A stretch of 64,000 nucleotides of DNA from Pseudobacteriovorax sp. (GTDB lineage: Bacteria; Bdellovibrionota_B; Oligoflexia; Oligoflexales; Oligoflexaceae). Made by a program: the position numbers and the translations under genes. The stretch lies in contig JABSRP010000026.1 in NCBI GenBank assembly GCA_013215145.1, positions 1-64,000 of the forward strand. Direction: 5' to 3'. The notes beneath the pieces were generated by a model. The model was not told the origin of the DNA. It searched no databases and saw nothing but the letters and a program-made list of their open reading frames with translations. Of this stretch, positions 1 through 64,000 are shown in pieces. The number at the start of each line of letters is the position of its first letter. The stretch's first letter is position 1.

Positions 1-21
1 CGATACCCTCTGGCAGGGCAT

Positions 22-852
22 TTGCATACCAGCAAAAATACAAACCAGGAGATAGCTAAGTCTAAACTGCTAAAAATCGCGTTGACGTTGTCACTAGTAA
101 TTGCTTTTACATCGGCCTGCAAAAGCCGCAGGAGCGCCAATCCCGTAGGCGGTACTAAGTCGCCGAATTCTGAGGGAATCGTCGGAAAAGGCGGCAACAT
201 TCAACCTCAAATCGAAGGTGGACTTGGTGAAGTGGATACGGGAAATCCAAAAGATGACGGTAAAACCCCCGAAGAAAAAGACCCTAACGAAACCGAAGAC
301 GATAACAACAATAATAATAACGATAACAACGATAATAATAACGATAACAACAATAATAACGACAACAACAATAATAATAACGACAACAACAATAATAATA
401 ACGATAACAACAATAATAACGATAATAACAACGGCGGAAACAATAACCCACCGCCATTTAACACACCAAAAGGATGTGCCGGTTTGAAAGCAGCTAACCC
501 CTCTGTGGTCGTACAGAATACGACGTTTACCGCGGGGGCTACTTCAAGCCGTATCGATGGCGTCTACTCGGCACTTTTTAAGATCAATAATATGTCGACA
601 ACTCTTAGCAACGGCCAGGTAAAATCCCTTGGCACTATGGGAGCCATCCAGAACGGCCAGCTAGCCACGATCACTAGTGTGCTGCGCGTGAATAGCTCAA
701 ATCAGGCAGTCATCGGTGTTAATGGTAGCTCGATTGTCGTTGGCAACTACACTAGTGATGGAACGAATGCGACTATAGCACTCAATGACAATGGTTGCTT
801 TATTCAGTATGGAAATCTTAGTGGAGGTCTTCCATACCTTGTCGTTCCGTAG
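22..852 (+). CDS. Asn/Asp-repeat lipoprotein, function unknown
   Basis: A 276-residue exported lipoprotein of unknown function. After a short charged N-terminus come a hydrophobic segment and a lipobox (T-S-A-C near residue 33), so it should be lipid-anchored in the envelope. Residues of about 70-140 form an acidic linker that becomes almost pure Asn with regularly spaced Asp; the final 130 residues look like a compact folded domain with no family I recognise. The start is a TTG and the frame stays open to the left edge of the window, so the true start could lie outside. A good terminator follows at 913-959. The low-complexity tract suggests a flexible tether holding the C-terminal domain away from the membrane (inference). 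Confidence 0.75.
   Translation: MHTSKNTNQEIAKSKLLKIALTLSLVIAFTSACKSRRSANPVGGTKSPNSEGIVGKGGNIQPQIEGGLGEVDTGNPKDDGKTPEEKDPNETEDDNNNNNNDNNDNNNDNNNNNDNNNNNNDNNNNNNDNNNNNDNNNGGNNNPPPFNTPKGCAGLKAANPSVVVQNTTFTAGATSSRIDGVYSALFKINNMSTTLSNGQVKSLGTMGAIQNGQLATITSVLRVNSSNQAVIGVNGSSIVVGNYTSDGTNATIALNDNGCFIQYGNLSGGLPYLVVP
301..435 (+). repeat. AAC/AAT/GAT minisatellite inside a lipoprotein gene
   Basis: The tract consists almost only of AAC, AAT and GAT codons in an imperfect unit of roughly 18-21 bases, encoding blocks of four to six Asn separated by single Asp. Such a tract can change copy number by replication slippage in whole codons without breaking the frame. Open frames on the other strand and in the +2 frame here are artefacts of this composition. 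Confidence 0.85.
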
Positions 853-912
853 GCATCAAGTATCGGTAACAAGGAGTGAAGATCACTCCGCAAAAAATAC
901 GTACAACATAAG

Positions 913-959
913 ATCGCCAGCTGGAATCATTTTTTGAGGTTCGCTGGTGATTTTTTTTT
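913..959 (+). terminator. Rho-independent terminator after the Asn/Asp lipoprotein gene
   Basis: ATCGCCAGC at 913-921 pairs with GCTGGTGAT at 943-951 (one G-T pair), followed by a run of nine T at 951-959. The loop is longer than usual (21 bases). It lies about 60 bases after the lipoprotein stop codon and reads in the same direction. Confidence 0.7.
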
Positions 960-1035
960 GCTAGTATAGGGTTGGGTGCCTAGTCGCTAACGGGATTAAT
1001 GCTGGAGAGCCGACAATTATTTTTAAGGGAGCTGC

Positions 1036-1138
1036 TTCGGATCGGTGAGCGCAGGCCTTGAGATTTAGGTTTCAAGGAGCCGAAACTGATTTAGAACAGC
1101 ACCCACCGTAACGGTGGGTTCCCCTTGCTAAATCTCGG
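1036..1138. other. Structured non-coding region with competing stems, possible ncRNA or 3' element
   Basis: No gene fits in 960-1139, but the stretch is full of complementary segments: TTCGG 1036-1040 with CCGAA 1080-1084; CCTTGAGA with TTTCAAGG across 1056-1077; GATTTAG 1088-1094 with CTAAATC 1128-1134; and an 8-bp hairpin ACCCACCG/CGGTGGGT at 1101-1119 with loop TAA. Some pairings exclude each other: GAGATTTAG 1060-1068 also matches CTAAATCTC 1128-1136, and CCGA 1080-1083 also matches TCGG 1135-1138. There is no T-run, so it is not a simple terminator. It directly abuts the stop codon of the leftward sigma-factor gene, so it may be that gene's 3' element or a separate small RNA on either strand. 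I do not recognise a known RNA family. Confidence 0.45.
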
Positions 1139-1139
1139 A

Positions 1140-2099
1140 TTAGGTACCCGACTCATCAAAGTCAGTCACGAAATCTGCCATCTTTCTAAGAGCCCTTTTG
1201 TGCAATTTTTTGCCAACACTTGGAGACATTTCCAGGTTCTGAACGGTTTGCTTAAGACTTTGCTCATCATAGTATAAGGCATGAATGATCTGCCTCTCGC
1301 GATCATCTAGCTGTCGCAAGGCCGAGTTAAGCAAGTCTTCGCTCTCAATTTGTAGTAGTATAGCGAGAGCGTTAGGGCTAGGATCGATAGAATCCAGTTC
1401 CTCTACTTCAACATCATCGGCAAAATCAAAACCTCCTGCCCATATGGCTTCAGTTTCGAGCAGCTCGGCAAATTCATGAGGTCCGACATCGAGCTCAGCC
1501 ATGAGGCGATCATCATCAAAGTCTTCGCCAGCCAAACGAATGGTTTCTCGTAGATCTGCAAGTTTTTGAACCTTTCTTCGAATACCATGAGGTACGGGAT
1601 GATTTGCCACCATCTCTTGCTTCATTTTTTTTCTTAAAAAGTCCCAAATATAGGAGCGAAAATCTTCAGTTTTTTCAGACTCAAAATATTTTTTGGCGCC
1701 AAGATATAAAGCTTCCTCTCCGACGCTGATAAGATCGGCAAAGCTATGATCATTATCTACTTCTTTGACCTCATGATAGGTAGCAGCCACCTGCTTTACA
1801 ATAGGTAGGTAACTAACTACCAATCTGTGCGGCAGCCGATTCCAAAATGATTTAAGGCTTTCCAGTTCTGCTGGTATCTTCTCATCTGACATAAAAAGAT
1901 CCATTTTTTGCGAAAAATTTTTCGATCGTTTTTGTAATTCATACAAAAGATATAGATCGATATTTTGCTCATGCAACTTAGATTCAGGCATCGCTTCCAT
2001 AGCTTCCACAATTTCGCCATAGGATTTTAGTGCTTCATCCCCAAACTCCTTCGATAGTTTGGATAAAAATTCTAAGCTATAGGCTTGAATATCAATCAT
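1140..2099 (-). CDS. RNA polymerase sigma factor, sigma-70 family
   Basis: A 319-residue sigma-70-family protein, probably an alternative sigma factor that directs RNA polymerase to a special promoter set. The middle holds a region-2-like segment (LVVSYLPIVKQVA, then DLISVGEEALYLGAKKYF and F.SYIWDFLRKKMKQEM), then a short region 3 (VPHGIRRKVQKL). The C-terminus holds region 4 (LDDRERQIIHALYYDEQSLK, then a helix-turn-helix ending RALRKM). An acidic linker separates regions 3 and 4. The layout is closer to FliA/WhiG-type factors than to ECF factors. I chose the ATG at 2099 because GGAGGG lies 6 bases upstream; a longer frame to 2138 lacks this. It overlaps the ABC ATPase stop by 8 bp, so the two are probably translationally coupled. 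The N-terminal 90 residues match nothing I know. Confidence 0.8.
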   Translation of the reverse strand: MIDIQAYSLEFLSKLSKEFGDEALKSYGEIVEAMEAMPESKLHEQNIDLYLLYELQKRSKNFSQKMDLFMSDEKIPAELESLKSFWNRLPHRLVVSYLPIVKQVAATYHEVKEVDNDHSFADLISVGEEALYLGAKKYFESEKTEDFRSYIWDFLRKKMKQEMVANHPVPHGIRRKVQKLADLRETIRLAGEDFDDDRLMAELDVGPHEFAELLETEAIWAGGFDFADDVEVEELDSIDPSPNALAILLQIESEDLLNSALRQLDDRERQIIHALYYDEQSLKQTVQNLEMSPSVGKKLHKRALRKMADFVTDFDESGT

Positions 2100-3822
2100 G
2101 AACACCCTCCGCTTCTTGATGAAAATAAACTGTACCAATCAAGGCTTTTTCCGTTGACTCAAGACTATTTTTACTTGCATTAAATAGTTTTTCTGTAAAT
2201 TCATGCTTGGGTGAGTGAAACACTTCATTGGTTTTTCCGCTTTCGACAATCGCACCATCCTTCATAACAATGATTTGATCCGAAAAAAAACGGACTACGC
2301 TCAGATCATGGGTAATCAGTATATAAGTGAGATTGAACTCATCTTTCAAATCTAGCAGTAGGTTTAGAATCTGTGCTTGCACGGAAACATCGAGAGCAGA
2401 TACTGACTCGTCACAGACAAGAACTTTAGGCCTGAGCGTCAGGGCTCGGGCGATACATAACCGTTGTTTTTGCCCCCCCGAAAATTCATGAGGGTATCGA
2501 GTGAGGCATTCTTCATCGAGCCCAACCTTCTTGACAAGATGAGAAACTGTTTTCTTATGTTCTAGCTTTGATTGCTTAGGATAGTGAATGAGTAAGGGCT
2601 CTAATAGAATATCACCAACTTTAATCCGACTATTCATAGCACCACCAGGGTCCTGAAAAATATATTGGAGATGTTTTCTCATCTCAAAAATCTCGGTATC
2701 CTTAAGCCCACTTATATTACGATTTTCAAAAAGCACTTCTCCACTGGTTGAGCTATCTAAACCGCTCAATATTCTTGCGAGAGTTGTCTTGCCACAACCA
2801 GACTCACCCACTATACCCAAAATCGAAGCTTCATATAGATCCAAATCAACTTCTTTTACCGCGGCAAACTCATATCCCTTACGTATCATCGGAATTCTAG
2901 ACTTTCGGTATATTTTGCTGATTGATTTGGCTTGCAAAATGATTTTTGAAGACTTGTGTCCCGAAAAGGGATACACAGGGATTTTTTTTGATTTCATCAC
3001 ATCGTCAAACGTTGCAAGCCTACTTGGTCGAAAACTATGCGGTGGCCGACAGGCAAGAAGGCCTTTGGTATATTGTTCTTTGGGATTGATTAGGATATCT
3101 TTGGTCCGCCCTTCTTCAATCAAACATCCATGTCTCATAACCAAGATGCGATCAGCAAAATCACTAACAATCCCTAAGTCGTGGGTGATAAATAGTAAAG
3201 CCAAGTCATAATCCTGCTGAAGCTCTTTCAGTAATAATAGGACTTGCTTTTGTACCGTTACATCGAGGGCAGTTGTCGCCTCATCAGCAATCAGCACCTT
3301 AGGGTTGCAGGCTAATGCCATAGCAATCATAACTCGCTGCTGCTGGCCCCCAGATAACTGATGGGGGTACTTCTTAAGTGTCTGCTCGATGTCCGGAATT
3401 CCCACACGCTCAAGGAGTTTCTTGGCCTTTTTTAAATTATCGGCGCCACTGGATTGCTGATGAATCACCAAGGGTTCCATAACTTGCTTGCCTACTGGCA
3501 TCAAGGGATTTAAACAGGACATAGGTTCCTGAAAAATCATAGCAATCTGATTTCCTCGCATACGAGACATCGCTCTTTGATCTCCCAATGGCAGGGGAGA
3601 ATCATCTAAATGTATAGACCCCTGAAGCATGCGAGCTGCCGGTGGTAACAACCCCATAATCGATAAAGCAGTTAAACTTTTTCCAGAACCTGACTCACCC
3701 ACGACAGCGAGTGTTTCGCCTTTCGATACGGTAAAGTCTAGCCCTTTCACGACAGGCTTAATCATAGAATCATTTTGACCAGGAAAACCGATACTAAGGT
3801 CATTCACATGTAATAAACTCAA
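2092..3822 (-). CDS. ABC transporter ATPase with two nucleotide-binding domains, YejF/DppDF type
   Basis: A 576-residue cytoplasmic ATPase with two complete ABC domains in tandem. Domain 1 (about 1-265) has Walker A GESGSGKS, signature LSGGQQQR and Walker B VLIADEAT; domain 2 (about 295-555) has GESGCGKT, FSGGQKQR and VLVCDESVSALD. Fused pairs of this kind (YejF, DdpDF-like) energise peptide or oligopeptide importers, together with two permeases and a binding protein. None of those partners is in the window, so this is an orphan ATPase locus here. The start is TTG, supported by GGAG 8 bases upstream. It follows the TonB-like gene by 50 bp and overlaps the sigma gene. The substrate cannot be told from the ATPase alone. 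Confidence 0.85.
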   Translation of the reverse strand: MSLLHVNDLSIGFPGQNDSMIKPVVKGLDFTVSKGETLAVVGESGSGKSLTALSIMGLLPPAARMLQGSIHLDDSPLPLGDQRAMSRMRGNQIAMIFQEPMSCLNPLMPVGKQVMEPLVIHQQSSGADNLKKAKKLLERVGIPDIEQTLKKYPHQLSGGQQQRVMIAMALACNPKVLIADEATTALDVTVQKQVLLLLKELQQDYDLALLFITHDLGIVSDFADRILVMRHGCLIEEGRTKDILINPKEQYTKGLLACRPPHSFRPSRLATFDDVMKSKKIPVYPFSGHKSSKIILQAKSISKIYRKSRIPMIRKGYEFAAVKEVDLDLYEASILGIVGESGCGKTTLARILSGLDSSTSGEVLFENRNISGLKDTEIFEMRKHLQYIFQDPGGAMNSRIKVGDILLEPLLIHYPKQSKLEHKKTVSHLVKKVGLDEECLTRYPHEFSGGQKQRLCIARALTLRPKVLVCDESVSALDVSVQAQILNLLLDLKDEFNLTYILITHDLSVVRFFSDQIIVMKDGAIVESGKTNEVFHSPKHEFTEKLFNASKNSLESTEKALIGTVYFHQEAEGVHD

Positions 3823-3872
3823 GCCGCCGTCTCCATCAGCTTTAATTCTAGGTTAGAATGCCCTATTCTATC

Positions 3873-4820
3873 TTAAAATTGGAAGCGCCGCAGCCGCTTG
3901 TTCTCTCTAAACACAAAATCATAGTACAGTGTATATGTCACACGGAAGGTATCCTCCTCGTAGGAGCGAGGGATGGGTGGAAAGGGAGCCGCCAAGTTCA
4001 AAATCCGAACCCATTGCTCGTCAATGGTTTTCTGGCCACTGGAATCGACAATGGAAACATTTGAGACCAAACCGCTTTTTTCTATAACGATCAAGGCAGT
4101 GGAATTACCTCTAAACTGGGCACCAGTGCCTGATTCTATCTTTTCCCTTACATGAGGCTCGTTTTTAAGGGCACTTCTTGGGCTATAGAATGCTAACTCG
4201 ACAGCTTTCCGAATAGCGGTTAGGTACCCAATATACTTATATTCAGTGGTATTAATATCAAGAACATCACCGATGGGAATCGATTCATCCACGACAAAAT
4301 CGTTGTAGGCTAAAATCTCATCACCCTTAGGCAGTAAGGCTGCATATCCCTCAATGGTTCCGCCATTACTTTGTTTCTGATTCGTTCCAGGTCCAATATC
4401 ATTAGGTAAGGCATCAACACCGCTTTCACCAGATCCCGGCTCAGAATCGTTTTGACCTGTGCTAGCCCCTGATCGAGTACTTTTGACTCGTGATGCTTCC
4501 AGAGCCCGTTCATCGCCAATGTTCTGGGGTGGCAGACGAGTTTCCCTTTCGGTATAGCGATTTTGCCTGCCCTTCGCAGAGTCTAGAGGAATTAAATCCG
4601 TCTCAGGTAGAGGCGCTTCGATTACCTGCTCGGAGCGACTAATGACTTTCACACGGACAGAGGAAGACTCTTTGACGGCCACCTCAACCAAAGGAATTTT
4701 CGCAAGATTGACCAGACCCACCAAAATCAGCAGAATCGCAGCATGAATGACAAACGAAGCCCCCCAGGCGAAGGCAACCTCGTAGCGTCTTTGATTCGGT
4801 TTTCTCGCGATAATAACCAT
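3873..4820 (-). CDS. TonB-like energy transducer
   Basis: A 315-residue inner-membrane protein with TonB layout: a short basic cytoplasmic N-terminus, one transmembrane helix (about residues 20-42), a long polar periplasmic linker rich in Ser, Gly, Pro and charged residues, and a C-terminal domain with the TonB-C pattern (ALIVIEKSGLVSNVSIVDSS, then W...L..AAPFPPIP). TonB passes energy from ExbB/ExbD to outer-membrane receptors. No exbB, exbD or receptor gene is nearby. The domain could also be that of a TolA- or AgmX-like relative. It starts 88 bp after hslO and precedes the ABC ATPase by 50 bp, which may make one leftward transcript. I see no clear ribosome site before the ATG. Confidence 0.75.
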   Translation of the reverse strand: MVIIARKPNQRRYEVAFAWGASFVIHAAILLILVGLVNLAKIPLVEVAVKESSSVRVKVISRSEQVIEAPLPETDLIPLDSAKGRQNRYTERETRLPPQNIGDERALEASRVKSTRSGASTGQNDSEPGSGESGVDALPNDIGPGTNQKQSNGGTIEGYAALLPKGDEILAYNDFVVDESIPIGDVLDINTTEYKYIGYLTAIRKAVELAFYSPRSALKNEPHVREKIESGTGAQFRGNSTALIVIEKSGLVSNVSIVDSSGQKTIDEQWVRILNLAAPFPPIPRSYEEDTFRVTYTLYYDFVFRENKRLRRFQF

Positions 4821-4908
4821 CGTGTTAGACTATCGTTTGGCAAATGAAAGACTTCTAAATAGACATAACATTTAGTGACTATTATGGCAATCGGCTTTAC
4901 TGTGGCAA

Positions 4909-5772
4909 CTAAGTGATCTGCTTCAGTAGCCTTTGTAGCTGTAAGGGGTTGATTTCATAAACCTTACCACAAAACTCGCAAGTTACCTCCATCACTTCGT
5001 TGGCACTAATCAACTGTCTAATTTCGGTTGCGCCAAGTGTCATAAGAGAGCGTTCCATCCTTTCGACGGAGCATTTGCACTTATAGACTACCTCATGAGG
5101 GTGGGTGAGCTCGTCAAAGGGTATATTCAGCAAGAAGTCGGAGATCAAGTCTTGTGCTGTCGCTCCTCCCTCCAAGAGGTGTCCAATTGCTGGGACCTGA
5201 GCCTGAATCCGCTCAATTTTATCGAGGGTTGACTCATCGTAACCTGGCATCAGTTCCACAATGTATCCACCAGCATAGGCGCAACCATTTTCGTCAGGTA
5301 GCACAGACAGGGAAACGATAGCCGGAATCTGTTGAGACTGTCGGAGATAATAGGCTATATCATCGGCAACCTCTCCCGTTTGAATCGCGACGGTACCGCG
5401 ATGAGGCTCCTTCTGGAACGGCAAATCGCGAACAACTTCCATGAAGCCTTTACCCAAACCCGCACCAAGAGTCGGCAGATTTTCTTGAGAGGCGTTGCGA
5501 TGTGAGCAATAGCTTCGTACACGTCCATCGTAGGTAGCTTCAGCAAAAAGCGTTCCCACAGGGCCATCACCTTTAAGGTAAACTCCTACAGTCTGATCCT
5601 CTTTCAGTTGAGACGCCATCAGTACCGTACCAGTCAGCAAGCGTCCTGACAGAACTAGTGAAAGCGCGGAAATACTCTGATGTCGGATAGACTCTTGAAC
5701 TAGGTCAGTACTCACTATGGATGCCATCCGAATGGTTTTGTCTTTTGACAGATATTTCTTTACGATAGCCAT
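4909..5772 (-). CDS. hslO: Redox-regulated holdase chaperone Hsp33
   Basis: A 287-residue Hsp33, the cytosolic holdase that is switched on by oxidation and unfolding and protects proteins during oxidative stress. The N-terminal core has the family pattern (SGRLLTGTVLMASQLK, LKGDGPVG, RSYCSHRNA). The C-terminal redox switch has all four zinc-binding cysteines: CKC near residue 236 and CEFC about 30 residues later. Length is typical. A near-perfect Shine-Dalgarno AAGGAGGT lies 5 bases before the ATG, implying strong translation. It is divergent from the DUF482 gene, whose start lies only about 30 bp away. Confidence 0.95.
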   Translation of the reverse strand: MAIVKKYLSKDKTIRMASIVSTDLVQESIRHQSISALSLVLSGRLLTGTVLMASQLKEDQTVGVYLKGDGPVGTLFAEATYDGRVRSYCSHRNASQENLPTLGAGLGKGFMEVVRDLPFQKEPHRGTVAIQTGEVADDIAYYLRQSQQIPAIVSLSVLPDENGCAYAGGYIVELMPGYDESTLDKIERIQAQVPAIGHLLEGGATAQDLISDFLLNIPFDELTHPHEVVYKCKCSVERMERSLMTLGATEIRQLISANEVMEVTCEFCGKVYEINPLQLQRLLKQIT

Positions 5773-5803
5773 GTTTACCTCCTTCCCCCCATTATCAAAA
5801 AAA

Positions 5804-7000
5804 ATGGCAGGTTGTCGAGGTCATGTTCGAATAACGCAAGGAAATGGCAATTTGTTTACTCTTAAGTCTAGTTTCACTGAAATAGATAAGTCTAAATGGC
5901 TCCATATTCAGAGCCCCGATTTTCCTTTCACTGATTTAGATTTTCTTTTAGCGCTCGAAAACTCTGCTTGCCTGGGCCAAAGAACCGGCTGGCACCCCAT
6001 CATTTGCCTCGAAGAGGACACGAAAAAAAACCTTTATGAAGGAGCTTTTATCTGCTTTGTCAAAAGTAATTCCTATGGCGAGTATATTTTTGACTGGGAA
6101 TGGGCTCATGCTTTCGAAAGTCATGGCGTTCCCTATTATCCCAAAATCACTGCAGCCATTCCTTTTACTCCTGCGACAGGACCAAAATTTCTTTTTCCCC
6201 CGACTTTAGCACAGGATCGGCGTGAGGCTTTTATGATGTCGGTCCTGGCATTCCTCGCAAAGCAAAAGGTTAGCTCTATTCATCACCTTTTTATAGATTC
6301 AGCAGAATCCACGTTTTGGCAACGAAATTCCTATGCCACCCGGTCTAGTTTTCAATACCATTGGAAGAATCAAGACTACAAAACCTTCGATGACTTTCTA
6401 TCTATGCTACAGGGTAAACGTAGGCGTCAGATTAAGAAAGAAAGGTTAGGGGTTCAATCGCAAAATGTTAATGTCCGTCAGGCCGTCGATAGCGAACTAA
6501 CTCCTAATTTGGCCCAACAGATTTTCGATCTTTATTACAGGACTATCGACAAAAAAAGAGGTATCCCTTACCTCACGGAAGAATTTTTTGTCCAATGTTT
6601 CGCTAATCTTAAGCACAGAATAGTCCTCTTTCTTGCAGAGCAAGACGGAGAGATTGTAGGAATGTCGTTTTCTTTTACAAAAGGCAATAAGCTATTCGGT
6701 CGGTATTGGGGATGTAGCAAACCCATTGAATTTTTACACTTCGAGCTTTGTTATTACAGCCTGATCGAGTATTCGATCGGAAAAGGAATATCGTTATTTG
6801 AAGCTGGAGCGCAAGGAGCTCATAAGGTTCAAAGAGGCTTTAACCCAGTAGAGACTAAAAGCGCTCACTACATCAACCATGCAGGCTTTAGAACCGCCAT
6901 TCAATCATTTATCGAAGAGGAAAAAAGACTCATCACAAAAGAGTTAGAGTCCTATTCATCTCATCTCGCCTATAAAAAAAATCAAGCTAAGACTCCATAG
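5804..7000 (+). CDS. DUF482 / peptidogalycan-biosynthesis GNAT-like protein
   Basis: A 398-residue cytoplasmic protein of the DUF482 family (FemAB/GNAT-like fold, annotated as 'peptidogalycan biosynthesis' from weak similarity). Recognisable parts are the N-terminal segment (FLLALENSACLGQRTGW), the central YHWKNQDYKTFDDFLSMLQG stretch followed by KRRRQIKKER, and the C-terminal GNAT-like section (FLAEQDGEIVGMSFSF, FEAGAQGAHKVQRGFNP). An acyl or aminoacyl transfer reaction is likely; the substrate is unknown. I placed the start at the ATG at 5804: an upstream ATG at 5717 would run into divergent hslO. No clear ribosome site supports the choice. The 3' end overlaps the convergent hydrolase gene by 14 bp. 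Confidence 0.75.
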   Translation: MAGCRGHVRITQGNGNLFTLKSSFTEIDKSKWLHIQSPDFPFTDLDFLLALENSACLGQRTGWHPIICLEEDTKKNLYEGAFICFVKSNSYGEYIFDWEWAHAFESHGVPYYPKITAAIPFTPATGPKFLFPPTLAQDRREAFMMSVLAFLAKQKVSSIHHLFIDSAESTFWQRNSYATRSSFQYHWKNQDYKTFDDFLSMLQGKRRRQIKKERLGVQSQNVNVRQAVDSELTPNLAQQIFDLYYRTIDKKRGIPYLTEEFFVQCFANLKHRIVLFLAEQDGEIVGMSFSFTKGNKLFGRYWGCSKPIEFLHFELCYYSLIEYSIGKGISLFEAGAQGAHKVQRGFNPVETKSAHYINHAGFRTAIQSFIEEEKRLITKELESYSSHLAYKKNQAKTP

Positions 7001-8009
7001 AGTTTACCAGTTTTTTTGTTTCCTGGTTCTCGGCAAGGAAATACTTCAAGTTTTGCGATTCGATAAACTTCGTTAACACCTTTGCAAAACGCCGCGGACT
7101 TTCAATTTGTGGGGCGTGGCCCACGTCCAATAGAAAATGGATTTCGGAATTTGGAATCTCTTTTTTTATGACATAAGCAGTTTCTTTAGGGAACAGAGTA
7201 TCATCGTCGCCCCATAGAATAAGAGTGGGACACTCTATTTCCTTGAGACAATTATTCAAGGCAAAATCAAGTAATTTCGGGTCGTCTTCGGAGCCCATTC
7301 CTGAAAACAAATCCGCAAGCAGTTTGCGATGCCATAGTCGATGACGCATCATTTCATGGAATATGTGATCCTTAATGGGATGTGGCATAAGCGGGTGCTT
7401 TGAAAATACTCGATTCAAAAAATACTCAAAGTCATCACGGTTTTTTATATCAAAAATAATGTGATTATCGAAAAGTTCATGATGAAGGTTGCGAGGTTCC
7501 TTAACATAGATCCCACCAGGATCCACAAGCGAAAGGCTTTTTATCCGATCTGGAACTTCCAAATAGGTTTTTACCGAAATCGCTCCTCCTAGAGAGTTAC
7601 CGCTAAGATGAAAATCGTAGAGCTCAATCTTTTCTACAAACTCCCCCATAGCCTTACCAAAGTAGTCGAGATTATGACGATCATGCCGCCGCTTAAAGCT
7701 TCGCCCAAACCCCGGTAGATCAGGGATGATTAAGTTGAATTTTTGACTAAGAAATTGGCTGGCATCATAAAACGTATCTTTGCTATCCGCAAATCCATGA
7801 AGAAACATCAAGGTCTCTTCGTGGCCATTATCAATCTCTAAATACTCGATTTTCCGCCCACCAGAAATTTCTGCCATCAGACATCTAGCATTTAAGACGC
7901 GACGTCGAAGGTTAATAAAGCCCTCATAGGCTTTGGCCCCTGCCTTTGCCTTAATTCTGTCTGGAATAAGATCTATCGCCTTATTGACTATACCATGGTC
8001 TCTGCGCAT
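6987..8009 (-). CDS. Alpha/beta-fold hydrolase
   Basis: A 340-residue alpha/beta hydrolase, probably an esterase or lipase-like enzyme. The catalytic triad is visible: nucleophile Ser in GNSLGG (about residue 140), Asp in the LWGDDDTLFP segment, and His in DVGHAPQIE. The oxyanion motif FLHGFADSKDTF and the PDLPGFGRS strand also fit the fold. A long basic cap insertion (residues of about 170-240) resembles monoacylglycerol-lipase-like relatives. I start at the ATG at 8009 because GGAGGG sits 4 bases upstream; a GTG at 8021 would overlap that ribosome site. No signal peptide is seen. The substrate cannot be assigned. Confidence 0.85.
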   Translation of the reverse strand: MRRDHGIVNKAIDLIPDRIKAKAGAKAYEGFINLRRRVLNARCLMAEISGGRKIEYLEIDNGHEETLMFLHGFADSKDTFYDASQFLSQKFNLIIPDLPGFGRSFKRRHDRHNLDYFGKAMGEFVEKIELYDFHLSGNSLGGAISVKTYLEVPDRIKSLSLVDPGGIYVKEPRNLHHELFDNHIIFDIKNRDDFEYFLNRVFSKHPLMPHPIKDHIFHEMMRHRLWHRKLLADLFSGMGSEDDPKLLDFALNNCLKEIECPTLILWGDDDTLFPKETAYVIKKEIPNSEIHFLLDVGHAPQIESPRRFAKVLTKFIESQNLKYFLAENQETKKLVNSMES

Positions 8010-8125
8010 AAAACCCTCCACGCAATAAGCGCTCCTATCATATAATGTATCAAGGAAGCTAGCTTCGAGAAACTAATATGCCAGGCATTTTTTCTTACTA
8101 CTTTTTTTTGACATGGCTTTTTATA

Positions 8126-9667
8126 CTAGGACGCTGCAGGTACTTTTCCAACAAGTTCTGAGACGACTTCAATAACGGTGTCTGTAGATAAAGGCTTATC
8201 CAAGACCTTATTTGCTTGATATTCGCTAGCCGCTAGATCTTCAGCCAAACCTGGGTAGTAGCCTGAGCATAGGATAAACGGTACCGACTTGTCAGTCATA
8301 CGAATTTTTGCTAGAAGCTCCAACCCATCCACATTTGGCATACGAATATCGCTCAATATAACATCGGGCTTTGTTCTAAAATAGGCATGCATACCCTCTT
8401 CGCCGTCAGTAGCAATCACAACATCGTAACCGGCATGTATAAGCTCTTCCTCAAAGTACTCTCGGATGGAAACATCATCCTCGACAACCAAAACTCTGAC
8501 CTTATCCCGCTTTTCCATAGGCACATGATCTGTCAGGCTTTTGGCTCCAGGGATATAAGCTTTGAAGGTGGCTCCTTTTTGCCAGCCACCATCGACTTCC
8601 ATAAAACCTCGATGCAGGGATACAAACTTTTTTGCGATAGATAGCCCTAGTCCAACGCCTAAGGTCTTTTCTACGCCACTTTCTAATTGATTGAATTTGT
8701 CGAAAATCTTACCTTTATCATCATCCTTGATTCCCAACCCTTCGTCCCTAACGGAAAAGACAAGATAGCTCTGTCCATCTTTTATTTCACAATAGGCCTC
8801 AATAAAGATCTTTTTCCCTTTGGGTGAGAACTTCACAGCATTATTAACTAGGTTTTCCAGAACATGTATGATGCGCCTACGATCGAGAGAAACCACAATG
8901 TGTTCCTGGCACTCCACGAGCACTTCTATGTTTTTTTCGTTAGCGATGACCTGTAGATTGCCAATACACTCGCCTAAAAACTCATCGATATTGGTATCAA
9001 CATAGTCGAGGCTAAATCCTTTTTCCAGCCTTACGATATCTAAAATGTCAGTGACCATATCAGTGGCGTTCTTAGTATTTCTTCGAATCCTTTCGACAAA
9101 TGAAAGCTGGTCGCCGGAAAGTATTTTTTTACTCGACGTAGAGAGTAGATAATCACAACACAAGGAAATAACACTTAAGGGAGTTCGCACGTCATGTGAG
9201 ACTACGCCGAGGTAATCGTCTTTGTAGTTTAATTGATTCTTCAAGTCTTTGTTGTCATCTTTCAACGACTTCAATTCTTTGCTTAAGGGTTCCAGCAGAT
9301 CTGTCAACTCTACCAATCCCTTGATGTGATCACCGTCAACCACTGGCGCCCAAGACAGTTTGTGTGAGGAGAGAAAAGCGACGGCATCAGAGAGCGACAT
9401 GGCCGAAGAAAGCGTCCTAGGCTCTTTGGTCATAATTTCGGAAATTTTCGCATTTTTTGATTTTTTAGTAATGATTGCTGATACGAAATCTTCTTGACGA
9501 AACAGACCGACAAGCTTGGACTGTTCGTCAACCACAAAGCATCGGGACTCTTGCCTTTGCCCAAGTTGAATTGCGGCATTTTCAAAGGGAGTATGCAAAT
9601 CAAGTTTGAAGAACTTGCCTTGAACAAACGGAGCAATGGACCCAGTGATGTCTACAACTTTTGTCAT
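8126..9667 (-). CDS. CBS-domain hybrid histidine kinase with C-terminal receiver
   Basis: A 513-residue soluble signalling protein. Order: two CBS motifs (residues 5-130, e.g. CFVVDEQSKLVGLFRQEDF and APVVDGDHIKGLVELTDLL), a short coiled coil, a HisKA domain with phospho-acceptor His in VVSHDVRTPL (near 165), a HATPase with N, G1 and G2 boxes (LVNNAVKF, VRDEGLGI, GVGLGLSIAKKF), and a receiver domain with phospho-acceptor Asp in ILSDIRMPN. CBS pairs usually bind adenine nucleotides, so the kinase may sense energy state (inference). There are no membrane segments. The ATG at 9667 gives a natural N-terminus; a GTG at 9688 is the alternative. No output regulator is adjacent. Confidence 0.85.
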   Translation of the reverse strand: MTKVVDITGSIAPFVQGKFFKLDLHTPFENAAIQLGQRQESRCFVVDEQSKLVGLFRQEDFVSAIITKKSKNAKISEIMTKEPRTLSSAMSLSDAVAFLSSHKLSWAPVVDGDHIKGLVELTDLLEPLSKELKSLKDDNKDLKNQLNYKDDYLGVVSHDVRTPLSVISLCCDYLLSTSSKKILSGDQLSFVERIRRNTKNATDMVTDILDIVRLEKGFSLDYVDTNIDEFLGECIGNLQVIANEKNIEVLVECQEHIVVSLDRRRIIHVLENLVNNAVKFSPKGKKIFIEAYCEIKDGQSYLVFSVRDEGLGIKDDDKGKIFDKFNQLESGVEKTLGVGLGLSIAKKFVSLHRGFMEVDGGWQKGATFKAYIPGAKSLTDHVPMEKRDKVRVLVVEDDVSIREYFEEELIHAGYDVVIATDGEEGMHAYFRTKPDVILSDIRMPNVDGLELLAKIRMTDKSVPFILCSGYYPGLAEDLAASEYQANKVLDKPLSTDTVIEVVSELVGKVPAAS

Positions 9668-9743
9668 GCTAACCCTGTCGCGATTCACTCATTACCGATG
9701 AATCATCGACAGGGATTTCTAGAACTTTAGTGTATTTCTGCAC

Positions 9744-11471
9744 TTATGGGTAATATATACCACCAGTCGACACATCAGTGGTGGCTCCTTGATTTCCACC
9801 CCAGATGATGAGGCTACTTCCCGTCCAAACAGCAGAATGATACCAGCGACTTTCCGGTCTAAAGCGACTACTGACCCCAGCCCATCTCTTGTTATCGGGA
9901 TTAAAGCGGAAGACCTCACTGAAGTAAGTTCTTAGGCGATTGGATTTCCCGCCGTATACCAAAGCCTCGAATCCGTTCCAAGTCACTGTGTGACCAACTC
10001 GTTCCATGACCATCTCTGCACCTTCAGTCGTCCACTCTCCTCGCGACAAATCGAATAGTCCGCCTGTAGAGGTCAGTTGCCGTTGACTGCTAACCCCGCC
10101 ACCACTGAAGACGAACAGTTTGGTTCCCGACCATATCGCTTGATGACCAGCCCTTTTGCTCGGTACGTTTGAAGAGCGAGAGTCTGGCATGGTACTCCAA
10201 GACCGGGCTCCGATATCGTAGATAGCCCCTGAGTTTGAGACGTTACGATCACTACCGCTAACACCTTCGTAGCCACCCCAGACGACCACTTTGTTATCTC
10301 CAACCCAAGTTACCGAGTGTCCAGCAATTTTTCTGGGAGCTTCGCTATCGTAAGCAACCATATCGTCCCACTGCTTTGTCTTTGGATCGAAGATACCGCC
10401 AATCGGTAAACCATCTTGATCGATTCCACCCCAAACAACGAGTTTGTCGCCAGTCCATGCCGTTTTTTGTCTTGGATCAAATGTCCAAGTGGATGATTGC
10501 GGATTCCAACCCGGATTACTTATTTGAGTCACATTCCCGGTTTGCGGATTCCAAAGAAATCCATCATAACGCCATGTAGCCGTTGATCCGTTATTAGTAT
10601 AACCACCCCAGACTAACATCTCTTCTCCGGTCCAATGAGCGTCGTGAAAGTAGCGCTCCCCACCACCAGAGATGTTCAACCTGTCCCAAGTATTGTTTGA
10701 CGGATTGAAGATGCCACCATCACTTAACGATTGTTGAGCAGCCGAATCAAATCCACCATAAACGATCATCCGATCACCAGTCCAAACGGCACTATGCTTT
10801 TGTCTCGCGCTTGGTTGATTATTCGTGGAAGTGGCAATCCAATCGATTTGGCCCTGGCTCCAAGCGTCCATAACTGCAATGGCTACATTGTCAGCGAGGG
10901 TCTCATCACCACCAAAGTGGTGAACCGATTCATGGATTAATAATTGGGTAGCTTCGTAGAAGCTGATGACCAAATCGCGGCAAGCTGGATAAGAAAACAA
11001 TACTGGTTTCGTCGTAGGGATCGGCTCCCCTGCTTCAGGTGGGAACGTCCAGGCACAGGTAGGTTGTGCTTCTAAGTACCAAACATGCTCAGAGGCTAAA
11101 ATATCACCGGCTAACGCCAACTGGTTTTTACTTAACCACTCTCTAGTCTCGGAGTTTGAGATCGCATTGATAGCTACCTCAGGAAGTCGACTTACGATAT
11201 GAGACGCATGGTCTCTCGCTCGTGCAAAGCCAATCCTGAGCCAGTCACCGCCATTTCCCACAGTCCATCCCATAGCCAAGGTCTGATTGGAAGGACCATT
11301 GCCATTGCGATTGCCCGATCGATTCCAGTTAGGGTCGACGGTGGCATTGTTGTGCCGATTGTTTTGATCAACTCTGGGACCAAAACGATCTTTCCATTTT
11401 TGATTTCCGTAGCCTTGTATTGCAGGCATCAATACCCACAAGGCTACACACCATAGCTTAATATTCATCAT
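9744..11471 (-). CDS. Exported kelch-repeat protein with N-terminal HExxH domain
   Basis: A 575-residue exported protein. A signal peptide (residues 1-21) leads to an Asn/Arg-rich linker (to about 65), then a helical domain of about 140 residues holding H180-E-S-V-H184 followed by HFGGDETLAD, the pattern of a zinc metallopeptidase helix. The rest is seven kelch-type repeats of the form xHSAVWTGxxxxVWGG spaced about 50 residues apart, expected to close into a beta-propeller. Kelch propellers bind proteins or glycans; the HExxH domain may cut them or be a degenerate binding fold. Its ATG overlaps the TIGR02147 stop (ATGA) and has a strong GGAGGAGGG site, so the two genes are coupled. Proteolytic activity is inference. 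Confidence 0.75.
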   Translation of the reverse strand: MMNIKLWCVALWVLMPAIQGYGNQKWKDRFGPRVDQNNRHNNATVDPNWNRSGNRNGNGPSNQTLAMGWTVGNGGDWLRIGFARARDHASHIVSRLPEVAINAISNSETREWLSKNQLALAGDILASEHVWYLEAQPTCAWTFPPEAGEPIPTTKPVLFSYPACRDLVISFYEATQLLIHESVHHFGGDETLADNVAIAVMDAWSQGQIDWIATSTNNQPSARQKHSAVWTGDRMIVYGGFDSAAQQSLSDGGIFNPSNNTWDRLNISGGGERYFHDAHWTGEEMLVWGGYTNNGSTATWRYDGFLWNPQTGNVTQISNPGWNPQSSTWTFDPRQKTAWTGDKLVVWGGIDQDGLPIGGIFDPKTKQWDDMVAYDSEAPRKIAGHSVTWVGDNKVVVWGGYEGVSGSDRNVSNSGAIYDIGARSWSTMPDSRSSNVPSKRAGHQAIWSGTKLFVFSGGGVSSQRQLTSTGGLFDLSRGEWTTEGAEMVMERVGHTVTWNGFEALVYGGKSNRLRTYFSEVFRFNPDNKRWAGVSSRFRPESRWYHSAVWTGSSLIIWGGNQGATTDVSTGGIYYP

Positions 11472-12283
11472 ACTCCCTCCTCCGCGATCTTAAACAACTG
11501 CATGGCTATGCAGTAAACCTTATCTTTTTTTCCGTCACTCTCGAATCGTTCTCGAAAGTGATTTTGAAACCGTTCCATTTCTTTCGAAGCCTCGGCTACC
11601 TCATCCTTATTCAAAGCAAATAGGTGAGTCTGAAAATGCCTCTGGTTCACAGGTTGGGTCGACAACGCTTCGAGTGCCTTTGTAAGAACCTGTTTATGAA
11701 ACTTCCTGATACTTTCCGAGGGAATACCACCCGGAATCCAACCGTGAACTTCAATGGCTTCGAGACGCCCATCTTCCGTCCTTTTCAGAAGACCAACACG
11801 CAAAAGCCTGTCGATTGCCAGTTCAATTTGAATCGGAGAAATCCCAAGCCGACGAGCAATCCATTTCGCATCAGGTTTAAAGGTATTCAGTTTCATAAGT
11901 TCTAGAATACCAATATGATACCAATCAGAAATGATCTTGAAGGCATCTAATTGAAGCTGAAAGGTCTTATTTTCTTTGGATTCAACTTGTTTTTTCAATA
12001 ATCTAAGGTGCGCATCCTGCTTCTCACGAACACTGCGTGCATGGCGAACGGAGACGAGATCACAAAAGTGTATGACTTCGCTTTCGCGGTATCCTAGGTT
12101 AACGGCAATTTTCTCGGCAGCTTTTCGTGAAACTCCCTGCTTGTAGTTTAAGATTTCACTGAGCCGCGAGGGCGAAAGGCTTAAATCTCTTGCGAACGCC
12201 CTCAGTGAATAACGAGGGTTCTGCTCACAACGATTATCAAGTTCCGATTTTAAAATCTGACGATAGTCTTGATGCGCTTCCAT
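11468..12283 (-). CDS. TIGR02147-family regulator
   Basis: A 271-residue protein of the TIGR02147/DUF4423 type, known mainly from Fibrobacteres and Bdellovibrio-like bacteria and often found beside exported-protein genes. The N-terminus has a Cro/XRE-like helix-turn-helix (SLRAFARDLSLSPSRLSEIL, residues 25-60). The C-terminal half has a winged-helix-like segment (AKWIARRLGISPIQIELAIDRLL) and a mixed helical tail. I chose the ATG at 12283, where the recognisable family N-terminus MEAHQDYRQILK begins and GGAGG lies upstream; the longer frame to 12352 adds unrelated residues. It is the first gene of a two-gene operon with the kelch protein, which it probably controls. Upstream DNA is rich in inverted repeats. 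Confidence 0.8.
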   Translation of the reverse strand: MEAHQDYRQILKSELDNRCEQNPRYSLRAFARDLSLSPSRLSEILNYKQGVSRKAAEKIAVNLGYRESEVIHFCDLVSVRHARSVREKQDAHLRLLKKQVESKENKTFQLQLDAFKIISDWYHIGILELMKLNTFKPDAKWIARRLGISPIQIELAIDRLLRVGLLKRTEDGRLEAIEVHGWIPGGIPSESIRKFHKQVLTKALEALSTQPVNQRHFQTHLFALNKDEVAEASKEMERFQNHFRERFESDGKKDKVYCIAMQLFKIAEEGV

Positions 12284-12358
12284 GTTACCTAACCTCCATC
12301 TATTTCCCTTATAAAGAGTTTTTAGGGTGAAATGCAAGCCTACACAGAACAAAACGTT

Positions 12359-12454
12359 CTGGAAAAAATTGTGAATTTTCCAGGTTATTCACGGTGAAAA
12401 TTAAAATCATATGCGATACTTAGATACATGGTTAGACAAACTAAGATTGTCTAA
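12359..12454. promoter_or_regulatory. Cluster of perfect inverted repeats in a 388-bp divergent intergenic region
   Basis: Between the TIGR02147 gene (starting leftward at 12283) and the AI-2E permease gene (12672) there is no ORF. The segment holds CTGGAAAA 12359-12366 / TTTTCCAG 12376-12383, GTGAAT 12371-12376 / ATTCAC 12387-12392, and TTAGACAA 12432-12439 / TTGTCTAA 12447-12454, all perfect arms with short spacers. The first two interlock. These look like operator sites, most simply for the neighbouring helix-turn-helix regulator (inference). The rest, 12455-12671, is AT-rich with two long A-runs near 12566-12582. Confidence 0.5.
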
Positions 12455-12671
12455 GATGTTAGCCATTCAGACGAGACTAAATTACCGATTTCTTTAGACT
12501 GGGGAGCAGGAATGATTCGCCAATAAGATTAACAAAGATGTAACCACTTCAACGTAAGCACTCAAAAAAAAATGAAAAAAAAATTGAGAGATGAATTTTT
12601 CTAAATAAGATATTAGAAGACAAACAAGTCATTTAAACCAGTTCTATGTTTACCGCTCGAAAGGAAGCAAC

Positions 12672-13667
12672 ATGCAGAGCCGCCTTGCTACTAGTGTCTT
12701 TGTACTGGCACTATTACTAATGTCATCGGTGATTCTATATTTTACCAAAGATATTATGATTCCCTTTGTACTCTCTTTGTTTCTGGTTTACACCATTCAA
12801 CCAGCAATCCGATTCTTTCAAAAGCGTTTTAAGATAAATCGATCCATTGCGTTGCCCATTGTACTCATACTCGTTGTCGTGGGATTTGTCATAATCTTTG
12901 CCGCCGTAGGGCATTCTCTGCGTCAAATAGCAGCTAACTCGGAACAATATCAGGCAAAGGTGCTGAGGGCCTTAGATCTTGTGACCAACTTCGTAAATGA
13001 CTCAGGTATTTTGGCAGATGAAACACCTGATTTGCGAGAACTCGTGTCGTCGCTTCCCATCTTTGGATTCTTGTCCAAAATCTCAGGCGCGATTTTTAAT
13101 GGTATTTCTGACTTCACACTCATTGCTATTTTTAGCCTATTTCTTATGACAGGAAAACAGATTGGCATCCCCAAAGACGGATTGATAGAGAAGGCAAATC
13201 AAAGTGTTCGCGGATATTTGACGACAAAACTCTTAACATCGTTAGCTACAGGAAGTCTGACAGCGATTTTTTTCTTTATTGTTGATCTTGAGATGGCATT
13301 TATGTTTGGTCTATTAGCCTTCTTGCTCAACTTTATACCAACGATCGGCTCTATATTTGCGACTCTCCTACCTCTCCCTATCGCCCTGTTGCAGTTCTCT
13401 AACCCGACTCTCATTGTCCTGTCGCTCGTCATCCCCGGCTCTATCCAGTTCATTATAGGCAATGTCATTGAACCAAAAATCATTGGCCAAAACCTGGATC
13501 TGCACCCCATCACTATTCTCTTGAGCCTGATGTTCTGGGGGATCTTGTGGGGTATACCGGGAATGTTTTTGGCCACTCCCATCACGGTAATCTGCCGGCT
13601 TTTCCTAGCTAATTCAACAAGATATGAAGGCTTCGCTGAGCTCATGTCAGGAAGGATAAAGTTCTAG
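12672..13667 (+). CDS. AI-2E/PerM-family membrane permease
   Basis: A 331-residue inner-membrane protein of the AI-2E exporter family (PerM/TqsA/YdiK group). About seven to eight hydrophobic segments are visible: two at the N-terminus, a central soluble stretch (about 80-150), then a dense C-terminal membrane block. Family landmarks are FVLSLFLVYTIQPAIRFF, LNFIPTIGSIFATLLPLPIALL and GNVIEPKIIGQNLDLHPITILL. Members have been linked to autoinducer-2 or other small-molecule export and to Na+/H+ antiport, so the substrate is open. AAGGA 6 bases before the ATG supports the start. It precedes the haem-lipoprotein candidate by 45 bp. Confidence 0.9.
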   Translation: MQSRLATSVFVLALLLMSSVILYFTKDIMIPFVLSLFLVYTIQPAIRFFQKRFKINRSIALPIVLILVVVGFVIIFAAVGHSLRQIAANSEQYQAKVLRALDLVTNFVNDSGILADETPDLRELVSSLPIFGFLSKISGAIFNGISDFTLIAIFSLFLMTGKQIGIPKDGLIEKANQSVRGYLTTKLLTSLATGSLTAIFFFIVDLEMAFMFGLLAFLLNFIPTIGSIFATLLPLPIALLQFSNPTLIVLSLVIPGSIQFIIGNVIEPKIIGQNLDLHPITILLSLMFWGILWGIPGMFLATPITVICRLFLANSTRYEGFAELMSGRIKF

Positions 13668-13712
13668 TCCGAATCCGCCGATCTCTCCTTGAACCGACAA
13701 GGGGGAGTGTCT

Positions 13713-14183
13713 ATGCGGTTTTTCCGCTTTTCCATTGTTATGTTGCTGGTTCCATGCTCGGGCTGCCTCGAACCTTCGGGGGAAAAGGGCTATCTCACAG
13801 CAGAAGCGATCGCTGAGAAGGAACAAATTGCTGCAGAAGAGGCTGCAGAAGTAGCAGCGGCAAAGATAAACTTCGAAGATCTTCAGCCAGTATTCCAGGC
13901 TACCTGCGCCACCGAACAATGCCATACAAGGGCTGGAGGTATTACGCCGTCTCTAGAGTTCCAGTCTAGTTTCTTCGCTGCGCTCAACCCAATTATCGAT
14001 CCAAACGATCTTGTTGGTCCTCGAGTTTTGGAAATCATTCAAGGAAATACCGACGTTATCATGCCACCAGAAGGCGAGCAATTGCTTGACACAAACCCAG
14101 ATTTTGTTACACAGTATCAGACCTGGGTCGAACAGAATTTCGATGCCTCCGGCGCGAGGGTACTTACCGAAGATGCAGAGTAG
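13713..14183 (+). CDS. Lipoprotein with CX4CH motif, putative monohaem cytochrome c-like protein
   Basis: A 156-residue lipoprotein: signal peptide, lipobox ending S-G-C, an Ala/Glu-rich helix, then a domain beginning FEDLQPVFQATCATEQCH. The CX4CH motif, a following Gly-rich turn and a later IMPPEGEQL segment match the small cytochrome c domains in which CxxCH is normally the haem site and the Met of MPP is the sixth ligand. Here the two Cys are four apart instead of two, a spacing known from some Geobacter-type haem sites but uncommon. GGGGGAG lies before the ATG at 13713, so the longer reading from 13689 is rejected. It probably acts in periplasmic electron transfer, if it is haemylated at all. 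Confidence 0.65.
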   Translation: MRFFRFSIVMLLVPCSGCLEPSGEKGYLTAEAIAEKEQIAAEEAAEVAAAKINFEDLQPVFQATCATEQCHTRAGGITPSLEFQSSFFAALNPIIDPNDLVGPRVLEIIQGNTDVIMPPEGEQLLDTNPDFVTQYQTWVEQNFDASGARVLTEDAE

Positions 14184-14265
14184 CCGTATACTTTCCTAAA
14201 CCGAAGAAAAGTTACAGTTTTCTGTCAGCGCCCATTCTTTTCCTAAGGTTTAGATAGGATAGGTT

Positions 14266-14685
14266 ATGAAACACAGGGCTCAAGTCGTTGACTACAGCCA
14301 TGAGGTCAGATCATTTCAGTCGCCAATTATCCGATACGGCTTCATTACATTGAGTTTTTGTTTTCTTATCCTGGGAATCATCGGCATTTTTTTACCAATC
14401 TTACCGACAACTCCTTTTGTCTTACTATCTGCAGCGCTTTTTGCAAGATCTTCACCTCGTTTTTACAACTGGATTATGAATCACAAAACCCTCGGCCCAC
14501 CATTGCGGAAATGGAAAGAAAAGGGAGCAATCAATAGAAGGGCCAAGGTCATGGCCATAGGCATGCTCTCACTGACAATGATCATTAGTGTTTTTTTTCT
14601 TGTCCCTCTGCTTACCGTCAAACTTATTCTTATCGTAATTTGGTTTTCCGTTGGGACCTTTCTCTGGACCAGACCTGAGGCTTAA
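14266..14685 (+). CDS. YbaN/DUF454 family inner-membrane protein
   Basis: A 139-residue membrane protein of the DUF454 (YbaN) family, whose biochemical role is unknown. A hydrophobic hairpin near residues 25-62 contains the family core GIIGIFLPILPTTPFVLLSA followed by LFARSSPRFYNWI. An amphipathic KTLGPPLRKWKEKGAI segment precedes two more membrane helices (about 92-135). Length is typical of the family. An AGGATAGG sequence lies just before the ATG. It stands alone between the haem-lipoprotein gene and the leftward bcp operon. Confidence 0.85.
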   Translation: MKHRAQVVDYSHEVRSFQSPIIRYGFITLSFCFLILGIIGIFLPILPTTPFVLLSAALFARSSPRFYNWIMNHKTLGPPLRKWKEKGAINRRAKVMAIGMLSLTMIISVFFLVPLLTVKLILIVIWFSVGTFLWTRPEA

Positions 14686-14715
14686 ACACCTTAAAATAGC
14701 TAAGTACATGCAATT

Positions 14716-14782
14716 AGAAAAAGCTTGCCCTCAATACCTAACCATAAAACTCAAAGGTTCGTGAGGATTTCGGGTTGAGGGC
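14716..14782 (-). terminator. Possible terminator of the tldD-pmbA-bcp operon
   Basis: On the minus strand, GCCCTCAA (complement of 14775-14782) pairs with TTGAGGGC (complement of 14727-14734) and is followed by AAGCTTTTTCT. The stem is perfect, but the loop of about 40 bases is long. It begins 30 bp past the bcp stop codon. Confidence 0.4.
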
Positions 14783-14811
14783 ATAACGCTGCAGGCGTCG
14801 AGTTTTTCAAG

Positions 14812-15288
14812 TCACAGATTTTCTTTTATCCAAAGTAGAACATCATCATGATGAGTCTTTGTTTTTACCTTATCCATAATGTGGACCAAACGCCCATCTG
14901 CATTGATAATAAAGGTAGTCCGAACCAACCCCATATACTCCTTACCATAGTTTTTCTTTAAGGCCCAAACCCCGTATTTATCAGCAATAGCGTGATCCTC
15001 GTCGGACAAAAGATCAAAGTTCAAGCCTTCTTTTTCTCTAAACTTTGCTAGTCGAGCCGGAGAGTCAATACTGACTCCAAGTACAACAGTGTCTTTTCGT
15101 GAAAATTTAGCTTTGTTATCCCTAATGCCACAAGCCTGAACAGTACATCCAGGCGTCATAGCCTTTGGGTAAAAGTACAGGACTACATTTTTTTCACCTC
15201 TAAAGCTCTTGAGAGAGATTTTTTCGCCATCTTGATTCAGTAAAGTAAATGCAGGGGCTAAATTTCCTACTTTAGGTAATGCGCTCAT
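14812..15288 (-). CDS. bcp: Thioredoxin-dependent peroxiredoxin Bcp/PrxQ
   Basis: A 158-residue cytosolic peroxiredoxin of the Bcp/PrxQ subfamily, which reduces hydrogen peroxide and organic hydroperoxides with thioredoxin as partner. The active site MTPGCTVQACGIRD carries the peroxidatic Cys (near 48) and the resolving Cys five residues later, the PrxQ alpha-helix-2 pair. The VLYFYPKAMTPGCT strand and the late R-T-T-F-I-I segment with its conserved Arg are also intact. AAGGAG lies 6 bases before the ATG. It follows pmbA by 17 bp and is the last gene of the tldD-pmbA-bcp operon. Confidence 0.95.
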   Translation of the reverse strand: MSALPKVGNLAPAFTLLNQDGEKISLKSFRGEKNVVLYFYPKAMTPGCTVQACGIRDNKAKFSRKDTVVLGVSIDSPARLAKFREKEGLNFDLLSDEDHAIADKYGVWALKKNYGKEYMGLVRTTFIINADGRLVHIMDKVKTKTHHDDVLLWIKENL

Positions 15289-15305
15289 GGTTTCTCCTTG
15301 GCCTT

Positions 15306-16658
15306 TTATGTTCCAGCGATGCTTTGCGCAGCAAATCGGATTTTTGGTGAAAAGAAAGTTTGAGAGGTGTTGCTGTACAAGGTATCCCCAACTGCAACAA
15401 TTTGATCAAGCAACTGATAAAAATTTCCTGAAATAGTTACATCACGCACATACTGATGTGTCTGCCCATTTTTATAGTAGATCCCATCTAGTGCAAGTGA
15501 AAACTGGCCTGAGATTCCATTCGTCCCAGAATGCAGCCCCTTGAGTCCAATCACACGAATGTAATCACCAGACTCAAGTTCTACTTCCGAAGTTTTCCCT
15601 GTATCTATCACTATATGTGTACCAGATACTGAAAGGGCTCCTCTGGCCGATCTAGCCGCGTGCCCAGTGGACTTTGCATTGAAGAAATGGGCTGTAGCAG
15701 AATTATGATAGAAGTTTTTTAGGACACCTTCGTCAATTAGGGTCGTATCTTGCCTCGGATTTCCCTCGTCATCGAAAGAAGAATAATAAAACCCGTTCTC
15801 ATATTTCGGCAGATCTCTAATGGTAAGCATGGGATTAGCTACTTTTTGATGCAATCGATCCCGAAACTGAGACTTGCCTTCCATCGCCGATTTTGCTGAA
15901 AAACTATGAGAAAAACAGCCAAGTAAGGCATCCAGTTGCTCTATATCAAAAACAATTTCATATTTGCCTGTGGGAACAGCCTTACCCTCAAGGAGCGGCA
16001 AAGCATATTTCACTGATTCGTTAACACAATCCTCAACACTTAGATCTTGAAAAGAGCGACCGATATTCGAATGACTAAACATCGATTGCCTTTGATCATC
16101 TTCCGCCAAGACAGACGTGTAACACGAAAAAGCCCTCTCTTTGTGACTACAAAATGTCCCCAAATGATTGAGGTATATCGACCTAGATTCCCCGTCAGCA
16201 TAGCCGTTGTAAGGGCAGTTTTTGATTCTTTTATCTCGATTTAGGACTTCAGATTCTAATCTTAAAGCAAGATCAACTTTTTCATCGGTACTAGCGGTAT
16301 CCTCTTTGTAAAGTTTAGGATGATCTTCAACCAGAGGCTTTTCGTTTTTTACAGATATCGACTGATTTTCATCACGACTGGAATACTCAGAAATCTGAAT
16401 AGCCTGGGAAACCATTTGATCAATAGCCTTAGGATCGAGAGACTCAGTATAAGAAATTGCAACTTTTTGATCTTTTATAACGCGTATTCCAAGAACATTG
16501 GAGCTGGAAACTTTATACTTATCGATTTCTCCCGATTGCGAGCTCAAAGAAAACGAATCCCCCATGGCAGCAATCACATCACAACCTTGGATACTGTGAG
16601 ACATAGCGCTATCAATCGCTTGTTCAGCGCTCTTTTTTAGTATTTCTGTCGAACCCAT
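15306..16658 (-). CDS. pmbA: TldE/PmbA subunit of the TldD-TldE metalloprotease
   Basis: A 450-residue TldE (PmbA) homologue. In known systems TldD and TldE form a heterodimeric protease that degrades unfolded peptides, matures microcin B17 and acts on CcdA; the zinc lies in TldD, and TldE shapes the cavity. Family landmarks include GIRVIKDQKVAISYTE near the N-terminus, the central FSHSFSAKSAMEGKSQFRDR and GLKGLHSGTNGISGQFSLAL near the C-terminus. As expected for TldE, no HExxxH is present. The ATG overlaps the tldD stop (TAATG), so the subunits are made together. Confidence 0.93.
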   Translation of the reverse strand: MGSTEILKKSAEQAIDSAMSHSIQGCDVIAAMGDSFSLSSQSGEIDKYKVSSSNVLGIRVIKDQKVAISYTESLDPKAIDQMVSQAIQISEYSSRDENQSISVKNEKPLVEDHPKLYKEDTASTDEKVDLALRLESEVLNRDKRIKNCPYNGYADGESRSIYLNHLGTFCSHKERAFSCYTSVLAEDDQRQSMFSHSNIGRSFQDLSVEDCVNESVKYALPLLEGKAVPTGKYEIVFDIEQLDALLGCFSHSFSAKSAMEGKSQFRDRLHQKVANPMLTIRDLPKYENGFYYSSFDDEGNPRQDTTLIDEGVLKNFYHNSATAHFFNAKSTGHAARSARGALSVSGTHIVIDTGKTSEVELESGDYIRVIGLKGLHSGTNGISGQFSLALDGIYYKNGQTHQYVRDVTISGNFYQLLDQIVAVGDTLYSNTSQTFFSPKIRFAAQSIAGT

Positions 16659-18040
16659 TAAGCCTCTCCTCCCACCAAAATCTCGTCCACTTTCAAAGCC
16701 GGCTGACCTACTGTTACAGGAATCGACCCACTGACGCTACCGCACATCCCTGGTTCAAGCTTAAAATTATTGCCTACCATGGAAATTTTTTCGAGAGTTG
16801 CCGGCCCTGTTCCAATGAGCGTTGCACCCTTTACCGCATCTCCAATCTTTCCATTTTCAATCAGGTAAGCCTCTTCGATGGCGAAATTAAAGTCACCAGT
16901 GCCAGGCGTCACAGATCCACCCCCTAGAATCTTAGCGTAAATCCCCTTGTCAACCGAGGACAGCAAATCATCGAAGGAATGCGGACCTGGTTCGATAAAG
17001 GTGTTGCGCATCCGAGATGCCGGCGCGAATTTGTAAGACTGCCTTCGTCCCGAGCCTGTGCGTTTGTATCCAGTTTTGATCTCACCCATGCGATCAACCA
17101 TAAAACTTACAAGTTTGCCATCTTTAATAAGTTGAGTTTTCTGAGTTTGCATACCCTCGTCATCGATCTCAAGAGAGCCCCATGTTCCGCCTATGGTACC
17201 ATCATCGACGGCACTGACAGCAGGGTTAGCGATCATCTGCCCCATCTTGTCGTAAAAGACGGAAGCTTTTTTCTCGACACCTGTGGTCTCCAATAGGTGA
17301 CCGCAAGCTTCATGAAAGATGACACCGCCGAAGCCATGTTCGATAATCACCGGCATAGTACCTGCTGGGCAGGGCTTTGCATGCAGGACTGTATCGGCAC
17401 GTTTTGCTAACATATCGGCCAATTCTTCAAGGTTGATGGCATCTACAACCTCCCAGCCTCCCTGAGCCCCAGGGGCTGCATAGGCCCGAGCTTGCTCCTG
17501 TCCATCTTGAGCGATAGCAGAAGTAGAAAACCTTGTATAATGACGCTCTTCGCTACAATTCAGGTTTTCCGAATTGAAAATCTCAATATTTTGCCATCTC
17601 TGGGTTCCCCCAATATCCACCTGTGAGATAAGAGAATTCTTGCGTAACAACTCATCTAGATGAGTCATCACCCTGATTTTTTCATCCAAAGGGAAGTCGG
17701 AATCTAATCCTTTGGCTGCTTTCACGTGATAATGGGTAGCGTCGGTGAAGTCTATAGGACCGGAGTGAATGCGCTCTCTTTGTTCTCGTTCGCAAAGCAG
17801 TTGGGCGATCCGTATCAGCTCATCTGAATCGTCTCGATTTGTGTAACCATACAGAGCCTTCGTTCCGAATACGACTCGGATACCGATACCAAAGTCAGTC
17901 CCGGTTTTAATATCTTTAACTTTACTGTCCACAAAAGAGATAGCGGATCCTACACTTTTCTCGACGAACAGATCCACGAAGTCCGCCCCTTTGGACAGGC
18001 CAGCGTCAATGACGTCCTGTGCCACCTTCTTATCTAACAT
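16658..18040 (-). CDS. tldD: TldD subunit, zinc metalloprotease
   Basis: A 460-residue TldD homologue, the zinc-bearing subunit of the TldD/TldE protease. The metal motif is HEACGH within IFHEACGHLLETT, and the typical DDGTIGGTWGSLEIDDEG and SYKFAPASRMRNTFI segments are present, as are the Gly-rich LGGGSVTPGTGDFNFA stretch and a terminal PALKVDEILVGG. Length matches the family. AAGGGG precedes the ATG. It is first in the operon with pmbA and bcp. A third, more distant TldD-like gene lies at 27410-29050. Confidence 0.95.
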   Translation of the reverse strand: MLDKKVAQDVIDAGLSKGADFVDLFVEKSVGSAISFVDSKVKDIKTGTDFGIGIRVVFGTKALYGYTNRDDSDELIRIAQLLCEREQRERIHSGPIDFTDATHYHVKAAKGLDSDFPLDEKIRVMTHLDELLRKNSLISQVDIGGTQRWQNIEIFNSENLNCSEERHYTRFSTSAIAQDGQEQARAYAAPGAQGGWEVVDAINLEELADMLAKRADTVLHAKPCPAGTMPVIIEHGFGGVIFHEACGHLLETTGVEKKASVFYDKMGQMIANPAVSAVDDGTIGGTWGSLEIDDEGMQTQKTQLIKDGKLVSFMVDRMGEIKTGYKRTGSGRRQSYKFAPASRMRNTFIEPGPHSFDDLLSSVDKGIYAKILGGGSVTPGTGDFNFAIEEAYLIENGKIGDAVKGATLIGTGPATLEKISMVGNNFKLEPGMCGSVSGSIPVTVGQPALKVDEILVGGEA

Positions 18041-18082
18041 GCTAAACCCCTTCGTTTTAAGTTAGACCCTCGACTATAGCAA

Positions 18083-18117
18083 AGGAAAAACACGAACGCC
18101 TCCCATAAAAGGAGGCG
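18083..18117 (-). terminator. Probable terminator between the lipoprotein gene and tldD
   Basis: CGCCTCC at 18097-18103 and GGAGGCG at 18111-18117 form a perfect 7-bp stem with a 7-base loop. On the minus strand it is followed by TTCGTGTTTTTCC, an interrupted T-tract. It lies about 50 bp past the lipoprotein stop and would end that transcript before tldD. Confidence 0.55.
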
Positions 18118-18163
18118 AGTCAGCTAATGTTCTGTAAATGGTAGATGGGGTGAGAACTAAGGT

Positions 18164-19087
18164 CTATGGCGCAGCTACTGGCGCACCTGAAACCGAGAAA
18201 ATGGAAACATCTGTAAGAAAGGCAGCATCGCCGATAGCACCCTGATCGGCTAAACTAAGCCAAATGGCCGAGCCCTTCACCACACCCTGGGAGTTTGCCA
18301 CTGGCAGAGATACAATCGTCCATGTCCAGATCTCCGATTTGAGGCTCAAAACAGCCATCTCGCCGGCATCTGTCAAAAACCAGTAACCACCCTGCTCCAC
18401 CTGACCAGCTGAAACAATAGCGCCAGTCAATGGTTCTGGGAGTTCGGATTTGAATTCGTAGGCAGAGGCCACCCCATCGACGACAGTAAACACACCGATA
18501 TGGGTCTCTAGGTGAATAATCGCAGACGTCCGCGTCAAACCCAACACGCGCAAAGCTTCAGGGTTGCCCGATAGCTTGGTGATGTCGAAGTTGTGCATGA
18601 CAACACGATTTTCCACTTCCTCTTCAGTAAACTTTCGCTTGGAAATTCTTTGACTGTCAACGATCCAAAAATCCCCACCTGGCATCACGTATCTTGTGCG
18701 GCCATCGAGGGCATTAATAGCAGGTTCTAAAGCAACCAACTCCTGCTGATCAGGAGCACCATACACCCATGAAGAGCCGTCCGGCCCGAAGAAAACGATG
18801 GTGTCTTTGTCGACTTTTGAGATCAATCCGAGACTAGCGAAGTCTTCTGTCGGATAATTAGCAAAATTTGCTGCGGGCAGAACAGCGAGGCTGGAAAAGT
18901 TGAGTGTCTCGGCTTCAGTAACAATCCCCCCAGTGGGATCTTGGGGTTCGTCCGCAACGACATCATCGGAGATCGGTCCATCAGATGGGACCAAAGCCTG
19001 TCCATCGCGCTTGCTAATTTCCGTGGATTTTTGATCGCAAGATATGACGAAGGCCATCATTCCAATGCAGATTATAAGGTTTTTCAT
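18164..19087 (-). CDS. Lipoprotein of unknown function
   Basis: A 307-residue predicted lipoprotein: short basic start, hydrophobic core, and lipobox V-I-S-C at residue 17. A Pro/Asp-rich linker (18-60) is followed by about 240 residues with repeated short beta patterns (VVFF.PDGSSWVYG, TRYVMPGGDFWIVDS, GGYWFLTDAGEMAVLS, KGSAIWLSLADQG) spaced as in a beta-propeller or solenoid. I recognise no family. GGGGGGGAG lies immediately before the ATG, a very strong ribosome site. Flanked by its own terminator, it appears to be transcribed alone. Confidence 0.7.
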   Translation of the reverse strand: MKNLIICIGMMAFVISCDQKSTEISKRDGQALVPSDGPISDDVVADEPQDPTGGIVTEAETLNFSSLAVLPAANFANYPTEDFASLGLISKVDKDTIVFFGPDGSSWVYGAPDQQELVALEPAINALDGRTRYVMPGGDFWIVDSQRISKRKFTEEEVENRVVMHNFDITKLSGNPEALRVLGLTRTSAIIHLETHIGVFTVVDGVASAYEFKSELPEPLTGAIVSAGQVEQGGYWFLTDAGEMAVLSLKSEIWTWTIVSLPVANSQGVVKGSAIWLSLADQGAIGDAAFLTDVSIFSVSGAPVAAP

Positions 19088-19249
19088 GTCTCCCCCCCAA
19101 TAAATTCGAGACCTTAGCTAATCTCGACTCGTATCTTCAATACTGTTATGCTCTGGGGTACGTATCGGCATGAGCTAGGCAAAAAGTGAGGGGAGTTGAC
19201 GAAAAAATTTAGAAAAACAGATGACTTGTTACATCAATTCACTTGCGAG

Positions 19250-19933
19250 CTAACGAAGCCTTACACCTCGTTGCTTTCGGCCCCTGGGCTTCACGTAAGG
19301 CAGCAGAAATCCTGCGAAGCCACCTGCGGCGACAGCAAGTAGGCCGAGTTTGATGCCTTCGTTTCTGTGATTTTCCTTTAGCAATTGATTTTCCTGTCTA
19401 ATATCGGCTACTTGCTTCTGCAAAGAGGAGTTCAATTCCTTCAACTGCTCGTTTTGGTTATACAGAGCTAAACCTTGGGCAGATGCACTTTCCATTTTTC
19501 CCATCCGCGTTTCCACCTCTTTTTTTTGGCTCAAAAGCGACTTCTTTTCGCTTTCTAAAGTGGCGATTGTAGCTTTAAGCTTGGCAAAGTTTTCTACCAT
19601 TGGGCCTTGCTTGGATTCAAGAGCCGCCATGGTATTTTTGAGCTGCTTCAGTTCCATTTTTGCAATTGGATCCGAAAGTAAATATCGCTTGGTTACCCAC
19701 CCGCGAGTCTTCGCCGCATCTTGGACTTCAACGTTGAGAAGCTTGCCATCATCCGACTCGCCAAGGACTGAGACAACGGTTCCGCTTTTGATGTGCTTTA
19801 TGGTTCGGGCGCTACTGGAAACATCGGTACGAACAGGAACCCATAAAACATCGGAAACATAACGGACTGATTCAGCAACAACAGAAAATGGTAACCATAG
19901 GACAATACATGCAAGTAGCCAAAGCCGTTTCAT
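19250..19933 (-). CDS. SH3-domain coiled-coil membrane protein, TIGR04211/YgiM-like
   Basis: A 227-residue protein with the layout of the TIGR04211 (YgiM) family: a signal peptide (to about 21), a bacterial SH3 domain (about 25-85, with LWVPVRTDVSSSARTIKHI, SGTVVSVL and GWVTKRYL), a long coiled coil (about 90-195), a C-terminal transmembrane helix (LGLLAVAAGGFAGFLLPYV) and a basic tail. SH3b domains often bind peptidoglycan, so it probably projects from the inner membrane into the periplasm. Its exact role is unknown. I use the ATG at 19933, which has GAGGA upstream and starts the signal peptide; the longer reading to 19981 lacks both. Confidence 0.8.
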   Translation of the reverse strand: MKRLWLLACIVLWLPFSVVAESVRYVSDVLWVPVRTDVSSSARTIKHIKSGTVVSVLGESDDGKLLNVEVQDAAKTRGWVTKRYLLSDPIAKMELKQLKNTMAALESKQGPMVENFAKLKATIATLESEKKSLLSQKKEVETRMGKMESASAQGLALYNQNEQLKELNSSLQKQVADIRQENQLLKENHRNEGIKLGLLAVAAGGFAGFLLPYVKPRGRKQRGVRLR

Positions 19934-20085
19934 ATGTTCCTCGCGCACAATTTTAAAGGTCTCGTAAGATCTAGAATACAAAATCTTCTGCCAATTGGAA
20001 ACTTTATCTAACTTAGCTATTTACACGGGTAATTAAAACCGTCTAAAATTTCTACATAGCAACACCAACGACAAACAGGGCTTTT

Positions 20086-21021
20086 ATGAAGAAGTATAGT
20101 CTTCTCATCCTGCCTATCGCCATAGTATTGACAGGCTACGGGTACTGGATGGGCATGTCTTCGACGGCGAAAAGTGGAGATCTCCACTTGACTTTTGAAA
20201 CCACTAACAGTCGTCTCAACATTATCGCATTCGGTGACTACGGAACGGGACAAGAAGATCAGTTTAAAGTATTCGCTGCAGCAGAAGAGTTTTGTCAAAA
20301 GTCCGAACTGGATGCGATTCTGCTTTTGGGGGACAACGTCTACATGGATGGGGTTGATAGTATTCACGATCCCCATTGGGAATCTGTCGTAAGGAAACCT
20401 TTTTCGTCTCCTTGTTTGTCTACGGTCCCCCTATTGCCAATTCTAGGAAATCATGACTACAAGGGTAATCCGGACGCCCAAATAGAGTACTCAAAGGTTT
20501 GGAATCAGTGGCATATGCCCCACCGATTCTACTCAGCTACCTTCGGAGACCTATTGGAAGTCATCGCACTTGACACCAGTTATCTGGATTTTTGTTTCGA
20601 CTCAACCCGTTGCAGCGGTGACTTTTTAGTCAAGAGAATGCGAGAAAAGTCTAGCCGATGGCAGATTGCCATGGGTCACCACCCAGCTCACGTATCTTTG
20701 TCAAAGCATAAGCCTGGGATGGTGGGACGCGTTCTCGGTCGCGTGACATGCGGCCTAGACGCCTACCTCGGTGCCCATAACCATCACCTCGAGCATCTTA
20801 AGCCCAAGCAGTGTCAGGAGACGGAATACTTTATCTCAGGTGCCGGAGGAGCAAGCCTTTACCCCATCAAATCACGCCACGAAGACAGTTTATTCGGGCT
20901 TAGTACATTTGGATTCCTTCATATAGAGGCGTCAAAAGAGTCAATAACATATGCTTTTTTCAATCAGGAAAATAAGCTATTGTATCGCTATGATCCATTA
21001 AGAATAGCTTCTAAAGACTAG
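20086..21021 (+). CDS. Exported metallophosphoesterase, purple acid phosphatase-like
   Basis: A 311-residue calcineurin-like metallophosphoesterase with an N-terminal signal or anchor helix, so it acts in the periplasm or on the envelope. The dimetal motifs occur in order: FGDYGTG (GD-x-G, near 50), LLGDNVYMDG (GDN), ILGNHDY (GNHD), MGHHPAH (GH-x-x) and LGAHNHHLEHL (GxHxH). The GDNVY and GNHDY forms match purple/tartrate-resistant acid phosphatases. It should hydrolyse phosphomonoesters, but the substrate is unknown. CAGGG lies 5 bases before the ATG. No phosphate-regulation genes lie nearby. Confidence 0.85.
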   Translation: MKKYSLLILPIAIVLTGYGYWMGMSSTAKSGDLHLTFETTNSRLNIIAFGDYGTGQEDQFKVFAAAEEFCQKSELDAILLLGDNVYMDGVDSIHDPHWESVVRKPFSSPCLSTVPLLPILGNHDYKGNPDAQIEYSKVWNQWHMPHRFYSATFGDLLEVIALDTSYLDFCFDSTRCSGDFLVKRMREKSSRWQIAMGHHPAHVSLSKHKPGMVGRVLGRVTCGLDAYLGAHNHHLEHLKPKQCQETEYFISGAGGASLYPIKSRHEDSLFGLSTFGFLHIEASKESITYAFFNQENKLLYRYDPLRIASKD

Positions 21022-21174
21022 TAAGTAGCGAAAAATTGCTACTCTGAGAGTTGTCAAGACACTTAATGTAGGGTCCAAAACAGCTTGGAACCCTCTGTTT
21101 AAGAAAAACTCATGCCATATTTCCTATGGATCGGTTACGGTAGATAGTCCCTACTTCAAACGCGAGAAAGAAAT

Positions 21175-22917
21175 ATGACTTTGCCCAAGACAAGAGATAC
21201 AGATATCAAGCAACCGAAAGCCTCGTTAGAGATCGGCCAAAGTCTAATGCAAACTCTTCACAGCGCTTACCTATCAAACTCAGCGATCAATCAGGACCGA
21301 GTATCTATTTTTAACAGCTTTCGTTTGAAAACGGAGGAGCTAGATTCCTTCGCACCAAAGATAACTCCCGATGCCATCATTCTATCGGATTTACCTTTCG
21401 ATCCAAACAACTGGTCAGCATTTAGGCCGCAATTTAAGCGGCTTGAAAAACGGTTTCCCAACGCTTCCATTTCCGCGTTTTCCGCGACTGACATCTTAGA
21501 TTTCGTTGTCAAACAAAAATCCAGCTTGACCGCAGTCATCGATCAACTGCTCGATTTGGGCATCAACACCCTATCGGGTCATGACTTCGCCCTTTCCGAT
21601 AACGGTTGGTGGCTAGAGATTCACGAAGCGGCCAACAGTGCAGGCATGCTCTCAGAAGTCGTCATAGACTATCAACCCGAGCACTCTACTGACGATCTAT
21701 CTCATGGCCTGTCGCGTTTGCGCCAATTGCAAGCGGACTACCGGCGCATCACACGGGTCTTTGTCAGGGCAGAATCTCTAGATTTTCGTGAGCAATTAAA
21801 GGTTTGTGCCCGGGTACGGCTAGGATTGCCGAAAGTGGACGATATTGGGGTTCTTATGACAAGGCACACCTACTTAGCCGGTCAGATCAAAATTTGTTTC
21901 GGCATGAATATGATAGCTCAAGAGCAGTCTTTGTCAGATGAACCAATCAGCGAGCATAATCTTAAACTCGCTGTGACAAAATCCAAACGAAGATTAAAGA
22001 GCAGCCAGTCGCATCCTCTCGAACCTCAAATGCCTAGAGACTTAATTCAACTATTTAAGCTCGATCACCAGGAGCAGTTTTCCACCGATGACTTAGTGCA
22101 GATCGTTGAACAATTTCCCCTTTCGGCAGTGGGCATGCTCACAAAAAATCGCGAACCAACCCGGATATCAGAGTCCTTTATTTTATTGGACTGCCGGTTG
22201 GAGAAAGTGGATCCCGATACCATAGAATCCCATCAAAATTTGTATTGGGATTTTTCGAACTTCGGCCCCGACGACCTTGCTACGATAGACTGGGACTATA
22301 TTCGGCAAACAATCAAAGCTATAGACCCAAAATTTAGAATCGTCTTCATCGGACTACAGGGTCTATGGCAAGTCTCACACTTCTTGAAATTAAAGGTTTG
22401 CGATACCTTGGTATTTCTGTCCGAATTGGGATTTAATACGCTGTCGAGTTCTGAGGATGAGACAGAAGAGAACCTAACCACAAGCGAAGTCATCGATATC
22501 CATAGCTGTGCTCATCGACTAGACATGAATACCATAGGAAAAGTCGAACTCTCTGCCGTCTACAACGGCGAATCGAAACCCTTTTGGACTCCGTTTGGTC
22601 AAAGAGTCATTGCGTTTTCTGAACTACAAAAAGAAACGCAAAAATTAACAGGCATCATTGTACAAGAATCGAAATCGGCATTCATCTCTCTGTATGAATA
22701 CCTACAAGCCATAGCAATGAGCAGCATTGCTTTTGAGAAAAATATCGATATCATCACCCCTTTAAGAACACTAAGCCAAGGAGTTTTGCAGCCTAAACTT
22801 GTGACCAAACACAGTATACACGAGCTCATCCCACTCCTTATGCTATTTGGCTCCACTCATTCAGGCTTATTACTGGACGGAGAATTAAATGACCTAATTC
22901 AAAAGCTAGACTTTTGA
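21175..22917 (+). CDS. Tandem MqnC/MqnE-like protein lacking the radical-SAM cysteine cluster
   Basis: A 580-residue protein that I read as two degenerate copies of the radical-SAM fold of the futalosine menaquinone enzymes MqnE/MqnC. Copy 1 (about 20-270) has FRPQFKRLEKRFPNASISAF, then LLDLGINTLSG, WWLEIHEAANSAGM, SRLRQLQ and a final ARVRLGLPKVDDIGV...LAGQIKICFGMNMI, in the order and spacing of MqnC/E. Copy 2 (about 300-575) repeats it: DLVQIVEQFPLSAVGML, DYIRQTIKAIDP, LSELGFNTLSS, SELQKETQKLTG, AMSSIAFEKNIDIITPL and LIPLLMLFGSTHSGLLL. In both, the segment that should hold CX3CX2C has no cysteine motif and is shortened. It is therefore probably a non-catalytic paralogue. No menaquinone gene is adjacent. 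Confidence 0.6.
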   Translation: MTLPKTRDTDIKQPKASLEIGQSLMQTLHSAYLSNSAINQDRVSIFNSFRLKTEELDSFAPKITPDAIILSDLPFDPNNWSAFRPQFKRLEKRFPNASISAFSATDILDFVVKQKSSLTAVIDQLLDLGINTLSGHDFALSDNGWWLEIHEAANSAGMLSEVVIDYQPEHSTDDLSHGLSRLRQLQADYRRITRVFVRAESLDFREQLKVCARVRLGLPKVDDIGVLMTRHTYLAGQIKICFGMNMIAQEQSLSDEPISEHNLKLAVTKSKRRLKSSQSHPLEPQMPRDLIQLFKLDHQEQFSTDDLVQIVEQFPLSAVGMLTKNREPTRISESFILLDCRLEKVDPDTIESHQNLYWDFSNFGPDDLATIDWDYIRQTIKAIDPKFRIVFIGLQGLWQVSHFLKLKVCDTLVFLSELGFNTLSSSEDETEENLTTSEVIDIHSCAHRLDMNTIGKVELSAVYNGESKPFWTPFGQRVIAFSELQKETQKLTGIIVQESKSAFISLYEYLQAIAMSSIAFEKNIDIITPLRTLSQGVLQPKLVTKHSIHELIPLLMLFGSTHSGLLLDGELNDLIQKLDF

Positions 22918-22951
22918 TTTAGGTAGCTTAACGGTACCTCCTAAAAGAATC

Positions 22952-23665
22952 TTATAAACTATGTTCTTCATGTCGACTCGAGCCCTGGTAGATTTCACTT
23001 GCCAAAAACTCACGTTCCGCATCAAGTCTGTCTTCAAAAACAGTCTTCCCCCATACCCTCTGCTGGGCATCCCAACGGTAAGCCGCTTCGCGTAGTTTGT
23101 CTTTGACGGCAAACGGCGCTCCTACCGCTAGCAATTTATACTCTTTCATAAAACTTCTGGTAATCAATTCTTTGAGATATGGGCTTACTAGTCTAAAGGT
23201 GGTGGCGCAATCAAATAGAGCCCTGTGTGCAAATGGATTTACAAATCCCATATCCGCGGCTAAATAATTGAGAGCTCTCGTTTTAAATCCGTGACCATGC
23301 CAATCAATGTGCTTTACAGAGCAGCCCCAGTGAATATCTATTCCTGCTAATTCTGGTCTAGCTTCGAGAAACCCCCGGTCAAAATCCGCATTGTGGGCGA
23401 TAATGATATCGGCTCTTCCAAAGAGTTCACGAACTCTACTCCAGTCGATCTGCCTACCGGCAACCATATCGTCATTGATTCCGGTAATCGACTGAATCTC
23501 TTCCGATATCGGTTCTCCCGGATCTTCAAGCTCGCTATACATATTCGTGATCATAGGCTCGACACCGTCTTCGGCAAGAAATTCAAGTATCCCTATTTCG
23601 ATAATTTTGTCATTTTTAGAGTCAATACCAGTGGTTTCCAAATCGACAATCAGACCGATATCCAT
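22952..23665 (-). CDS. DnaQ-like 3'-5' exonuclease (DEDDh)
   Basis: A 237-residue 3'-5' exonuclease of the DnaQ/epsilon superfamily. ExoI carries D-x-E in IVDLETTGID, ExoII carries the Asp in IIAHNADFDRGF, and ExoIII carries H and D in HRALFDCATTF, so the DEDDh set is complete. A C-terminal extension of about 70 residues (from KLLAVGAPFAVKD) contains an RWDAQQRVWGKTV stretch typical of stand-alone family members. It may proofread, repair DNA or process RNA ends; I cannot choose. It is convergent with the Mqn-like gene. A second DEDDh gene lies at 61928-62611. Confidence 0.85.
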   Translation of the reverse strand: MDIGLIVDLETTGIDSKNDKIIEIGILEFLAEDGVEPMITNMYSELEDPGEPISEEIQSITGINDDMVAGRQIDWSRVRELFGRADIIIAHNADFDRGFLEARPELAGIDIHWGCSVKHIDWHGHGFKTRALNYLAADMGFVNPFAHRALFDCATTFRLVSPYLKELITRSFMKEYKLLAVGAPFAVKDKLREAAYRWDAQQRVWGKTVFEDRLDAEREFLASEIYQGSSRHEEHSL

Positions 23666-23769
23666 GAAACTAATCCCCTCGACACCTGCGCACCTGGCAC
23701 AGTCATTTCGTTTAAGCTAGAATGAAGTACGGATTATGCCCAACGTCCTACTGAAGCGAAAGCGGTTAC

Positions 23770-25800
23770 ATGAGCACAGCAAAAAAAGACATTCGCAAAG
23801 AATCCAATAGTAGTCAACTAGCGGGCCTCGAGTTTAATAGTTTCGGTGATCTCCAGAGCCTCATGCCGGATGACAATTTTGGTGAAAACTGGCATGTAAA
23901 ATTTCCCAACCCCGACCAGGTAGTTATTTCCTACGACGGAATTGCTATCATTCTGCTGAACTCTCCTATTTGGTCGAATGACGAGGCTCTAGGAACCTTT
24001 CAATGCAAGATAACCGATCCAAAAACTTGTGTCGCCATTGTCAGCCATTTTGAGGACTACGGATCGAGACGTTTCAAAGAATTGGACGATTCTATTCAAG
24101 AGCTTTGCCTCCCCATCAATGGACTTCAATTGAAGCTAACGCTGCAAAATTTAATCAAAATGCAGCATCTCGTTATGGATTCTGAAAGCAAACAAGAGGT
24201 AGTGGCCGAAGCCTCTCAACACGTGAAGTACGTTCTTCAAATCTCAAGAGAATTAAATGGCATAAGAGATACCAACAAACTTCTGTCTTTAATTTTACGA
24301 AAAGCCCGCGAAGTGACCAACGCCGACGCTGGCTCAATCTACGTCGTCGACCGCAAGGACGCTTCTGACAAAGACGGCGAGATCGTCTTCAAGATCACTC
24401 AAAATGAAACAGTTAGCCAGGCACTTGATGAGTTCCGCATCCCCATTTCTGAAAACTCCATCGTCGGCAAGGCAGTCATTCTCGAAGAAGCTATCAACAT
24501 TGAAGATCTTTACAGGTTAGAAGAGCAGCCCGAAAAAAACAAATATGGGGCGAAGCATGATAAGTCTTGGGACCAAAAAATAGGTTATCAGTGCCGCTCG
24601 ATGTTGACCTTACCCATGTTCGACATTTCCCATGAAGTGATAGGCGTTATTCAGCTTATCAACAAAAAGAAAGCCAACCGCAAAAACCTCAAAGACATCG
24701 AGGATTTTTCTGAAGCAGTTCTAGAGTTTGATCAGGCGTCCGTCGAGTACGCAGAGATCGTTGCTCAGCAAGCAGGTATTGCTCTAGAGAATGCCATGCT
24801 AACAGAAGAACGGGAGAATCTATTCGATGGTTTCGTTCATGCTTCCGTAACAGCTATCGAACAACGTGACCCCACCACAAGTGGTCACTCCAATCGGGTG
24901 GCCCAACTCACAGTAGAGATGGCCCTACTTTTGGACAGAATGGAAACAGGAGCTTACAAGCACGTTAAGTTCAACAAGAATCAGCTCAAAGAAATTGAGT
25001 ATGCCTCCCTGCTCCATGATTTTGGCAAACTAGGAGTCAGGGAACAAGTACTTGTCAAAGCCAAAAAGCTCTACCCTTGGGAGATGGAGCTACTACTGGA
25101 ACGTTTTGGCCATATTCGCTCAAGAATGCAAGTGGAGCACCTGGAAGAGACCATACGCTACTATCAAGACAAAAAGGGCTTTCCTCCAGGTTTTGGACCC
25201 GAATCTTTTTCAAAGAACTTTGCAAAAAAGCTGGAAGAGATCGACGAGTTCCTAGAATTTATCTTAAAGTCTAATGAGCCCACGGTTTTGGAGCAAGGTG
25301 GCTTTGAACGCCTGAAAGATATCGCCAACCTATCGTTTCTCGACTTTAACAATGTCGAGCGACCATTCTTAAAGAACAAGGAACTGGAAGCTCTATCTGT
25401 CAGTCGCGGATCACTGACCAGGGAAGAATTTGCCGAGATCCAGAGTCATGTGAACCACACCTACGAGTTTCTCAGAAAAATTCCCTGGGGACGTGACCTC
25501 TCGAATGTCCCTCAGATCGCCGCAAAACACCATGAGAAGCTCGATGGCTCAGGGTACCCAACATCTGCCCGAGAAACAGAGATTCCCATCCAGACGCGAA
25601 TCATGACGATTTCCGACATTTATGACGCTTTAACGGCTTCTGACCGACCTTACAAAAAAGCGGTTCCCGTAGATAAAGCCCTGGATATATTGAACATGGA
25701 AGTTAAAGCGGGCAAATTGGACAAAGAGCTATTCAATATATTCACCGAGTCACGCGTCTATGAGTTTGCCCTTGCGAGTAAAAAGAAAAAAACCTACTAA
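23770..25800 (+). CDS. GAF-HD-GYP protein, putative c-di-GMP phosphodiesterase
   Basis: A 676-residue cytoplasmic signalling protein. The N-terminal 130 residues are unassigned; a GAF domain follows (about 155-345, with TNADAGSIYVVDR, CRSMLTLPM and GVIQLINKK); then an HD-GYP domain (from about 350), with LLHDFGKLGV for the HD motif and AAKHHEKLDGSGYP for the GYP motif. HD-GYP enzymes linearise cyclic di-GMP. About 110 residues are inserted between the HD motif and the next conserved helix (FAEIQSHVNHTYEFL), larger than usual. GAF domains bind small ligands, so the activity is probably ligand-gated. It sits 29 bp upstream of aat. Confidence 0.88.
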   Translation: MSTAKKDIRKESNSSQLAGLEFNSFGDLQSLMPDDNFGENWHVKFPNPDQVVISYDGIAIILLNSPIWSNDEALGTFQCKITDPKTCVAIVSHFEDYGSRRFKELDDSIQELCLPINGLQLKLTLQNLIKMQHLVMDSESKQEVVAEASQHVKYVLQISRELNGIRDTNKLLSLILRKAREVTNADAGSIYVVDRKDASDKDGEIVFKITQNETVSQALDEFRIPISENSIVGKAVILEEAINIEDLYRLEEQPEKNKYGAKHDKSWDQKIGYQCRSMLTLPMFDISHEVIGVIQLINKKKANRKNLKDIEDFSEAVLEFDQASVEYAEIVAQQAGIALENAMLTEERENLFDGFVHASVTAIEQRDPTTSGHSNRVAQLTVEMALLLDRMETGAYKHVKFNKNQLKEIEYASLLHDFGKLGVREQVLVKAKKLYPWEMELLLERFGHIRSRMQVEHLEETIRYYQDKKGFPPGFGPESFSKNFAKKLEEIDEFLEFILKSNEPTVLEQGGFERLKDIANLSFLDFNNVERPFLKNKELEALSVSRGSLTREEFAEIQSHVNHTYEFLRKIPWGRDLSNVPQIAAKHHEKLDGSGYPTSARETEIPIQTRIMTISDIYDALTASDRPYKKAVPVDKALDILNMEVKAGKLDKELFNIFTESRVYEFALASKKKKTY

Positions 25801-25829
25801 TAGTAGGGTATGTATTTCTTTTGGGGCTT

Positions 25830-26432
25830 ATGAACACGCTCAATTCAGACATTTTAGTGTTAGCCTATAGCCAAGGCTTTTTTCCAATGCCTCATCCTGA
25901 GACGGAAGAAATCTGTTGGTTTAACCCTGATCCAAGAGCCATCATCCCCCTCGATCAATTCCACGCCTCACGTTCCTTGAAGCGGTCGGTTCGAAAACAG
26001 CGCTTTACGTTTTCTATAGACCAAGCTTTTTCTATGGTTATGGCAGGCTGTGCAGACCGGAACGATACATGGATTAACAAGGAAATAAAGTCTGTTTATG
26101 AGGACATGTTTCGCCGCGGATTGGCCCACTCTTTCGAGGTCTGGCAAGATGGTCAGCTCGTCGGAGGTCTCTACGGCGTTAGTCTTGGAAGAGCCTTTTT
26201 TGCTGAGTCAAAATTTCATAAAGCAACGGATGCGTCAAAGGCAGCCCTCTGGGTTCTTGTAGAAACTCTCAATGAGCTTCGCTGTGAGCTACTTGAAGTC
26301 CAGTTTTTAACGCGTCACCTAGCCTCTCTTGGCGCGGTTGAGCTTAGCAACTTTGATTACCAAAAGCGTCTGTCGAAGGCCTTAACTTCCACAGTGACTT
26401 ATCCGAAAGGACAGCTGGAGGCACCGTTGTAA
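25830..26432 (+). CDS. aat: Leucyl/phenylalanyl-tRNA-protein transferase
   Basis: A 200-residue Aat, which transfers Leu or Phe from tRNA to proteins with N-terminal Arg or Lys and so feeds them into the ClpS/ClpAP N-end rule pathway. Landmarks are LAYSQGFFPMP, ICWFNPDPRAIIPL, WINKEIKSVY, GLAHSFEVWQDGQLVGGLYG and the FFAESKFHKATDASKAAL segment, all in family order. The length is at the short end of the family. I take the ATG at 25830 and not the TTG at 25821, because the family N-terminus begins just after it. The ribosome site is weak (GGGG). Confidence 0.93.
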   Translation: MNTLNSDILVLAYSQGFFPMPHPETEEICWFNPDPRAIIPLDQFHASRSLKRSVRKQRFTFSIDQAFSMVMAGCADRNDTWINKEIKSVYEDMFRRGLAHSFEVWQDGQLVGGLYGVSLGRAFFAESKFHKATDASKAALWVLVETLNELRCELLEVQFLTRHLASLGAVELSNFDYQKRLSKALTSTVTYPKGQLEAPL

Positions 26433-26594
26433 TCTTTACAGAGATCAGAAGCCGGTGTTAGACTATATTCTGAAAGGTTTTTGTGGAAAAAAACTTAACG
26501 ATTCTATATGATGGGCGACTAACGTGGACCAAGGTTGCACGGAAAACGATATAACTTATTGTAATTATTTATATTTTGGAAGGTTTTGGATATT

Positions 26595-26789
26595 ATGCCA
26601 GGAGTAAGATTAAGAGACGGAGACAACGTAGAACGAGCACTTAAAGCACTTAAAAAACAAGTGGAAAAAGCCGGTACTATATCCGAATTGAAAAAGCGCC
26701 AACACTACGAAAAGCCTTCCATACGTCGTAAGAAAAAAGAAGCGGCGGCTCGTAAGCGATTGATGAAGCAACTCAGGAAAATGGGTTAA
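26595..26789 (+). CDS. rpsU: Ribosomal protein bS21
   Basis: A 64-residue bS21 of the small ribosomal subunit, which acts in translation initiation near the 16S rRNA 3' end. It begins [16 protein letters not shown], has the conserved central [15 protein letters not shown] stretch and ends in a very basic helix. I chose the ATG at 26595; a TTG three codons earlier is less likely. GGAAGG and a nearer GGA precede it. Only 8 bp separate its stop from the YigZ-family gene, so the two are co-transcribed. Confidence 0.95.
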
Positions 26790-26797
26790 TAAGTTCA

Positions 26798-27385
26798 TTG
26801 AACTCGGGACCTTACGTTCTCTTAGATCCTTGTCAGGCATCCTTGGAGGAAAAGGGCTCCCGATTTGAAGCCTTCGCCTTCCCTTGCTCATCAATATCTG
26901 AGCACCAATCATGCCTCAAAGAGCTATCATCTCGATACTCAGATGCCTCTCATATTGCCTATGCCTATAAATATTTAGAGGAAGGCGTCACGCGACTTAA
27001 GGCCAGCGATGACGGCGAACCCTCAGGTACTGCCGGACGCCCTATTCTCAACCATATTGACGGACGGCAACTCATCAATGTCACAGTATTCGTCATTAGA
27101 TACTTTGGCGGTACTAAGCTGGGTGCTGGCGGCCTTGTGAGAGCCTATGGTGGCGCTGCTGGCTTATGCTTGGATCAGGGGAATATTCAAAAATATATAG
27201 CAAAAATCCAAGTGCGGATACAAGTTGGATATCCGCAAGAAAAGCAGCTAGACTATGACCTCAAATCCTTAGAAGCCTTGGTAATAAGCAAAGACTATGG
27301 AGCCAACATTACCTACCATATCTCTGTCCCTAAAGAGAAAAAATCTGAACTACTACAACATTATCCACAAGCCACAGACCTATAG
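26798..27385 (+). CDS. YigZ/IMPACT family protein
   Basis: A 195-residue member of the YigZ/IMPACT family. The N-terminal UPF0029 domain has the diagnostic pattern: EEKGSRFEAFAFP, SHIAYAYKY, SDDGEPSGTAGRPIL and VIRYFGGTKLGAGGLVRAYG. A shorter C-terminal ferredoxin-like domain follows (about 135-195). In eukaryotes IMPACT regulates GCN2; bacterial members have been linked to proline/peptide or nucleic-acid functions without a settled role. The start is a TTG, the only start codon near the beginning of the conserved region, 8 bp after rpsU, so translation may be coupled. Confidence 0.88.
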   Translation: MNSGPYVLLDPCQASLEEKGSRFEAFAFPCSSISEHQSCLKELSSRYSDASHIAYAYKYLEEGVTRLKASDDGEPSGTAGRPILNHIDGRQLINVTVFVIRYFGGTKLGAGGLVRAYGGAAGLCLDQGNIQKYIAKIQVRIQVGYPQEKQLDYDLKSLEALVISKDYGANITYHISVPKEKKSELLQHYPQATDL

Positions 27386-27409
27386 ATTGGGAAAGCGCCG
27401 TCTGTCGAC

Positions 27410-29050
27410 CTACTTCTTTTTTTGTTTAACCCAGGGCAAAGGCAGAGCATATTGAGTGACACGCGTTGGGCTTTTCAACTGCAGCTCGAGATTACTCAGT
27501 AGCAAGGCTGGTGAAATAGTACTGACTGGAATAGTCCCAGATTCAGCACCGCAGTAACTGTTGTCAATAGCTTGCTCGTTTCCCGTAGCAATAATATTAG
27601 CTAGGGAACTCAAGGGAGTTCCGACAAAATCGACCCCGCGAACCAGACTCTCCTTCCCATTGGCAGTAATCTTAAACGCTAGCGTGACCTGACCCATAAA
27701 AGCTTGGAAATCGTAAGATTCGGTATCGGTTTCCCCACCCTCGACCTCGAGCAGGATCATTCCATAAGGCAAACCCTGAGACCGAATTTCTTCACACAAC
27801 CTCTGCTTAAGTTCATCCCATGAGTGTCCATTTTCCGACTTTATAAAAAGGTTTGCCATACGACTAATAGGCCGTTCAAATCCCTGTGTTCGCGCATGAC
27901 CATTGCTCTCGTGACCCCGTTTTTTCGTTGGACTTCGACTACTCAGGAATCCAATCAGCTTTCCTCGCTCCACCAAATGAGCCTTTACTGGTTTCACGCC
28001 CTCGTCATCATAGGCATAACTACCAACCAGGGATCTCCCTTGATAGCTAACAATGCTCGGATCGTCGTAAATACTTAAGCCTTCATGCATTATTTTTTGG
28101 CCAAGTCTTCCTTGAAAGGTTTTACCTTCGCTGTCCGAAAGCAATCGATTGACCTCCAACCGATGCCCTAGGACTTCATGAATAAACAAGCCCGCAGGTT
28201 GAGGAGCTAACAATACTGGACCGGTGAACGACGTCATCCGATCAGCCTTCTCCAAGCTGTAAAGCAGATTAATTTTATCTTCGATATCAGCTACGAATTT
28301 TTTTAGATTAGGCAACTCTTTAGGGTCGGTAACGTCGTAAGTAAGGGTATAGTCTTGGTTGACTTTTTTGCTGTGATACCAAATATACGCCGAAAGAGAA
28401 TGATGAGGCTGTTGCCACTGCCTAACAGTCCCTTCGGTACTTAAGAATAACTTTGTTTGTAATTCACATGTGTAATCACAATAGGAGGATTTAATTTCCG
28501 GATACTTTTTAAAAATCCGGCTTGCTTCCATCACCAGTTTTTTGAAATGAGACTCGCGAAACTTTGGTTGTCGTAGCGCTTCTTTATTTCGAGCTGGCTC
28601 GCATGGTTGCCAAGAGGGGAGTCCACGATTTTCATCAAGATAGCTAATGTCACGAGATTTTCTGCCGTGATAGCTTGCGACTGCCTCGCGGTACTTTGCA
28701 TCAGTTAGACGCCATAGCGCAAACCTAACACCGTCTTCCGACTCGTCCAAGGGCATCTCAACCAAATCGGTGCTTTCGGCATCTTCTTTATTGTCAGTCA
28801 GTCCACCCTTAATTACATGGTCAAAGGAGTAGTTGCCAACCCGCACATCAGCAAAACAATGTCTATTATGCTCTTTCTTCTCGGCACCTAACGACCCATA
28901 TCGCGCCCAAGTATTGTAGGAACGCGTATCCTTATAAAGATAACTAATATAATAAGGTTTAGGATGCCTCGGAACGACAAGACCACCGAGGGAGCGATTG
29001 ATTTCTTTTTTCATGTAGGTGAATAACTTATTCGCTTTCTCTTGATCCAC
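27410..29050 (-). CDS. TldD/PmbA-superfamily zinc protease, third and divergent copy
   Basis: A 546-residue member of the TldD/PmbA superfamily, clearly separate from the tldD-pmbA pair at 15-18 kb. The zinc motif is HEVLGH in GLFIHEVLGHRLEVNR, and typical TldD elements follow (GRSLVGSYAYDDEGVKP, LVERGKLIGFLSSRSP, DFVGTPLSSLANIIATGN). The N-terminal 250 residues are longer and more charged than in TldD and carry little similarity. No signal peptide is seen. Its ATG overlaps the stop of the CcmI-C-like gene by one base. It has no TldE partner alongside, so it may act alone, with the distant pmbA, or as a homodimer. Confidence 0.82.
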   Translation of the reverse strand: MDQEKANKLFTYMKKEINRSLGGLVVPRHPKPYYISYLYKDTRSYNTWARYGSLGAEKKEHNRHCFADVRVGNYSFDHVIKGGLTDNKEDAESTDLVEMPLDESEDGVRFALWRLTDAKYREAVASYHGRKSRDISYLDENRGLPSWQPCEPARNKEALRQPKFRESHFKKLVMEASRIFKKYPEIKSSYCDYTCELQTKLFLSTEGTVRQWQQPHHSLSAYIWYHSKKVNQDYTLTYDVTDPKELPNLKKFVADIEDKINLLYSLEKADRMTSFTGPVLLAPQPAGLFIHEVLGHRLEVNRLLSDSEGKTFQGRLGQKIMHEGLSIYDDPSIVSYQGRSLVGSYAYDDEGVKPVKAHLVERGKLIGFLSSRSPTKKRGHESNGHARTQGFERPISRMANLFIKSENGHSWDELKQRLCEEIRSQGLPYGMILLEVEGGETDTESYDFQAFMGQVTLAFKITANGKESLVRGVDFVGTPLSSLANIIATGNEQAIDNSYCGAESGTIPVSTISPALLLSNLELQLKSPTRVTQYALPLPWVKQKKK

Positions 29051-29505
29051 TAGGACTGTTCCTTGTAGACGGCAATCAGTATCTCTTGGTCATAGGCACC
29101 CACGGGGACATCATCGAGAAATCCAACAATGTCTCCTGGTTGATCAGGGCCGGCGATGCCATCACGGTCAAGCCTTGCTTTCACTCGCAAAATACGAGGA
29201 AGTGGTCTGCTTTCGTTCATAAGCTGCAGTCGTTCTTTGGTTAAGCGAAACTCCACAGGGTTATCGGAGCTCAAAGGCTCTTTTAGTCGAATTTTCATGG
29301 CACCGTAGGGCATCGGAATTTGGTCACCAAAAACAATCAGGAAAAGAGTCTTTGAGAATTGAGCCTTATCATCTAAGCTAGCATCGATGGTCACCTTACC
29401 CGAGACGTAGGGTTGGCTCTCCTCGCCAAAGTTAAATGCCGCGACCAAAGATATGACTCCAACAAAACCAAGTAATAAAACGCTAACCAATACCAATCTT
29501 TTCAT
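29050..29505 (-). CDS. Membrane-anchored CcmI C-terminal-like domain protein
   Basis: A 151-residue protein with one N-terminal signal or anchor helix (about 4-24) and a single exported domain. The domain reads VSGKVTIDASLDDKA, FLIVFGD, MPYGAMKIRL, PVEFRLTKE and GPDQPGDIVG, the pattern of the C-terminal periplasmic domain of CcmI/CycH, which binds apocytochrome c during maturation. Here it stands free, without tetratricopeptide repeats and 4 kb from the ccm operon. It is 10 bp after the DUF4442 gene and overlaps the TldD-like protease start. The CcmI relation rests on pattern memory and needs a profile search. Confidence 0.6.
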   Translation of the reverse strand: MKRLVLVSVLLLGFVGVISLVAAFNFGEESQPYVSGKVTIDASLDDKAQFSKTLFLIVFGDQIPMPYGAMKIRLKEPLSSDNPVEFRLTKERLQLMNESRPLPRILRVKARLDRDGIAGPDQPGDIVGFLDDVPVGAYDQEILIAVYKEQS

Positions 29506-29515
29506 AAATCGTCCT

Positions 29516-30037
29516 TTACTTACGTCTTTTGACTGAGAGTATAAGAGAGGCCTTTGCCACCACTTCGTCGCTAATGTCTGGACAGCGGCAAGTCACGACC
29601 ATCTCAAGCTCCTGCCGTTCGAAAGTTTCATAAGCAGTTTCAAGAAGTTCGTTGATGGCGATTCCTTGATCGCAGGAAAATACCACATCTCCCGTGGGGC
29701 GCCTTAAGAACTCCGCCTTTGTCCCCTTAAATACAAAGTCTATGCTATAACCTTTAAGGTAAATAAGCTTGGCGGCATAAAAACCAGCTGCACAGTCTAC
29801 TCCCACCATGATAGCACCGAAATACATTGATCCTAAATGATTCTTTGAGCGACGCCTCAGCGGGATTCTTATATCAATTTTTTCGTGATCTAAATACTCC
29901 ACGGTGGGCCTTACATAGCTTAACAGTGGGATCTTAAACCACCCAAAGGAACGTAAAAACAGAGTGTTAAACTTATCGTCGGCAAGCACCACCCGCAGCC
30001 GATTGAGAGCTAACTCTTTAATATTATTAACATTCAT
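29516..30037 (-). CDS. DUF4442 hot-dog-fold protein
   Basis: A 173-residue cytoplasmic protein of the DUF4442 family, a hot-dog-fold group related to acyl-CoA thioesterases (as in the YiiD C-terminal domain). The typical core is present: RSFGWFKIPLLSYVRPTVEY, the helix-leading NHLGSMYFGAIMVGVDCAAG and FKGTKAEFLRRPTGDVVF. Family members are predicted thioesterases, without a settled substrate. It is the first gene of a leftward three-gene operon with the CcmI-C-like and TldD-like genes, an unexpected mix of functions. Confidence 0.8.
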   Translation of the reverse strand: MNVNNIKELALNRLRVVLADDKFNTLFLRSFGWFKIPLLSYVRPTVEYLDHEKIDIRIPLRRRSKNHLGSMYFGAIMVGVDCAAGFYAAKLIYLKGYSIDFVFKGTKAEFLRRPTGDVVFSCDQGIAINELLETAYETFERQELEMVVTCRCPDISDEVVAKASLILSVKRRK

Positions 30038-30142
30038 TAGAAACCCAGCCTAAAGATTGCGTACTACTCTACTCAATCTACAGTATAAGCGTTTGTAATA
30101 ACTAAATAAATATATTTGTTTACCCACTAAACCAATTTTGTA

Positions 30143-30171
30143 TTGACATTGCGACATAGTTTTTTTATATT
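30143..30171 (+). promoter_or_regulatory. Near-consensus sigma-70 promoter for the GDN-repeat lipoprotein
   Basis: TTGACA at 30143-30148 and TATATT at 30166-30171 are separated by exactly 17 bp. The -35 box is perfect and the -10 box has one mismatch to TATAAT. It lies about 65 bp before the lipoprotein ATG at 30237, giving a short leader. This is the clearest housekeeping-type promoter I found in the window. Confidence 0.75.
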
Positions 30172-30236
30172 AAAGATACCTCTGAGGAGAGGTTGCTGTT
30201 GCTGAATTTTGTTGTTGTTGAATGAGGAAACCTACC

Positions 30237-30749
30237 ATGAAAACGATTTTAATTTGTACGTCCCTACTTTTCGCTATCAGTTGTAACTCTGCCCAATTTA
30301 AAGGCAGTAAATCTAAAGACAATCCTACAAACCCACCAACCGAGATTGTTGACCCAGTTGATACCGACGGTACCGATACTGGCACAGACGGCGAGACTGG
30401 TAATCCAGGCCAAGGTGGAGATGGCGATACCGGAGATAACGGAAACACCGGTGACAATGGTGACAATGGTGACAATGGCGATAACGGTGATAACGGTGGC
30501 AATAATGACGACGGAAATGATGATCAGTGTGATTTCACTGACGAAGAGTTCGAGTCATTCACCGATGAAGAGCAGGCTGAACTAGACGAAGCTTGTCGAG
30601 ATGATGACAATAACCCTGATGATGGTGGTCAGAACGACGACGATGATGATAACGGCGGCCAGAACGATGATGATGGTAGCCAAAACGATGGAGACGATCC
30701 ATACCAAAATGACGACCCATCTCAACAGGATGATCCTAGCCAAAACTAA
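30237..30749 (+). CDS. Acidic Gly-Asp-Asn repeat lipoprotein
   Basis: A 170-residue predicted lipoprotein: signal peptide, lipobox ending A-I-S-C, then a Pro/Thr/Asp linker and a run of G-D-N tripeptides (collagen-like G-X-Y periodicity, no Pro). A short Asp/Glu helix with two Cys follows, and the tail is made of Asp, Asn and Gln. Nearly the whole mature protein is low-complexity and strongly acidic, so it should be extended and could bind divalent cations. Function is unknown. I use the ATG at 30237, which has GAGG upstream, over the one at 30222. A strong promoter and terminator frame it as a single-gene, probably highly expressed unit. Confidence 0.75.
   Translation: MKTILICTSLLFAISCNSAQFKGSKSKDNPTNPPTEIVDPVDTDGTDTGTDGETGNPGQGGDGDTGDNGNTGDNGDNGDNGDNGDNGGNNDDGNDDQCDFTDEEFESFTDEEQAELDEACRDDDNNPDDGGQNDDDDDNGGQNDDDGSQNDGDDPYQNDDPSQQDDPSQN
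30450..30494 (+). repeat. Five 9-bp tandem repeats encoding Gly-Asp-Asn
   Basis: Three identical GGTGACAAT units are followed by GGCGATAAC and GGTGATAAC. Identical neighbouring units suggest recent slippage expansion, while the variants are older. Copy-number change would alter the length of the protein stalk in steps of three residues. Confidence 0.85.
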
Positions 30750-30780
30750 AATCCTGTTATTTCCAAAGAAATATCTGCTG

Positions 30781-30812
30781 ATGAGCGCCCTCCTGGCGCT
30801 CATTTTGTTTTA
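30781..30812 (+). terminator. Strong rho-independent terminator
   Basis: ATGAGCGCC 30781-30789 and GGCGCTCAT 30795-30803 form a perfect 9-bp stem with loop CTCCT, running into TTTTGTTTT. It lies 30 bp after the GDN-repeat lipoprotein stop and isolates it from the HD-GYP gene downstream. Confidence 0.9.
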
Positions 30813-30848
30813 TGTAAGTCTTTAAAATATTTTATTTTTTACATTTTT

Positions 30849-32117
30849 TTGGCTGAAGTATTCAGTAATCAAAAAGGGTCGCCGATAGCGTCTAAGGCAA
30901 AACCTTTTGAGGCGTATGTGAGCAATAAGACATATAAAATCTCAGATCAGACAAGAGAGCGATGCGATATCGTCGAAAACGCTTCGGACGATACGCTACA
31001 AAAATACGCCTCGATTAGCCTCGAACTATTTCACTACTTATACGAAGTCAAACACATAGACTTTACCATTTACTTCAAGGTGGGAAAGACTCTCATCGCT
31101 TACATTACACCCGGTGATTTTAATCATGAGTTAGTCCGAAAAATCCTTATAGCCCGCAATAAGGACTACGATAATCTTGATATTTGTTTGAGACGTGACG
31201 AACTCGAGCTGTTCAATTCCTTGATTGCTAGTATTCGTGATAAAAAAATTCATCAACTCTTGAAAAAAGACCCTCACCTGGATGCCAATACCTTAAAGAT
31301 GTTTTCCAACCTATCCAATGCGAGCCAGATGGTTGTGAAAGGCGGCATCGATCAACGTGTCGCGTTGCAGGCAAAAGAGATTGCAGGTCAAATGATCGAC
31401 AGTCTTATGTCCAGCGAGATTGCGGTAGGAACGCTTAGTCGCATGGTGCACGCTGACCCGACACTCTACGATCACTCAGCATCGGTGGCCATGATTGCGG
31501 GTGTGATTGCAAACAAGCTTCTCGACAAACCTAAGCATGAAGCTGAGAAAATCGCTTTAGGTGGTTTGTATCATGATGTAGGAAAAACTTGTGTCCCTTG
31601 CCATATCTTGAACAAACCAGGTTCTTTTACGAAAGACGAGTTTGATATCATGAAAACTCATACTAGCCTCGGCTACCAGGAGCTATTGTCTGCTATCGAT
31701 CAAGGAGCTCCCATCGAGCAGGATGTAGCCAGGGTCGCTCTAGAACATCATGAAAAATTCAAAGGCGGAGGATACCCCGACGGCAAAATCGGTCGTCTTG
31801 AGGAACGAGAGGATGGCATTCACGAGTTTGCCAGGATCGTCACCATCGCCGACGTGTATTCAGCTTTGCTCATGAAAAGGGTGTATAAAGAAGCCTTTTC
31901 CGTAGAAAAAGCACTAGAGATCATGCAGTCAGCTTCGGAAGATGCTTATGACCCCGTTATATTCAAGCCTTTTGAAGCCAATGTAAATCGCTCGATTAAG
32001 TACTATAAGCTCGTAGAAAATATGGGCAAAGAAAAAAGCAAAGGGCGTATCATCATCATGGATGAAGAAAAACCCAAGCAAAAGCAGAAGTGCTCCCACT
32101 ACAAAAAAACGTCCTAA
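30849..32117 (+). CDS. HD-GYP domain protein, putative c-di-GMP phosphodiesterase
   Basis: A protein of up to 422 residues. The N-terminal 150 residues (FEAYVSNKTYKISD, then YEVKHIDFTIYFKVGKTLI) form an unassigned domain common before HD-GYP. The HD-GYP part (about 185-385) has YDHSASVAMIAGVIA, LYHDVGKTCVP and ALEHHEKFKGGGYP; the tail is Lys-rich. It should hydrolyse cyclic di-GMP, with a slightly altered GYP motif (GGGYP). The start is uncertain: the TTG at 30849 has no ribosome site, while a GTG at 30918 has GAGG 5 bases upstream and would remove 23 residues. It ends convergent to the ccm operon. Confidence 0.85.
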   Translation: MAEVFSNQKGSPIASKAKPFEAYVSNKTYKISDQTRERCDIVENASDDTLQKYASISLELFHYLYEVKHIDFTIYFKVGKTLIAYITPGDFNHELVRKILIARNKDYDNLDICLRRDELELFNSLIASIRDKKIHQLLKKDPHLDANTLKMFSNLSNASQMVVKGGIDQRVALQAKEIAGQMIDSLMSSEIAVGTLSRMVHADPTLYDHSASVAMIAGVIANKLLDKPKHEAEKIALGGLYHDVGKTCVPCHILNKPGSFTKDEFDIMKTHTSLGYQELLSAIDQGAPIEQDVARVALEHHEKFKGGGYPDGKIGRLEEREDGIHEFARIVTIADVYSALLMKRVYKEAFSVEKALEIMQSASEDAYDPVIFKPFEANVNRSIKYYKLVENMGKEKSKGRIIIMDEEKPKQKQKCSHYKKTS

Positions 32118-32172
32118 AAACATCAATCGGTGATCTATAGGCGTCGAGCAGGCCTAAAGCTAGGCCTCTTTC

Positions 32173-32475
32173 TCACGACTTTGATGTGTCATTTTTCTTG
32201 CCAAAGCCCATACGGCAGCGCAAACAAGAGTTTTCTTGTTTATGGCAGACACTGCAAATCTTAATGACATTTGGATCATCATCAGCTTCGAGCTTTTTCT
32301 TTTCTCGGGTACTGGGAAAAATAGCCTCTGTAACCTTTTTCGTGACATAAAAGAACGCCAGAACGGGCAAAATTATTTTAGCGCCCGTCAGCAAAACAGC
32401 GGCCCCACCTCGAGAAAGTAGAAATAATATAGCGGCACCAGCGGCTAAATATTTCCAAGTCTTAAGACTAAACAC
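32173..32475 (-). CDS. Small membrane protein with CX2C-X6-CX2C zinc knuckle
   Basis: About 100 residues: two hydrophobic segments (roughly KYLAAGAAILFLLS and AVLLTGAKIILPVLAFFYV), a basic amphipathic stretch, and a C-terminal CSVCHKQENSCLRC motif, which would bind one zinc or form a redox pair set. I know no family. I favour the GTG at 32475, which has AGGG 7 bases upstream and overlaps the preceding gene by 8 bp; the frame is open to a TTG at 32523. As the last gene of the ccmF operon it may assist cytochrome maturation, but that is position-based inference only. Confidence 0.6.
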   Translation of the reverse strand: MFSLKTWKYLAAGAAILFLLSRGGAAVLLTGAKIILPVLAFFYVTKKVTEAIFPSTREKKKLEADDDPNVIKICSVCHKQENSCLRCRMGFGKKNDTSKS

Positions 32476-33106
32476 TTTCAATCCCTTTAGGCCTACTACG
32501 GTACGCCAGTCCAAAACAGACAAGTAAAATCAACGCAAAGCTAACAAACCCATAACGCCAAAATTCAGTACGACCCTTGGGAACATCTAAAAATTTTAGC
32601 TTTACCGTGGAGCCCGCCTTTAAGTTGGTCATCAAATAACGATCGTACTTCTGGTTACCTGATCGTTCCGTGAAAGTCATTCCCGGCCCTTCGACTTTTA
32701 AGTCGACCGACATAATTGACAGCTCGTCGATATCAATGGGGACCTTAAAGGAAAACTCTCCGACTCCATCTTCAGCAGTTGTCTTAAATCCGATCGAATG
32801 AAGGTTGTCACCTGGCTTAAATTCCTTAGTGAACTCAAGGCCACCGTCCGAACCAAGCTTAAAGTCCTTAGCCGAAAATCCGTCTTGGCCCTGCCAATCG
32901 ATGGTTTCTGAAGGAAGCATAACCGTGAAGGTCCCTGTTTCCGGTGCTTCACTTTGGTTTTGGACCATGAACATATGCCGGCCCCAAATAGCATCGATCC
33001 CACCATACACAACGTAAATATAACGAGGGTTCATGGCCAACTGGGCAAAGGCAGACTCAGCTACGAGCAAAGCGGCAAAGGATAAGAGTCGAAAGGCGTT
33101 AGTCAT
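32468..33106 (-). CDS. Exported protein with C-terminal membrane anchor, in ccm operon
   Basis: A 212-residue protein with a signal peptide (to about 21), a periplasmic domain of some 160 residues made mainly of beta-strand patterns (GTFTVMLPSETIDW, EFSFKVPIDIDELSIMSVDL), and a C-terminal transmembrane helix (YGFVSFALILLVCFGLAYR) with a short basic tail. I do not recognise it. It overlaps the ccmI-like gene by 4 bp and the zinc-knuckle gene by 8 bp, so it is translated together with cytochrome c maturation genes. It could present apocytochrome or haem, but nothing in the sequence proves this. Confidence 0.65.
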   Translation of the reverse strand: MTNAFRLLSFAALLVAESAFAQLAMNPRYIYVVYGGIDAIWGRHMFMVQNQSEAPETGTFTVMLPSETIDWQGQDGFSAKDFKLGSDGGLEFTKEFKPGDNLHSIGFKTTAEDGVGEFSFKVPIDIDELSIMSVDLKVEGPGMTFTERSGNQKYDRYLMTNLKAGSTVKLKFLDVPKGRTEFWRYGFVSFALILLVCFGLAYRSRPKGIESV

Positions 33107-33405
33107 TGAGAAACCTTACTCTGCGATTGGTTGATGTGATTAAGATAGTCTTCTCTTCGAGCGGCATCTATATAGCGCGATGTCAAATAGTGCTTACGGC
33201 GATTCCAAACTCCTTCAGTGATCACCTTCCTTTGGTAAGCGTCTTCATCTTCGATGTATCGCTTGAGTAAGGATTCTTTTATCTTTTGGAGCTTCTCGAT
33301 AGAGTTCACTGAAGAACCCTCTTGAAGCGGCTCCGGCTTCACTAAAAAGAATGGCAATGCTAATAAGATTAAGGTCACTATGCTTATGACTATGGGAATC
33401 ATCAT
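33103..33405 (-). CDS. Short CcmI-like membrane protein
   Basis: A 100-residue protein with one N-terminal transmembrane helix (IPIVISIVTLILLALPFFLV) and a charged helical tail. Size, position directly after ccmH and the pattern of a helix followed by a Glu/Arg-rich coiled region resemble the N-terminal membrane part of CcmI, the apocytochrome chaperone, without its TPR or C-terminal domain. It overlaps ccmH by one base (TAATG-type junction) and the next gene by 4 bp. It could instead be an unrelated small membrane protein. Confidence 0.55.
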   Translation of the reverse strand: MMIPIVISIVTLILLALPFFLVKPEPLQEGSSVNSIEKLQKIKESLLKRYIEDEDAYQRKVITEGVWNRRKHYLTSRYIDAARREDYLNHINQSQSKVSQ

Positions 33406-33878
33406 TAGGCATCACCTCGTTTCATATCGGAAAGTCTGCGTCGCATCTCTTCGACAATCGCGTCATCGGACCTTAAGCCCCCTGTGTCAACGACAACTTT
33501 TTTGCGCCAAACGGCAAACCAGACCACGATGGGCCCAATGATTAGAACAGCAAAAGGAAATGCCCAAGCTACTAAGTTAAATCCCGATTTCGGTGGCTCC
33601 CGAAGGATCCAAGGGCCGTAGCGATCCACAAAAAAATCGAGGATCTCTTCCTTTTCTTTGCCATCATCCATAAGGACCTTGACCTGATCCTTGATCTGAA
33701 CAGAGAAACCAGCATCCGATTCCAATACGCTTAATCCGGTACAAGTCGGGCAGCGCAGCTCCCCAGCCACATCACGGAATTCAAGCTGTTCCTTATCGGA
33801 TGGTTGCTTTTTGTCGCCTTGACTGAAAGCGTGAAAGGTTAGGGACAAAAGACAGAAACTAATCAACCATTTCAACAC
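33405..33878 (-). CDS. ccmH: Cytochrome c maturation protein CcmH
   Basis: A 157-residue CcmH/CycL. It has a signal peptide, a periplasmic domain with the redox motif LRCPTCTG (RCxxC) followed by a helical bundle (KDQVKVLMDDGKEKEEILDF and FVDRYGPWILREPP), then a transmembrane helix (about 105-128) and a cytoplasmic tail. CcmH keeps the CxxCH of apocytochrome c reduced and works with CcmF at haem attachment. All hallmark residues are present. Its ATG overlaps the ccmF stop by one base. Confidence 0.93.
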   Translation of the reverse strand: MLKWLISFCLLSLTFHAFSQGDKKQPSDKEQLEFRDVAGELRCPTCTGLSVLESDAGFSVQIKDQVKVLMDDGKEKEEILDFFVDRYGPWILREPPKSGFNLVAWAFPFAVLIIGPIVVWFAVWRKKVVVDTGGLRSDDAIVEEMRRRLSDMKRGDA

Positions 33879-35872
33879 TATTTAATCTCCCAATTCCCAG
33901 CCACAACATCTCGACTCTTATCACCACGATACTGGTCAAATAGGGCTATCATTCCTCCGACGCACATGATAATGATCGCAAGCCAAACCATGCGGACAGT
34001 TGGGTTAACATTGATATTAAAGGTCACCGATTTGCCAGTAGCTTTGTCGAAGTCCACCATCACCAAGTAAACATCGTTCCAAAGATCCCCTTTAATGCCA
34101 ATCTCATGGAAGGTCTGTCCCATTTTCGTGGGGTACTGACTCTGTGCCGGCTCCATGACTCCCATATTCTTGCCATCTTTTATGACTTCAACTGGAGCTG
34201 CAAAAAGCGTCGCGTTCTCAACTTTTTTAACTTCGATTCCCTTTTGTAGTTTGAATTCGTAACCAAATAACTGGGTGGACTCACCTGCTTCAAGAGTGAC
34301 CTTTTTTTCCAGTCCCCTATAGTTGCCTAGGAATCCGACAATCGCCACCATGAGTCCGATATGCGCGAGTAAAGCTCCGGTGTAAGCGAGATTGCGTCGG
34401 AAAAATAGGCCCCAAGCAAATCGGATATCTTTCAGGCGATAATAGAAATCTCCCAACAAACAGCCGATAGCCCAAGCTGAGAGATACATTCCCACAATCT
34501 GTGCCCAGAGGCGCCACGTATCGTCTGTGCGCAGAACTTCGCCCTTGATGACCAGCCAAGCCGTCACAGGAATCGCGAATACCACGGCACCTAATATAAT
34601 GGGTTTTCCGTGAGGAATTTTATCGGATTGATACCTCATAAGATTGCCAATAGCCACTACAACGATGAATCCCAGCCCTATCCAAGGAGCGAAGGCATTA
34701 AAATAAGGTGCTTGGACCGTAATCCTTTTGTCCGTAACCCACTCCGACACAATTGGAAACATAGTTCCTATGAAAACTATCGCTGCCAGAGAGAGAAGTA
34801 GAAACTGCGTTACCACCAAAGCTGACTCTTTTGAGATACCCCAGACCTTTTCTGTTTCGGCAGGTAGAAGCGATGGAGCTCGCCACATATAAATGGCTAT
34901 CGATATTCCCATCACACCTATCAGATAAAATAGATAGTTTTCTCCGATGGGAGACTCTGCGAAGGAATGAACGGAAGAAATAATCCCTGACCTAGTGATA
35001 AAGGTCCCGAAGAAACAAAGGAAAAAACCCAAAATACTAAGGATTATGGTAAGCCTTTTGAGTTGGCCAAGCTTGTCCTGGACAAGAAGAGAGTGGAGAA
35101 GAGCCGTAGCCATGATCCACGGCAGCATACTGGAGTTCTCTACTGGATCCCATGCCCAGTAACCGGCCCACCCAAGTTCGACATAGGCCCAGCGACCTCC
35201 CAGGGTAATGGCAGCAGTCAGAAGTACCCAGGAAAATAACGTCCATCGTCTCACCGACTTGAGCCATCCTTGTGTAATATCACCGTAAGCAAGGGCTGCT
35301 AACGAATAAGCGAAGGGTATAGCAAGGCCGACATAACCGACAAACAACATGGGAGGATGGATGGCCATGTAAAAGTTCTGTAGCAATTCGTTCATTCCCC
35401 GACCGTTCGGGGGAGCTGGAAGCTGCTGGGCAAAAGGGTCACTATGATCGAGGGCAAGATAAAACATCCAGGCAAGAACCGCCTGCAACGTCGCGCTAAC
35501 ATAGGGCATGACGTGCTCGTTTTCACGCGTATAGGTCCATATCGCGATACAGGCGACAATAGCTTGAAGCCACGTCCAAAGCATGTGAGATCCTTCTAAC
35601 GAGGACCAAAATGCGGTGATGGTGAACATAAAGGGCAAATCGTTACTCGAGTTTTTTGCCACATATTCAAAGCTGTAGTCACGGTCTAAAAAGGCATCAA
35701 AAAGGATAAACCCTGCGATAGATACCAAAATAGTTGAAATAGTGAGGGCTATTTTAGCCGAGATATAAAGCTGTCGGTGACGCCACTTTGCAGCCATAAG
35801 CGAAGCAAGTACGCCATATATACTGACCAGGCAGCAGGTTAACATGATAAAGAAACCATAATTCGCTTGCAT
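33878..35872 (-). CDS. ccmF: Cytochrome c haem lyase subunit CcmF
   Basis: A 664-residue polytopic membrane protein, the CcmF haem lyase of System I cytochrome c maturation. The WWD-domain signature is present as GWAGYWAWDPVENSSMLPW, with flanking His (FYMAIHPPMLFVGY) for haem contacts and LGGRWAYVELGW before it. About fourteen hydrophobic segments alternate with loops, and a periplasmic domain lies near the C-terminus. I use the ATG at 35872 with GGAG upstream; a frame up to 35923 adds unrelated residues. It heads a five-gene leftward operon. CcmA-E are not in the window. Confidence 0.95.
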   Translation of the reverse strand: MQANYGFFIMLTCCLVSIYGVLASLMAAKWRHRQLYISAKIALTISTILVSIAGFILFDAFLDRDYSFEYVAKNSSNDLPFMFTITAFWSSLEGSHMLWTWLQAIVACIAIWTYTRENEHVMPYVSATLQAVLAWMFYLALDHSDPFAQQLPAPPNGRGMNELLQNFYMAIHPPMLFVGYVGLAIPFAYSLAALAYGDITQGWLKSVRRWTLFSWVLLTAAITLGGRWAYVELGWAGYWAWDPVENSSMLPWIMATALLHSLLVQDKLGQLKRLTIILSILGFFLCFFGTFITRSGIISSVHSFAESPIGENYLFYLIGVMGISIAIYMWRAPSLLPAETEKVWGISKESALVVTQFLLLSLAAIVFIGTMFPIVSEWVTDKRITVQAPYFNAFAPWIGLGFIVVVAIGNLMRYQSDKIPHGKPIILGAVVFAIPVTAWLVIKGEVLRTDDTWRLWAQIVGMYLSAWAIGCLLGDFYYRLKDIRFAWGLFFRRNLAYTGALLAHIGLMVAIVGFLGNYRGLEKKVTLEAGESTQLFGYEFKLQKGIEVKKVENATLFAAPVEVIKDGKNMGVMEPAQSQYPTKMGQTFHEIGIKGDLWNDVYLVMVDFDKATGKSVTFNINVNPTVRMVWLAIIIMCVGGMIALFDQYRGDKSRDVVAGNWEIK

Positions 35873-36095
35873 AAGATCTCCACGGACCGAAAACGACGAC
35901 ATAAAGCCAAGGCTATTGTACATGAGGCACTAGGGTTTACCAACATGAGCCTTGCTGCACTATGATTTAAACCATTGAAATCTGCTGGAAAAGACTTATC
36001 TTGCAAAATAGGTCAATTTTCCGTAAAAACACTAACTTTGTGACTTTATGTCAATTGTATCCGCCCAAACAGTCTCAAGGGAAAGGGGCACCTCA

Positions 36096-37448
36096 GTGAA
36101 GCGCGTTCACGTAAAAACTTTAGGTTGTAAGGTTAACAGTTATGATTCCGACGATCTCGAAACGCAATTCCTTAAGAAAGGATTCACGATCGAATCCGAC
36201 CCCAAAAAAGCTGATGTCTCGGTCCTGAATACCTGCAGTGTCACTGCCAATGCAGACAAGGAAGCACGTTATTATCTGAGGAGATTTCGCAGAGACAATC
36301 CAGAAGCCTTGGTCGTGGCCACGGGATGCTACGCTCAAACGGATTCAGCTCGCTTGGCAGATATGAATGATGTAGACCTAGTCTTCCCTAACGAGGTTAA
36401 AGATCGAGTCGTTGAAGTCGCTCACGAGCAACTGATAAATAAACAACAAGGCGAACCCTTGACGGTCAGCAAGATCCCGAAAGACGTCAAGCCAGTGGCA
36501 GAGAATCGTCAGGGCCATTTTAAATCTTCGTTGAAACTTAACCCAACGGATAGTTCCAAAACGCGAGCCTTCCTAAAAATTCAAGATGGCTGCAATGGAT
36601 TTTGCTCCTACTGTTTGATTCCCTATGCTAGAGGGGCCTCCCGCAGTGTTCCCAGTCGGGACGTAATAGCCGAAGTCAGGCGATTGATTGAATCGGGTGT
36701 CAAAGAAATCGTGTTCACCGGAATCCATATCGGCGACTATGGAGAGGATTTAGACGAATCCCAGTCATTTATCGATATCATCAAAGAGCTTTTCGACTGG
36801 GACGACATGGTGCGGATGAGAATTTCCTCTTTAGAACCGAGGGAACTGCCCGAAAGTCTACTTAAGGTTGTGAGTCAAAGACCCGAACTTTTTTGCGATC
36901 ATTTCCACCTACCCTTGCAAGCCGGACATAACCGCGTCTTAAAAATGATGAGACGCACCTATACCACCGAGCAGTATCAAGAGGCGGTAGAACTGGCCCG
37001 GAGTTATTTTCCCCATGCTAACTTTGGAGCTGATGTCATCCCTGGATTCCCTGGTGAAACAGAAGAGGAGTTTGCGGCAACCGTGGATTTTATTAAAACC
37101 ATTGGTTTGAACTACCTCCACGTATTCCCTTACTCAAAACGCCCCAATACGGCTGCAGCTAGGATGCCTGATCATTTGCCCCATGATACTGTGAAACAAA
37201 GAAGTGCTCTGTTGAGAGGGCTTTCGAGCGAACTTAAATCCGAGTATGTTTCCCGCTTTCTAGGAGAGACCGTTTCCGTCCTTTGGGAAGCCGATAAAGA
37301 CCGGGACGGCCGCCGCATCGGACGCAGCCGCAACTACCTGGAAATCGTCACGCCGGAAGCCATGAATCAAGAGCCTGGGACACTTTCCCAGGTGAAGATC
37401 AAAGGTTTTGTAAATGATAACAGACTATTAGGTCTGATCAAAGGATAG
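36096..37448 (+). CDS. mtaB: tRNA t6A37 methylthiotransferase MtaB
   Basis: A 450-residue radical-SAM methylthiotransferase that converts t6A37 to ms2t6A37 in tRNA. The N-terminal UPF0004 domain opens with VKTLGCKVNSYDS and includes VLNTCSVTA and ATGCYAQ (three Cys for the second iron-sulfur cluster). The radical-SAM core has CNGFCSYC; a TRAM-like domain ends the protein. The GCKVN form separates MtaB from MiaB. I prefer the GTG at 36096, with AAAGGGG upstream and directly before the conserved start; an in-frame ATG at 36048 has no ribosome site but cannot be excluded. It is divergent from ccmF. Confidence 0.92.
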   Translation: MKRVHVKTLGCKVNSYDSDDLETQFLKKGFTIESDPKKADVSVLNTCSVTANADKEARYYLRRFRRDNPEALVVATGCYAQTDSARLADMNDVDLVFPNEVKDRVVEVAHEQLINKQQGEPLTVSKIPKDVKPVAENRQGHFKSSLKLNPTDSSKTRAFLKIQDGCNGFCSYCLIPYARGASRSVPSRDVIAEVRRLIESGVKEIVFTGIHIGDYGEDLDESQSFIDIIKELFDWDDMVRMRISSLEPRELPESLLKVVSQRPELFCDHFHLPLQAGHNRVLKMMRRTYTTEQYQEAVELARSYFPHANFGADVIPGFPGETEEEFAATVDFIKTIGLNYLHVFPYSKRPNTAAARMPDHLPHDTVKQRSALLRGLSSELKSEYVSRFLGETVSVLWEADKDRDGRRIGRSRNYLEIVTPEAMNQEPGTLSQVKIKGFVNDNRLLGLIKG

Positions 37449-37626
37449 CCATCGCCTCCAACCTTCTCGTGTTTTGACGCGTTGCCTAATATCGCGACAG
37501 CTGTCTGCTGCCGTCTAGGTTTCATGCCGTCAAACAAGGCAAAAATCCATTATTTACAAGCAGTTAACCTTGGCTCTAAGCTTGCAATCTTTCCATGAGA
37601 GCCTAGTGTTTGAAGGAGAGATTGCT

Positions 37627-38709
37627 GTGAAAGCCAACACCGAATGGTACATGATTGCGTTGCTGCTATGGCAAGGGATCTTCTTCAATCAATTCGTGTT
37701 TGGCCGATCTAAAGCCATCATAAAGCCCATAACTTTGGAGTTATGCGAAGCTAAAGATTCTGCAGAAAACAAGTCAGATATATCCCACAAAATTCTAATG
37801 AGAATTACTAGCGCTATCATAAAGAGTAATCGGCACGCTATCAATCGGAAGACCATCAAGGGAGATCTTTGTTTGGAGCTAATCGATAGTCGCTTACACC
37901 AGGCTTTGAGCTTCCTTGAAACCGGCACGATTCAAGTATCTCGATCGATTTTGGAAGAGACAGAAAATCCCGCCGACATAGCTTTTGTCATCGCTCACGA
38001 AATAGCTCACTTCGTAATCGATAGACATCATAAATCTCCTAAGATCTTAACGGATACTCGCTACAAAAACATGATGGCGAAAAAACAGAAGTTGCATGCA
38101 GAATTGTTGACCCTTTCCCTATTACCTCACCATAGCGTTCAGATCTTTTTAGACAACTATCACCCCCTAGCCAACTCATTAAATGCGGTAAAGCGTCATG
38201 AACTAGCCAAAGATCTAGAAAGAGCAATCAATCAAGAAGGAAAACAAGCACTGCTGTCACTCCACAAGCTTTTAGACGAAGATGTTGTAACAGACATATT
38301 AGTTTCCATTGAAAAACAACCTGGCATGGAGTCACTGAGACAATTACTTGAGGCAAGAAAACTATCGTTTGACGAAAAGAAACGAATTCAATCCGAAATT
38401 CAAGCTATAAGTAGGGAAATCGCAAAGTACACTAAGATACGGTCGGGCGATGCTTATGTGAGCTTTAATGGTCCAGAAGTCCTGGCCGATCGCATCGCAC
38501 TGCAGTTTTTGAAACGTGCGGGTTTTTCTTTAGAGTCAATCCCTAGCTTTATCATCGCGATTAGCAATAGAAATAGTTTCGAAAAGCTGGATTGTGCTTC
38601 CATAAAATTTACAAACCCCTCCAACAGGACTGACCGAGGGTTTGAAAGCCACCCCCATTTTTGCTGGCGCTCACAAATGGTTACGCAGTGGATATCGGAG
38701 CATACCTAG
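37627..38709 (+). CDS. M48-like zinc metalloprotease
   Basis: A 360-residue protein with an N-terminal hydrophobic segment (WYMIALLLWQGIFFNQF) serving as signal or anchor. The zinc motif is VIAHEIAHFVIDRHH (HExxH), and the third ligand is probably Glu in GPEVLADRIALQFLKRAG, the E-x-x-A-D pattern of M48 peptidases. Between them lies a helical, Lys/Leu-rich insertion of about 165 residues, longer than in BepA/Oma1-like members. The likely role is envelope protein quality control. I use the GTG at 37627, which has AAGGAG 8 bases upstream; a TTG at 37570 gives a longer, less convincing N-terminus. Confidence 0.72.
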   Translation: MKANTEWYMIALLLWQGIFFNQFVFGRSKAIIKPITLELCEAKDSAENKSDISHKILMRITSAIIKSNRHAINRKTIKGDLCLELIDSRLHQALSFLETGTIQVSRSILEETENPADIAFVIAHEIAHFVIDRHHKSPKILTDTRYKNMMAKKQKLHAELLTLSLLPHHSVQIFLDNYHPLANSLNAVKRHELAKDLERAINQEGKQALLSLHKLLDEDVVTDILVSIEKQPGMESLRQLLEARKLSFDEKKRIQSEIQAISREIAKYTKIRSGDAYVSFNGPEVLADRIALQFLKRAGFSLESIPSFIIAISNRNSFEKLDCASIKFTNPSNRTDRGFESHPHFCWRSQMVTQWISEHT

Positions 38710-38725
38710 TGATGTCGAAAACACG

Positions 38726-40219
38726 TTAACGTTGGTTTGCGAGCATGTCCTTATACAACCGCCTTGTACCACCTCGATAACTGAAAGCCTTAATTCCCTT
38801 TTTACGAAGAGTTTGAGACAGGAGAGCCGTTTGCATACCAAACTCGCACAGCAAAAGATAATCTTGAGTTTTGTCCATTGAAGGAGCAGCCTTAACAAGG
38901 GTTTCTAGAGGTAAATGTAATGCATCAGGGTAATGCCAAGCCTCATATGAAGCCCGATCGCGGCAATCAATGACTACAGCATTTGTAGCGATTTTATCTG
39001 AGTAATGGGATTGGCTGCTTTCAAGATTCGGATCGATTTTTCTGATTTCTAGAGATTCACGGTTATGAATGGCATCTTCGATTAGCTGATCCACAGGGAT
39101 TTTGGATTCTTGGTAGTCGATATCCGATGCCCAGGCATTAGTAATCGGCTTTTGCTTGTTCAAGGCGCAGTACTCTTTGATATGTTCTGAGAGTGTAAAT
39201 GTTCCTATTTGCCTGGCAATATCTAGGATTTCTTCCTTATCAAAACTCTGCAAGGGCCGGAGGATCAAACAGTTGGAAGCCTCATTAATTGCATAAAGAT
39301 TGGAAAGCGTTTGGGACGAGACTTGGCCGATGGCCTCTCCAGTCACTAAACCTAAGGTGTTTTTTTCGGCATTAAGTTTCTCACCGGCTTTGTAAAACAT
39401 CCTTTTCAGAACCACTTGAGCGTAGCTTTTACTGACCTTCGCATCGATGGCATCTTTTACAGGCCCAAAATCCAGTATATGCACATAGCTGCTCACTCCA
39501 ACGCACCACTTATCGCACAGGACTTTCAATACCGCGAGAACAGACTGGCGATAATCATCCCCCGCAAGATTACAAAATACAAAGTCCAAGGCGACACCGC
39601 GCTTCATCAGCCTCCATGCTGCTACTGGAGAATCAAAGCCTCCTGAAAAAAGGCACAAGGCTCGACCCTGCACACCCAGAGGAAGTCCACCAGGACCTGC
39701 CACGCGACGGCTAAAAAATCGAGCCTCCTCGGCTGTCACATCGATTTCTATTTTTATTTCGGGGTTTGTTAGATCCACCTCCCTGGCTAACGCTCCCAGC
39801 TCGTAGCCAACGGCTCTTTCGGCTTCAGTGGAGGTAAATTCCTTTACTCCTTGACGTTTGACCCTTACACAAAACGATTTACCTTTAACTAGTTCACCGT
39901 ATGTTTGGATAGCCAAGGCTTTCATGTCATCAAGATTAGGGGCACAAGAAACATCGACAGGAGAAACTGAGCCGATACCAAATACTCTTGCAAGAAGGTG
40001 AGATACGTCAATCTCTGTTTGGACGTAGACGCGACTCCAGGAATGATCGAGCTTATAGCTAAGACCTGCCTGATCCAACACTCCGCCAATATTACGCAAC
40101 AGAACCTTCAAGAAATTTGCTTTAACCTTCGCTGACTTAAGGTTAAAATCTGAGCCTAGCCTAATCAGTGTTTGCAAGGGAACCTCCTCTGTTCGTCGAC
40201 GGAGAAATATGGCATACAT
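38726..40219 (-). CDS. thiI: tRNA 4-thiouridine synthase ThiI with rhodanese domain
   Basis: A 497-residue ThiI. Order: ferredoxin-like and THUMP domains (to about 165), an adenylation domain with the PP-loop LFSGGFDSPVAAW (near 190), and a C-terminal rhodanese domain (about 390-497) with active-site Cys in LLLCEFGMQ. The IKEYC segment carries the second Cys that forms the disulfide in E. coli ThiI. It makes s4U8 in tRNA using IscS sulfur and, in enteric bacteria, also supplies sulfur for thiamine thiazole. With the rhodanese domain both roles are possible. No thiamine genes are nearby. I see no obvious ribosome site at the ATG. Confidence 0.95.
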   Translation of the reverse strand: MYAIFLRRRTEEVPLQTLIRLGSDFNLKSAKVKANFLKVLLRNIGGVLDQAGLSYKLDHSWSRVYVQTEIDVSHLLARVFGIGSVSPVDVSCAPNLDDMKALAIQTYGELVKGKSFCVRVKRQGVKEFTSTEAERAVGYELGALAREVDLTNPEIKIEIDVTAEEARFFSRRVAGPGGLPLGVQGRALCLFSGGFDSPVAAWRLMKRGVALDFVFCNLAGDDYRQSVLAVLKVLCDKWCVGVSSYVHILDFGPVKDAIDAKVSKSYAQVVLKRMFYKAGEKLNAEKNTLGLVTGEAIGQVSSQTLSNLYAINEASNCLILRPLQSFDKEEILDIARQIGTFTLSEHIKEYCALNKQKPITNAWASDIDYQESKIPVDQLIEDAIHNRESLEIRKIDPNLESSQSHYSDKIATNAVVIDCRDRASYEAWHYPDALHLPLETLVKAAPSMDKTQDYLLLCEFGMQTALLSQTLRKKGIKAFSYRGGTRRLYKDMLANQR

Positions 40220-40263
40220 AAGAGAATTTTGATACGACGTTTTGTAACAGAAAAGGTTTTTTT

Positions 40264-40770
40264 ATGCTCCTAAAGCCATTCGGTGGTCAAAGTCGATTTT
40301 CCTTAGAGGCTAACTTGGATGCGGCCCATGGGTTGAACGGAAGTTTTCTATTGAAAGGCCCCATGCACAAGGTTCGGATACCTGATAAAACACCAACTCC
40401 TTCGTTCACAGATTTTTTATGGAAACAGACTTGTTTTGAGCTCTTTATTCGTCACAAAAACGGGACTTACCTCGAATGGAATTTTTCCCCCTCTGGACAT
40501 TGGGCCTGCTACGAGTTTTCCTCATATCGCAAAAAGAAAACGAATCGAGATAACATCCATCCCGTGATTCAAACTCACGGCGATGGGGAGCAATTTTCCC
40601 TCGAGGTTAGTCTAAGTAAGGTCGCGAATCCCCGTGATTACCAATATGGTCTTTCCGCAGTGATCATCACCGAAGAAGGATCGGAATTCTTCGCAATAGA
40701 TCACTTTGGTCAGCAGCCTGACTTTCATGATTCTCGTAGTCACTGCTACAACATTAGGCCGAAACCTTAG
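40264..40770 (+). CDS. DOMON-like domain protein
   Basis: A 168-residue single-domain protein matching the DOMON-like group found in many proteobacteria. Its pattern is a beta-sandwich: LWKQTCFELFIRHKNGTYLE, then WNFSPSGHWACYEFSSYR, and FFAIDHFGQQPDFHD near the end. DOMON domains bind haem or sugars; this group has no tested function. There is no signal peptide. AAAAGG precedes the ATG with a T-run between. The 3' end overlaps the convergent histidine kinase gene by 17 bp. Confidence 0.75.
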   Translation: MLLKPFGGQSRFSLEANLDAAHGLNGSFLLKGPMHKVRIPDKTPTPSFTDFLWKQTCFELFIRHKNGTYLEWNFSPSGHWACYEFSSYRKKKTNRDNIHPVIQTHGDGEQFSLEVSLSKVANPRDYQYGLSAVIITEEGSEFFAIDHFGQQPDFHDSRSHCYNIRPKP

Positions 40771-42427
40771 TATGATGCGGAGCAGTATGAAGGAATAGTT
40801 CGAGTTTCTTCTTCAATTCTGATTTCTTTACTGGTTTTCCCATAAAATCACTCATCCCAGCTGCCAAGCACTTTTCACGATCTGTCACCAGAACGTTTGC
40901 TGTCAGGGCGATGATGGGTGGATGCCGTTCTCCCAGCAATTCCACGATTTTTGCAGTGGCTTCGATACCTCCCATGACAGGCATCTGCATGTCCATGAAT
41001 ACTAAATCATAGTCAACCGAAGTAACCATATTTAACGCCTCTTGACCATTACTAGCTATATCACAGTGATAGCCAAGTTTTTGCAGCATAAGTTGTATGA
41101 TCTTTTGATTCACTCGATTGTCTTCTGCAAGAAGCAAACGGAATTGATCTTTCGATTGGTTAGCTAGTTGTTCTTTATTGGGCCGGTATTCTTTCTTTTT
41201 CTCAACAGTTTTAATGGGGATGCTAAAACCGAACTCACTGCCTTTGTCCTTTTCACTTTTTACCCAGATGTTTCCATTCATTGCGTGAATCAGGTTTTTA
41301 CATATCGATAACCCAAGTCCTGTTCCACCATATCGTCTAGTGATGGATGAATCAGCCTGGGAGAATGCTTTGAATAATTTTTCTTGTTTTGCCTTTTCGA
41401 TTCCGATCCCGGTATCCATCACGGAAACCGTCAAAACTTTCGCAGAACGGTCTTCTAAACAGCTTTCAATACAATTTACCCGAATCTTTCCACCAATTGT
41501 AAACTTCACTGCATTCGAAATGAGATTACAAATCACCTGCCGAATGCGTGTTGAGTCCCCTAAGTACTGCACCGAACTATCAATATGGTTAGATAGTTCT
41601 ATGCTCGTATTATTCTTTTCCGCAGTAGACTGATACAAGTCAATGCATTGGCCAATAGTGTCGGACCAATCAAATGGTAAAATTTCGAGTTCGAGATTGC
41701 CCGTATCAATTTTACTGAAATCCAAGATGTCGTTAATGATATTTAAAAGCATTTGACCAGATTGCTCAGCTGTATGTAGCAAATCTTTTTGTTCATCGCT
41801 TAGTGAGGACTCGGAAAGTAGCGTTAAGCAGCCAAGTAAGCCGTTGAGAGGAGTGCGAATTTCATGACTCATATTAGCAAGAAACTCCTCTTTTGCCTTG
41901 GAAGAGATTTCTGCCCTTTCTTTCGCCTCGTTTAATGCGGCTTGCTGCAGTTTTGATTCCGTAATATCCCAGTTAACGCCAATCATCTTTATGGGTATAT
42001 CGTGAACATCTTTGATCACATCGGCAAGGGCACGAATGTGCCGAACATTACCATTTGGCCAGACTACCCGAAATTCAGTATCAAATTTCTGCTTGCCAGA
42101 AATCGCATCTTCTATTTCCCGCTGACCTCTTAGCTTATCGTCTGGGTGTAAACCCTGCTCCCAGGCCTCATACACCGCGGGGAAATCCTCGGCCTTAACC
42201 CCATAAAGCTCGTACATATGAGTATCCCAAATAAGCGAGCTATTGCGTAAATCATATTCCCAAACCCCCACCTTTGATGCTGTGAGAGCGAGTTTTAGCC
42301 GGGCTAAGAGTTCTTTTTCTACACTTTGACCCACGGATGGATCACAAGGAGCGCTTCTATCCTCGCCAAGGTGATTTGTTAATGCCTTATGAGAAGATTT
42401 ACTCAATTTTCGATTCCCCAACAACAA
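40754..42427 (-). CDS. PAS hybrid histidine kinase with receiver domain
   Basis: A 557-residue soluble sensor kinase. A PAS domain with PAC motif (about 50-165; WEYDLRNSSLIWDTHMYELY, then FRVVWPNGNVRHIRALADVI) leads into HisKA with His in LANMSHEIRTPLNG (near 187) and a HATPase domain (LISNAVKFT, DTGIGIE, YGGTGLGLSI). A C-terminal receiver (about 425-545) has Asp in LVFMDMQMPVMGG and a terminal Lys-Pro turn. No membrane segment is seen, so it senses a cytoplasmic cue. The start is one of three consecutive TTG codons with no clear ribosome site. It has no obvious partner regulator or phosphotransfer domain here. Confidence 0.88.
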   Translation of the reverse strand: MLLGNRKLSKSSHKALTNHLGEDRSAPCDPSVGQSVEKELLARLKLALTASKVGVWEYDLRNSSLIWDTHMYELYGVKAEDFPAVYEAWEQGLHPDDKLRGQREIEDAISGKQKFDTEFRVVWPNGNVRHIRALADVIKDVHDIPIKMIGVNWDITESKLQQAALNEAKERAEISSKAKEEFLANMSHEIRTPLNGLLGCLTLLSESSLSDEQKDLLHTAEQSGQMLLNIINDILDFSKIDTGNLELEILPFDWSDTIGQCIDLYQSTAEKNNTSIELSNHIDSSVQYLGDSTRIRQVICNLISNAVKFTIGGKIRVNCIESCLEDRSAKVLTVSVMDTGIGIEKAKQEKLFKAFSQADSSITRRYGGTGLGLSICKNLIHAMNGNIWVKSEKDKGSEFGFSIPIKTVEKKKEYRPNKEQLANQSKDQFRLLLAEDNRVNQKIIQLMLQKLGYHCDIASNGQEALNMVTSVDYDLVFMDMQMPVMGGIEATAKIVELLGERHPPIIALTANVLVTDREKCLAAGMSDFMGKPVKKSELKKKLELFLHTAPHHTKVSA

Positions 42428-42524
42428 TCGAAAAACTCGATTGTCTTTTGATTATCGAATCGAACCGGGATTTATTTAACAAAAATATTCTTCTGAGAAG
42501 GAAAATACGGAAATGGACTTTCCC

Positions 42525-44018
42525 CTAACCACCGTTAACGAGTAGCAACAGCCCAAGACCCACAAGATTATGGATAAATTCACATTGCGACAAACCTTTT
42601 GCAAGGATATGACCATCGCCACCTGTGACAATCACCTGCCAATTTTCGTCTGGGTACTTCGATGCCAATTTACCCTTCAACGCTTCTATAGCAAAGATGT
42701 TAGCCCAGAGAGTTCCTAGACCCATGGATTCCTCGGTATTTTGACCTAAGAAACTTTGATGATTCCCAGATTCTGGAACAGGGACCTCAGGAAGGCCATC
42801 GGTGAATTGATGTAGTGCTCGTAAACCAGTCGCTAATCCTGGCAGGATCCAACCACCTTGATAGACCCGATCCGATCCAATCACATCGACAGTAGTAGCA
42901 GTACCACAGCCAACAACAATACAAGCATTGTCCAAATATTGATTTACAGCAGCTTCTGCCAAAGCGAGACGATCGATCCCAAGGCTAGAAAACGAATACT
43001 GTGAATAATCAATTCTTAGGGGGCGCTTTGGGATCGGAACCAAACGTAAGCCAAGGCGTAAGGCTAACGACTGTAACTGGGAGCTTCTCGACTCGGAGAC
43101 ACTACCGACAAAAATTGGATAGCCTGACGTTGGAATTTGGGATCGCAGCTTATCATCAATGGAATAATCATGATCGACACTTAGAGTTTCTGCTAAAACG
43201 CATTCACCATGCCGAAAGCCCATGATTTTAGTTGAGGTATTGCCTATGTCTGCAATGAAAACCGGTAGCTCTGGGCGTAATCCTCGCCAGCTATAATCGT
43301 GATGACTGGAGGATATGTCGAGAACGTCACCACGGGCCACATCATTAAGCTGCAAGTGCCCATCTTGGGTGATTGCCAAATGCTCAGCAAAAGACAAATC
43401 CTTTTTGGATTGCCATATATCTCCCTTTAGGATGCCAAAAACTCCCTCATCAAAGAAGGCATTTGGATCACAGACTTGACCATATACGCTTCGATATATC
43501 CTCGAAGTTATGGACTCTCTTCGCGACTCTGAAAAAGACTCCCCAACGATATTAGAGAGAGACGTGGTCTGCTGGTCATCAACCTCTGGATTGTGGGTTA
43601 GATTTATACCAACCCCAATCAATATCGATCCGAACCCCGAAGCTTGAGTGGTGGTCTCACACAGGATGCCTCCCAGCTTTTTGCCGCCAAACAAAAGATC
43701 GTTGGGCCATTTCACTGTAACTCTAAGATTCAGCTCACTTAGTAAGGAATAGGCAATGGCTTGAGCAACGTATAAGGGGGCCTTGGGCAACAAGTTCGGT
43801 GAGACCTTGTTTGCAGGTATTGCCATGGTAAAGTAGATATTTCCTTTTGGACTAAGCCATTGACGGCCAATGCGGCCGCGCCCTTCGGATTGCTCATCAG
43901 CAATGACAACAAATGCCTGAGGCTTTTCTTCCTTAGACAGTTGGTTGCGAGCATAGGTTGACGTTGAATCAACTTGCTTCAGTTTGATGACTTTGATGTC
44001 ATCGGTGGTATCAGACAT
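42525..44018 (-). CDS. Fused biotin-protein ligase (BirA) and type III pantothenate kinase (CoaX)
   Basis: A 497-residue fusion of two cofactor enzymes. Residues 1-235 are a biotin-protein ligase without a DNA-binding domain (STSTYARNQL, GRGRIGRQW for biotinyl-AMP binding, KWPNDLLFGGKKLGGIL). Residues of about 250-497 are type III pantothenate kinase (FIADIGNTSTKIM, GIDRLALAEAAV, VVGCGTATTVDVI, GGWILPGLATGLRAL), the first step to coenzyme A. Such fusions are known from Neisseria and relatives. The ATG at 44018 overlaps the nadC stop by 8 bp. The ligase serves biotin carboxylases; an acyl-CoA carboxylase gene lies at the right edge of the window. Confidence 0.92.
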   Translation of the reverse strand: MSDTTDDIKVIKLKQVDSTSTYARNQLSKEEKPQAFVVIADEQSEGRGRIGRQWLSPKGNIYFTMAIPANKVSPNLLPKAPLYVAQAIAYSLLSELNLRVTVKWPNDLLFGGKKLGGILCETTTQASGFGSILIGVGINLTHNPEVDDQQTTSLSNIVGESFSESRRESITSRIYRSVYGQVCDPNAFFDEGVFGILKGDIWQSKKDLSFAEHLAITQDGHLQLNDVARGDVLDISSSHHDYSWRGLRPELPVFIADIGNTSTKIMGFRHGECVLAETLSVDHDYSIDDKLRSQIPTSGYPIFVGSVSESRSSQLQSLALRLGLRLVPIPKRPLRIDYSQYSFSSLGIDRLALAEAAVNQYLDNACIVVGCGTATTVDVIGSDRVYQGGWILPGLATGLRALHQFTDGLPEVPVPESGNHQSFLGQNTEESMGLGTLWANIFAIEALKGKLASKYPDENWQVIVTGGDGHILAKGLSQCEFIHNLVGLGLLLLVNGG

Positions 44019-44853
44019 CAAACAATAAGCTCAAATCGGACCATCTAGCACTATGAATTATAGCACTGGTCGATACAAAGTTGACTCCCGTTTGCGCGAC
44101 GTCTTCTAAGTTATGTAGACGTACATTCCCCGATGCTTCGAGTAAGGCCCGACCGTTCACAAGACTTACGGCTTCCTTCATCAATTCCGGCGACATATTA
44201 TCAAGCATGATAATGTCTGCACCAGCTTGAATCGCTTCTTCCACTTCCTCTAGGTTTGTGGTTTCCACTTCAATCTTAAGTGTCGGTGGTAGACTTTCTA
44301 AAAGGCGAGAAACCGCCTCGCTGATTCCACCAGCCGCGCGGATATGATTTTCCTTAACGATGACACCATCACAAAGTCCAAAGCGATGATTCCGCGCTCC
44401 GCCCACAACGGTGGCAGATTTTTCCAAGAGCCTTAGGCCAGGAGTGGTTTTACGAGTATCAAGCAGCTGAGTTTTCGTCCCTTCTAGTTTTCCCGCAAAT
44501 TCCCTTGTCAGAGTAGCAATACCGCACATGCGTCCCATAAGATTCAAAGCCACCCGCTCTGCTTTTAAAATCGCACGCGCGTTGCCAGAAATCTCTAAAA
44601 GAGTGCTACGATCTTTGACTGCGTCTCCGTTACTGACCTTGATATCAACTTGAATGGTTGGATCTATTTTGTGAAATACCGCCCGTGCGACATCCATACC
44701 GCATACGACACAGTCTTCTTTTGCAATGATTTTAGCCCGAACCGTTTTGTCGGCGGGAACACATATATCCGTAGTCCAATCACCACTACCCCAGTCTTCT
44801 TCGATAGCTCTCGTGACGATTGGCTCAATTTGTATCAGATGTAAATCCTGCAT
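44011..44853 (-). CDS. nadC: Quinolinate phosphoribosyltransferase (decarboxylating)
   Basis: A 280-residue NadC, which turns quinolinate and PRPP into nicotinate mononucleotide in de novo NAD synthesis. Landmarks are DWGSGDWTTD, LNLMGRMCGIATLT, the substrate-binding DTRKTTPGLRLLEKSAT and GGARNHRFGLCDGVIVKENH, then EVETTNLEEVEEA and LEASGNV. All are intact and the length is normal. GGGGAG lies 6 bases before the ATG. It overlaps the BirA-CoaX gene by 8 bp, so three cofactor activities (NAD, biotin, CoA) are encoded in one operon. Confidence 0.96.
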   Translation of the reverse strand: MQDLHLIQIEPIVTRAIEEDWGSGDWTTDICVPADKTVRAKIIAKEDCVVCGMDVARAVFHKIDPTIQVDIKVSNGDAVKDRSTLLEISGNARAILKAERVALNLMGRMCGIATLTREFAGKLEGTKTQLLDTRKTTPGLRLLEKSATVVGGARNHRFGLCDGVIVKENHIRAAGGISEAVSRLLESLPPTLKIEVETTNLEEVEEAIQAGADIIMLDNMSPELMKEAVSLVNGRALLEASGNVRLHNLEDVAQTGVNFVSTSAIIHSARWSDLSLLFDV

Positions 44854-44907
44854 GTTGGCTCCCCAAAGCGATATGGCGCATAAAAGGGAAATTTGCGGGA
44901 ATCAGAC

Positions 44908-46053
44908 TTAATTGTCAACGAGGAGTCGCGACTTTTCTTTTAAAAGCTCCTCAATTTCGACCCTCAGAACTTCCCGTGCCAAAGTTGCAAAGTGTCGCTC
45001 ACAGTACTCTGTGACGGTTTTTTCCACTATTTTTGCCATTTCCTCTTTAAGGAATGGATCCAACAAGCCAGCAACTTCTCCGGAGACAAAGGGTGCCGGC
45101 TCGCTAGGTTTTTCCACTGATTGCGGAGCTTTATCAGGAAGGCTGCTCAGGCTTGGCGGCGGCGGAGGAGGCGCGAACTCCCCTTGGTGCTCAATACTGC
45201 CAGGCTTAGTGCTAACGATGGTGTCCTGCTCAGTCCGCGCTATTTTGGGAGGTGTGCTAATCGTTTCTGAGTCATCGTCGTAAAGATGATTGTCCAACTC
45301 GGCCGCACGATACCGCTCCGAATCAAACGCCTTACCTTCATAGAGCTCCCCATCTTGATCCTGCTCCTGATCAATTGACGGCTGGTTGACGTGATCGTCA
45401 GCTTCAGGAAACGACTCGCCAAATGGATCGTCCCCCACATCGTCCACATCCACATCGGATATATCAATTCGACTGACGTTAGAGTTCGGAGGCTCTTCAC
45501 GTGGCGGTGATAACACTGTCTCGGCCAATCGTGGATCTGCCTTACCTACATCGGGAGCTCCGTCGAATAGCGGAGCCGCCGGTTTGGTCGGAGGCAGGGT
45601 ATGCGTTTTGGGCGGCGGAGGGACATCGCCAACCGCCTCATTTATGGGAGGTGGAGGTGGCCCAGAGGGGCTGGCTGCAACTCGCGGAGCCACTTCTTGC
45701 CCTATAGCCTGCCAGGCCGATGAGATGAGATCACCAGCCTCGAAAGGTTTTGCTAGGAAAAGCCGAAATCCATACTGGTGAAAACTTGCCTGATCCACAC
45801 CGTCGTAGGACCCTAAAAGGATAATAAAGGGAACGTTGTGCAGTTGTTTCTGGAGATTGGCGTAGTCTTTAGCACCTTTGATTCCAGGCAGACTCGCATC
45901 GGCGATCACCAGATCAGGAGGTTGGTGCCCGACTTCATTAATCGCTTCCAGATAACTACTGGCCGTCAATATATCTATGGAATAAGGTGCAAACGCAAGA
46001 TCAACGACTTTTTGGATCGTAGACGAATCGTCGATGACGAGAAATCTATGCAA
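44908..46053 (-). CDS. Receiver protein with long disordered linker and helical tail, RomR-like layout
   Basis: A 381-residue protein. A receiver domain (1-120) has the acidic pair in FLVIDDSS, phospho-acceptor Asp in VIADASLPG and Lys in LAKPFEAGDL. The middle (about 130-320) is disordered, with poly-Pro blocks and strongly acidic stretches. The last 60 residues form amphipathic helices (LLDPFLKEEMAKIVEKTVTE, then ATLAREVLRVEIEELLKEK). This three-part layout is that of RomR, the polarity regulator of Myxococcus that is also needed for Bdellovibrio predation; homology in the linker and tail cannot be shown here. The start is a TTG with AGGAGG 9 bases upstream; a GTG at 46086 is the alternative. 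It lies 54 bp upstream of nadC. Confidence 0.7.
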   Translation of the reverse strand: MHRFLVIDDSSTIQKVVDLAFAPYSIDILTASSYLEAINEVGHQPPDLVIADASLPGIKGAKDYANLQKQLHNVPFIILLGSYDGVDQASFHQYGFRLFLAKPFEAGDLISSAWQAIGQEVAPRVAASPSGPPPPPINEAVGDVPPPPKTHTLPPTKPAAPLFDGAPDVGKADPRLAETVLSPPREEPPNSNVSRIDISDVDVDDVGDDPFGESFPEADDHVNQPSIDQEQDQDGELYEGKAFDSERYRAAELDNHLYDDDSETISTPPKIARTEQDTIVSTKPGSIEHQGEFAPPPPPPSLSSLPDKAPQSVEKPSEPAPFVSGEVAGLLDPFLKEEMAKIVEKTVTEYCERHFATLAREVLRVEIEELLKEKSRLLVDN

Positions 46054-46136
46054 TGGATGGTCCCTCCTCTGCCTACATTTTACCAAAATACAGCGAGCAA
46101 AGGTTACACGGGATCAAAAAATACCAAAGCAAGGCC

Positions 46137-46439
46137 TTAACTGACACTTTTATGGGAAAGCTGATCATCAAAAAGCAGGAGAATCAGAGAACGAATATGT
46201 TTTTTATTTTCACTTAACGCTTGAAGGATCAAGTCGTAGTCCTGCCAAGTGAAAAAGCTAGATTTTTCATTATTCAGTTCCATAAAGCATTTGATTCTCA
46301 AATTTTCCAAGTACACCGCTTTACTTTCGTATAAGCGCTTGAGGGTATCTGAATCCAGACCTGATTGATTTATGGGTTTGAGAAGTTCACCCATAATTTC
46401 ACGGTAAGTTTCGTAATCCGTTGAAGCAAAATCTCCCAT
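46137..46439 (-). CDS. Small helical protein of unknown function
   Basis: A 100-residue, probably all-helical cytoplasmic protein with no recognisable family. The patterns YETYREIMGELLKPI, LKRLYESKAVYLENLRIKCF and YDLILQALSENKKHIRSLI suggest three to four amphipathic helices. I chose the ATG at 46439, which has GAGGAG 6 bases upstream; the longer frame to 46532 adds residues without a ribosome site. It lies 83 bp upstream of the RomR-like gene and may be its co-transcribed partner, which is position-based inference. Confidence 0.65.
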   Translation of the reverse strand: MGDFASTDYETYREIMGELLKPINQSGLDSDTLKRLYESKAVYLENLRIKCFMELNNEKSSFFTWQDYDLILQALSENKKHIRSLILLLFDDQLSHKSVS

Positions 46440-46618
46440 GGAGATCTCCTCGCATCCTGCGATTAATGCCAATCCTAACTCCGAAAAAATCGGTCTGATG
46501 GCTACGAACTTTAGCAAAATTTTGACGGTCAATTTAGGTCATATGCAAATGGATAAAGGGATTGTAAAACCAGATCAGTAGGTTAAACTACTTCGTTTAA
46601 CAAGATGGGAGTCCCCTC

Positions 46619-47281
46619 GTGACAATATTCAATGGCAGCTTTTCTGTCAGTCGTTATCGGGTCTTAGGAAAGCAAGCGGGCATATCCCTAGCCGCGGCGA
46701 ATAAAAAGCTAAAGACCTACCAAGCAAGACCTTTAAAGATCAAGGGAAGCAAAGAGTTGGTATTTGGTTGGGAGCGTCCTAACCTCGGTCATGAGTTTGA
46801 AGGCAGTCATTGGGACTTATCTGATTGTCAGTGGGACGATGGCTATCTCCTAAGAATTAGGGTGGAAAAGCGCAAGGTTCCTAAGTCGTTACTGCAGATT
46901 GTATTCCAGGAAAAACTGGACGCTCATATAGCGGAAAACGATGGCAAACCTCTCGGGCGCAATAGACGAAAAGAGCTATTAGATGAGACCAGAGACGAGC
47001 TGATGGATCAGGCACTCCCACAAATAGGCTATTGCGACGTGTTTTGGGATCTGGAAGCCCAAGAAGTTCTTTTATTTTCCACCAGTAAGGGCTTACAAGC
47101 CATTTTTGAAGAGCTGTTTCGCAAGACTTTTGGCGAGCATTTGGAACTAAACATTGTTAAAATCGGACCGCCTTTGCTGGGATTATCGAGTGAGGAATGG
47201 CAAATCAACTTGTCATCACCTGTATTCGAGCGTATGAATAGCGCACTGCCTAGTGAACTTGCTGGTGCTAATATATCCTAA
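46619..47281 (+). CDS. RdgC-like protein, short form
   Basis: A 220-residue protein whose core resembles the recombination-associated protein RdgC, a ring-shaped DNA-binding protein that modulates RecA. The matching block is YLLRIRVEKRKVPKSLL, then DGKPLGRNRRKELLDETRDE, then LPQIGYCDVFWDLEAQEVLL and FRKTFGEHLELN. Classical RdgC is about 300 residues, so this is a short or divergent form lacking the C-terminal part. The start is a GTG with GGGAG upstream. It is followed 20 bp later by the ICMT-like gene. Confidence 0.7.
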   Translation: MTIFNGSFSVSRYRVLGKQAGISLAAANKKLKTYQARPLKIKGSKELVFGWERPNLGHEFEGSHWDLSDCQWDDGYLLRIRVEKRKVPKSLLQIVFQEKLDAHIAENDGKPLGRNRRKELLDETRDELMDQALPQIGYCDVFWDLEAQEVLLFSTSKGLQAIFEELFRKTFGEHLELNIVKIGPPLLGLSSEEWQINLSSPVFERMNSALPSELAGANIS

Positions 47282-47300
47282 TTAATCACAGGAGAAGGTT

Positions 47301-47885
47301 TTGTCTTCAAATCAACAATCTCAAACGATAGCAATTGGCGAATGGTTTTTTAAATACCGCGATTATACGCCCATTCCCCTCATTATCATGCTGCTTATAT
47401 GGAGTGAAGCTACCGTCGTATCTGCGACACTTGGCGTCCTTTCGATTTGCTTTGGCGAACTGTTCAGGATTTATAGTGTGAGCTTTATTGGGACCGTTTC
47501 ACGAACTCGCTCCGACAGCACGGGCCAAAGGCTTGTCAGCAGCGGACCATTTGCTATCGTAAGAAACCCATTATACGTCGGCAATTTTTTCGTTAGTGTG
47601 GGTTTCTCATTGTTTTCAGGCGTTGCATGGATTGTTGCTGTCACGGCTGCTTTATTCTTCGTCCAATACTACTTTATTGTTAAATACGAAGAGTCTATTC
47701 TCAGCAAAAAATTCGGCGATGAATACCAAGGATACCTGCGCAAAGTTCCAGCTTTTGTTCCCAGCAAGTTACCCAAACTTGATAATATTGACTGGCCCAA
47801 AGAATACTCTCATGCGCTAAAAAGTGAAAAAAGAACCCTAACCACGATTTTTGTCTTGTTAGGACTTCTGATGGTTCTTAGCTGA
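47301..47885 (+). CDS. ICMT/PEMT-like membrane methyltransferase
   Basis: A 194-residue integral membrane protein of the isoprenylcysteine/phospholipid methyltransferase superfamily. About five hydrophobic segments are seen. The SAM-binding signature is LVSSGPFAIVRNPLYVGNF, and the C-terminal YEESILSKKFGDEYQGYLRKV with two Glu is also typical. Bacterial members methylate lipids or unknown small molecules, and the substrate here is open. The start is a TTG with GGAGAAGG upstream. The 3' end overlaps the convergent gene by 8 bp. Confidence 0.85.
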   Translation: MSSNQQSQTIAIGEWFFKYRDYTPIPLIIMLLIWSEATVVSATLGVLSICFGELFRIYSVSFIGTVSRTRSDSTGQRLVSSGPFAIVRNPLYVGNFFVSVGFSLFSGVAWIVAVTAALFFVQYYFIVKYEESILSKKFGDEYQGYLRKVPAFVPSKLPKLDNIDWPKEYSHALKSEKRTLTTIFVLLGLLMVLS

Positions 47886-49680
47886 TTGTTAGGACGGTAG
47901 AGGCAATGGGAAGGGGACGCTGTTTGAGGCGATTGGCAAACTCGAGGCATCCGTCACCCTGCTCCCAAGAAAACCCTTGCAGACCTAGATCAGCCCAAAT
48001 CCTCTCCAAACTCGCATATGTCGCCACGGCCCAATTCAAATCAATTTCCGAAGAAACCGCACGGGTGATTAAGCTTAGAGCAGTTCTAGATTCGCGACGC
48101 TCGACTAATCCGGAAATATAACCTTCCCAAAGTTGATAAAACTCAGACCGCAAATGCATTTGATCAAAAACTGCGAGCTGCTGAACCAACGTCAGCTGGG
48201 AAAAAAATATCTCTTCCATCTCCAACAAGGTCAGAGGAGATTGATCGCCTTGCCAGATTTGTAGTTTGCTTACGAACTTTTGAAAAAATTCTGGGGTCAG
48301 AAAGATTCTGTTCTTGCGTAAAAAAAACTGAAGCTTAACATCCAGACCGGAGCCTTTCGCATTCCTCACCCGGTCGGCAAATATGAGCCAGCATTTAATA
48401 CGAAGGGCTTCGTATTCTGAAATGCGCTGTGCACGCTTTTTATTAAGATCGCTTTCTATTGGGGATACGAAAGGTGTTTCGTTCTGACTTTCGGAATGAC
48501 TTGGTAAAGGCTCTAAATATTGGGTCTCCGCCTGGCTTTCTGAGGGTAACCCTAAGTCCCTACCATCCAAGATCTGAGTCTGATCCGAAGAGATGGCCTC
48601 ATCTTGGCTGAACTTGTTAGGAAGGGGGGGCAAATCACTCAGATCCTCATTAGGCTCAGCCAAAGGAAGGCCATAACTAGCCACCACCTCTTGAGATTCC
48701 TGTTGATTGCTGTCGTGAGGCTCGTCATCAAACAGCCCTTCCACATCAACGAATGGCTTGTCATCAAAGCCCAGTGGCTTCTTTTTTTGCTCTTGACCCA
48801 AAGCTGCAGCCAAAAGGCTTTTTCTAGAGTCCTCTTTGGATCGCTCTTTAGCCTCAAATTCATGGTTAGAGTTAGCGCTGCGGTTTTGCTTCGCCAACCC
48901 TATTTTACTGTCTGTAACATCGTTCATCCTAAACTCGGGATTCCTAGCCTGAGAGCGACGAGTGCTGTCGCGAGGCTTATCCAGGTGAGTTGGGTAACGC
49001 GGATCATTATCCGGAAACTCTCGATTTTTCCACATTTTTTCGCCTGATCCAGGCGGTTGTTGGTAGCCTTGAGTTCTCTTAGTGCCGAAGTCTTCATCGG
49101 CTGGCGGCTCTTCTACTGGCTCAACAAAACTCGGCCTCTTGAGGACATTCTTGCCGAAATTGTTGTCAGTATTTTTTGGTTGCCCTGATCCGACAGTCCC
49201 ATCGTCTGGGACGTGAATTCTCAATCGTCCGGGATTGTGTTGTGGAACCTTGGGAGCCTGCGGAATCTTTGCCGTATCTTTAGGTTTTTCCACAGGGAAG
49301 GTCTGGGGGATGGGGGCTGAAGGCTGTTGAGCTTTTTTTTGAGCCGCTTGAAACTCTGCAATCAGTTGATTCTTTTCCTTACGGATAATGGATAGTTTGT
49401 CATTTTTCCCCAAAATCCTAAAGCAATTTTCTATCAACTGAAGGACCTCAATCTCATGCCTTTTCTTCTTCGCCGCTCTAGCTTCCTGTAAGGCCATGTA
49501 GGCAACTTTTAAGGCTGAAAGGGTCTGATGATCCTGAATAAGAACACTGAGTTTATAGAGTAGTTTCAGTCGAACACGGCTCGGCTCGTCAATCAGTAGT
49601 GCCAAAAATCGATCGACATAGGTCTTATTTTGAGGAGCCTTTTTTATCTTTCCGAGAAACGACTCGAGGCCTTTAGACAT
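47878..49680 (-). CDS. Large protein with helical ends and disordered centre, unknown
   Basis: A 600-residue cytoplasmic protein of unknown function. Residues 1-115 are helical with TPR-like spacing (RVRLKLLYKLSVLIQD, LSALKVAYMALQEARAAKKK). Residues of about 120-420 are disordered, rich in Pro, Gln, Asp and Ser with several FDD/DLPPLP-type short motifs. Residues of about 425-600 are helical again (EYEALRIKCWLIFADRV, LTLLEMEEIFFSQLTLV). I find no family. It is 55 bp downstream of efp and may share its transcript. Its ribosome site GGAGGG is inside a small hairpin. Confidence 0.65.
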   Translation of the reverse strand: MSKGLESFLGKIKKAPQNKTYVDRFLALLIDEPSRVRLKLLYKLSVLIQDHQTLSALKVAYMALQEARAAKKKRHEIEVLQLIENCFRILGKNDKLSIIRKEKNQLIAEFQAAQKKAQQPSAPIPQTFPVEKPKDTAKIPQAPKVPQHNPGRLRIHVPDDGTVGSGQPKNTDNNFGKNVLKRPSFVEPVEEPPADEDFGTKRTQGYQQPPGSGEKMWKNREFPDNDPRYPTHLDKPRDSTRRSQARNPEFRMNDVTDSKIGLAKQNRSANSNHEFEAKERSKEDSRKSLLAAALGQEQKKKPLGFDDKPFVDVEGLFDDEPHDSNQQESQEVVASYGLPLAEPNEDLSDLPPLPNKFSQDEAISSDQTQILDGRDLGLPSESQAETQYLEPLPSHSESQNETPFVSPIESDLNKKRAQRISEYEALRIKCWLIFADRVRNAKGSGLDVKLQFFLRKNRIFLTPEFFQKFVSKLQIWQGDQSPLTLLEMEEIFFSQLTLVQQLAVFDQMHLRSEFYQLWEGYISGLVERRESRTALSLITRAVSSEIDLNWAVATYASLERIWADLGLQGFSWEQGDGCLEFANRLKQRPLPIASTVLTIS

Positions 49681-49682
49681 GA

Positions 49683-49702
49683 ACCCTCCTTATAACGAGG
49701 GT
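49683..49702 (-). promoter_or_regulatory. Hairpin occluding the ribosome site of the 600-residue protein gene
   Basis: ACCCTC and GAGGGT form a perfect 6-bp stem with an 8-base AT-rich loop. On the minus strand the 3' arm contains the GGAGGG Shine-Dalgarno directly before the ATG at 49680. Folding would hide the site, so translation could depend on temperature, a protein or readthrough from efp. Confidence 0.45.
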
Positions 49703-49735
49703 ATCACACTGCCATGAGGTATTATTTACTCGGCA

Positions 49736-50296
49736 TTATTTGACTTTTTCTACATACTCGGACGATCTGGTGTCAATTTTCAATAGGTCGCCTTCGTTGA
49801 TGTGGAACGGTACCGTAACGGTAATTCCTGTTTCTAAGGTCGCTGGCTTACCACCACCGGAAGAGGTATCACCTTTGATGTTAGGCTGTGTCTCGGTCAC
49901 CTTTAATTCCACAAAATTATCGATTTCGACATCCACTGGTCGACCCTCGAAAAATGTCACGCGTACGACACTATTTTCGATGATAAAGTCTTTTGCTGTA
50001 GATATCTCGTCAGTGGATAGCCCGACTTGATCGTAGGTTTCCATATCCATAAACGTATAGGTCGACCCATCGTTGTAAAGGTATTGCATATCCTTAGTAG
50101 CCAGATCGGGAACAGCAACTTTTTCACCAGATTTAAACGTGACTTCCAAAACTTGCTTGGTTTCCAAATTGCGAAGTTTGGTGCGGACAAAGGCCGCGCC
50201 TTTTCCAGGGTTCACATGCTGAAAATCAACAATTACAAACGGTTTGCTATTGTATTCTATTTTGAGGCCCTTGCGAAATTCTGTCGTTACGTACAT
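49736..50296 (-). CDS. efp: Translation elongation factor P
   Basis: A 186-residue EF-P, which helps the ribosome through polyproline stretches. The three domains are in order: KOW-like N-terminus (YVTTEFRKGLKIEYNSKPFV), the tip loop HVNPGKGAAFVR with the modifiable Lys32, then OB domains with TYTFMDMETYDQVGLS and the C-terminal VTVPFHINEGDLLKIDTRSSEYVEKV. Lys rather than Arg at the tip fits EpmA-type or unmodified EF-P. EF-P should matter here, since several proteins in this window carry poly-Pro runs, including the RomR-like linker. Confidence 0.96.
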   Translation of the reverse strand: MYVTTEFRKGLKIEYNSKPFVIVDFQHVNPGKGAAFVRTKLRNLETKQVLEVTFKSGEKVAVPDLATKDMQYLYNDGSTYTFMDMETYDQVGLSTDEISTAKDFIIENSVVRVTFFEGRPVDVEIDNFVELKVTETQPNIKGDTSSGGGKPATLETGITVTVPFHINEGDLLKIDTRSSEYVEKVK

Positions 50297-50384
50297 GTAC
50301 TATCCCTAGCTTTCTTTAGTTTCCATAAACCTTGGTTATAACCCTTCTTGATTTTTGCAGCAAGGATTTCAACTCCCCATAGTT

Positions 50385-51059
50385 TCAGAGGGAAGGGCGG
50401 ATCAGCTTCTTTGCTCTAATTTTCTGTTTTAGCTCATCTTTTATCTTAGAATGCCTCAGAATTCTCTGAATCGGGCCATTGAAGTGGCTCAGTTTGACCA
50501 TAGTTTGCCGTTGAATGCCTTGGCCTACCCCCGATATCACCCGACCTGCTGTGGAATGGATAACAGTCGCTACCCCTGGTCTGGTTAGACGTTCAACAAG
50601 AACGACGTGCCCTGGATAGACCACGATATCGCCAGCAAGGACATGGCTGGGGCGTGCCCCAATGTCGATCCAGTTGTAACGATCTTTGAGGACTCTGGGG
50701 CTAAGCTGTCTCATTTGCGTCGTTGTCAAATACTTTACGGGAAGCTTGCTGCGCCGGAACACTTCGAAGATAAAGTGTGAGCAATCCAAGCTACAGGATC
50801 GACAAACGGGACACACCTGAAGCTGACGCTTCGGAGCCGGCCCCGCCGCTGCGAGACATTGGCTGCAGGAGGTACACGCCTTCTGATCACCTACGGCCCC
50901 TCCTCCCCAGGCATAAGACACATTTGCCGTGTCAAGAAGGCGATCAGCTTCATGAAGAAGTCTTTGCCGCACGGAAGCATGAGCCCAATCACTGAGGCAC
51001 ATAGCCATTAATCCTAAGAAAAATAGACAGCTTTTGCTGGGAAATGCTGAATATGACAA
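50385..51059 (-). CDS. NlpC/P60-like hydrolase with two CX2CX2C motifs
   Basis: A 224-residue exported protein with a signal peptide (to about 29). The NlpC/P60 pattern is visible: ANVSYAWGGG, nucleophile in LDCSHFIFEVF (Cys93), then LAGDIVVYPGHVVLVER with the His. Between the WGGG and the nucleophile lies an insertion with C62-x2-C65-x2-C68 and C83-x2-C86-x2-C89, six Cys that could bind zinc or an iron-sulfur cluster or form disulfides. Usual family members cut D-Glu-diaminopimelate bonds in peptidoglycan peptides. The start is a TTG with TAGG upstream. It lies 88 bp upstream of efp. Confidence 0.72.
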   Translation of the reverse strand: MSYSAFPSKSCLFFLGLMAMCLSDWAHASVRQRLLHEADRLLDTANVSYAWGGGAVGDQKACTSCSQCLAAAGPAPKRQLQVCPVCRSCSLDCSHFIFEVFRRSKLPVKYLTTTQMRQLSPRVLKDRYNWIDIGARPSHVLAGDIVVYPGHVVLVERLTRPGVATVIHSTAGRVISGVGQGIQRQTMVKLSHFNGPIQRILRHSKIKDELKQKIRAKKLIRPSL

Positions 51060-51131
51060 TTTTTACCTAGCCTCCTCAGACCTTTTCAACTAAATTCCCT
51101 AAACCGGACGATAAAATGGGAATCATAAGTA

Positions 51132-51806
51132 ATGGATGAAAGCAAAAAAACCTATCGAACGCTTGATATATCGGAACGCCAACTATTAGAAAAAAGCGTC
51201 CTGGATATTGGAGCTGGCACGGATCCGGTCGTTCCACATGCCGTCATTTTTGATCAGGCTCAGGGTGATGCCAATTACATCAGTCGATATTTTGAGACAA
51301 ACTTTGACTGCGTGTACTCATCTCACTGCCTTGAGCATATGATATCACCAGAGAGCGCTTTAAAAGAATGGTGGCAGCTCGTAAAACCAAATGGCCATTT
51401 GTTCTTCATCGTTCCCGACGAAGACTTATACGAGCAGGGCTTATTCCCGAGCAGATTCAATGGAGATCATAAGCACACCTTCACCATCGCCAAAAAGAAG
51501 AGTTGGTCGGAGGTATCTGTAAACGTCCTTGACCTAGTAAAAACTCTTAATGATGCTGAGGTCGTTAGCGTGAAGCTCAATGATATTGGATGCGATCGGC
51601 GTTACATAAAACACGGAAATTATAAGACCGGATGGTTTGCAAGATTCCTCCAGAGACAGATTCATAGTCTGGCAAAAAGGAATATAGACTTATTTCCCCG
51701 AGGCTTGAAAAACTGGGTCTATCAGCGCTGTCTTGTGGACCAAACCCGAGAAAAAGCACTGGCTCAGATCGAAGTGATCCTCAAAAAAGTACCTAGTGGA
51801 TCCTGA
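51132..51806 (+). CDS. SAM-dependent class I methyltransferase
   Basis: A 224-residue Rossmann-fold methyltransferase. Motif I is SVLDIGAGTDP, the acidic loop reads VIFDQAQGDA, and the post-core CVYSSHCLEHMISPESALKEWWQLVKPNGHLFFIVPDE matches the type-11 family often found in polysaccharide clusters. The DLYEQGLFPSRFNGDHKHTF stretch that follows typifies proteins annotated as glycan-associated methyltransferases. The C-terminus is basic and helical. The substrate is unknown. It overlaps the next gene by one base. Confidence 0.85.
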   Translation: MDESKKTYRTLDISERQLLEKSVLDIGAGTDPVVPHAVIFDQAQGDANYISRYFETNFDCVYSSHCLEHMISPESALKEWWQLVKPNGHLFFIVPDEDLYEQGLFPSRFNGDHKHTFTIAKKKSWSEVSVNVLDLVKTLNDAEVVSVKLNDIGCDRRYIKHGNYKTGWFARFLQRQIHSLAKRNIDLFPRGLKNWVYQRCLVDQTREKALAQIEVILKKVPSGS

Positions 51807-52204
51807 TGCAAGACCAACTTTCTTCATATAGTGAGCTAGACGCCAGCATACTCGTGGGTAGCAAGGCCTTTGCCGGCTATGTCCAAGTTTTCATTGAAGA
51901 TGATCCTTGGCAACTGGTTGTAACCATGAGTGGTCAGTACATCAATCGCACCCACATACTAGCCCTCCTTGACATAGACAAAGAACGTGGCGGTCTGGCT
52001 CCAGATGAGTTAGAGGGAATATTACTTAGGCAACAGACCTTTCGTATTCAACTCGAAGTCTTTGGCGAAACCACAATGACAGAGGTTTTCCGGGCCAGAC
52101 TTAGCGACTTAACGTTTAGTGATGGCAGAGCTCACGCCCTACTAGAAATCATTAATACAAATGGGGAGCTCAACGAGCTTTTTCAAGAGTTGAAGATTAT
52201 TTAA
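51806..52204 (+). CDS. Small protein of unknown function coupled to a methyltransferase
   Basis: A 132-residue cytoplasmic protein with alternating strand and helix patterns (FAGYVQVFIEDDPWQLVVTM, INRTHILALLDIDKE, TFRIQLEVFGETTMTEVF). No family is recognised. Its ATG overlaps the methyltransferase stop (TGATG), which argues for coupled translation and a shared pathway or complex. There is no export signal. Confidence 0.65.
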   Translation: MQDQLSSYSELDASILVGSKAFAGYVQVFIEDDPWQLVVTMSGQYINRTHILALLDIDKERGGLAPDELEGILLRQQTFRIQLEVFGETTMTEVFRARLSDLTFSDGRAHALLEIINTNGELNELFQELKII

Positions 52205-52345
52205 TTCTCCATCCATTTCAGCCGAATACAGTTATTGCTTGCACCGGATTGTCGAGGCTTCATTTTCGTTGCTTTCGTTAGGGTATACTGCTATCTCATA
52301 GTGCAGGTTTATGCCAGATTTACCAAGTTTAGGGGTGGAAGTACC

Positions 52346-53968
52346 GTGCAGAGAAAAAACGCCGCTGTCACACTCGAGACACTATACAAAATTTTTACGA
52401 TTCCTGAGTCTGAAGACAGCACGCTTGCCAAGATTGAAAAAGAAATTTCGCAAAACGTGCGCGGCTTTCTTAAGGCTCACATCGTTTCGTCGGATACTCT
52501 TCCGGTAAACTTAGAAAAGGAATTTGCCGACTTTAAAATCCCGGATGATCCCGTATATGTCTCTCAGCAGGCTGACTTTTTACTATCGAAAGTCGTTTCT
52601 CAAAGCGTGCATACAGCGTCCCCTCGATTTGTTGGTCATATGACTTCGGCTCTACCTTATTTTATGTTGCCCCTAGCCAAAATGATGATCGCTTTAAATC
52701 AGAATTTGGTCAAAATCGAAACATCAAAAGCGTTCACACCGCTAGAGCGCCAAGTACTAGGCATGCTTCATGAGCTTGTCTATCGAAAGAGCGCTAGTTT
52801 TTACCAACGCAACCTTCAGAATCAGGAAGTGAGTCTTGGGTCGTTTTGCTCCAATGGAACCATCGCTAATATAACATCTCTCTGGGTCGCCCTTAACCGA
52901 CTGCTGCCCAAATCTAAAGGTTTTGCTGGTGTTGGTGAAGAAGGGCTGTTCGCCGCCGTAGATTATTGGGGCTACAAAAGTTTAGCTATACTGGTCTCAA
53001 AACGCGGCCATTACTCCTTGCAAAAAGCCGCCAACCTACTAGGTATCGGCAAACGCAACTTGATCGCTATACCTACAGACCAAAATAACAAAATCAAAAT
53101 GGATAAGCTCAAGCAGAAGATTATCGAACTAAGGCAGAAAAAAGTCGGAATCGTCGCTATGGTTGGTATTGCTGGCACTACCGAAACTGGCAACGTTGAT
53201 CCCTTAAAGGATATGGCAGAGGTAGCAAAAGAGTATGGGATTCATTTTCATGTGGATGCCGCGTGGGGAGGACCAACCCTTTTTTCCAACAAGTATAGAA
53301 AGATGTTAGCAGGCATCGAGGAGGCTGATTCTGTCACTTTCGATGCTCATAAGCAATTATATGTCCCCATGGGCGCTGGTTTTGCCCTTTTCAAAGACCA
53401 ACATGCTTTAAGCACTATTGAGCATACTGCAGAATATATTATTCGCAAAGGGTCGAGAGATTTAGGACGTAGAAGTTTAGAAGGCTCGAGACCAGGTATG
53501 GCCATGTTAGTCCATTCGGGCTTTCGCATCATAGGTCGTCGTGGTTATGAAATGCTGATTGATATGGGAATCGAAAAGGCCAAGCTTTTTGCTCGCATGA
53601 TTCTTGAATCGCCTGATTTTGAGTTAGTATCTGAGCCCGAGTTAAACATACTCACCTATCGCTTCCTACCGGCAGATGCGGCGCCTTACCTACGAAATGG
53701 CGATAAAAGGAACGTGACTGAAGCCAACGAAAGGCTGAATAGTCTCACGGTTGCCATTCAGAAAGAGCAGCGCGATAAAGGGAAAACATTCGTCTCAAGA
53801 ACAGCATTGCAGATGGATAAATATCATGGACAGACCATCAACGTCTTTCGCGTGGTCTTGGCTAACCCTCTCACCCAGGAAAAGCATCTCATCGAGATCA
53901 TGGAAGAGCAAAGGCGGATCGCAGCTCGGATTATGATGGAAGATAAGTCGTGGAAAACAGGGACCTAA
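52346..53968 (+). CDS. panP: PLP-dependent decarboxylase, PanP-like aspartate 1-decarboxylase
   Basis: A 540-residue group II PLP decarboxylase. The cofactor Lys is in SVTFDAHKQLYVPMGAG; the substrate loop GIAGTTETGNVDPL and HFHVDAAWGGPTL (Asp for the pyridine nitrogen) are intact. The N-terminal SPRFVGHMTSALPYFMLPLA and GSFCSNGTIANITSLWVALN fit the TIGR03799 group, which in Vibrio makes beta-alanine from aspartate (PanP) in place of PanD. Glutamate decarboxylase is the main alternative. I start at the GTG at 52346, which has GGTGGAAG upstream; the frame continues to 52235. Beta-alanine would feed pantothenate, linking it to the CoaX fusion. Confidence 0.8.
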   Translation: MQRKNAAVTLETLYKIFTIPESEDSTLAKIEKEISQNVRGFLKAHIVSSDTLPVNLEKEFADFKIPDDPVYVSQQADFLLSKVVSQSVHTASPRFVGHMTSALPYFMLPLAKMMIALNQNLVKIETSKAFTPLERQVLGMLHELVYRKSASFYQRNLQNQEVSLGSFCSNGTIANITSLWVALNRLLPKSKGFAGVGEEGLFAAVDYWGYKSLAILVSKRGHYSLQKAANLLGIGKRNLIAIPTDQNNKIKMDKLKQKIIELRQKKVGIVAMVGIAGTTETGNVDPLKDMAEVAKEYGIHFHVDAAWGGPTLFSNKYRKMLAGIEEADSVTFDAHKQLYVPMGAGFALFKDQHALSTIEHTAEYIIRKGSRDLGRRSLEGSRPGMAMLVHSGFRIIGRRGYEMLIDMGIEKAKLFARMILESPDFELVSEPELNILTYRFLPADAAPYLRNGDKRNVTEANERLNSLTVAIQKEQRDKGKTFVSRTALQMDKYHGQTINVFRVVLANPLTQEKHLIEIMEEQRRIAARIMMEDKSWKTGT

Positions 53969-53995
53969 AAGGCCCTTCAATGGGTCCATTTTTTT
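53961..53995 (+). terminator. Rho-independent terminator after the PanP-like gene
   Basis: GGACC 53961-53965 pairs with GGTCC 53983-53987, followed by a run of seven T (53989-53995). The loop can form an inner GGCCC/GGGTC-type stem. The 5' arm overlaps the stop codon region of the gene. Confidence 0.65.
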
Positions 53996-54295
53996 CTGCA
54001 ATAAAATATCTTTTCCTTCATCTTAATAGCATGGGGATGTCTTCGCATTACCCCCGTTAAAATCGCTTATAACCTTTTAAACTCAAGTGCAGGGTTTTGG
54101 TGCACTCCTGCACATCAATTTGATAGATGGCTCCCTTTTATCATCACTGTAGCTCAACAAAAAAGCTACTTACCGGCGTGATTTCAGGGATATACAGGGA
54201 TGAACTAGATGACATTAAGTGGCACACAATCTGCTTATCTGAGAGCAGGTTACGATTTTGACTCTCTCACTTTGAAATAAGGTTTTTAAACATAT
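53996..54295. other. 300-bp intergenic region without a gene
   Basis: No ORF, tRNA-like fold or repeat is evident. The stretch is AT-rich and presumably carries the promoter for the envelope gene at 54296, but I cannot point to convincing -35/-10 boxes. A short ATCTGAGAGCAGGTTACGAT stretch near 54237 has no clear partner. Confidence 0.4.
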
Positions 54296-55147
54296 ATGAA
54301 AATTCTATCCTACTTAGCTGTTATTCTACTCGGACTTTCAACAATCAAGGCCGTTGCGTTTGATGCCAAAATACAAAAAGTTGATAGAGCAAAAAATCGT
54401 ATTTTACTTTCCGCAGAGTCGCAATACTTGGAAACTGTTGCCGCGGACGATGAGTATTGGGCCATGGATAGCGATCAAAGAGAAACGCTCATCAAGGTTC
54501 TTCGTGTATTGGACAAAAATCGATTTCTAGCCGAGTGCACGTCTCCAGAACAATGTCAGAGCTTTTCCTTAGAGACGATCAATCTAAGGAGTCTCGAGAC
54601 TCCGGAAACTGAAGCCACCTTTGCGGAGATTAAGACGTCTGACAAGCCTGTTTTCACGTCACATATATCAGGGACGGAATACTCTCATTCTCTGGCGGGA
54701 GTGAAAGACTATATTGACCAAGAAGTCGACCAGCAGTCACCCAAGGGGTCAGCCTTTATAAAGCGTTATGATTCCATCAAAAGCAGAGAAAAACTGGCTA
54801 GCACCTTATCCACGCCGTTTTATGGCCTTGGTATTTTAGGAGGTGCTATTGTTCTTCTCGCTATCCCAGAAGATGATGACGAGGATCGCGATCCTCTCAC
54901 CAAGACTCAGAAACGTCATGTCACTCAATTGCTCGGTTGGTCGCTTGGTTCACTGCTGACAGGTTTTATTATAGACTCGTCTTTGTCGCCAAAGAAAACA
55001 GACATTAATGCTCTTATCGAAGATGCCAAAGTAGGCTATCGCAACGTTCGCATCAAACCCAAAAGCTCTATCAATTTTGCTCTAAGCCCCACGATTAGTC
55101 CTGATGGCGAGGGGGCGGTTAATTTGGGGTTGAGTTGGAGGTTTTAA
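54296..55147 (+). CDS. Exported protein with outer-membrane-like C-terminus, unknown
   Basis: A 283-residue protein with a signal peptide (to about 21) and a periplasmic N-terminal domain (about 22-170, with two Cys). A hydrophobic helix (FYGLGILGGAIVLLAI) follows, then an acidic loop, a second hydrophobic stretch (LLGWSLGSLLTGFII), and a final beta-like segment ending in Leu-Ser-Trp-Arg-Phe. A terminal Phe preceded by alternating residues is typical of outer-membrane strands recognised by BamA. No family is recognised. A decayed copy of its last codons appears near 57276-57308. It is 34 bp upstream of the DUF6090-like gene. Confidence 0.65.
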   Translation: MKILSYLAVILLGLSTIKAVAFDAKIQKVDRAKNRILLSAESQYLETVAADDEYWAMDSDQRETLIKVLRVLDKNRFLAECTSPEQCQSFSLETINLRSLETPETEATFAEIKTSDKPVFTSHISGTEYSHSLAGVKDYIDQEVDQQSPKGSAFIKRYDSIKSREKLASTLSTPFYGLGILGGAIVLLAIPEDDDEDRDPLTKTQKRHVTQLLGWSLGSLLTGFIIDSSLSPKKTDINALIEDAKVGYRNVRIKPKSSINFALSPTISPDGEGAVNLGLSWRF

Positions 55148-55181
55148 CTGCGGTGACCGAATAAGAAGGGATATCCTAATC

Positions 55182-55808
55182 ATGTTCCAGATTGCTAAAA
55201 GGTTTCTTGGACAAACAAGTCTACCGATATGGCAGGTTTTCCTTATGGAGTTTTGCCTAATCGTAGTCTCGATTCTTATTGCCTTCAGTTTGCAAAATTG
55301 GAATCAGGATTTACAAAAAAAACAGGAGCTTAAAAACCTTCTAGTTGTCCTGCAGAACGAACTTGAAACCAACTTAGCCCAGCTAAAAAGTGATGAAGTC
55401 ATTCGGCGTCGAGTCTACACGAATATAGAAAGTTTGATATCACAACCTGAGGAGATAGAAGGGCTACGGGGTAGAGAAATACTATTGAAGATGACTTCGC
55501 CGACCCTAGGTCTTACTACTGTAGAAACGACTGCATGGGAGATTGCCAAAGACAGGCAGATCCTGACTAACCTCTCTTTTGAAAACCTACGGCCGATTAA
55601 GCGAGCATATAAGGTTCAAAATTTCATCGACCACGACTCAAATCAAGAAATTCTAGAGCATATTAGTAAAAGCTTTTACAATTCAGAGAGATTTGATATT
55701 GAGCTATTGCAGCTCAAGGATTTTTACGACGAGTACTTTACCCGAGTTGAGTATGTCCAGAAAATGATAGAGTTTGCGATTGAGGAAATAGAGACATTAA
55801 ACCCTTGA
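55182..55808 (+). CDS. DUF6090-like membrane protein
   Basis: A 208-residue protein with one transmembrane helix near the N-terminus (VFLMEFCLIVVSILIAFSLQ) followed by NWNQDLQKKQELKNLLVVLQ, the pattern of the DUF6090 family, most common in Bacteroidetes-like marine bacteria. The remaining 150 residues are helical and charged. No function is known for the family. It may be co-transcribed with the exported protein 34 bp upstream. Confidence 0.7.
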   Translation: MFQIAKRFLGQTSLPIWQVFLMEFCLIVVSILIAFSLQNWNQDLQKKQELKNLLVVLQNELETNLAQLKSDEVIRRRVYTNIESLISQPEEIEGLRGREILLKMTSPTLGLTTVETTAWEIAKDRQILTNLSFENLRPIKRAYKVQNFIDHDSNQEILEHISKSFYNSERFDIELLQLKDFYDEYFTRVEYVQKMIEFAIEEIETLNP

Positions 55809-55884
55809 GCCATAGTTCTGAAGTTGTAAAACAGTATCTCGCTTCCTCCCTAAACCAAAGAACCTATAAATACTCAGATTCAAT

Positions 55885-56658
55885 CTAGCTACTGTTAGTA
55901 ATCTTTTTACAGACATAAACCATTTTATCCCCTTCAGCATCAATAGGGTCCTTGTCAAAGGTTCCATAGATATCTTCGATAGCAAATCCACACGATGACA
56001 ATAAGAGCTCCATCTCAACAGGGAATGTAAGTTTAAGAGTGACGTCACCAGTTTCCGTTTTCTCATATTTGCCATCGACGTAATAATCTCTTTTAACGTC
56101 ATACTTTACAAGCTGGTTCATGGCGTCATATTTTGTTTTGTAATAGACTTTCGTCCTTAGACTGTTAGTGATCTGTGCTTGTTTAACTAAGGAAAAATCT
56201 GATTCCTCTCTTTCTTGCAGGGATTGCTTTGGAGGTCGTGTATCGAATATCAACAGTCCATCTTTTTCAAGATGATTATATACACAGCTAAAAAAGCGCT
56301 TTTGATCCATTGTATTTAAGAGGAACATAAAGGCATTGCCTGTTAGGTAAGCCAATGGAAAGGAATCATTAATTTTAAAGTCTCTCATATCCATTAAATG
56401 GTATTTGCACGCACTAGCAAATTTCTTTTTCTTTGCTACTGCCAATGATTCTTCATCAAGATCGATACCTGTTATCGTTACGGCATTCTCGGCTAGCCAA
56501 TCGGAAACAATTCCAGTACCACAGGCAATATCGAGTGCTTTATTTCCGACTAGCGAGGCCTTCTCTAGCAAGAACCTTCTTTCTGGATCATATTCACCAT
56601 CATATTCCCTATCATAAAGATCTTCCTCATCTATATCGGATAAATTCCCTTCAGTCAT
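55885..56658 (-). CDS. SAM-dependent class I methyltransferase
   Basis: A 257-residue Rossmann-fold methyltransferase. Motif I is ALDIACGTGIVSDWLAE, motif II ITGIDLDEESLAVAKKK, and the post-II DMRDFKINDSFPLAYLTGNA and DGLLIFDTRPP match the methyltransferase-25/11 group. The second half (YYKTKYDAMNQLVKYDVKRD, VTLKLTFPVEMELLLSSCGF) is a beta-rich substrate lobe as in small-molecule methyltransferases. The substrate is unknown. It is convergent with the DUF6090-like gene and divergent from the 53-codon gene. Confidence 0.83.
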   Translation of the reverse strand: MTEGNLSDIDEEDLYDREYDGEYDPERRFLLEKASLVGNKALDIACGTGIVSDWLAENAVTITGIDLDEESLAVAKKKKFASACKYHLMDMRDFKINDSFPLAYLTGNAFMFLLNTMDQKRFFSCVYNHLEKDGLLIFDTRPPKQSLQEREESDFSLVKQAQITNSLRTKVYYKTKYDAMNQLVKYDVKRDYYVDGKYEKTETGDVTLKLTFPVEMELLLSSCGFAIEDIYGTFDKDPIDAEGDKMVYVCKKITNSS

Positions 56659-56898
56659 GTCTATTCCTCGGTAAATGATTCATCATCCTTCATTAACTAA
56701 CTAGTCAAAAAAAATAGAATCATGTTCAAAAAACTATCTAATTTCACAACCTTAAGACTAGGTTTGAAGATAAAAGGATCTCAACATTATCGCAATCTGC
56801 CTCATAGAGATCAGCCTTCAAACCACTACCATACCATCTATCGACTGGTATTGCGGGACTTATCTTTAATGACGTAATATATGTGCAATATATTTTGC

Positions 56899-56912
56899 TG
56901 AGACGCGTCTCA
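56899..56912. promoter_or_regulatory. 14-bp perfect palindrome before the 53-codon gene
   Basis: TGAGACGCGTCTCA is a perfect palindrome lying between a TATATT box (56889-56894) and the AAGGAG ribosome site of the small gene at 56933. In this place it could be an operator that blocks transcription or a hairpin in the leader. An AATATAT...AATATAT direct repeat precedes it. Confidence 0.5.
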
Positions 56913-56932
56913 TAGTTGAAGGAGTTTTCGAG

Positions 56933-57094
56933 ATGAGAAAAATTAAACTGTCAAAGCAGGATGTTTCTAGACTAATTGATATCATACGGACAATAGAAAC
57001 GGATCATATCAAGCATCTAGTCCGTATTTCAGGGAAGAGAAGAAGGCGTCAATGGGCCGAAGATGTTTTTGTTTTTTTGAATTTTGATCGGTAG
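56933..57094 (+). CDS. Small basic protein, 53 residues, unknown
   Basis: An ATG with AAGGAG 8 bases upstream opens 53 codons ending in TAG at 57092-57094. The product begins MRKIKLSKQDVSRLIDIIRT, has an amphipathic helix with hydrophobic Ile/Leu spacing, then a very basic GKRRRRQW patch and a hydrophobic VFVFLNF end. It resembles no family I know; a DNA- or RNA-binding small regulator is possible. The strong ribosome site, AT-rich promoter-like DNA and 14-bp palindrome upstream support a real gene. Confidence 0.55.
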   Translation: MRKIKLSKQDVSRLIDIIRTIETDHIKHLVRISGKRRRRQWAEDVFVFLNFDR

Positions 57095-57275
57095 TGACGT
57101 TGATTTTCGAGCATCGTTGATTTTAGGATCAACTTGAATAACGCTGACTAGTGCCAGTAAAGTTATTCCTTCTGGTTTAAGTATTAAGTTTTCCGAATGG
57201 CAACAGGCTTATATGTGATCATCCATACATTTCGGTTTGATTGATCGTCAACGTATCCCATAGCAAATTCTACCG

Positions 57276-57308
57276 AGCTACTATTGGGGGTTGAGTTGGA
57301 CCTTTTAG
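57276..57308 (+). pseudogene. Decayed C-terminal end of an outer-membrane-like gene
   Basis: The bases at 57288-57305 closely match the last codons of the exported protein gene at 54296-55147: the 14-base GGGGTTGAGTTGGA is shared, followed by TTTTA and a stop. In frame this encodes S-Y-Y-W-G-L-S-W-T-F then TAG, with an in-frame stop 15 bases upstream. It looks like the leftover 3' end of a duplicated paralogue. The match is short and chance cannot be excluded. Confidence 0.3.
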
Positions 57309-57314
57309 AAAGGA

Positions 57315-57719
57315 CTATTCCGCTTCGTCGGTATCAGGTTGACTCTGCTTCCAGGACATAAAGGCATCCAGATCCCCTTTAACGGCATTGAGGACGAATA
57401 CGAGGACAGTGGCATCGTCAATAAACCCTTTTAAGGGAATAAAATCTGGGATGACATCCAAGGGGTTTAGAAAGTAGACTAAGGCCATCGTAACAAACAG
57501 GATCGACTGCCAAGGCACATTTCTGTAGTCTCCTTTGACGTAAGCCCGGATCATTGAGATCCCATTTTTGGTGTCTTTTTTGATTTCGTCGATTTTTGGA
57601 GACTCAGTTTGGCTCATTTTTTGCTGGATTTTCTGCAGAAAGCTGAGCGTACTGTCTTTATTGTTTAAGATTTTTTGGGCTGGCTCTTTAAGTTTGCTAA
57701 GAATATCAGGGATGTTCAT
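57315..57719 (-). CDS. YkvA/DUF1232 family membrane protein
   Basis: A 134-residue protein whose C-terminal half carries the DUF1232 signature: WQSILFVTMALVYFLNPLDV, then IPDFIPLKGFIDDATVLVFV. This is a membrane hairpin with conserved Asp residues. The N-terminal half is a charged helix. The family is widespread and without a known function. I use the ATG at 57719; a longer frame to 57782 adds residues atypical for the family. The promoter region is shared with the divergent BI-1 gene. Confidence 0.82.
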   Translation of the reverse strand: MNIPDILSKLKEPAQKILNNKDSTLSFLQKIQQKMSQTESPKIDEIKKDTKNGISMIRAYVKGDYRNVPWQSILFVTMALVYFLNPLDVIPDFIPLKGFIDDATVLVFVLNAVKGDLDAFMSWKQSQPDTDEAE

Positions 57720-57849
57720 AGTTATCCATATGGGAGCGAACAAAAGTTTCAAATATGACGGACAATGGTTGTCTGTCATCAAAGTTTACAGTAAACCAGA
57801 TTCTACTCAAAAAAACGACTACTACACGAATTATTAAAAAGGAGTCATC

Positions 57850-58536
57850 ATGAACACGTACTCGAGTCCAGTGGCTCACTCATCAGCCGCGGATAGGGCT
57901 TCTTTTATCCGAAAAACCTACTTTCACGTTATGCTTGCGATTCTTGCCTTCACAGGCATCGAAGTGTTTTTGTTTCAATCTGGTCTAGCACCTGTCATAG
58001 CTTCGGCGATCATGTCGGTTAGCTGGTTGCTGGTCATTGTTGGTATCATGCTATGCAGCTGGATCGCCACGCGATTGGCATCATCGGCAAAGTCTGCAGC
58101 CGTCCAATACGCTGGACTTGGACTATTGGTATTTGCTTATGCCATCATGTTTGTGCCCTTGCTTTATATCGTAGAGCAGACGAGTGGCGGAGGAACCATT
58201 GAGAGCGCAGCCATTGCGACACTCGCTGGTACTGCTGGCCTGACAGCCATTGTCTTTGCGACAGGGGCAGATTTTTCTTGGTTGGGAAAATTCCTTGCTA
58301 TAGGCGCTATTGGTATCCTTGCCCTCATAGTTTGTAGTGTTCTTTTCGGATTTTCCTTGGGTGTTTTGTTTTCTGTAGGTATGATTGTATTTACATGCGC
58401 AGCGATATTGTACGATACAAGCAACATCCTTCACCACTACAGTGAAGACCAGTATGTTGCAGCTGCTTTGCAGCTCTTTGCATCGGTGGCAATGCTGTTC
58501 TGGTATGTACTTAGTTTTTTGAATTCGAGAGACTAG
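57850..58536 (+). CDS. Bax inhibitor-1/YccA family membrane protein
   Basis: A 228-residue integral membrane protein with seven hydrophobic segments, of the Bax inhibitor-1 (TMBIM) family. After a short cytoplasmic start come RASFIRKTYFHVMLAILAF, the central GAAG-like FATGADFSWLGKFLAIGAIG and the C-terminal LYDTSNILHHYSEDQYVAAA with its conserved Asp. Bacterial members such as BsYetJ are pH-gated calcium leak channels, and YccA inhibits FtsH; either role is possible. AAAGGAG precedes the ATG, and a strong terminator follows. Confidence 0.92.
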   Translation: MNTYSSPVAHSSAADRASFIRKTYFHVMLAILAFTGIEVFLFQSGLAPVIASAIMSVSWLLVIVGIMLCSWIATRLASSAKSAAVQYAGLGLLVFAYAIMFVPLLYIVEQTSGGGTIESAAIATLAGTAGLTAIVFATGADFSWLGKFLAIGAIGILALIVCSVLFGFSLGVLFSVGMIVFTCAAILYDTSNILHHYSEDQYVAAALQLFASVAMLFWYVLSFLNSRD

Positions 58537-58566
58537 GCCCTATCCGTGATAGTGTTTTTATCGAGG

Positions 58567-58598
58567 CCGTCAGCAAAACTTGCTGACGGTATTTTTTT
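58567..58598 (+). terminator. Strong rho-independent terminator after the BI-1 gene
   Basis: CCGTCAGCAA 58567-58576 and TTGCTGACGG 58580-58589 form a perfect 10-bp stem with a 3-base loop, followed by TATTTTTTT. It separates the BI-1 gene from the convergent QueA-like gene. Confidence 0.92.
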
Positions 58599-58609
58599 GT
58601 CTAGTTGCC

Positions 58610-59698
58610 TCAAATAATCAGCATCGCATCGCCATACTCGTGCCATAGAAACCCCTCTTTTCTAGCCAAATCGAAAGCTTGATAAAGCAGCTCATCAGTC
58701 ACAAATGCCTGCAAGAGTTTCCAATGACTTGATCCTGGCTCGTGCATACCTGTCAGGATTCCTCCAACGGTTCGCAGTTTATGATTAGGATCAATGATAA
58801 GGTCGGTACGACCCTCTCGTTGTTGTTCGCTTTTTGCTGATTCAATAGCGCGGGTCACACCAGTCCCTATGGCAATGACGTTTCCTCCTGACCGACTAGC
58901 GTTTGCCATTTTGTCGTAAACTTCAGATGGAATGTGATAAAACTCCGGACGAGGCAGCAATTGATTCAAAGCTTCTGAGCCGGTATCCGAGACGCCAGTA
59001 CTGTGAGTGATAAAGGACAGCTTTGCGGTTTCCTGAATCCGTCTCTTCAAATCAGCTGTAAAATGAAACCCGCTAGATGGGGCCTCGAGGGAAACAGGCA
59101 TACTGGCAAACGGTGTTTGGACATCCCAAAGATCCAATTCCGTTTCATGGTAGGAATACTGAATGGGCTTTCCATAACGATATATGACAGTGCTCAAAGA
59201 CTGACCGCCAGCTGGTATCAACTGGCAAACGAATCTTGCAGAGTGGACTAAGTCCACAGCCACAATACGAATCATTAGATCACGTCCGATACGGATAAGC
59301 GAGCCAGCCTGTAGAGGTGACGGCAACTGCCTCTCCTCGGTTGGTGTTTGCCAATCCAAATGATTCAGTGCGAATGCCTCCCATAGTTCAGAAAAAAAAC
59401 TTTGCGACTGCAAGGTAGGGTTTTCGGATAGCATGGGGGCCAGCAATCTAATCTCCACTTTGGTATGATCGCAAGTCATTCCGACAAAGGAGGCTGGAAT
59501 AGTGGCTGCATCGTTAGCGATAATCACATCATCTTTGCCTAGATAGAGCGGTAGACGATCAAGGCGACTAAGCTCAATCGTATTTTGTTCCTTTTTAAGA
59601 ACCATAAGTCTCGCATCTGGTCTGCGCCTGGAATTTGTCGCGGGCGGCAAGTGATGCTCTATCTTAGTTTTTGTAGCAAGGTCCGACCGAGTGTTCAT
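58610..59698 (-). CDS. QueA-like S-adenosylmethionine:tRNA ribosyltransferase-isomerase paralogue
   Basis: A 362-residue QueA-family protein. Family elements are DVIIANDAATIPASFVG, the YRYGKPIQYSY and LWDVQTPFASMPVSLEAPSSGFHF block, ITHSTGVSDTG, LPRPEFYHIP, VIAIGTGVTRAIESA, LTGMHEPGSSHWKLLQAF and HEYGDAMLII. QueA adds an epoxycyclopentane from SAM to preQ1 in tRNA. Several canonical motifs are altered (SSGFHF in place of SAGLHF), and it is paired with an SDR gene, so it is probably the QueA-like paralogue group rather than true QueA. The ATG at 59698 overlaps the SDR stop (ATGA) and has GGGAG upstream. Confidence 0.8.
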   Translation of the reverse strand: MNTRSDLATKTKIEHHLPPATNSRRRPDARLMVLKKEQNTIELSRLDRLPLYLGKDDVIIANDAATIPASFVGMTCDHTKVEIRLLAPMLSENPTLQSQSFFSELWEAFALNHLDWQTPTEERQLPSPLQAGSLIRIGRDLMIRIVAVDLVHSARFVCQLIPAGGQSLSTVIYRYGKPIQYSYHETELDLWDVQTPFASMPVSLEAPSSGFHFTADLKRRIQETAKLSFITHSTGVSDTGSEALNQLLPRPEFYHIPSEVYDKMANASRSGGNVIAIGTGVTRAIESAKSEQQREGRTDLIIDPNHKLRTVGGILTGMHEPGSSHWKLLQAFVTDELLYQAFDLARKEGFLWHEYGDAMLII

Positions 59699-60399
59699 AG
59701 CAGCTCCCTCCATTGCTGAGATCCGCATCGTATCTCTGGGAAGGCTTGTTGGCTCAGAAATCGCTCTAATTCATCTGCGACCTGTTCCGGACGCCTCAGC
59801 TGGGAGGTATCAGCATCGGGGATGGCAGCGCGATACATATCTGTCAGCATATCTCCTGGATCAACCGCTATAAACTTCAAAGACGTCCTCTTATGCTCCT
59901 GCTGGAATAAGCGGGTCATATGATCTAAAGCGGCTTTCGAGATACTGTATCCTCCCCAGGTTTCATAAGCAGAGACCGCAGCATCGCTTGAAATATTTAC
60001 CACCAAACCTTCAGGAGACTTTTCTAAAGTCGGCAACAGCGCTTTAATCAATCGAAATGGTCCCAGTACATTCGTAGTCCATAGCGCATTAAGATCTTCG
60101 CAGTCCGTATCTGCAAGTAAGCGTAATGGGGTGACTCCCAAATAGCCCGCATTGTTAATGAGAATATCGAGCCCACCCATATCATCAACCACCCTTGCGG
60201 CTAAGGGGTAGATACTGCGCTTTTCAGAGATATCAGATACGATCCCCCGAATGTTAGTACCTTCCAGAGCTGATGCTAATTGGCTGGCATCTCGCGCGGT
60301 AACGCTAACATCGGCACCCAGCTCGTCGTACCGTTTGGCAAGGGCCAATCCGAGACCACGGCTCCCACCAGTTATCAAGATTTTCTTTTTATGTTTCAT
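59695..60399 (-). CDS. Short-chain dehydrogenase/reductase
   Basis: A 234-residue classical SDR. The NAD(P)-binding motif is ITGGSRGLGLALAKRY, with INNAGYLG, and the catalytic Ser (NISSDAAVS), Tyr and Lys (YSISKAALDH) are all present. Arg in the TARDASQ strand end suggests NADPH preference. It reduces or oxidises an unknown carbonyl or alcohol. It is translationally coupled to the QueA-like gene and divergent from the XRE-cupin regulator 139 bp away. The three probably form one regulated module. Confidence 0.88.
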   Translation of the reverse strand: MKHKKKILITGGSRGLGLALAKRYDELGADVSVTARDASQLASALEGTNIRGIVSDISEKRSIYPLAARVVDDMGGLDILINNAGYLGVTPLRLLADTDCEDLNALWTTNVLGPFRLIKALLPTLEKSPEGLVVNISSDAAVSAYETWGGYSISKAALDHMTRLFQQEHKRTSLKFIAVDPGDMLTDMYRAAIPDADTSQLRRPEQVADELERFLSQQAFPEIRCGSQQWRELL

Positions 60400-60495
60400 T
60401 AGGTTATCTCCATTTTTGAATCATTTTTCTACTTTCGAAGCCTTCTTGGCTTCTCCAAGACTTTACGGTAGGCTGGAGTAGAGAGTCAGGTTTTC

Positions 60496-60509
60496 GCCAA
60501 TATATTGGC
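60496..60509. promoter_or_regulatory. 14-bp perfect palindrome, probable operator
   Basis: GCCAATATATTGGC is perfectly palindromic and sits 30 bp before the XRE-cupin ATG, within the 139-bp divergent region. A second inverted repeat, GAAGCC/GGCTTC at 60437-60453, lies nearer to the SDR gene. The place and symmetry fit a dimeric helix-turn-helix regulator binding its own and the SDR/QueA-like promoters (inference). Confidence 0.65.
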
Positions 60510-60538
60510 AGAATGCTAATTTTAGGACAGGAGTTTTC

Positions 60539-61120
60539 ATGACAGAGGCTCAAGCAGATATTTGGTCAAAGCACATTGCTAAGAATGTACTGACACTGCG
60601 GCTTGCGCGGCAATGGAGCCAGTCTCAACTAGCCAAGAGTTCCAGTATTCCGCGCTCGACGATCTCAAATATCGAAAGTGGAACCAGCAACCCATCGATT
60701 CAAGTGTTGGCCGGTTTATGTCAAGCTCTCGACATCTCCTTGGAAGAGTTAACTAGCGCTCCGAAGAATGATTGCATGCTAACCAAGGCTGCGTCGCTCA
60801 AGCCAAAGTCGAAAAGCTCCCGAGTGGTCCAGCTTCTCGATCTTCTACCAGAGTCTATCTTAGGGCTTGAGTTCGATCGGATGACATTCAAACCAGGAGC
60901 CAGGTTTCAAGGTAGCCCTCATTTGTTAGGAACCCGAGAATTTATGATATGTTTGCGAGGGTCTGTGGAAGTTTATATCGCCGGCGAAAGGTATTTAGTC
61001 GAAGAGGGTGATGTTCTTGCTTTTCCCGGTGACCAAGCTCATAGCTACCTGGCAGATGGTACTTTAGGGGCAGACTGTATTAGTGTTGTAAGCCTTAGTC
61101 CAGCTAAAATCTTAGGATAG
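60539..61120 (+). CDS. XRE-family regulator with C-terminal cupin
   Basis: A 193-residue transcription regulator. An XRE helix-turn-helix (residues of about 15-70: QWSQSQLAKSSSIPRSTISN, IESGTSNPSI, LCQALDISLEEL) is joined to a cupin sensor domain (about 100-185: GSPHLLGTREFMICLRGSVE, LVEEGDVLAFPGDQAHSYL). Such proteins usually repress small metabolic operons and respond to a small ligand in the cupin. A GACAGGAG site precedes the ATG. It faces the SDR/QueA-like operon over a 14-bp palindrome. The 3' end overlaps the convergent HNH gene by 17 bp. Confidence 0.88.
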   Translation: MTEAQADIWSKHIAKNVLTLRLARQWSQSQLAKSSSIPRSTISNIESGTSNPSIQVLAGLCQALDISLEELTSAPKNDCMLTKAASLKPKSKSSRVVQLLDLLPESILGLEFDRMTFKPGARFQGSPHLLGTREFMICLRGSVEVYIAGERYLVEEGDVLAFPGDQAHSYLADGTLGADCISVVSLSPAKILG

Positions 61121-61760
61121 CTTCCCCAATCTGACAACCCACAGCCTCGTGAAAAGGCAGACGATCTTTGTCTTTGCAAAATGCGCGAAAGGCCATAACT
61201 AAGGTGAGGGATTCTTCCGTCTTACAATGTTTGGGAAACAATGCCTTCAAGACTACCGTACCTTCTAGTTGATATTTATCGAGGATCGCCTGCCAACGTT
61301 TTAAATAACCACATTTATCGCGGGCCGGTAGCCATTGATGTGGTCCTTTCGCACCTTTTTGACGATTCAGCCTTTTGTCGGTAATCACCAAATTATCCGT
61401 GTCGTTACTGAAGGTAATGCGCCTTTCCTTCGACCACGACTTAGCGCCATGCTCGAAGGCAAACTTTAAGGGGACCACATGATCAACATCAACCTTACTA
61501 GCGCGATTGAAGGTTTTACCACTGTATTCATCGTACCATTCTCCTTTCGCTACCACACATGAGGATTTACCTTTTTGTTTGCTTCGCTTAAAACTGACCT
61601 CTGCTAAACTCCGCTTTATGAGTAACTCCGCCCTTGTGTCTTGGCAATCGCGATCCTGATCATCCCAACCATGACCAAAGTCGGACCGATGATAGGTCTT
61701 TGCAAAAAGCGACATATTGGCTATCCAAATGGCGAACATGAAAAAAACTAGGATTTGCAT
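61104..61760 (-). CDS. Secreted HNH endonuclease, GmrSD/DUF1524-like
   Basis: A 218-residue protein with a signal peptide (to about 20). The nuclease part has the HNH layout: VDVDHVVPLKFAFEHGAKSW (metal-binding Asp-His), FSNDTDNLVITDKRLNRQKG and KGPHQWLPARDKCGY. This is the arrangement of DUF1524-type HNH enzymes that are secreted, often for nutrient DNA use or competition. It should nick or cut DNA outside the cytoplasm, so no immunity gene is required, and none is seen. Four to five Cys may form disulfides after export. Confidence 0.82.
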   Translation of the reverse strand: MQILVFFMFAIWIANMSLFAKTYHRSDFGHGWDDQDRDCQDTRAELLIKRSLAEVSFKRSKQKGKSSCVVAKGEWYDEYSGKTFNRASKVDVDHVVPLKFAFEHGAKSWSKERRITFSNDTDNLVITDKRLNRQKGAKGPHQWLPARDKCGYLKRWQAILDKYQLEGTVVLKALFPKHCKTEESLTLVMAFRAFCKDKDRLPFHEAVGCQIGEAILRF

Positions 61761-61927
61761 GACAACCTCAAAGAGACATATAGGTTTGGTAAGCTCATAA
61801 AAAGATATAGTATTTTCGATTTTTCCCCCACAAAAATCCTGAGTAAAAGACTACGTCATGACGCCAGTTGCCCGGATGGTAGGAATAAGATAAAAAATGG
61901 GTCTCTACCAACGGAATGGGAGGTCCA

Positions 61928-62611
61928 ATGACTCAGCTAGAACACTCTATGTTTCAAAGAGTTTTTTTTCCTGCTGAAGATGAAAATCGGAGTCAGCAGA
62001 GTTTAATGCTACAAAAAGTACTAAGGTTCCAAGTACCCTCCGATATTACGGTAGCCAAAGCAAAACTTGTTGTGTTTGACTTTGAGACCACCGGTCTCGA
62101 TTCAACCAAAGATCGTATTATTGAGATCGGTGCCTTGGCTGTGGAAGACGGTAAGGCCGTTGGTGAGTTTTCGACTCTCATCAAACCTGATATTCTGCTA
62201 CCAGAGACGGCAGCTAAAATTACAGGAATCACCGAAGCAATGTTGGCTGACAAACCATCCATTGAAGATAAGTGGGGCGAGTTTCTAGCATTTATCGAAG
62301 GCTCCATACTAGTGGCCCACAATGCAGAATTCGATATGGCTTTTCTTAGACGAGCGAGTGCTCGACTCGGGTACCAAGTGCACTGGCCATGTTTTTGTAC
62401 TCTTAAGCTAGCAAGACAACTACTTCCTGATCTAGAGAGCAAAAACCTCGACTCATTGGCTCAACATTACGGGCTGACGTTTGAGGCTAGGCACAGATCT
62501 ATTGGTGACTGTAAGGTGACCAGTGCAGTGTTGCAATCGTTTTTAACCAACGAAGGAAAATCGCTTAAATCTTGGGAAGATTTTTCTCCCTATGCAGTTA
62601 ACGATCAGTAA
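61928..62611 (+). CDS. DnaQ-like 3'-5' exonuclease (DEDDh), second copy
   Basis: A 227-residue DEDDh exonuclease with a 48-residue N-terminal extension. ExoI is VVFDFETTGLDS, ExoII LVAHNAEFDMAF and ExoIII HRSIGDCKVT, so all catalytic residues are present. The ETAAKITGITEAMLADKPSI stretch is typical of the PolC/epsilon-like group. The role is probably proofreading or repair. I use the ATG at 61928 with GGGAGG upstream, not the one at 61916. Its stop lies 28 bp before the carboxylase gene. Confidence 0.87.
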   Translation: MTQLEHSMFQRVFFPAEDENRSQQSLMLQKVLRFQVPSDITVAKAKLVVFDFETTGLDSTKDRIIEIGALAVEDGKAVGEFSTLIKPDILLPETAAKITGITEAMLADKPSIEDKWGEFLAFIEGSILVAHNAEFDMAFLRRASARLGYQVHWPCFCTLKLARQLLPDLESKNLDSLAQHYGLTFEARHRSIGDCKVTSAVLQSFLTNEGKSLKSWEDFSPYAVNDQ

Positions 62612-62639
62612 TATTCTTTAAAGGGCAGAAGGAAAACAC

Positions 62640-64000
62640 ATGTTCATCCAAACAAAAGTCGACCCAGAAGACGGCGACTTTAAGGCAAATTATGAGTTTC
62701 ATAGCGCACTCGCCGAAGATCTTGACGCAAAAAAACAGGCTGCCTTAGAAGGTGGTGGAGCACGCACTAAAGAAAAACTTGCCGCACAAGGAAAGATGCC
62801 TGTTAGGGAAAGGATCGAAGGTCTGATTGATCCGGGTACAAGCTTTCTTGAGCTTTCTACTCTAGCCGGAAAAGATCTTTATGATACTGATGTTCCGTCG
62901 GCGGGTATTGTCACAGGTGTGGGGACCATCCACGGTAGGCCTTGCATGATCGTGGCGAATGATCCTTCCGTCAAAGGCGGCACATACTTTCCCGTAACTG
63001 TTAAAAAGCACCTTCGCGCTCAAGAGATAGCTGCGGAGAATCACTTGCCCTGTATTTATCTTGTGGATTCAGGTGGAGCGTTCCTGCCGATGCAAGACGA
63101 GGTGTTTCCGGATAAAGACGATTTTGGTCGCATATTTTATAACCAGGCGCGGATGAGTGCAGCTGGGATCCCTCAAATCTCTGCCGTTCATGGGTTCTGC
63201 ACAGCTGGTGGGGCATACATTCCTGCCATGTCAGATCAAAGTGTGATTGTAAAAGGTACGGGAACCATTTTCCTCGCAGGCCCTCCTCTTGTTAAGGCAG
63301 CTACAGGAGAAGATGTTACCGCGGAAGATCTGGGAGGAGCCAAGGTCCATACCAGTATCAGCGGAGTTGCCGATCATATGGCCGAGTCTGACGCTCATGC
63401 ACTAGAGATACTTAGACAGATTGTGCGCTACTTGGGACCTAGTAAACGAGCGGCGACCCAATTGATCGATCCACAGGAACCATTTTACTCCCGGGAGAGT
63501 ATTATGGGCCTACTTCCCAAGGATCCAAAAAAGGCTTTTGACATCAGAGAGGTCATTGCCCGCATCGTTGATGGATCAGAATTATTCGAATTTAAACCCA
63601 ACTACGGAACCACCTTAGTCACAGGCTTTGCTCATATAGAAGGGATACCGGTCGGTATTATCGCAAATAATGGAGTCCTGTTCTCAGAAAGCGCCTTAAA
63701 AGGCTGTCACTTTATTGAACTTTGCACACAAGAAAATATTCCGATCCTATTTTTACAAAATGTCACCGGCTTTATCGTAGGTAAAAAATATGAACACGGC
63801 GGTATAGCCAAAGATGGTGCAAAATTGGTCCACGCCGTTGCCAATGCCAATGTCCCTAAGCTAACCCTCATCGTTGGAGGAAGTTATGGTGCCGGTAACT
63901 ATGGTATGTGCGGACGGGCCTATAATCCGAAATTTCTGTTTATGTGGCCCAATGCGAAAATATCGGTCATGGGAGGCGAGCAAGCTGCCAATGTCCTTGC
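62640..64000 (+). CDS. Methylcrotonyl-CoA carboxylase carboxyltransferase (beta) subunit, 5' part
   Basis: The first 453 codons of an acyl-CoA carboxylase carboxyltransferase gene that continues beyond the window. The sequence is close to MccB/MCC-beta: [77 protein letters not shown] and the C-terminal-domain [20 protein letters not shown]. It carboxylates 3-methylcrotonyl-CoA in leucine breakdown using a biotinylated alpha subunit; a related branched or geranyl-CoA substrate is possible. AAGG lies 7 bases before the ATG. Its alpha subunit would need the BirA domain at 42525-44018. Confidence 0.9.

Follow-up and report, generated by a model that had tools for sequence, protein, structure and literature searches.

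The window analyzed here, a stretch of 64,000 nucleotides from a Pseudobacteriovorax sp. (genome G000), encodes a protein of 580 amino acids in which two MqnE/MqnC-type barrels are fused, both of them devoid of the iron-sulfur cluster motif of radical-SAM enzymes. We consider it probable that this is a repurposed pseudoenzyme, whose C-terminal barrel has outlived the pathway it belonged to and is a candidate for ligand binding or non-radical chemistry. The family of the window genome (f1) is represented by seven genomes, one of which (G032), belonging to another genus, carries an ortholog. The features discussed below are listed in Table 1.

Table 1. Features of the fusion gene and of its neighbors, with positions in the window.
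Feature	Position	Strand	Basis or remark
Calcineurin-like phosphoesterase, upstream neighbor	20086..21021	+	Adjoins the exonuclease where the gene is deleted
Putative Shine-Dalgarno sequence GAGAAAG, 4 nt 5' of the ATG	21164..21170	+	Suggested by reading of the sequence
Doubly cluster-less MqnE-MqnC-type fusion protein, 580 aa	21175..22917	+	ATG start
N-terminal half, residues 1-287, degenerate MqnE	21175..22035	+	Profile E 3.2e-20 to MqnE, 3.3e-16 to MqnC
Shortened segment, residues ~30-70, expected site of the 4Fe-4S loop, no cysteines	21262..21384	+	Alignments
C-terminal half, residues 288-580, cluster-less MqnC-like barrel	22036..22914	+	Matches the order-wide C-half family with profile E 1.9e-38
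Signature SSxxExExxLTxxExxxxHxxxH, residues 425-447	22447..22515	+	Conservation; loop at the PGGGAE site of MqnC
Conserved TxxKxE, residues 453-458, next barrel strand	22531..22548	+	Conservation
Conserved WxxFxxR, residues 471-477	22585..22605	+	Conservation
DnaQ-like exonuclease, conserved downstream neighbor	22952..23665	-	Also adjoins the fusion in G014 and G005
GAF/HD-GYP protein	23770..25800	+	Synteny conserved
Leucyl/phenylalanyl-tRNA protein transferase (Aat)	25821..26432	+	Synteny conserved

Two cluster-less halves in one reading frame

All the motifs quoted in the initial annotation of this gene were found in the open reading frame, the first of them being correctly read as PNASISAF (P-x3-I-x-A-F). 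Neither half of the protein carries a CX3CX2C motif, and the shortening noticed earlier was confirmed, with 287 residues in the N-terminal half compared to 352-388 in most of the complete relatives, and 293 compared to 300-369 in the C-terminal half. In NCBIfam searches, residues 79-193 matched the models for MqnC (TIGR03699, E = 7e-8) and MqnE (TIGR03700, E = 2e-6), with scores around 400 bits under the curated cut-offs (27 bits for TIGR03700, where the cut-off is 434.55). The C-terminal half queried alone gave no match in NCBIfam or Pfam, and hence stays under the MqnC cut-off of 428.1 bits; nothing informative for the protein was obtained from Pfam or from phmmer searches against PDB sequences. 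Direct comparison of the two halves by BLASTP returned a weak alignment (E = 0.029). With profiles that included relatives, the N-terminal half matched MqnE with an E value of 2.6e-28, the C-terminal half matched MqnE with 1.1e-16, and the halves matched each other with 4.6e-15. The homology of the C-terminal half to MqnC was evident with the window-type pair (2e-8) and with the order-wide family of C-terminal halves (5.1e-28), the latter scoring 204 against MqnC, while column-shuffled controls scored 11-17.

An AlphaFold model of the C-terminal half was a barrel (pLDDT 77.7, pTM 0.80), and the full protein was modeled with lower confidence (64.1 and 0.47). MqnE structures (6xig/6xi9) were the first PDB match of both models, with E values of 2.9e-9 and 4.3e-9; the match of the C-terminal half to 6xig (E = 2.9e-9, TMq 0.64) is partly non-independent, because MqnC sequences in the AlphaFold alignment guided the model. 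The initial annotation had named the lack of a radical-SAM barrel match, or of an alignment between the halves, as grounds to discard its reading; the profiles do align and both models match MqnE. Along with the absence of CX3CX2C, the profile homology supports the proposal of two fused cluster-less barrels that are non-catalytic as radical enzymes.

The N-terminal half indeed lacks the cluster cysteines, as had been described, but its degeneration goes far beyond them: six active-site motifs of MqnE comprise 50 near-invariant residues, of which seven remain, and two of the nine cluster-loop residues are retained in the alignment of the shortened segment, which was modeled with low confidence. 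Helix residues are still present, for example those of WxxxHxxAxxxG and LRxLQ. The relationship to MqnE was established by the profile match (Table 1) together with synteny with the active-type fusion of genome G014.

Origin of the fusion and replacement of the futalosine pathway

Matches to the protein, chiefly through its C-terminal half, were found in 21 of the 43 Oligoflexales genomes. These relatives are mainly fusions of approximately 670-740 amino acids, in which an MqnE half with a CxxxCKFC motif precedes the C-terminal half; the N-terminal half of one of them (L007) reaches 515 bits with TIGR03700, above the cut-off. The C-terminal half was cluster-less in all copies examined, and its family was not found outside the Oligoflexales among 58 genomes of the phylum. 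A contig scan with the C-terminal halves of G000 and G032 as queries gave no relative. A wide distribution of the protein was rejected, the three weak matches in the sister order being genuine mqnE/mqnC genes. There, mqnE and mqnC overlap and both clusters are present (L084-L086), an arrangement that is likely to be the precursor of the fusion.

The initial annotation had interpreted the architecture as an internal tandem duplication, and this does not agree with the best fits of the two halves. The dead N-terminal half fits MqnE best; the C-terminal half profiles score higher to canonical MqnC than to MqnE in the three sets compared (204 vs 176 and 64 vs 56 among them), and the motif FGANDxG of the C-half family resembles FGANDFGS of MqnC, unlike FGANDLDG of MqnE. 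The C-terminal half forms a long branch in the tree, which does not decide the matter and where its placement is settled neither with MqnC nor elsewhere, so that the probable origin from MqnC is read from profiles and motifs. That a single MqnC/MqnE paralogue was duplicated in tandem would account for the homology between the halves (E = 4.6e-15), but with these different best fits, and with a natural fusion precursor in the sister order, we regard it as very unlikely. In pathway-bearing Oligoflexales, MqnC is also encoded separately, as a divergent protein whose cluster motif is CVAKCDYC or a similar one in the four cases examined (L197-L200), and the presence of this protein could have left the fused MqnC half free to degenerate. 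These four proteins score well under the NCBIfam cut-off, and annotation pipelines may overlook them.

In family f1 the classical Men pathway has replaced the futalosine pathway for menaquinone. Proteins of the MqnA/MqnD family are present in none of its seven genomes, compared to 36 of the 36 remaining Oligoflexales genomes, and MenD shows the opposite distribution, with matches above the cut-off in 7/7 and 0/36, respectively. Neither MqnC nor an intact MqnE was found in the seven genomes. The initial annotation had suggested checking whether genomes with this gene also have genuine mqnE and mqnC; in the window genome neither was detected, and MqnA and MqnD are also absent. A switch to ubiquinone was rejected, given that the UbiG matches of G000 and G032 lie far under the cut-off while MenD is present. 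The type species of the order produces menaquinone-7 (PMC4179278), and switching between the Men and futalosine pathways is already known in other groups (PMC13386864).

Other arrangements were observed among the remaining genomes. An 822-amino acid open reading frame (L052, in G025) appears to be an MqnD-MqnE fusion, with a PF02621 domain, an intact MqnE (CVLSCKFC) and a remnant of the C-terminal domain, in this order. In three genomes where searches with the C-terminal half gave no fusion (G006, G010 and G009), a divergent MqnE-like radical-SAM protein with a CxYACKYC motif (L053, L055 and L056, 378-390 bits, under the MqnE cut-off) is perhaps a replacement MqnE.

Fate and retention of the gene

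The genes for the exonuclease, the fusion protein, the HD-GYP protein and Aat follow each other in the same order in G000 and G032 as in G014, a genome with an active-type fusion, and these shared neighbors identify the window gene as a positional ortholog of the fused mqnE. The architecture proposed in the initial annotation, with fused cluster-less halves, thus stands, but as the ortholog of an order-wide fusion of approximately 730 amino acids whose MqnE half is intact elsewhere. The doubly dead protein has been kept at the old locus in two genera of f1 (G000 and G032). In three genomes of a third genus, g2 (G028, G029 and G031), the exonuclease and phosphoesterase genes are separated by around 2-11 bp, which indicates that the gene has been cleanly deleted. 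A third dead copy, almost full length (L016, 721 amino acids) and cluster-less in both halves, was found in G005, which belongs to a different family. The G005 genome (L016/L183) is 1.8 Mb in size and 84% complete; it has MqnA/MqnD-family proteins, and an intact MqnE and MqnC were not found in it. Elsewhere in the window, a third TldD/PmbA-type protein (27410-29050, minus strand), in which only the C-terminal PmbA_TldD domain is recognized, is conserved in G032 and lies near a normal TldD/PmbA pair (15306-16658 and 16658-18040, minus strand).

The clean deletion in g2, the gutted MqnE motifs and the fact that this is the fastest-evolving gene in its neighborhood could indicate a dying relic, functionless since the switch to Men and with its loss under way, the open frame in two genera reflecting late or weak decay. 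Protein identity between G000 and G032 is 27% (31% in the C-terminal half, 24% in the N-terminal half), compared to 39-71% for neighboring genes. Pseudogenes are normally broken well before 27% identity is reached, but the frames of 580 (G000) and 606 (G032) codons have no stops even though the four-fold sites have reached saturation, with differences at 35 of 42; in a simple simulation, 0.1 substitutions per site introduced a mean of 6.8 stops and one run in 300 was stop-free. Furthermore, the signature of the C-terminal half is wholly kept while the remaining positions drift. Although it is the main rival to a repurposed protein, we consider a relic unlikely.

Unrelated proteins aligned in the same way gave 20-25% identity, which makes residue-level constraint credible for the C-terminal half, the value for the N-terminal half being within the control range. 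A codon-position test was set aside as evidence of selection on the N-terminal half, since unrelated controls came close. In four closely related pairs of fusions, the dN/dS ratio, measurable in the fused relatives only, was 0.09-0.17 for the C-terminal half compared to 0.03-0.05 for the MqnE half, so that purifying selection acts on the cluster-less domain in these relatives. The window protein combines loss of catalytic residues with conservation of the reading frame and of specific residues, as in pseudoenzymes under selection.

Possible function of the C-terminal barrel

Every residue of SSxxExExxLTxxExxxxHxxxH, TxxKxE and WxxF is present in the three dead copies (G000, G032 and G005). This polar signature, which is not found in MqnE or MqnC, is older than the loss of the futalosine pathway. 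In the modeled barrel its residues lie on or adjoining the catalytic face, at the position of PGGGAE in MqnC, and conserved positions are enriched at that face (17 of 56, odds ratio 2.5, p = 0.007). E/K/D residues close to the C-terminus that are conserved among the fusions are missing from the window protein. The enrichment and the conserved E/E/E/H/H/K/E residues would fit a barrel that had gained a metal- or acid/base-dependent activity and was retained as a non-radical enzyme. This specific version seems unlikely to us, considering that no known enzyme family was matched in Pfam or NCBIfam, that no partner gene suggests a substrate, and that the signature is not present in family f11.

In most pathway-bearing relatives the C-terminal domain is fused to an active-type MqnE and under purifying selection, as would be expected if its only role were to assist MqnE by channeling or holding futalosine intermediates, the f1 copies being leftovers. 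We find this rather improbable, since a cluster-bearing MqnE exists with no such domain in G020 and with truncated forms in families f9 and f10 (L037, L038, L054), and the domain persists in f1, where there is no futalosine pathway. As it also persists without an active MqnE in G005, domain and MqnE activity can each occur without the other. This favors a function that the C-terminal barrel performs independently, which would most likely be the binding of a ligand or non-radical chemistry. A role as substitute for the hydrolase MqnB was unsupported: PF01048 proteins occur in 40 of the 43 genomes, and their presence is not linked to that of the domain.

The initial annotation had considered a scaffold, a ligand sensor or a non-radical enzyme; our evidence suggests that the functional part which has been retained is the C-terminal barrel. 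The gene descends in place from an mqnE bearing a fused cluster-less MqnC-like domain. In family f1, where the Men pathway has taken over, the [4Fe-4S] loop of the MqnE half is gone, as are nearly all of its active-site motifs. In the scenario of repurposing that we favor, the C-terminal domain was probably an accessory of MqnE while the futalosine pathway existed, and a second function would have retained the gene after MqnE became dispensable. At present, the C-terminal barrel may bind a ligand or carry out non-radical chemistry at the old catalytic face, where the SSxxExE/LT/E/H/H-KxE residues would be used, and the gutted MqnE half could act as its structural partner. More tentatively, the barrel might constitute a new cluster-free domain that arose in the Oligoflexales from an mqnE-mqnC fusion, with a pocket of its own for ligands or non-radical catalysis, independent of menaquinone synthesis and surviving the replacement of the pathway.

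The window protein shares with MqnE, the aminofutalosine synthase (TIGR03700; 6xig, 6xi9), the homology of the N-terminal half, syntenic orthology and the barrel fold, and differs from it in the cluster motif and the active-site residues. With MqnC, the cyclic dehypoxanthinyl futalosine synthase (TIGR03699), it shares the profile match of the C-terminal half and, at the level of the C-half family, the FGANDxG-type motif, but it has no cluster, SSxxExExxLT takes the place of PGGGAE, and its conserved residues are novel. The bifunctional FO synthase CofGH also has two radical-SAM barrels of the same superfamily in one chain, both with active clusters, whereas in the Oligoflexales fusions one half is intact, and in the window protein neither is. 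Like pseudoenzymes in general, the latter keeps an enzyme fold after losing the catalytic center, with signs of selection.

In the open-access literature searched, we found neither the fusion nor any comparable radical-SAM pseudoenzyme described, and a doubly dead radical-SAM fusion retained after a pathway swap appears to be undescribed there. The fate of enzymes displaced by the replacement of a pathway seems to have hardly been described. The series at this one locus, from a fusion with intact MqnE and a cluster-less C-terminal half, through the doubly dead protein, to deletion, shows in place how a radical enzyme becomes a pseudoenzyme while the surrounding pathway is replaced, and specific residues can be predicted for a candidate function that would outlive catalysis.
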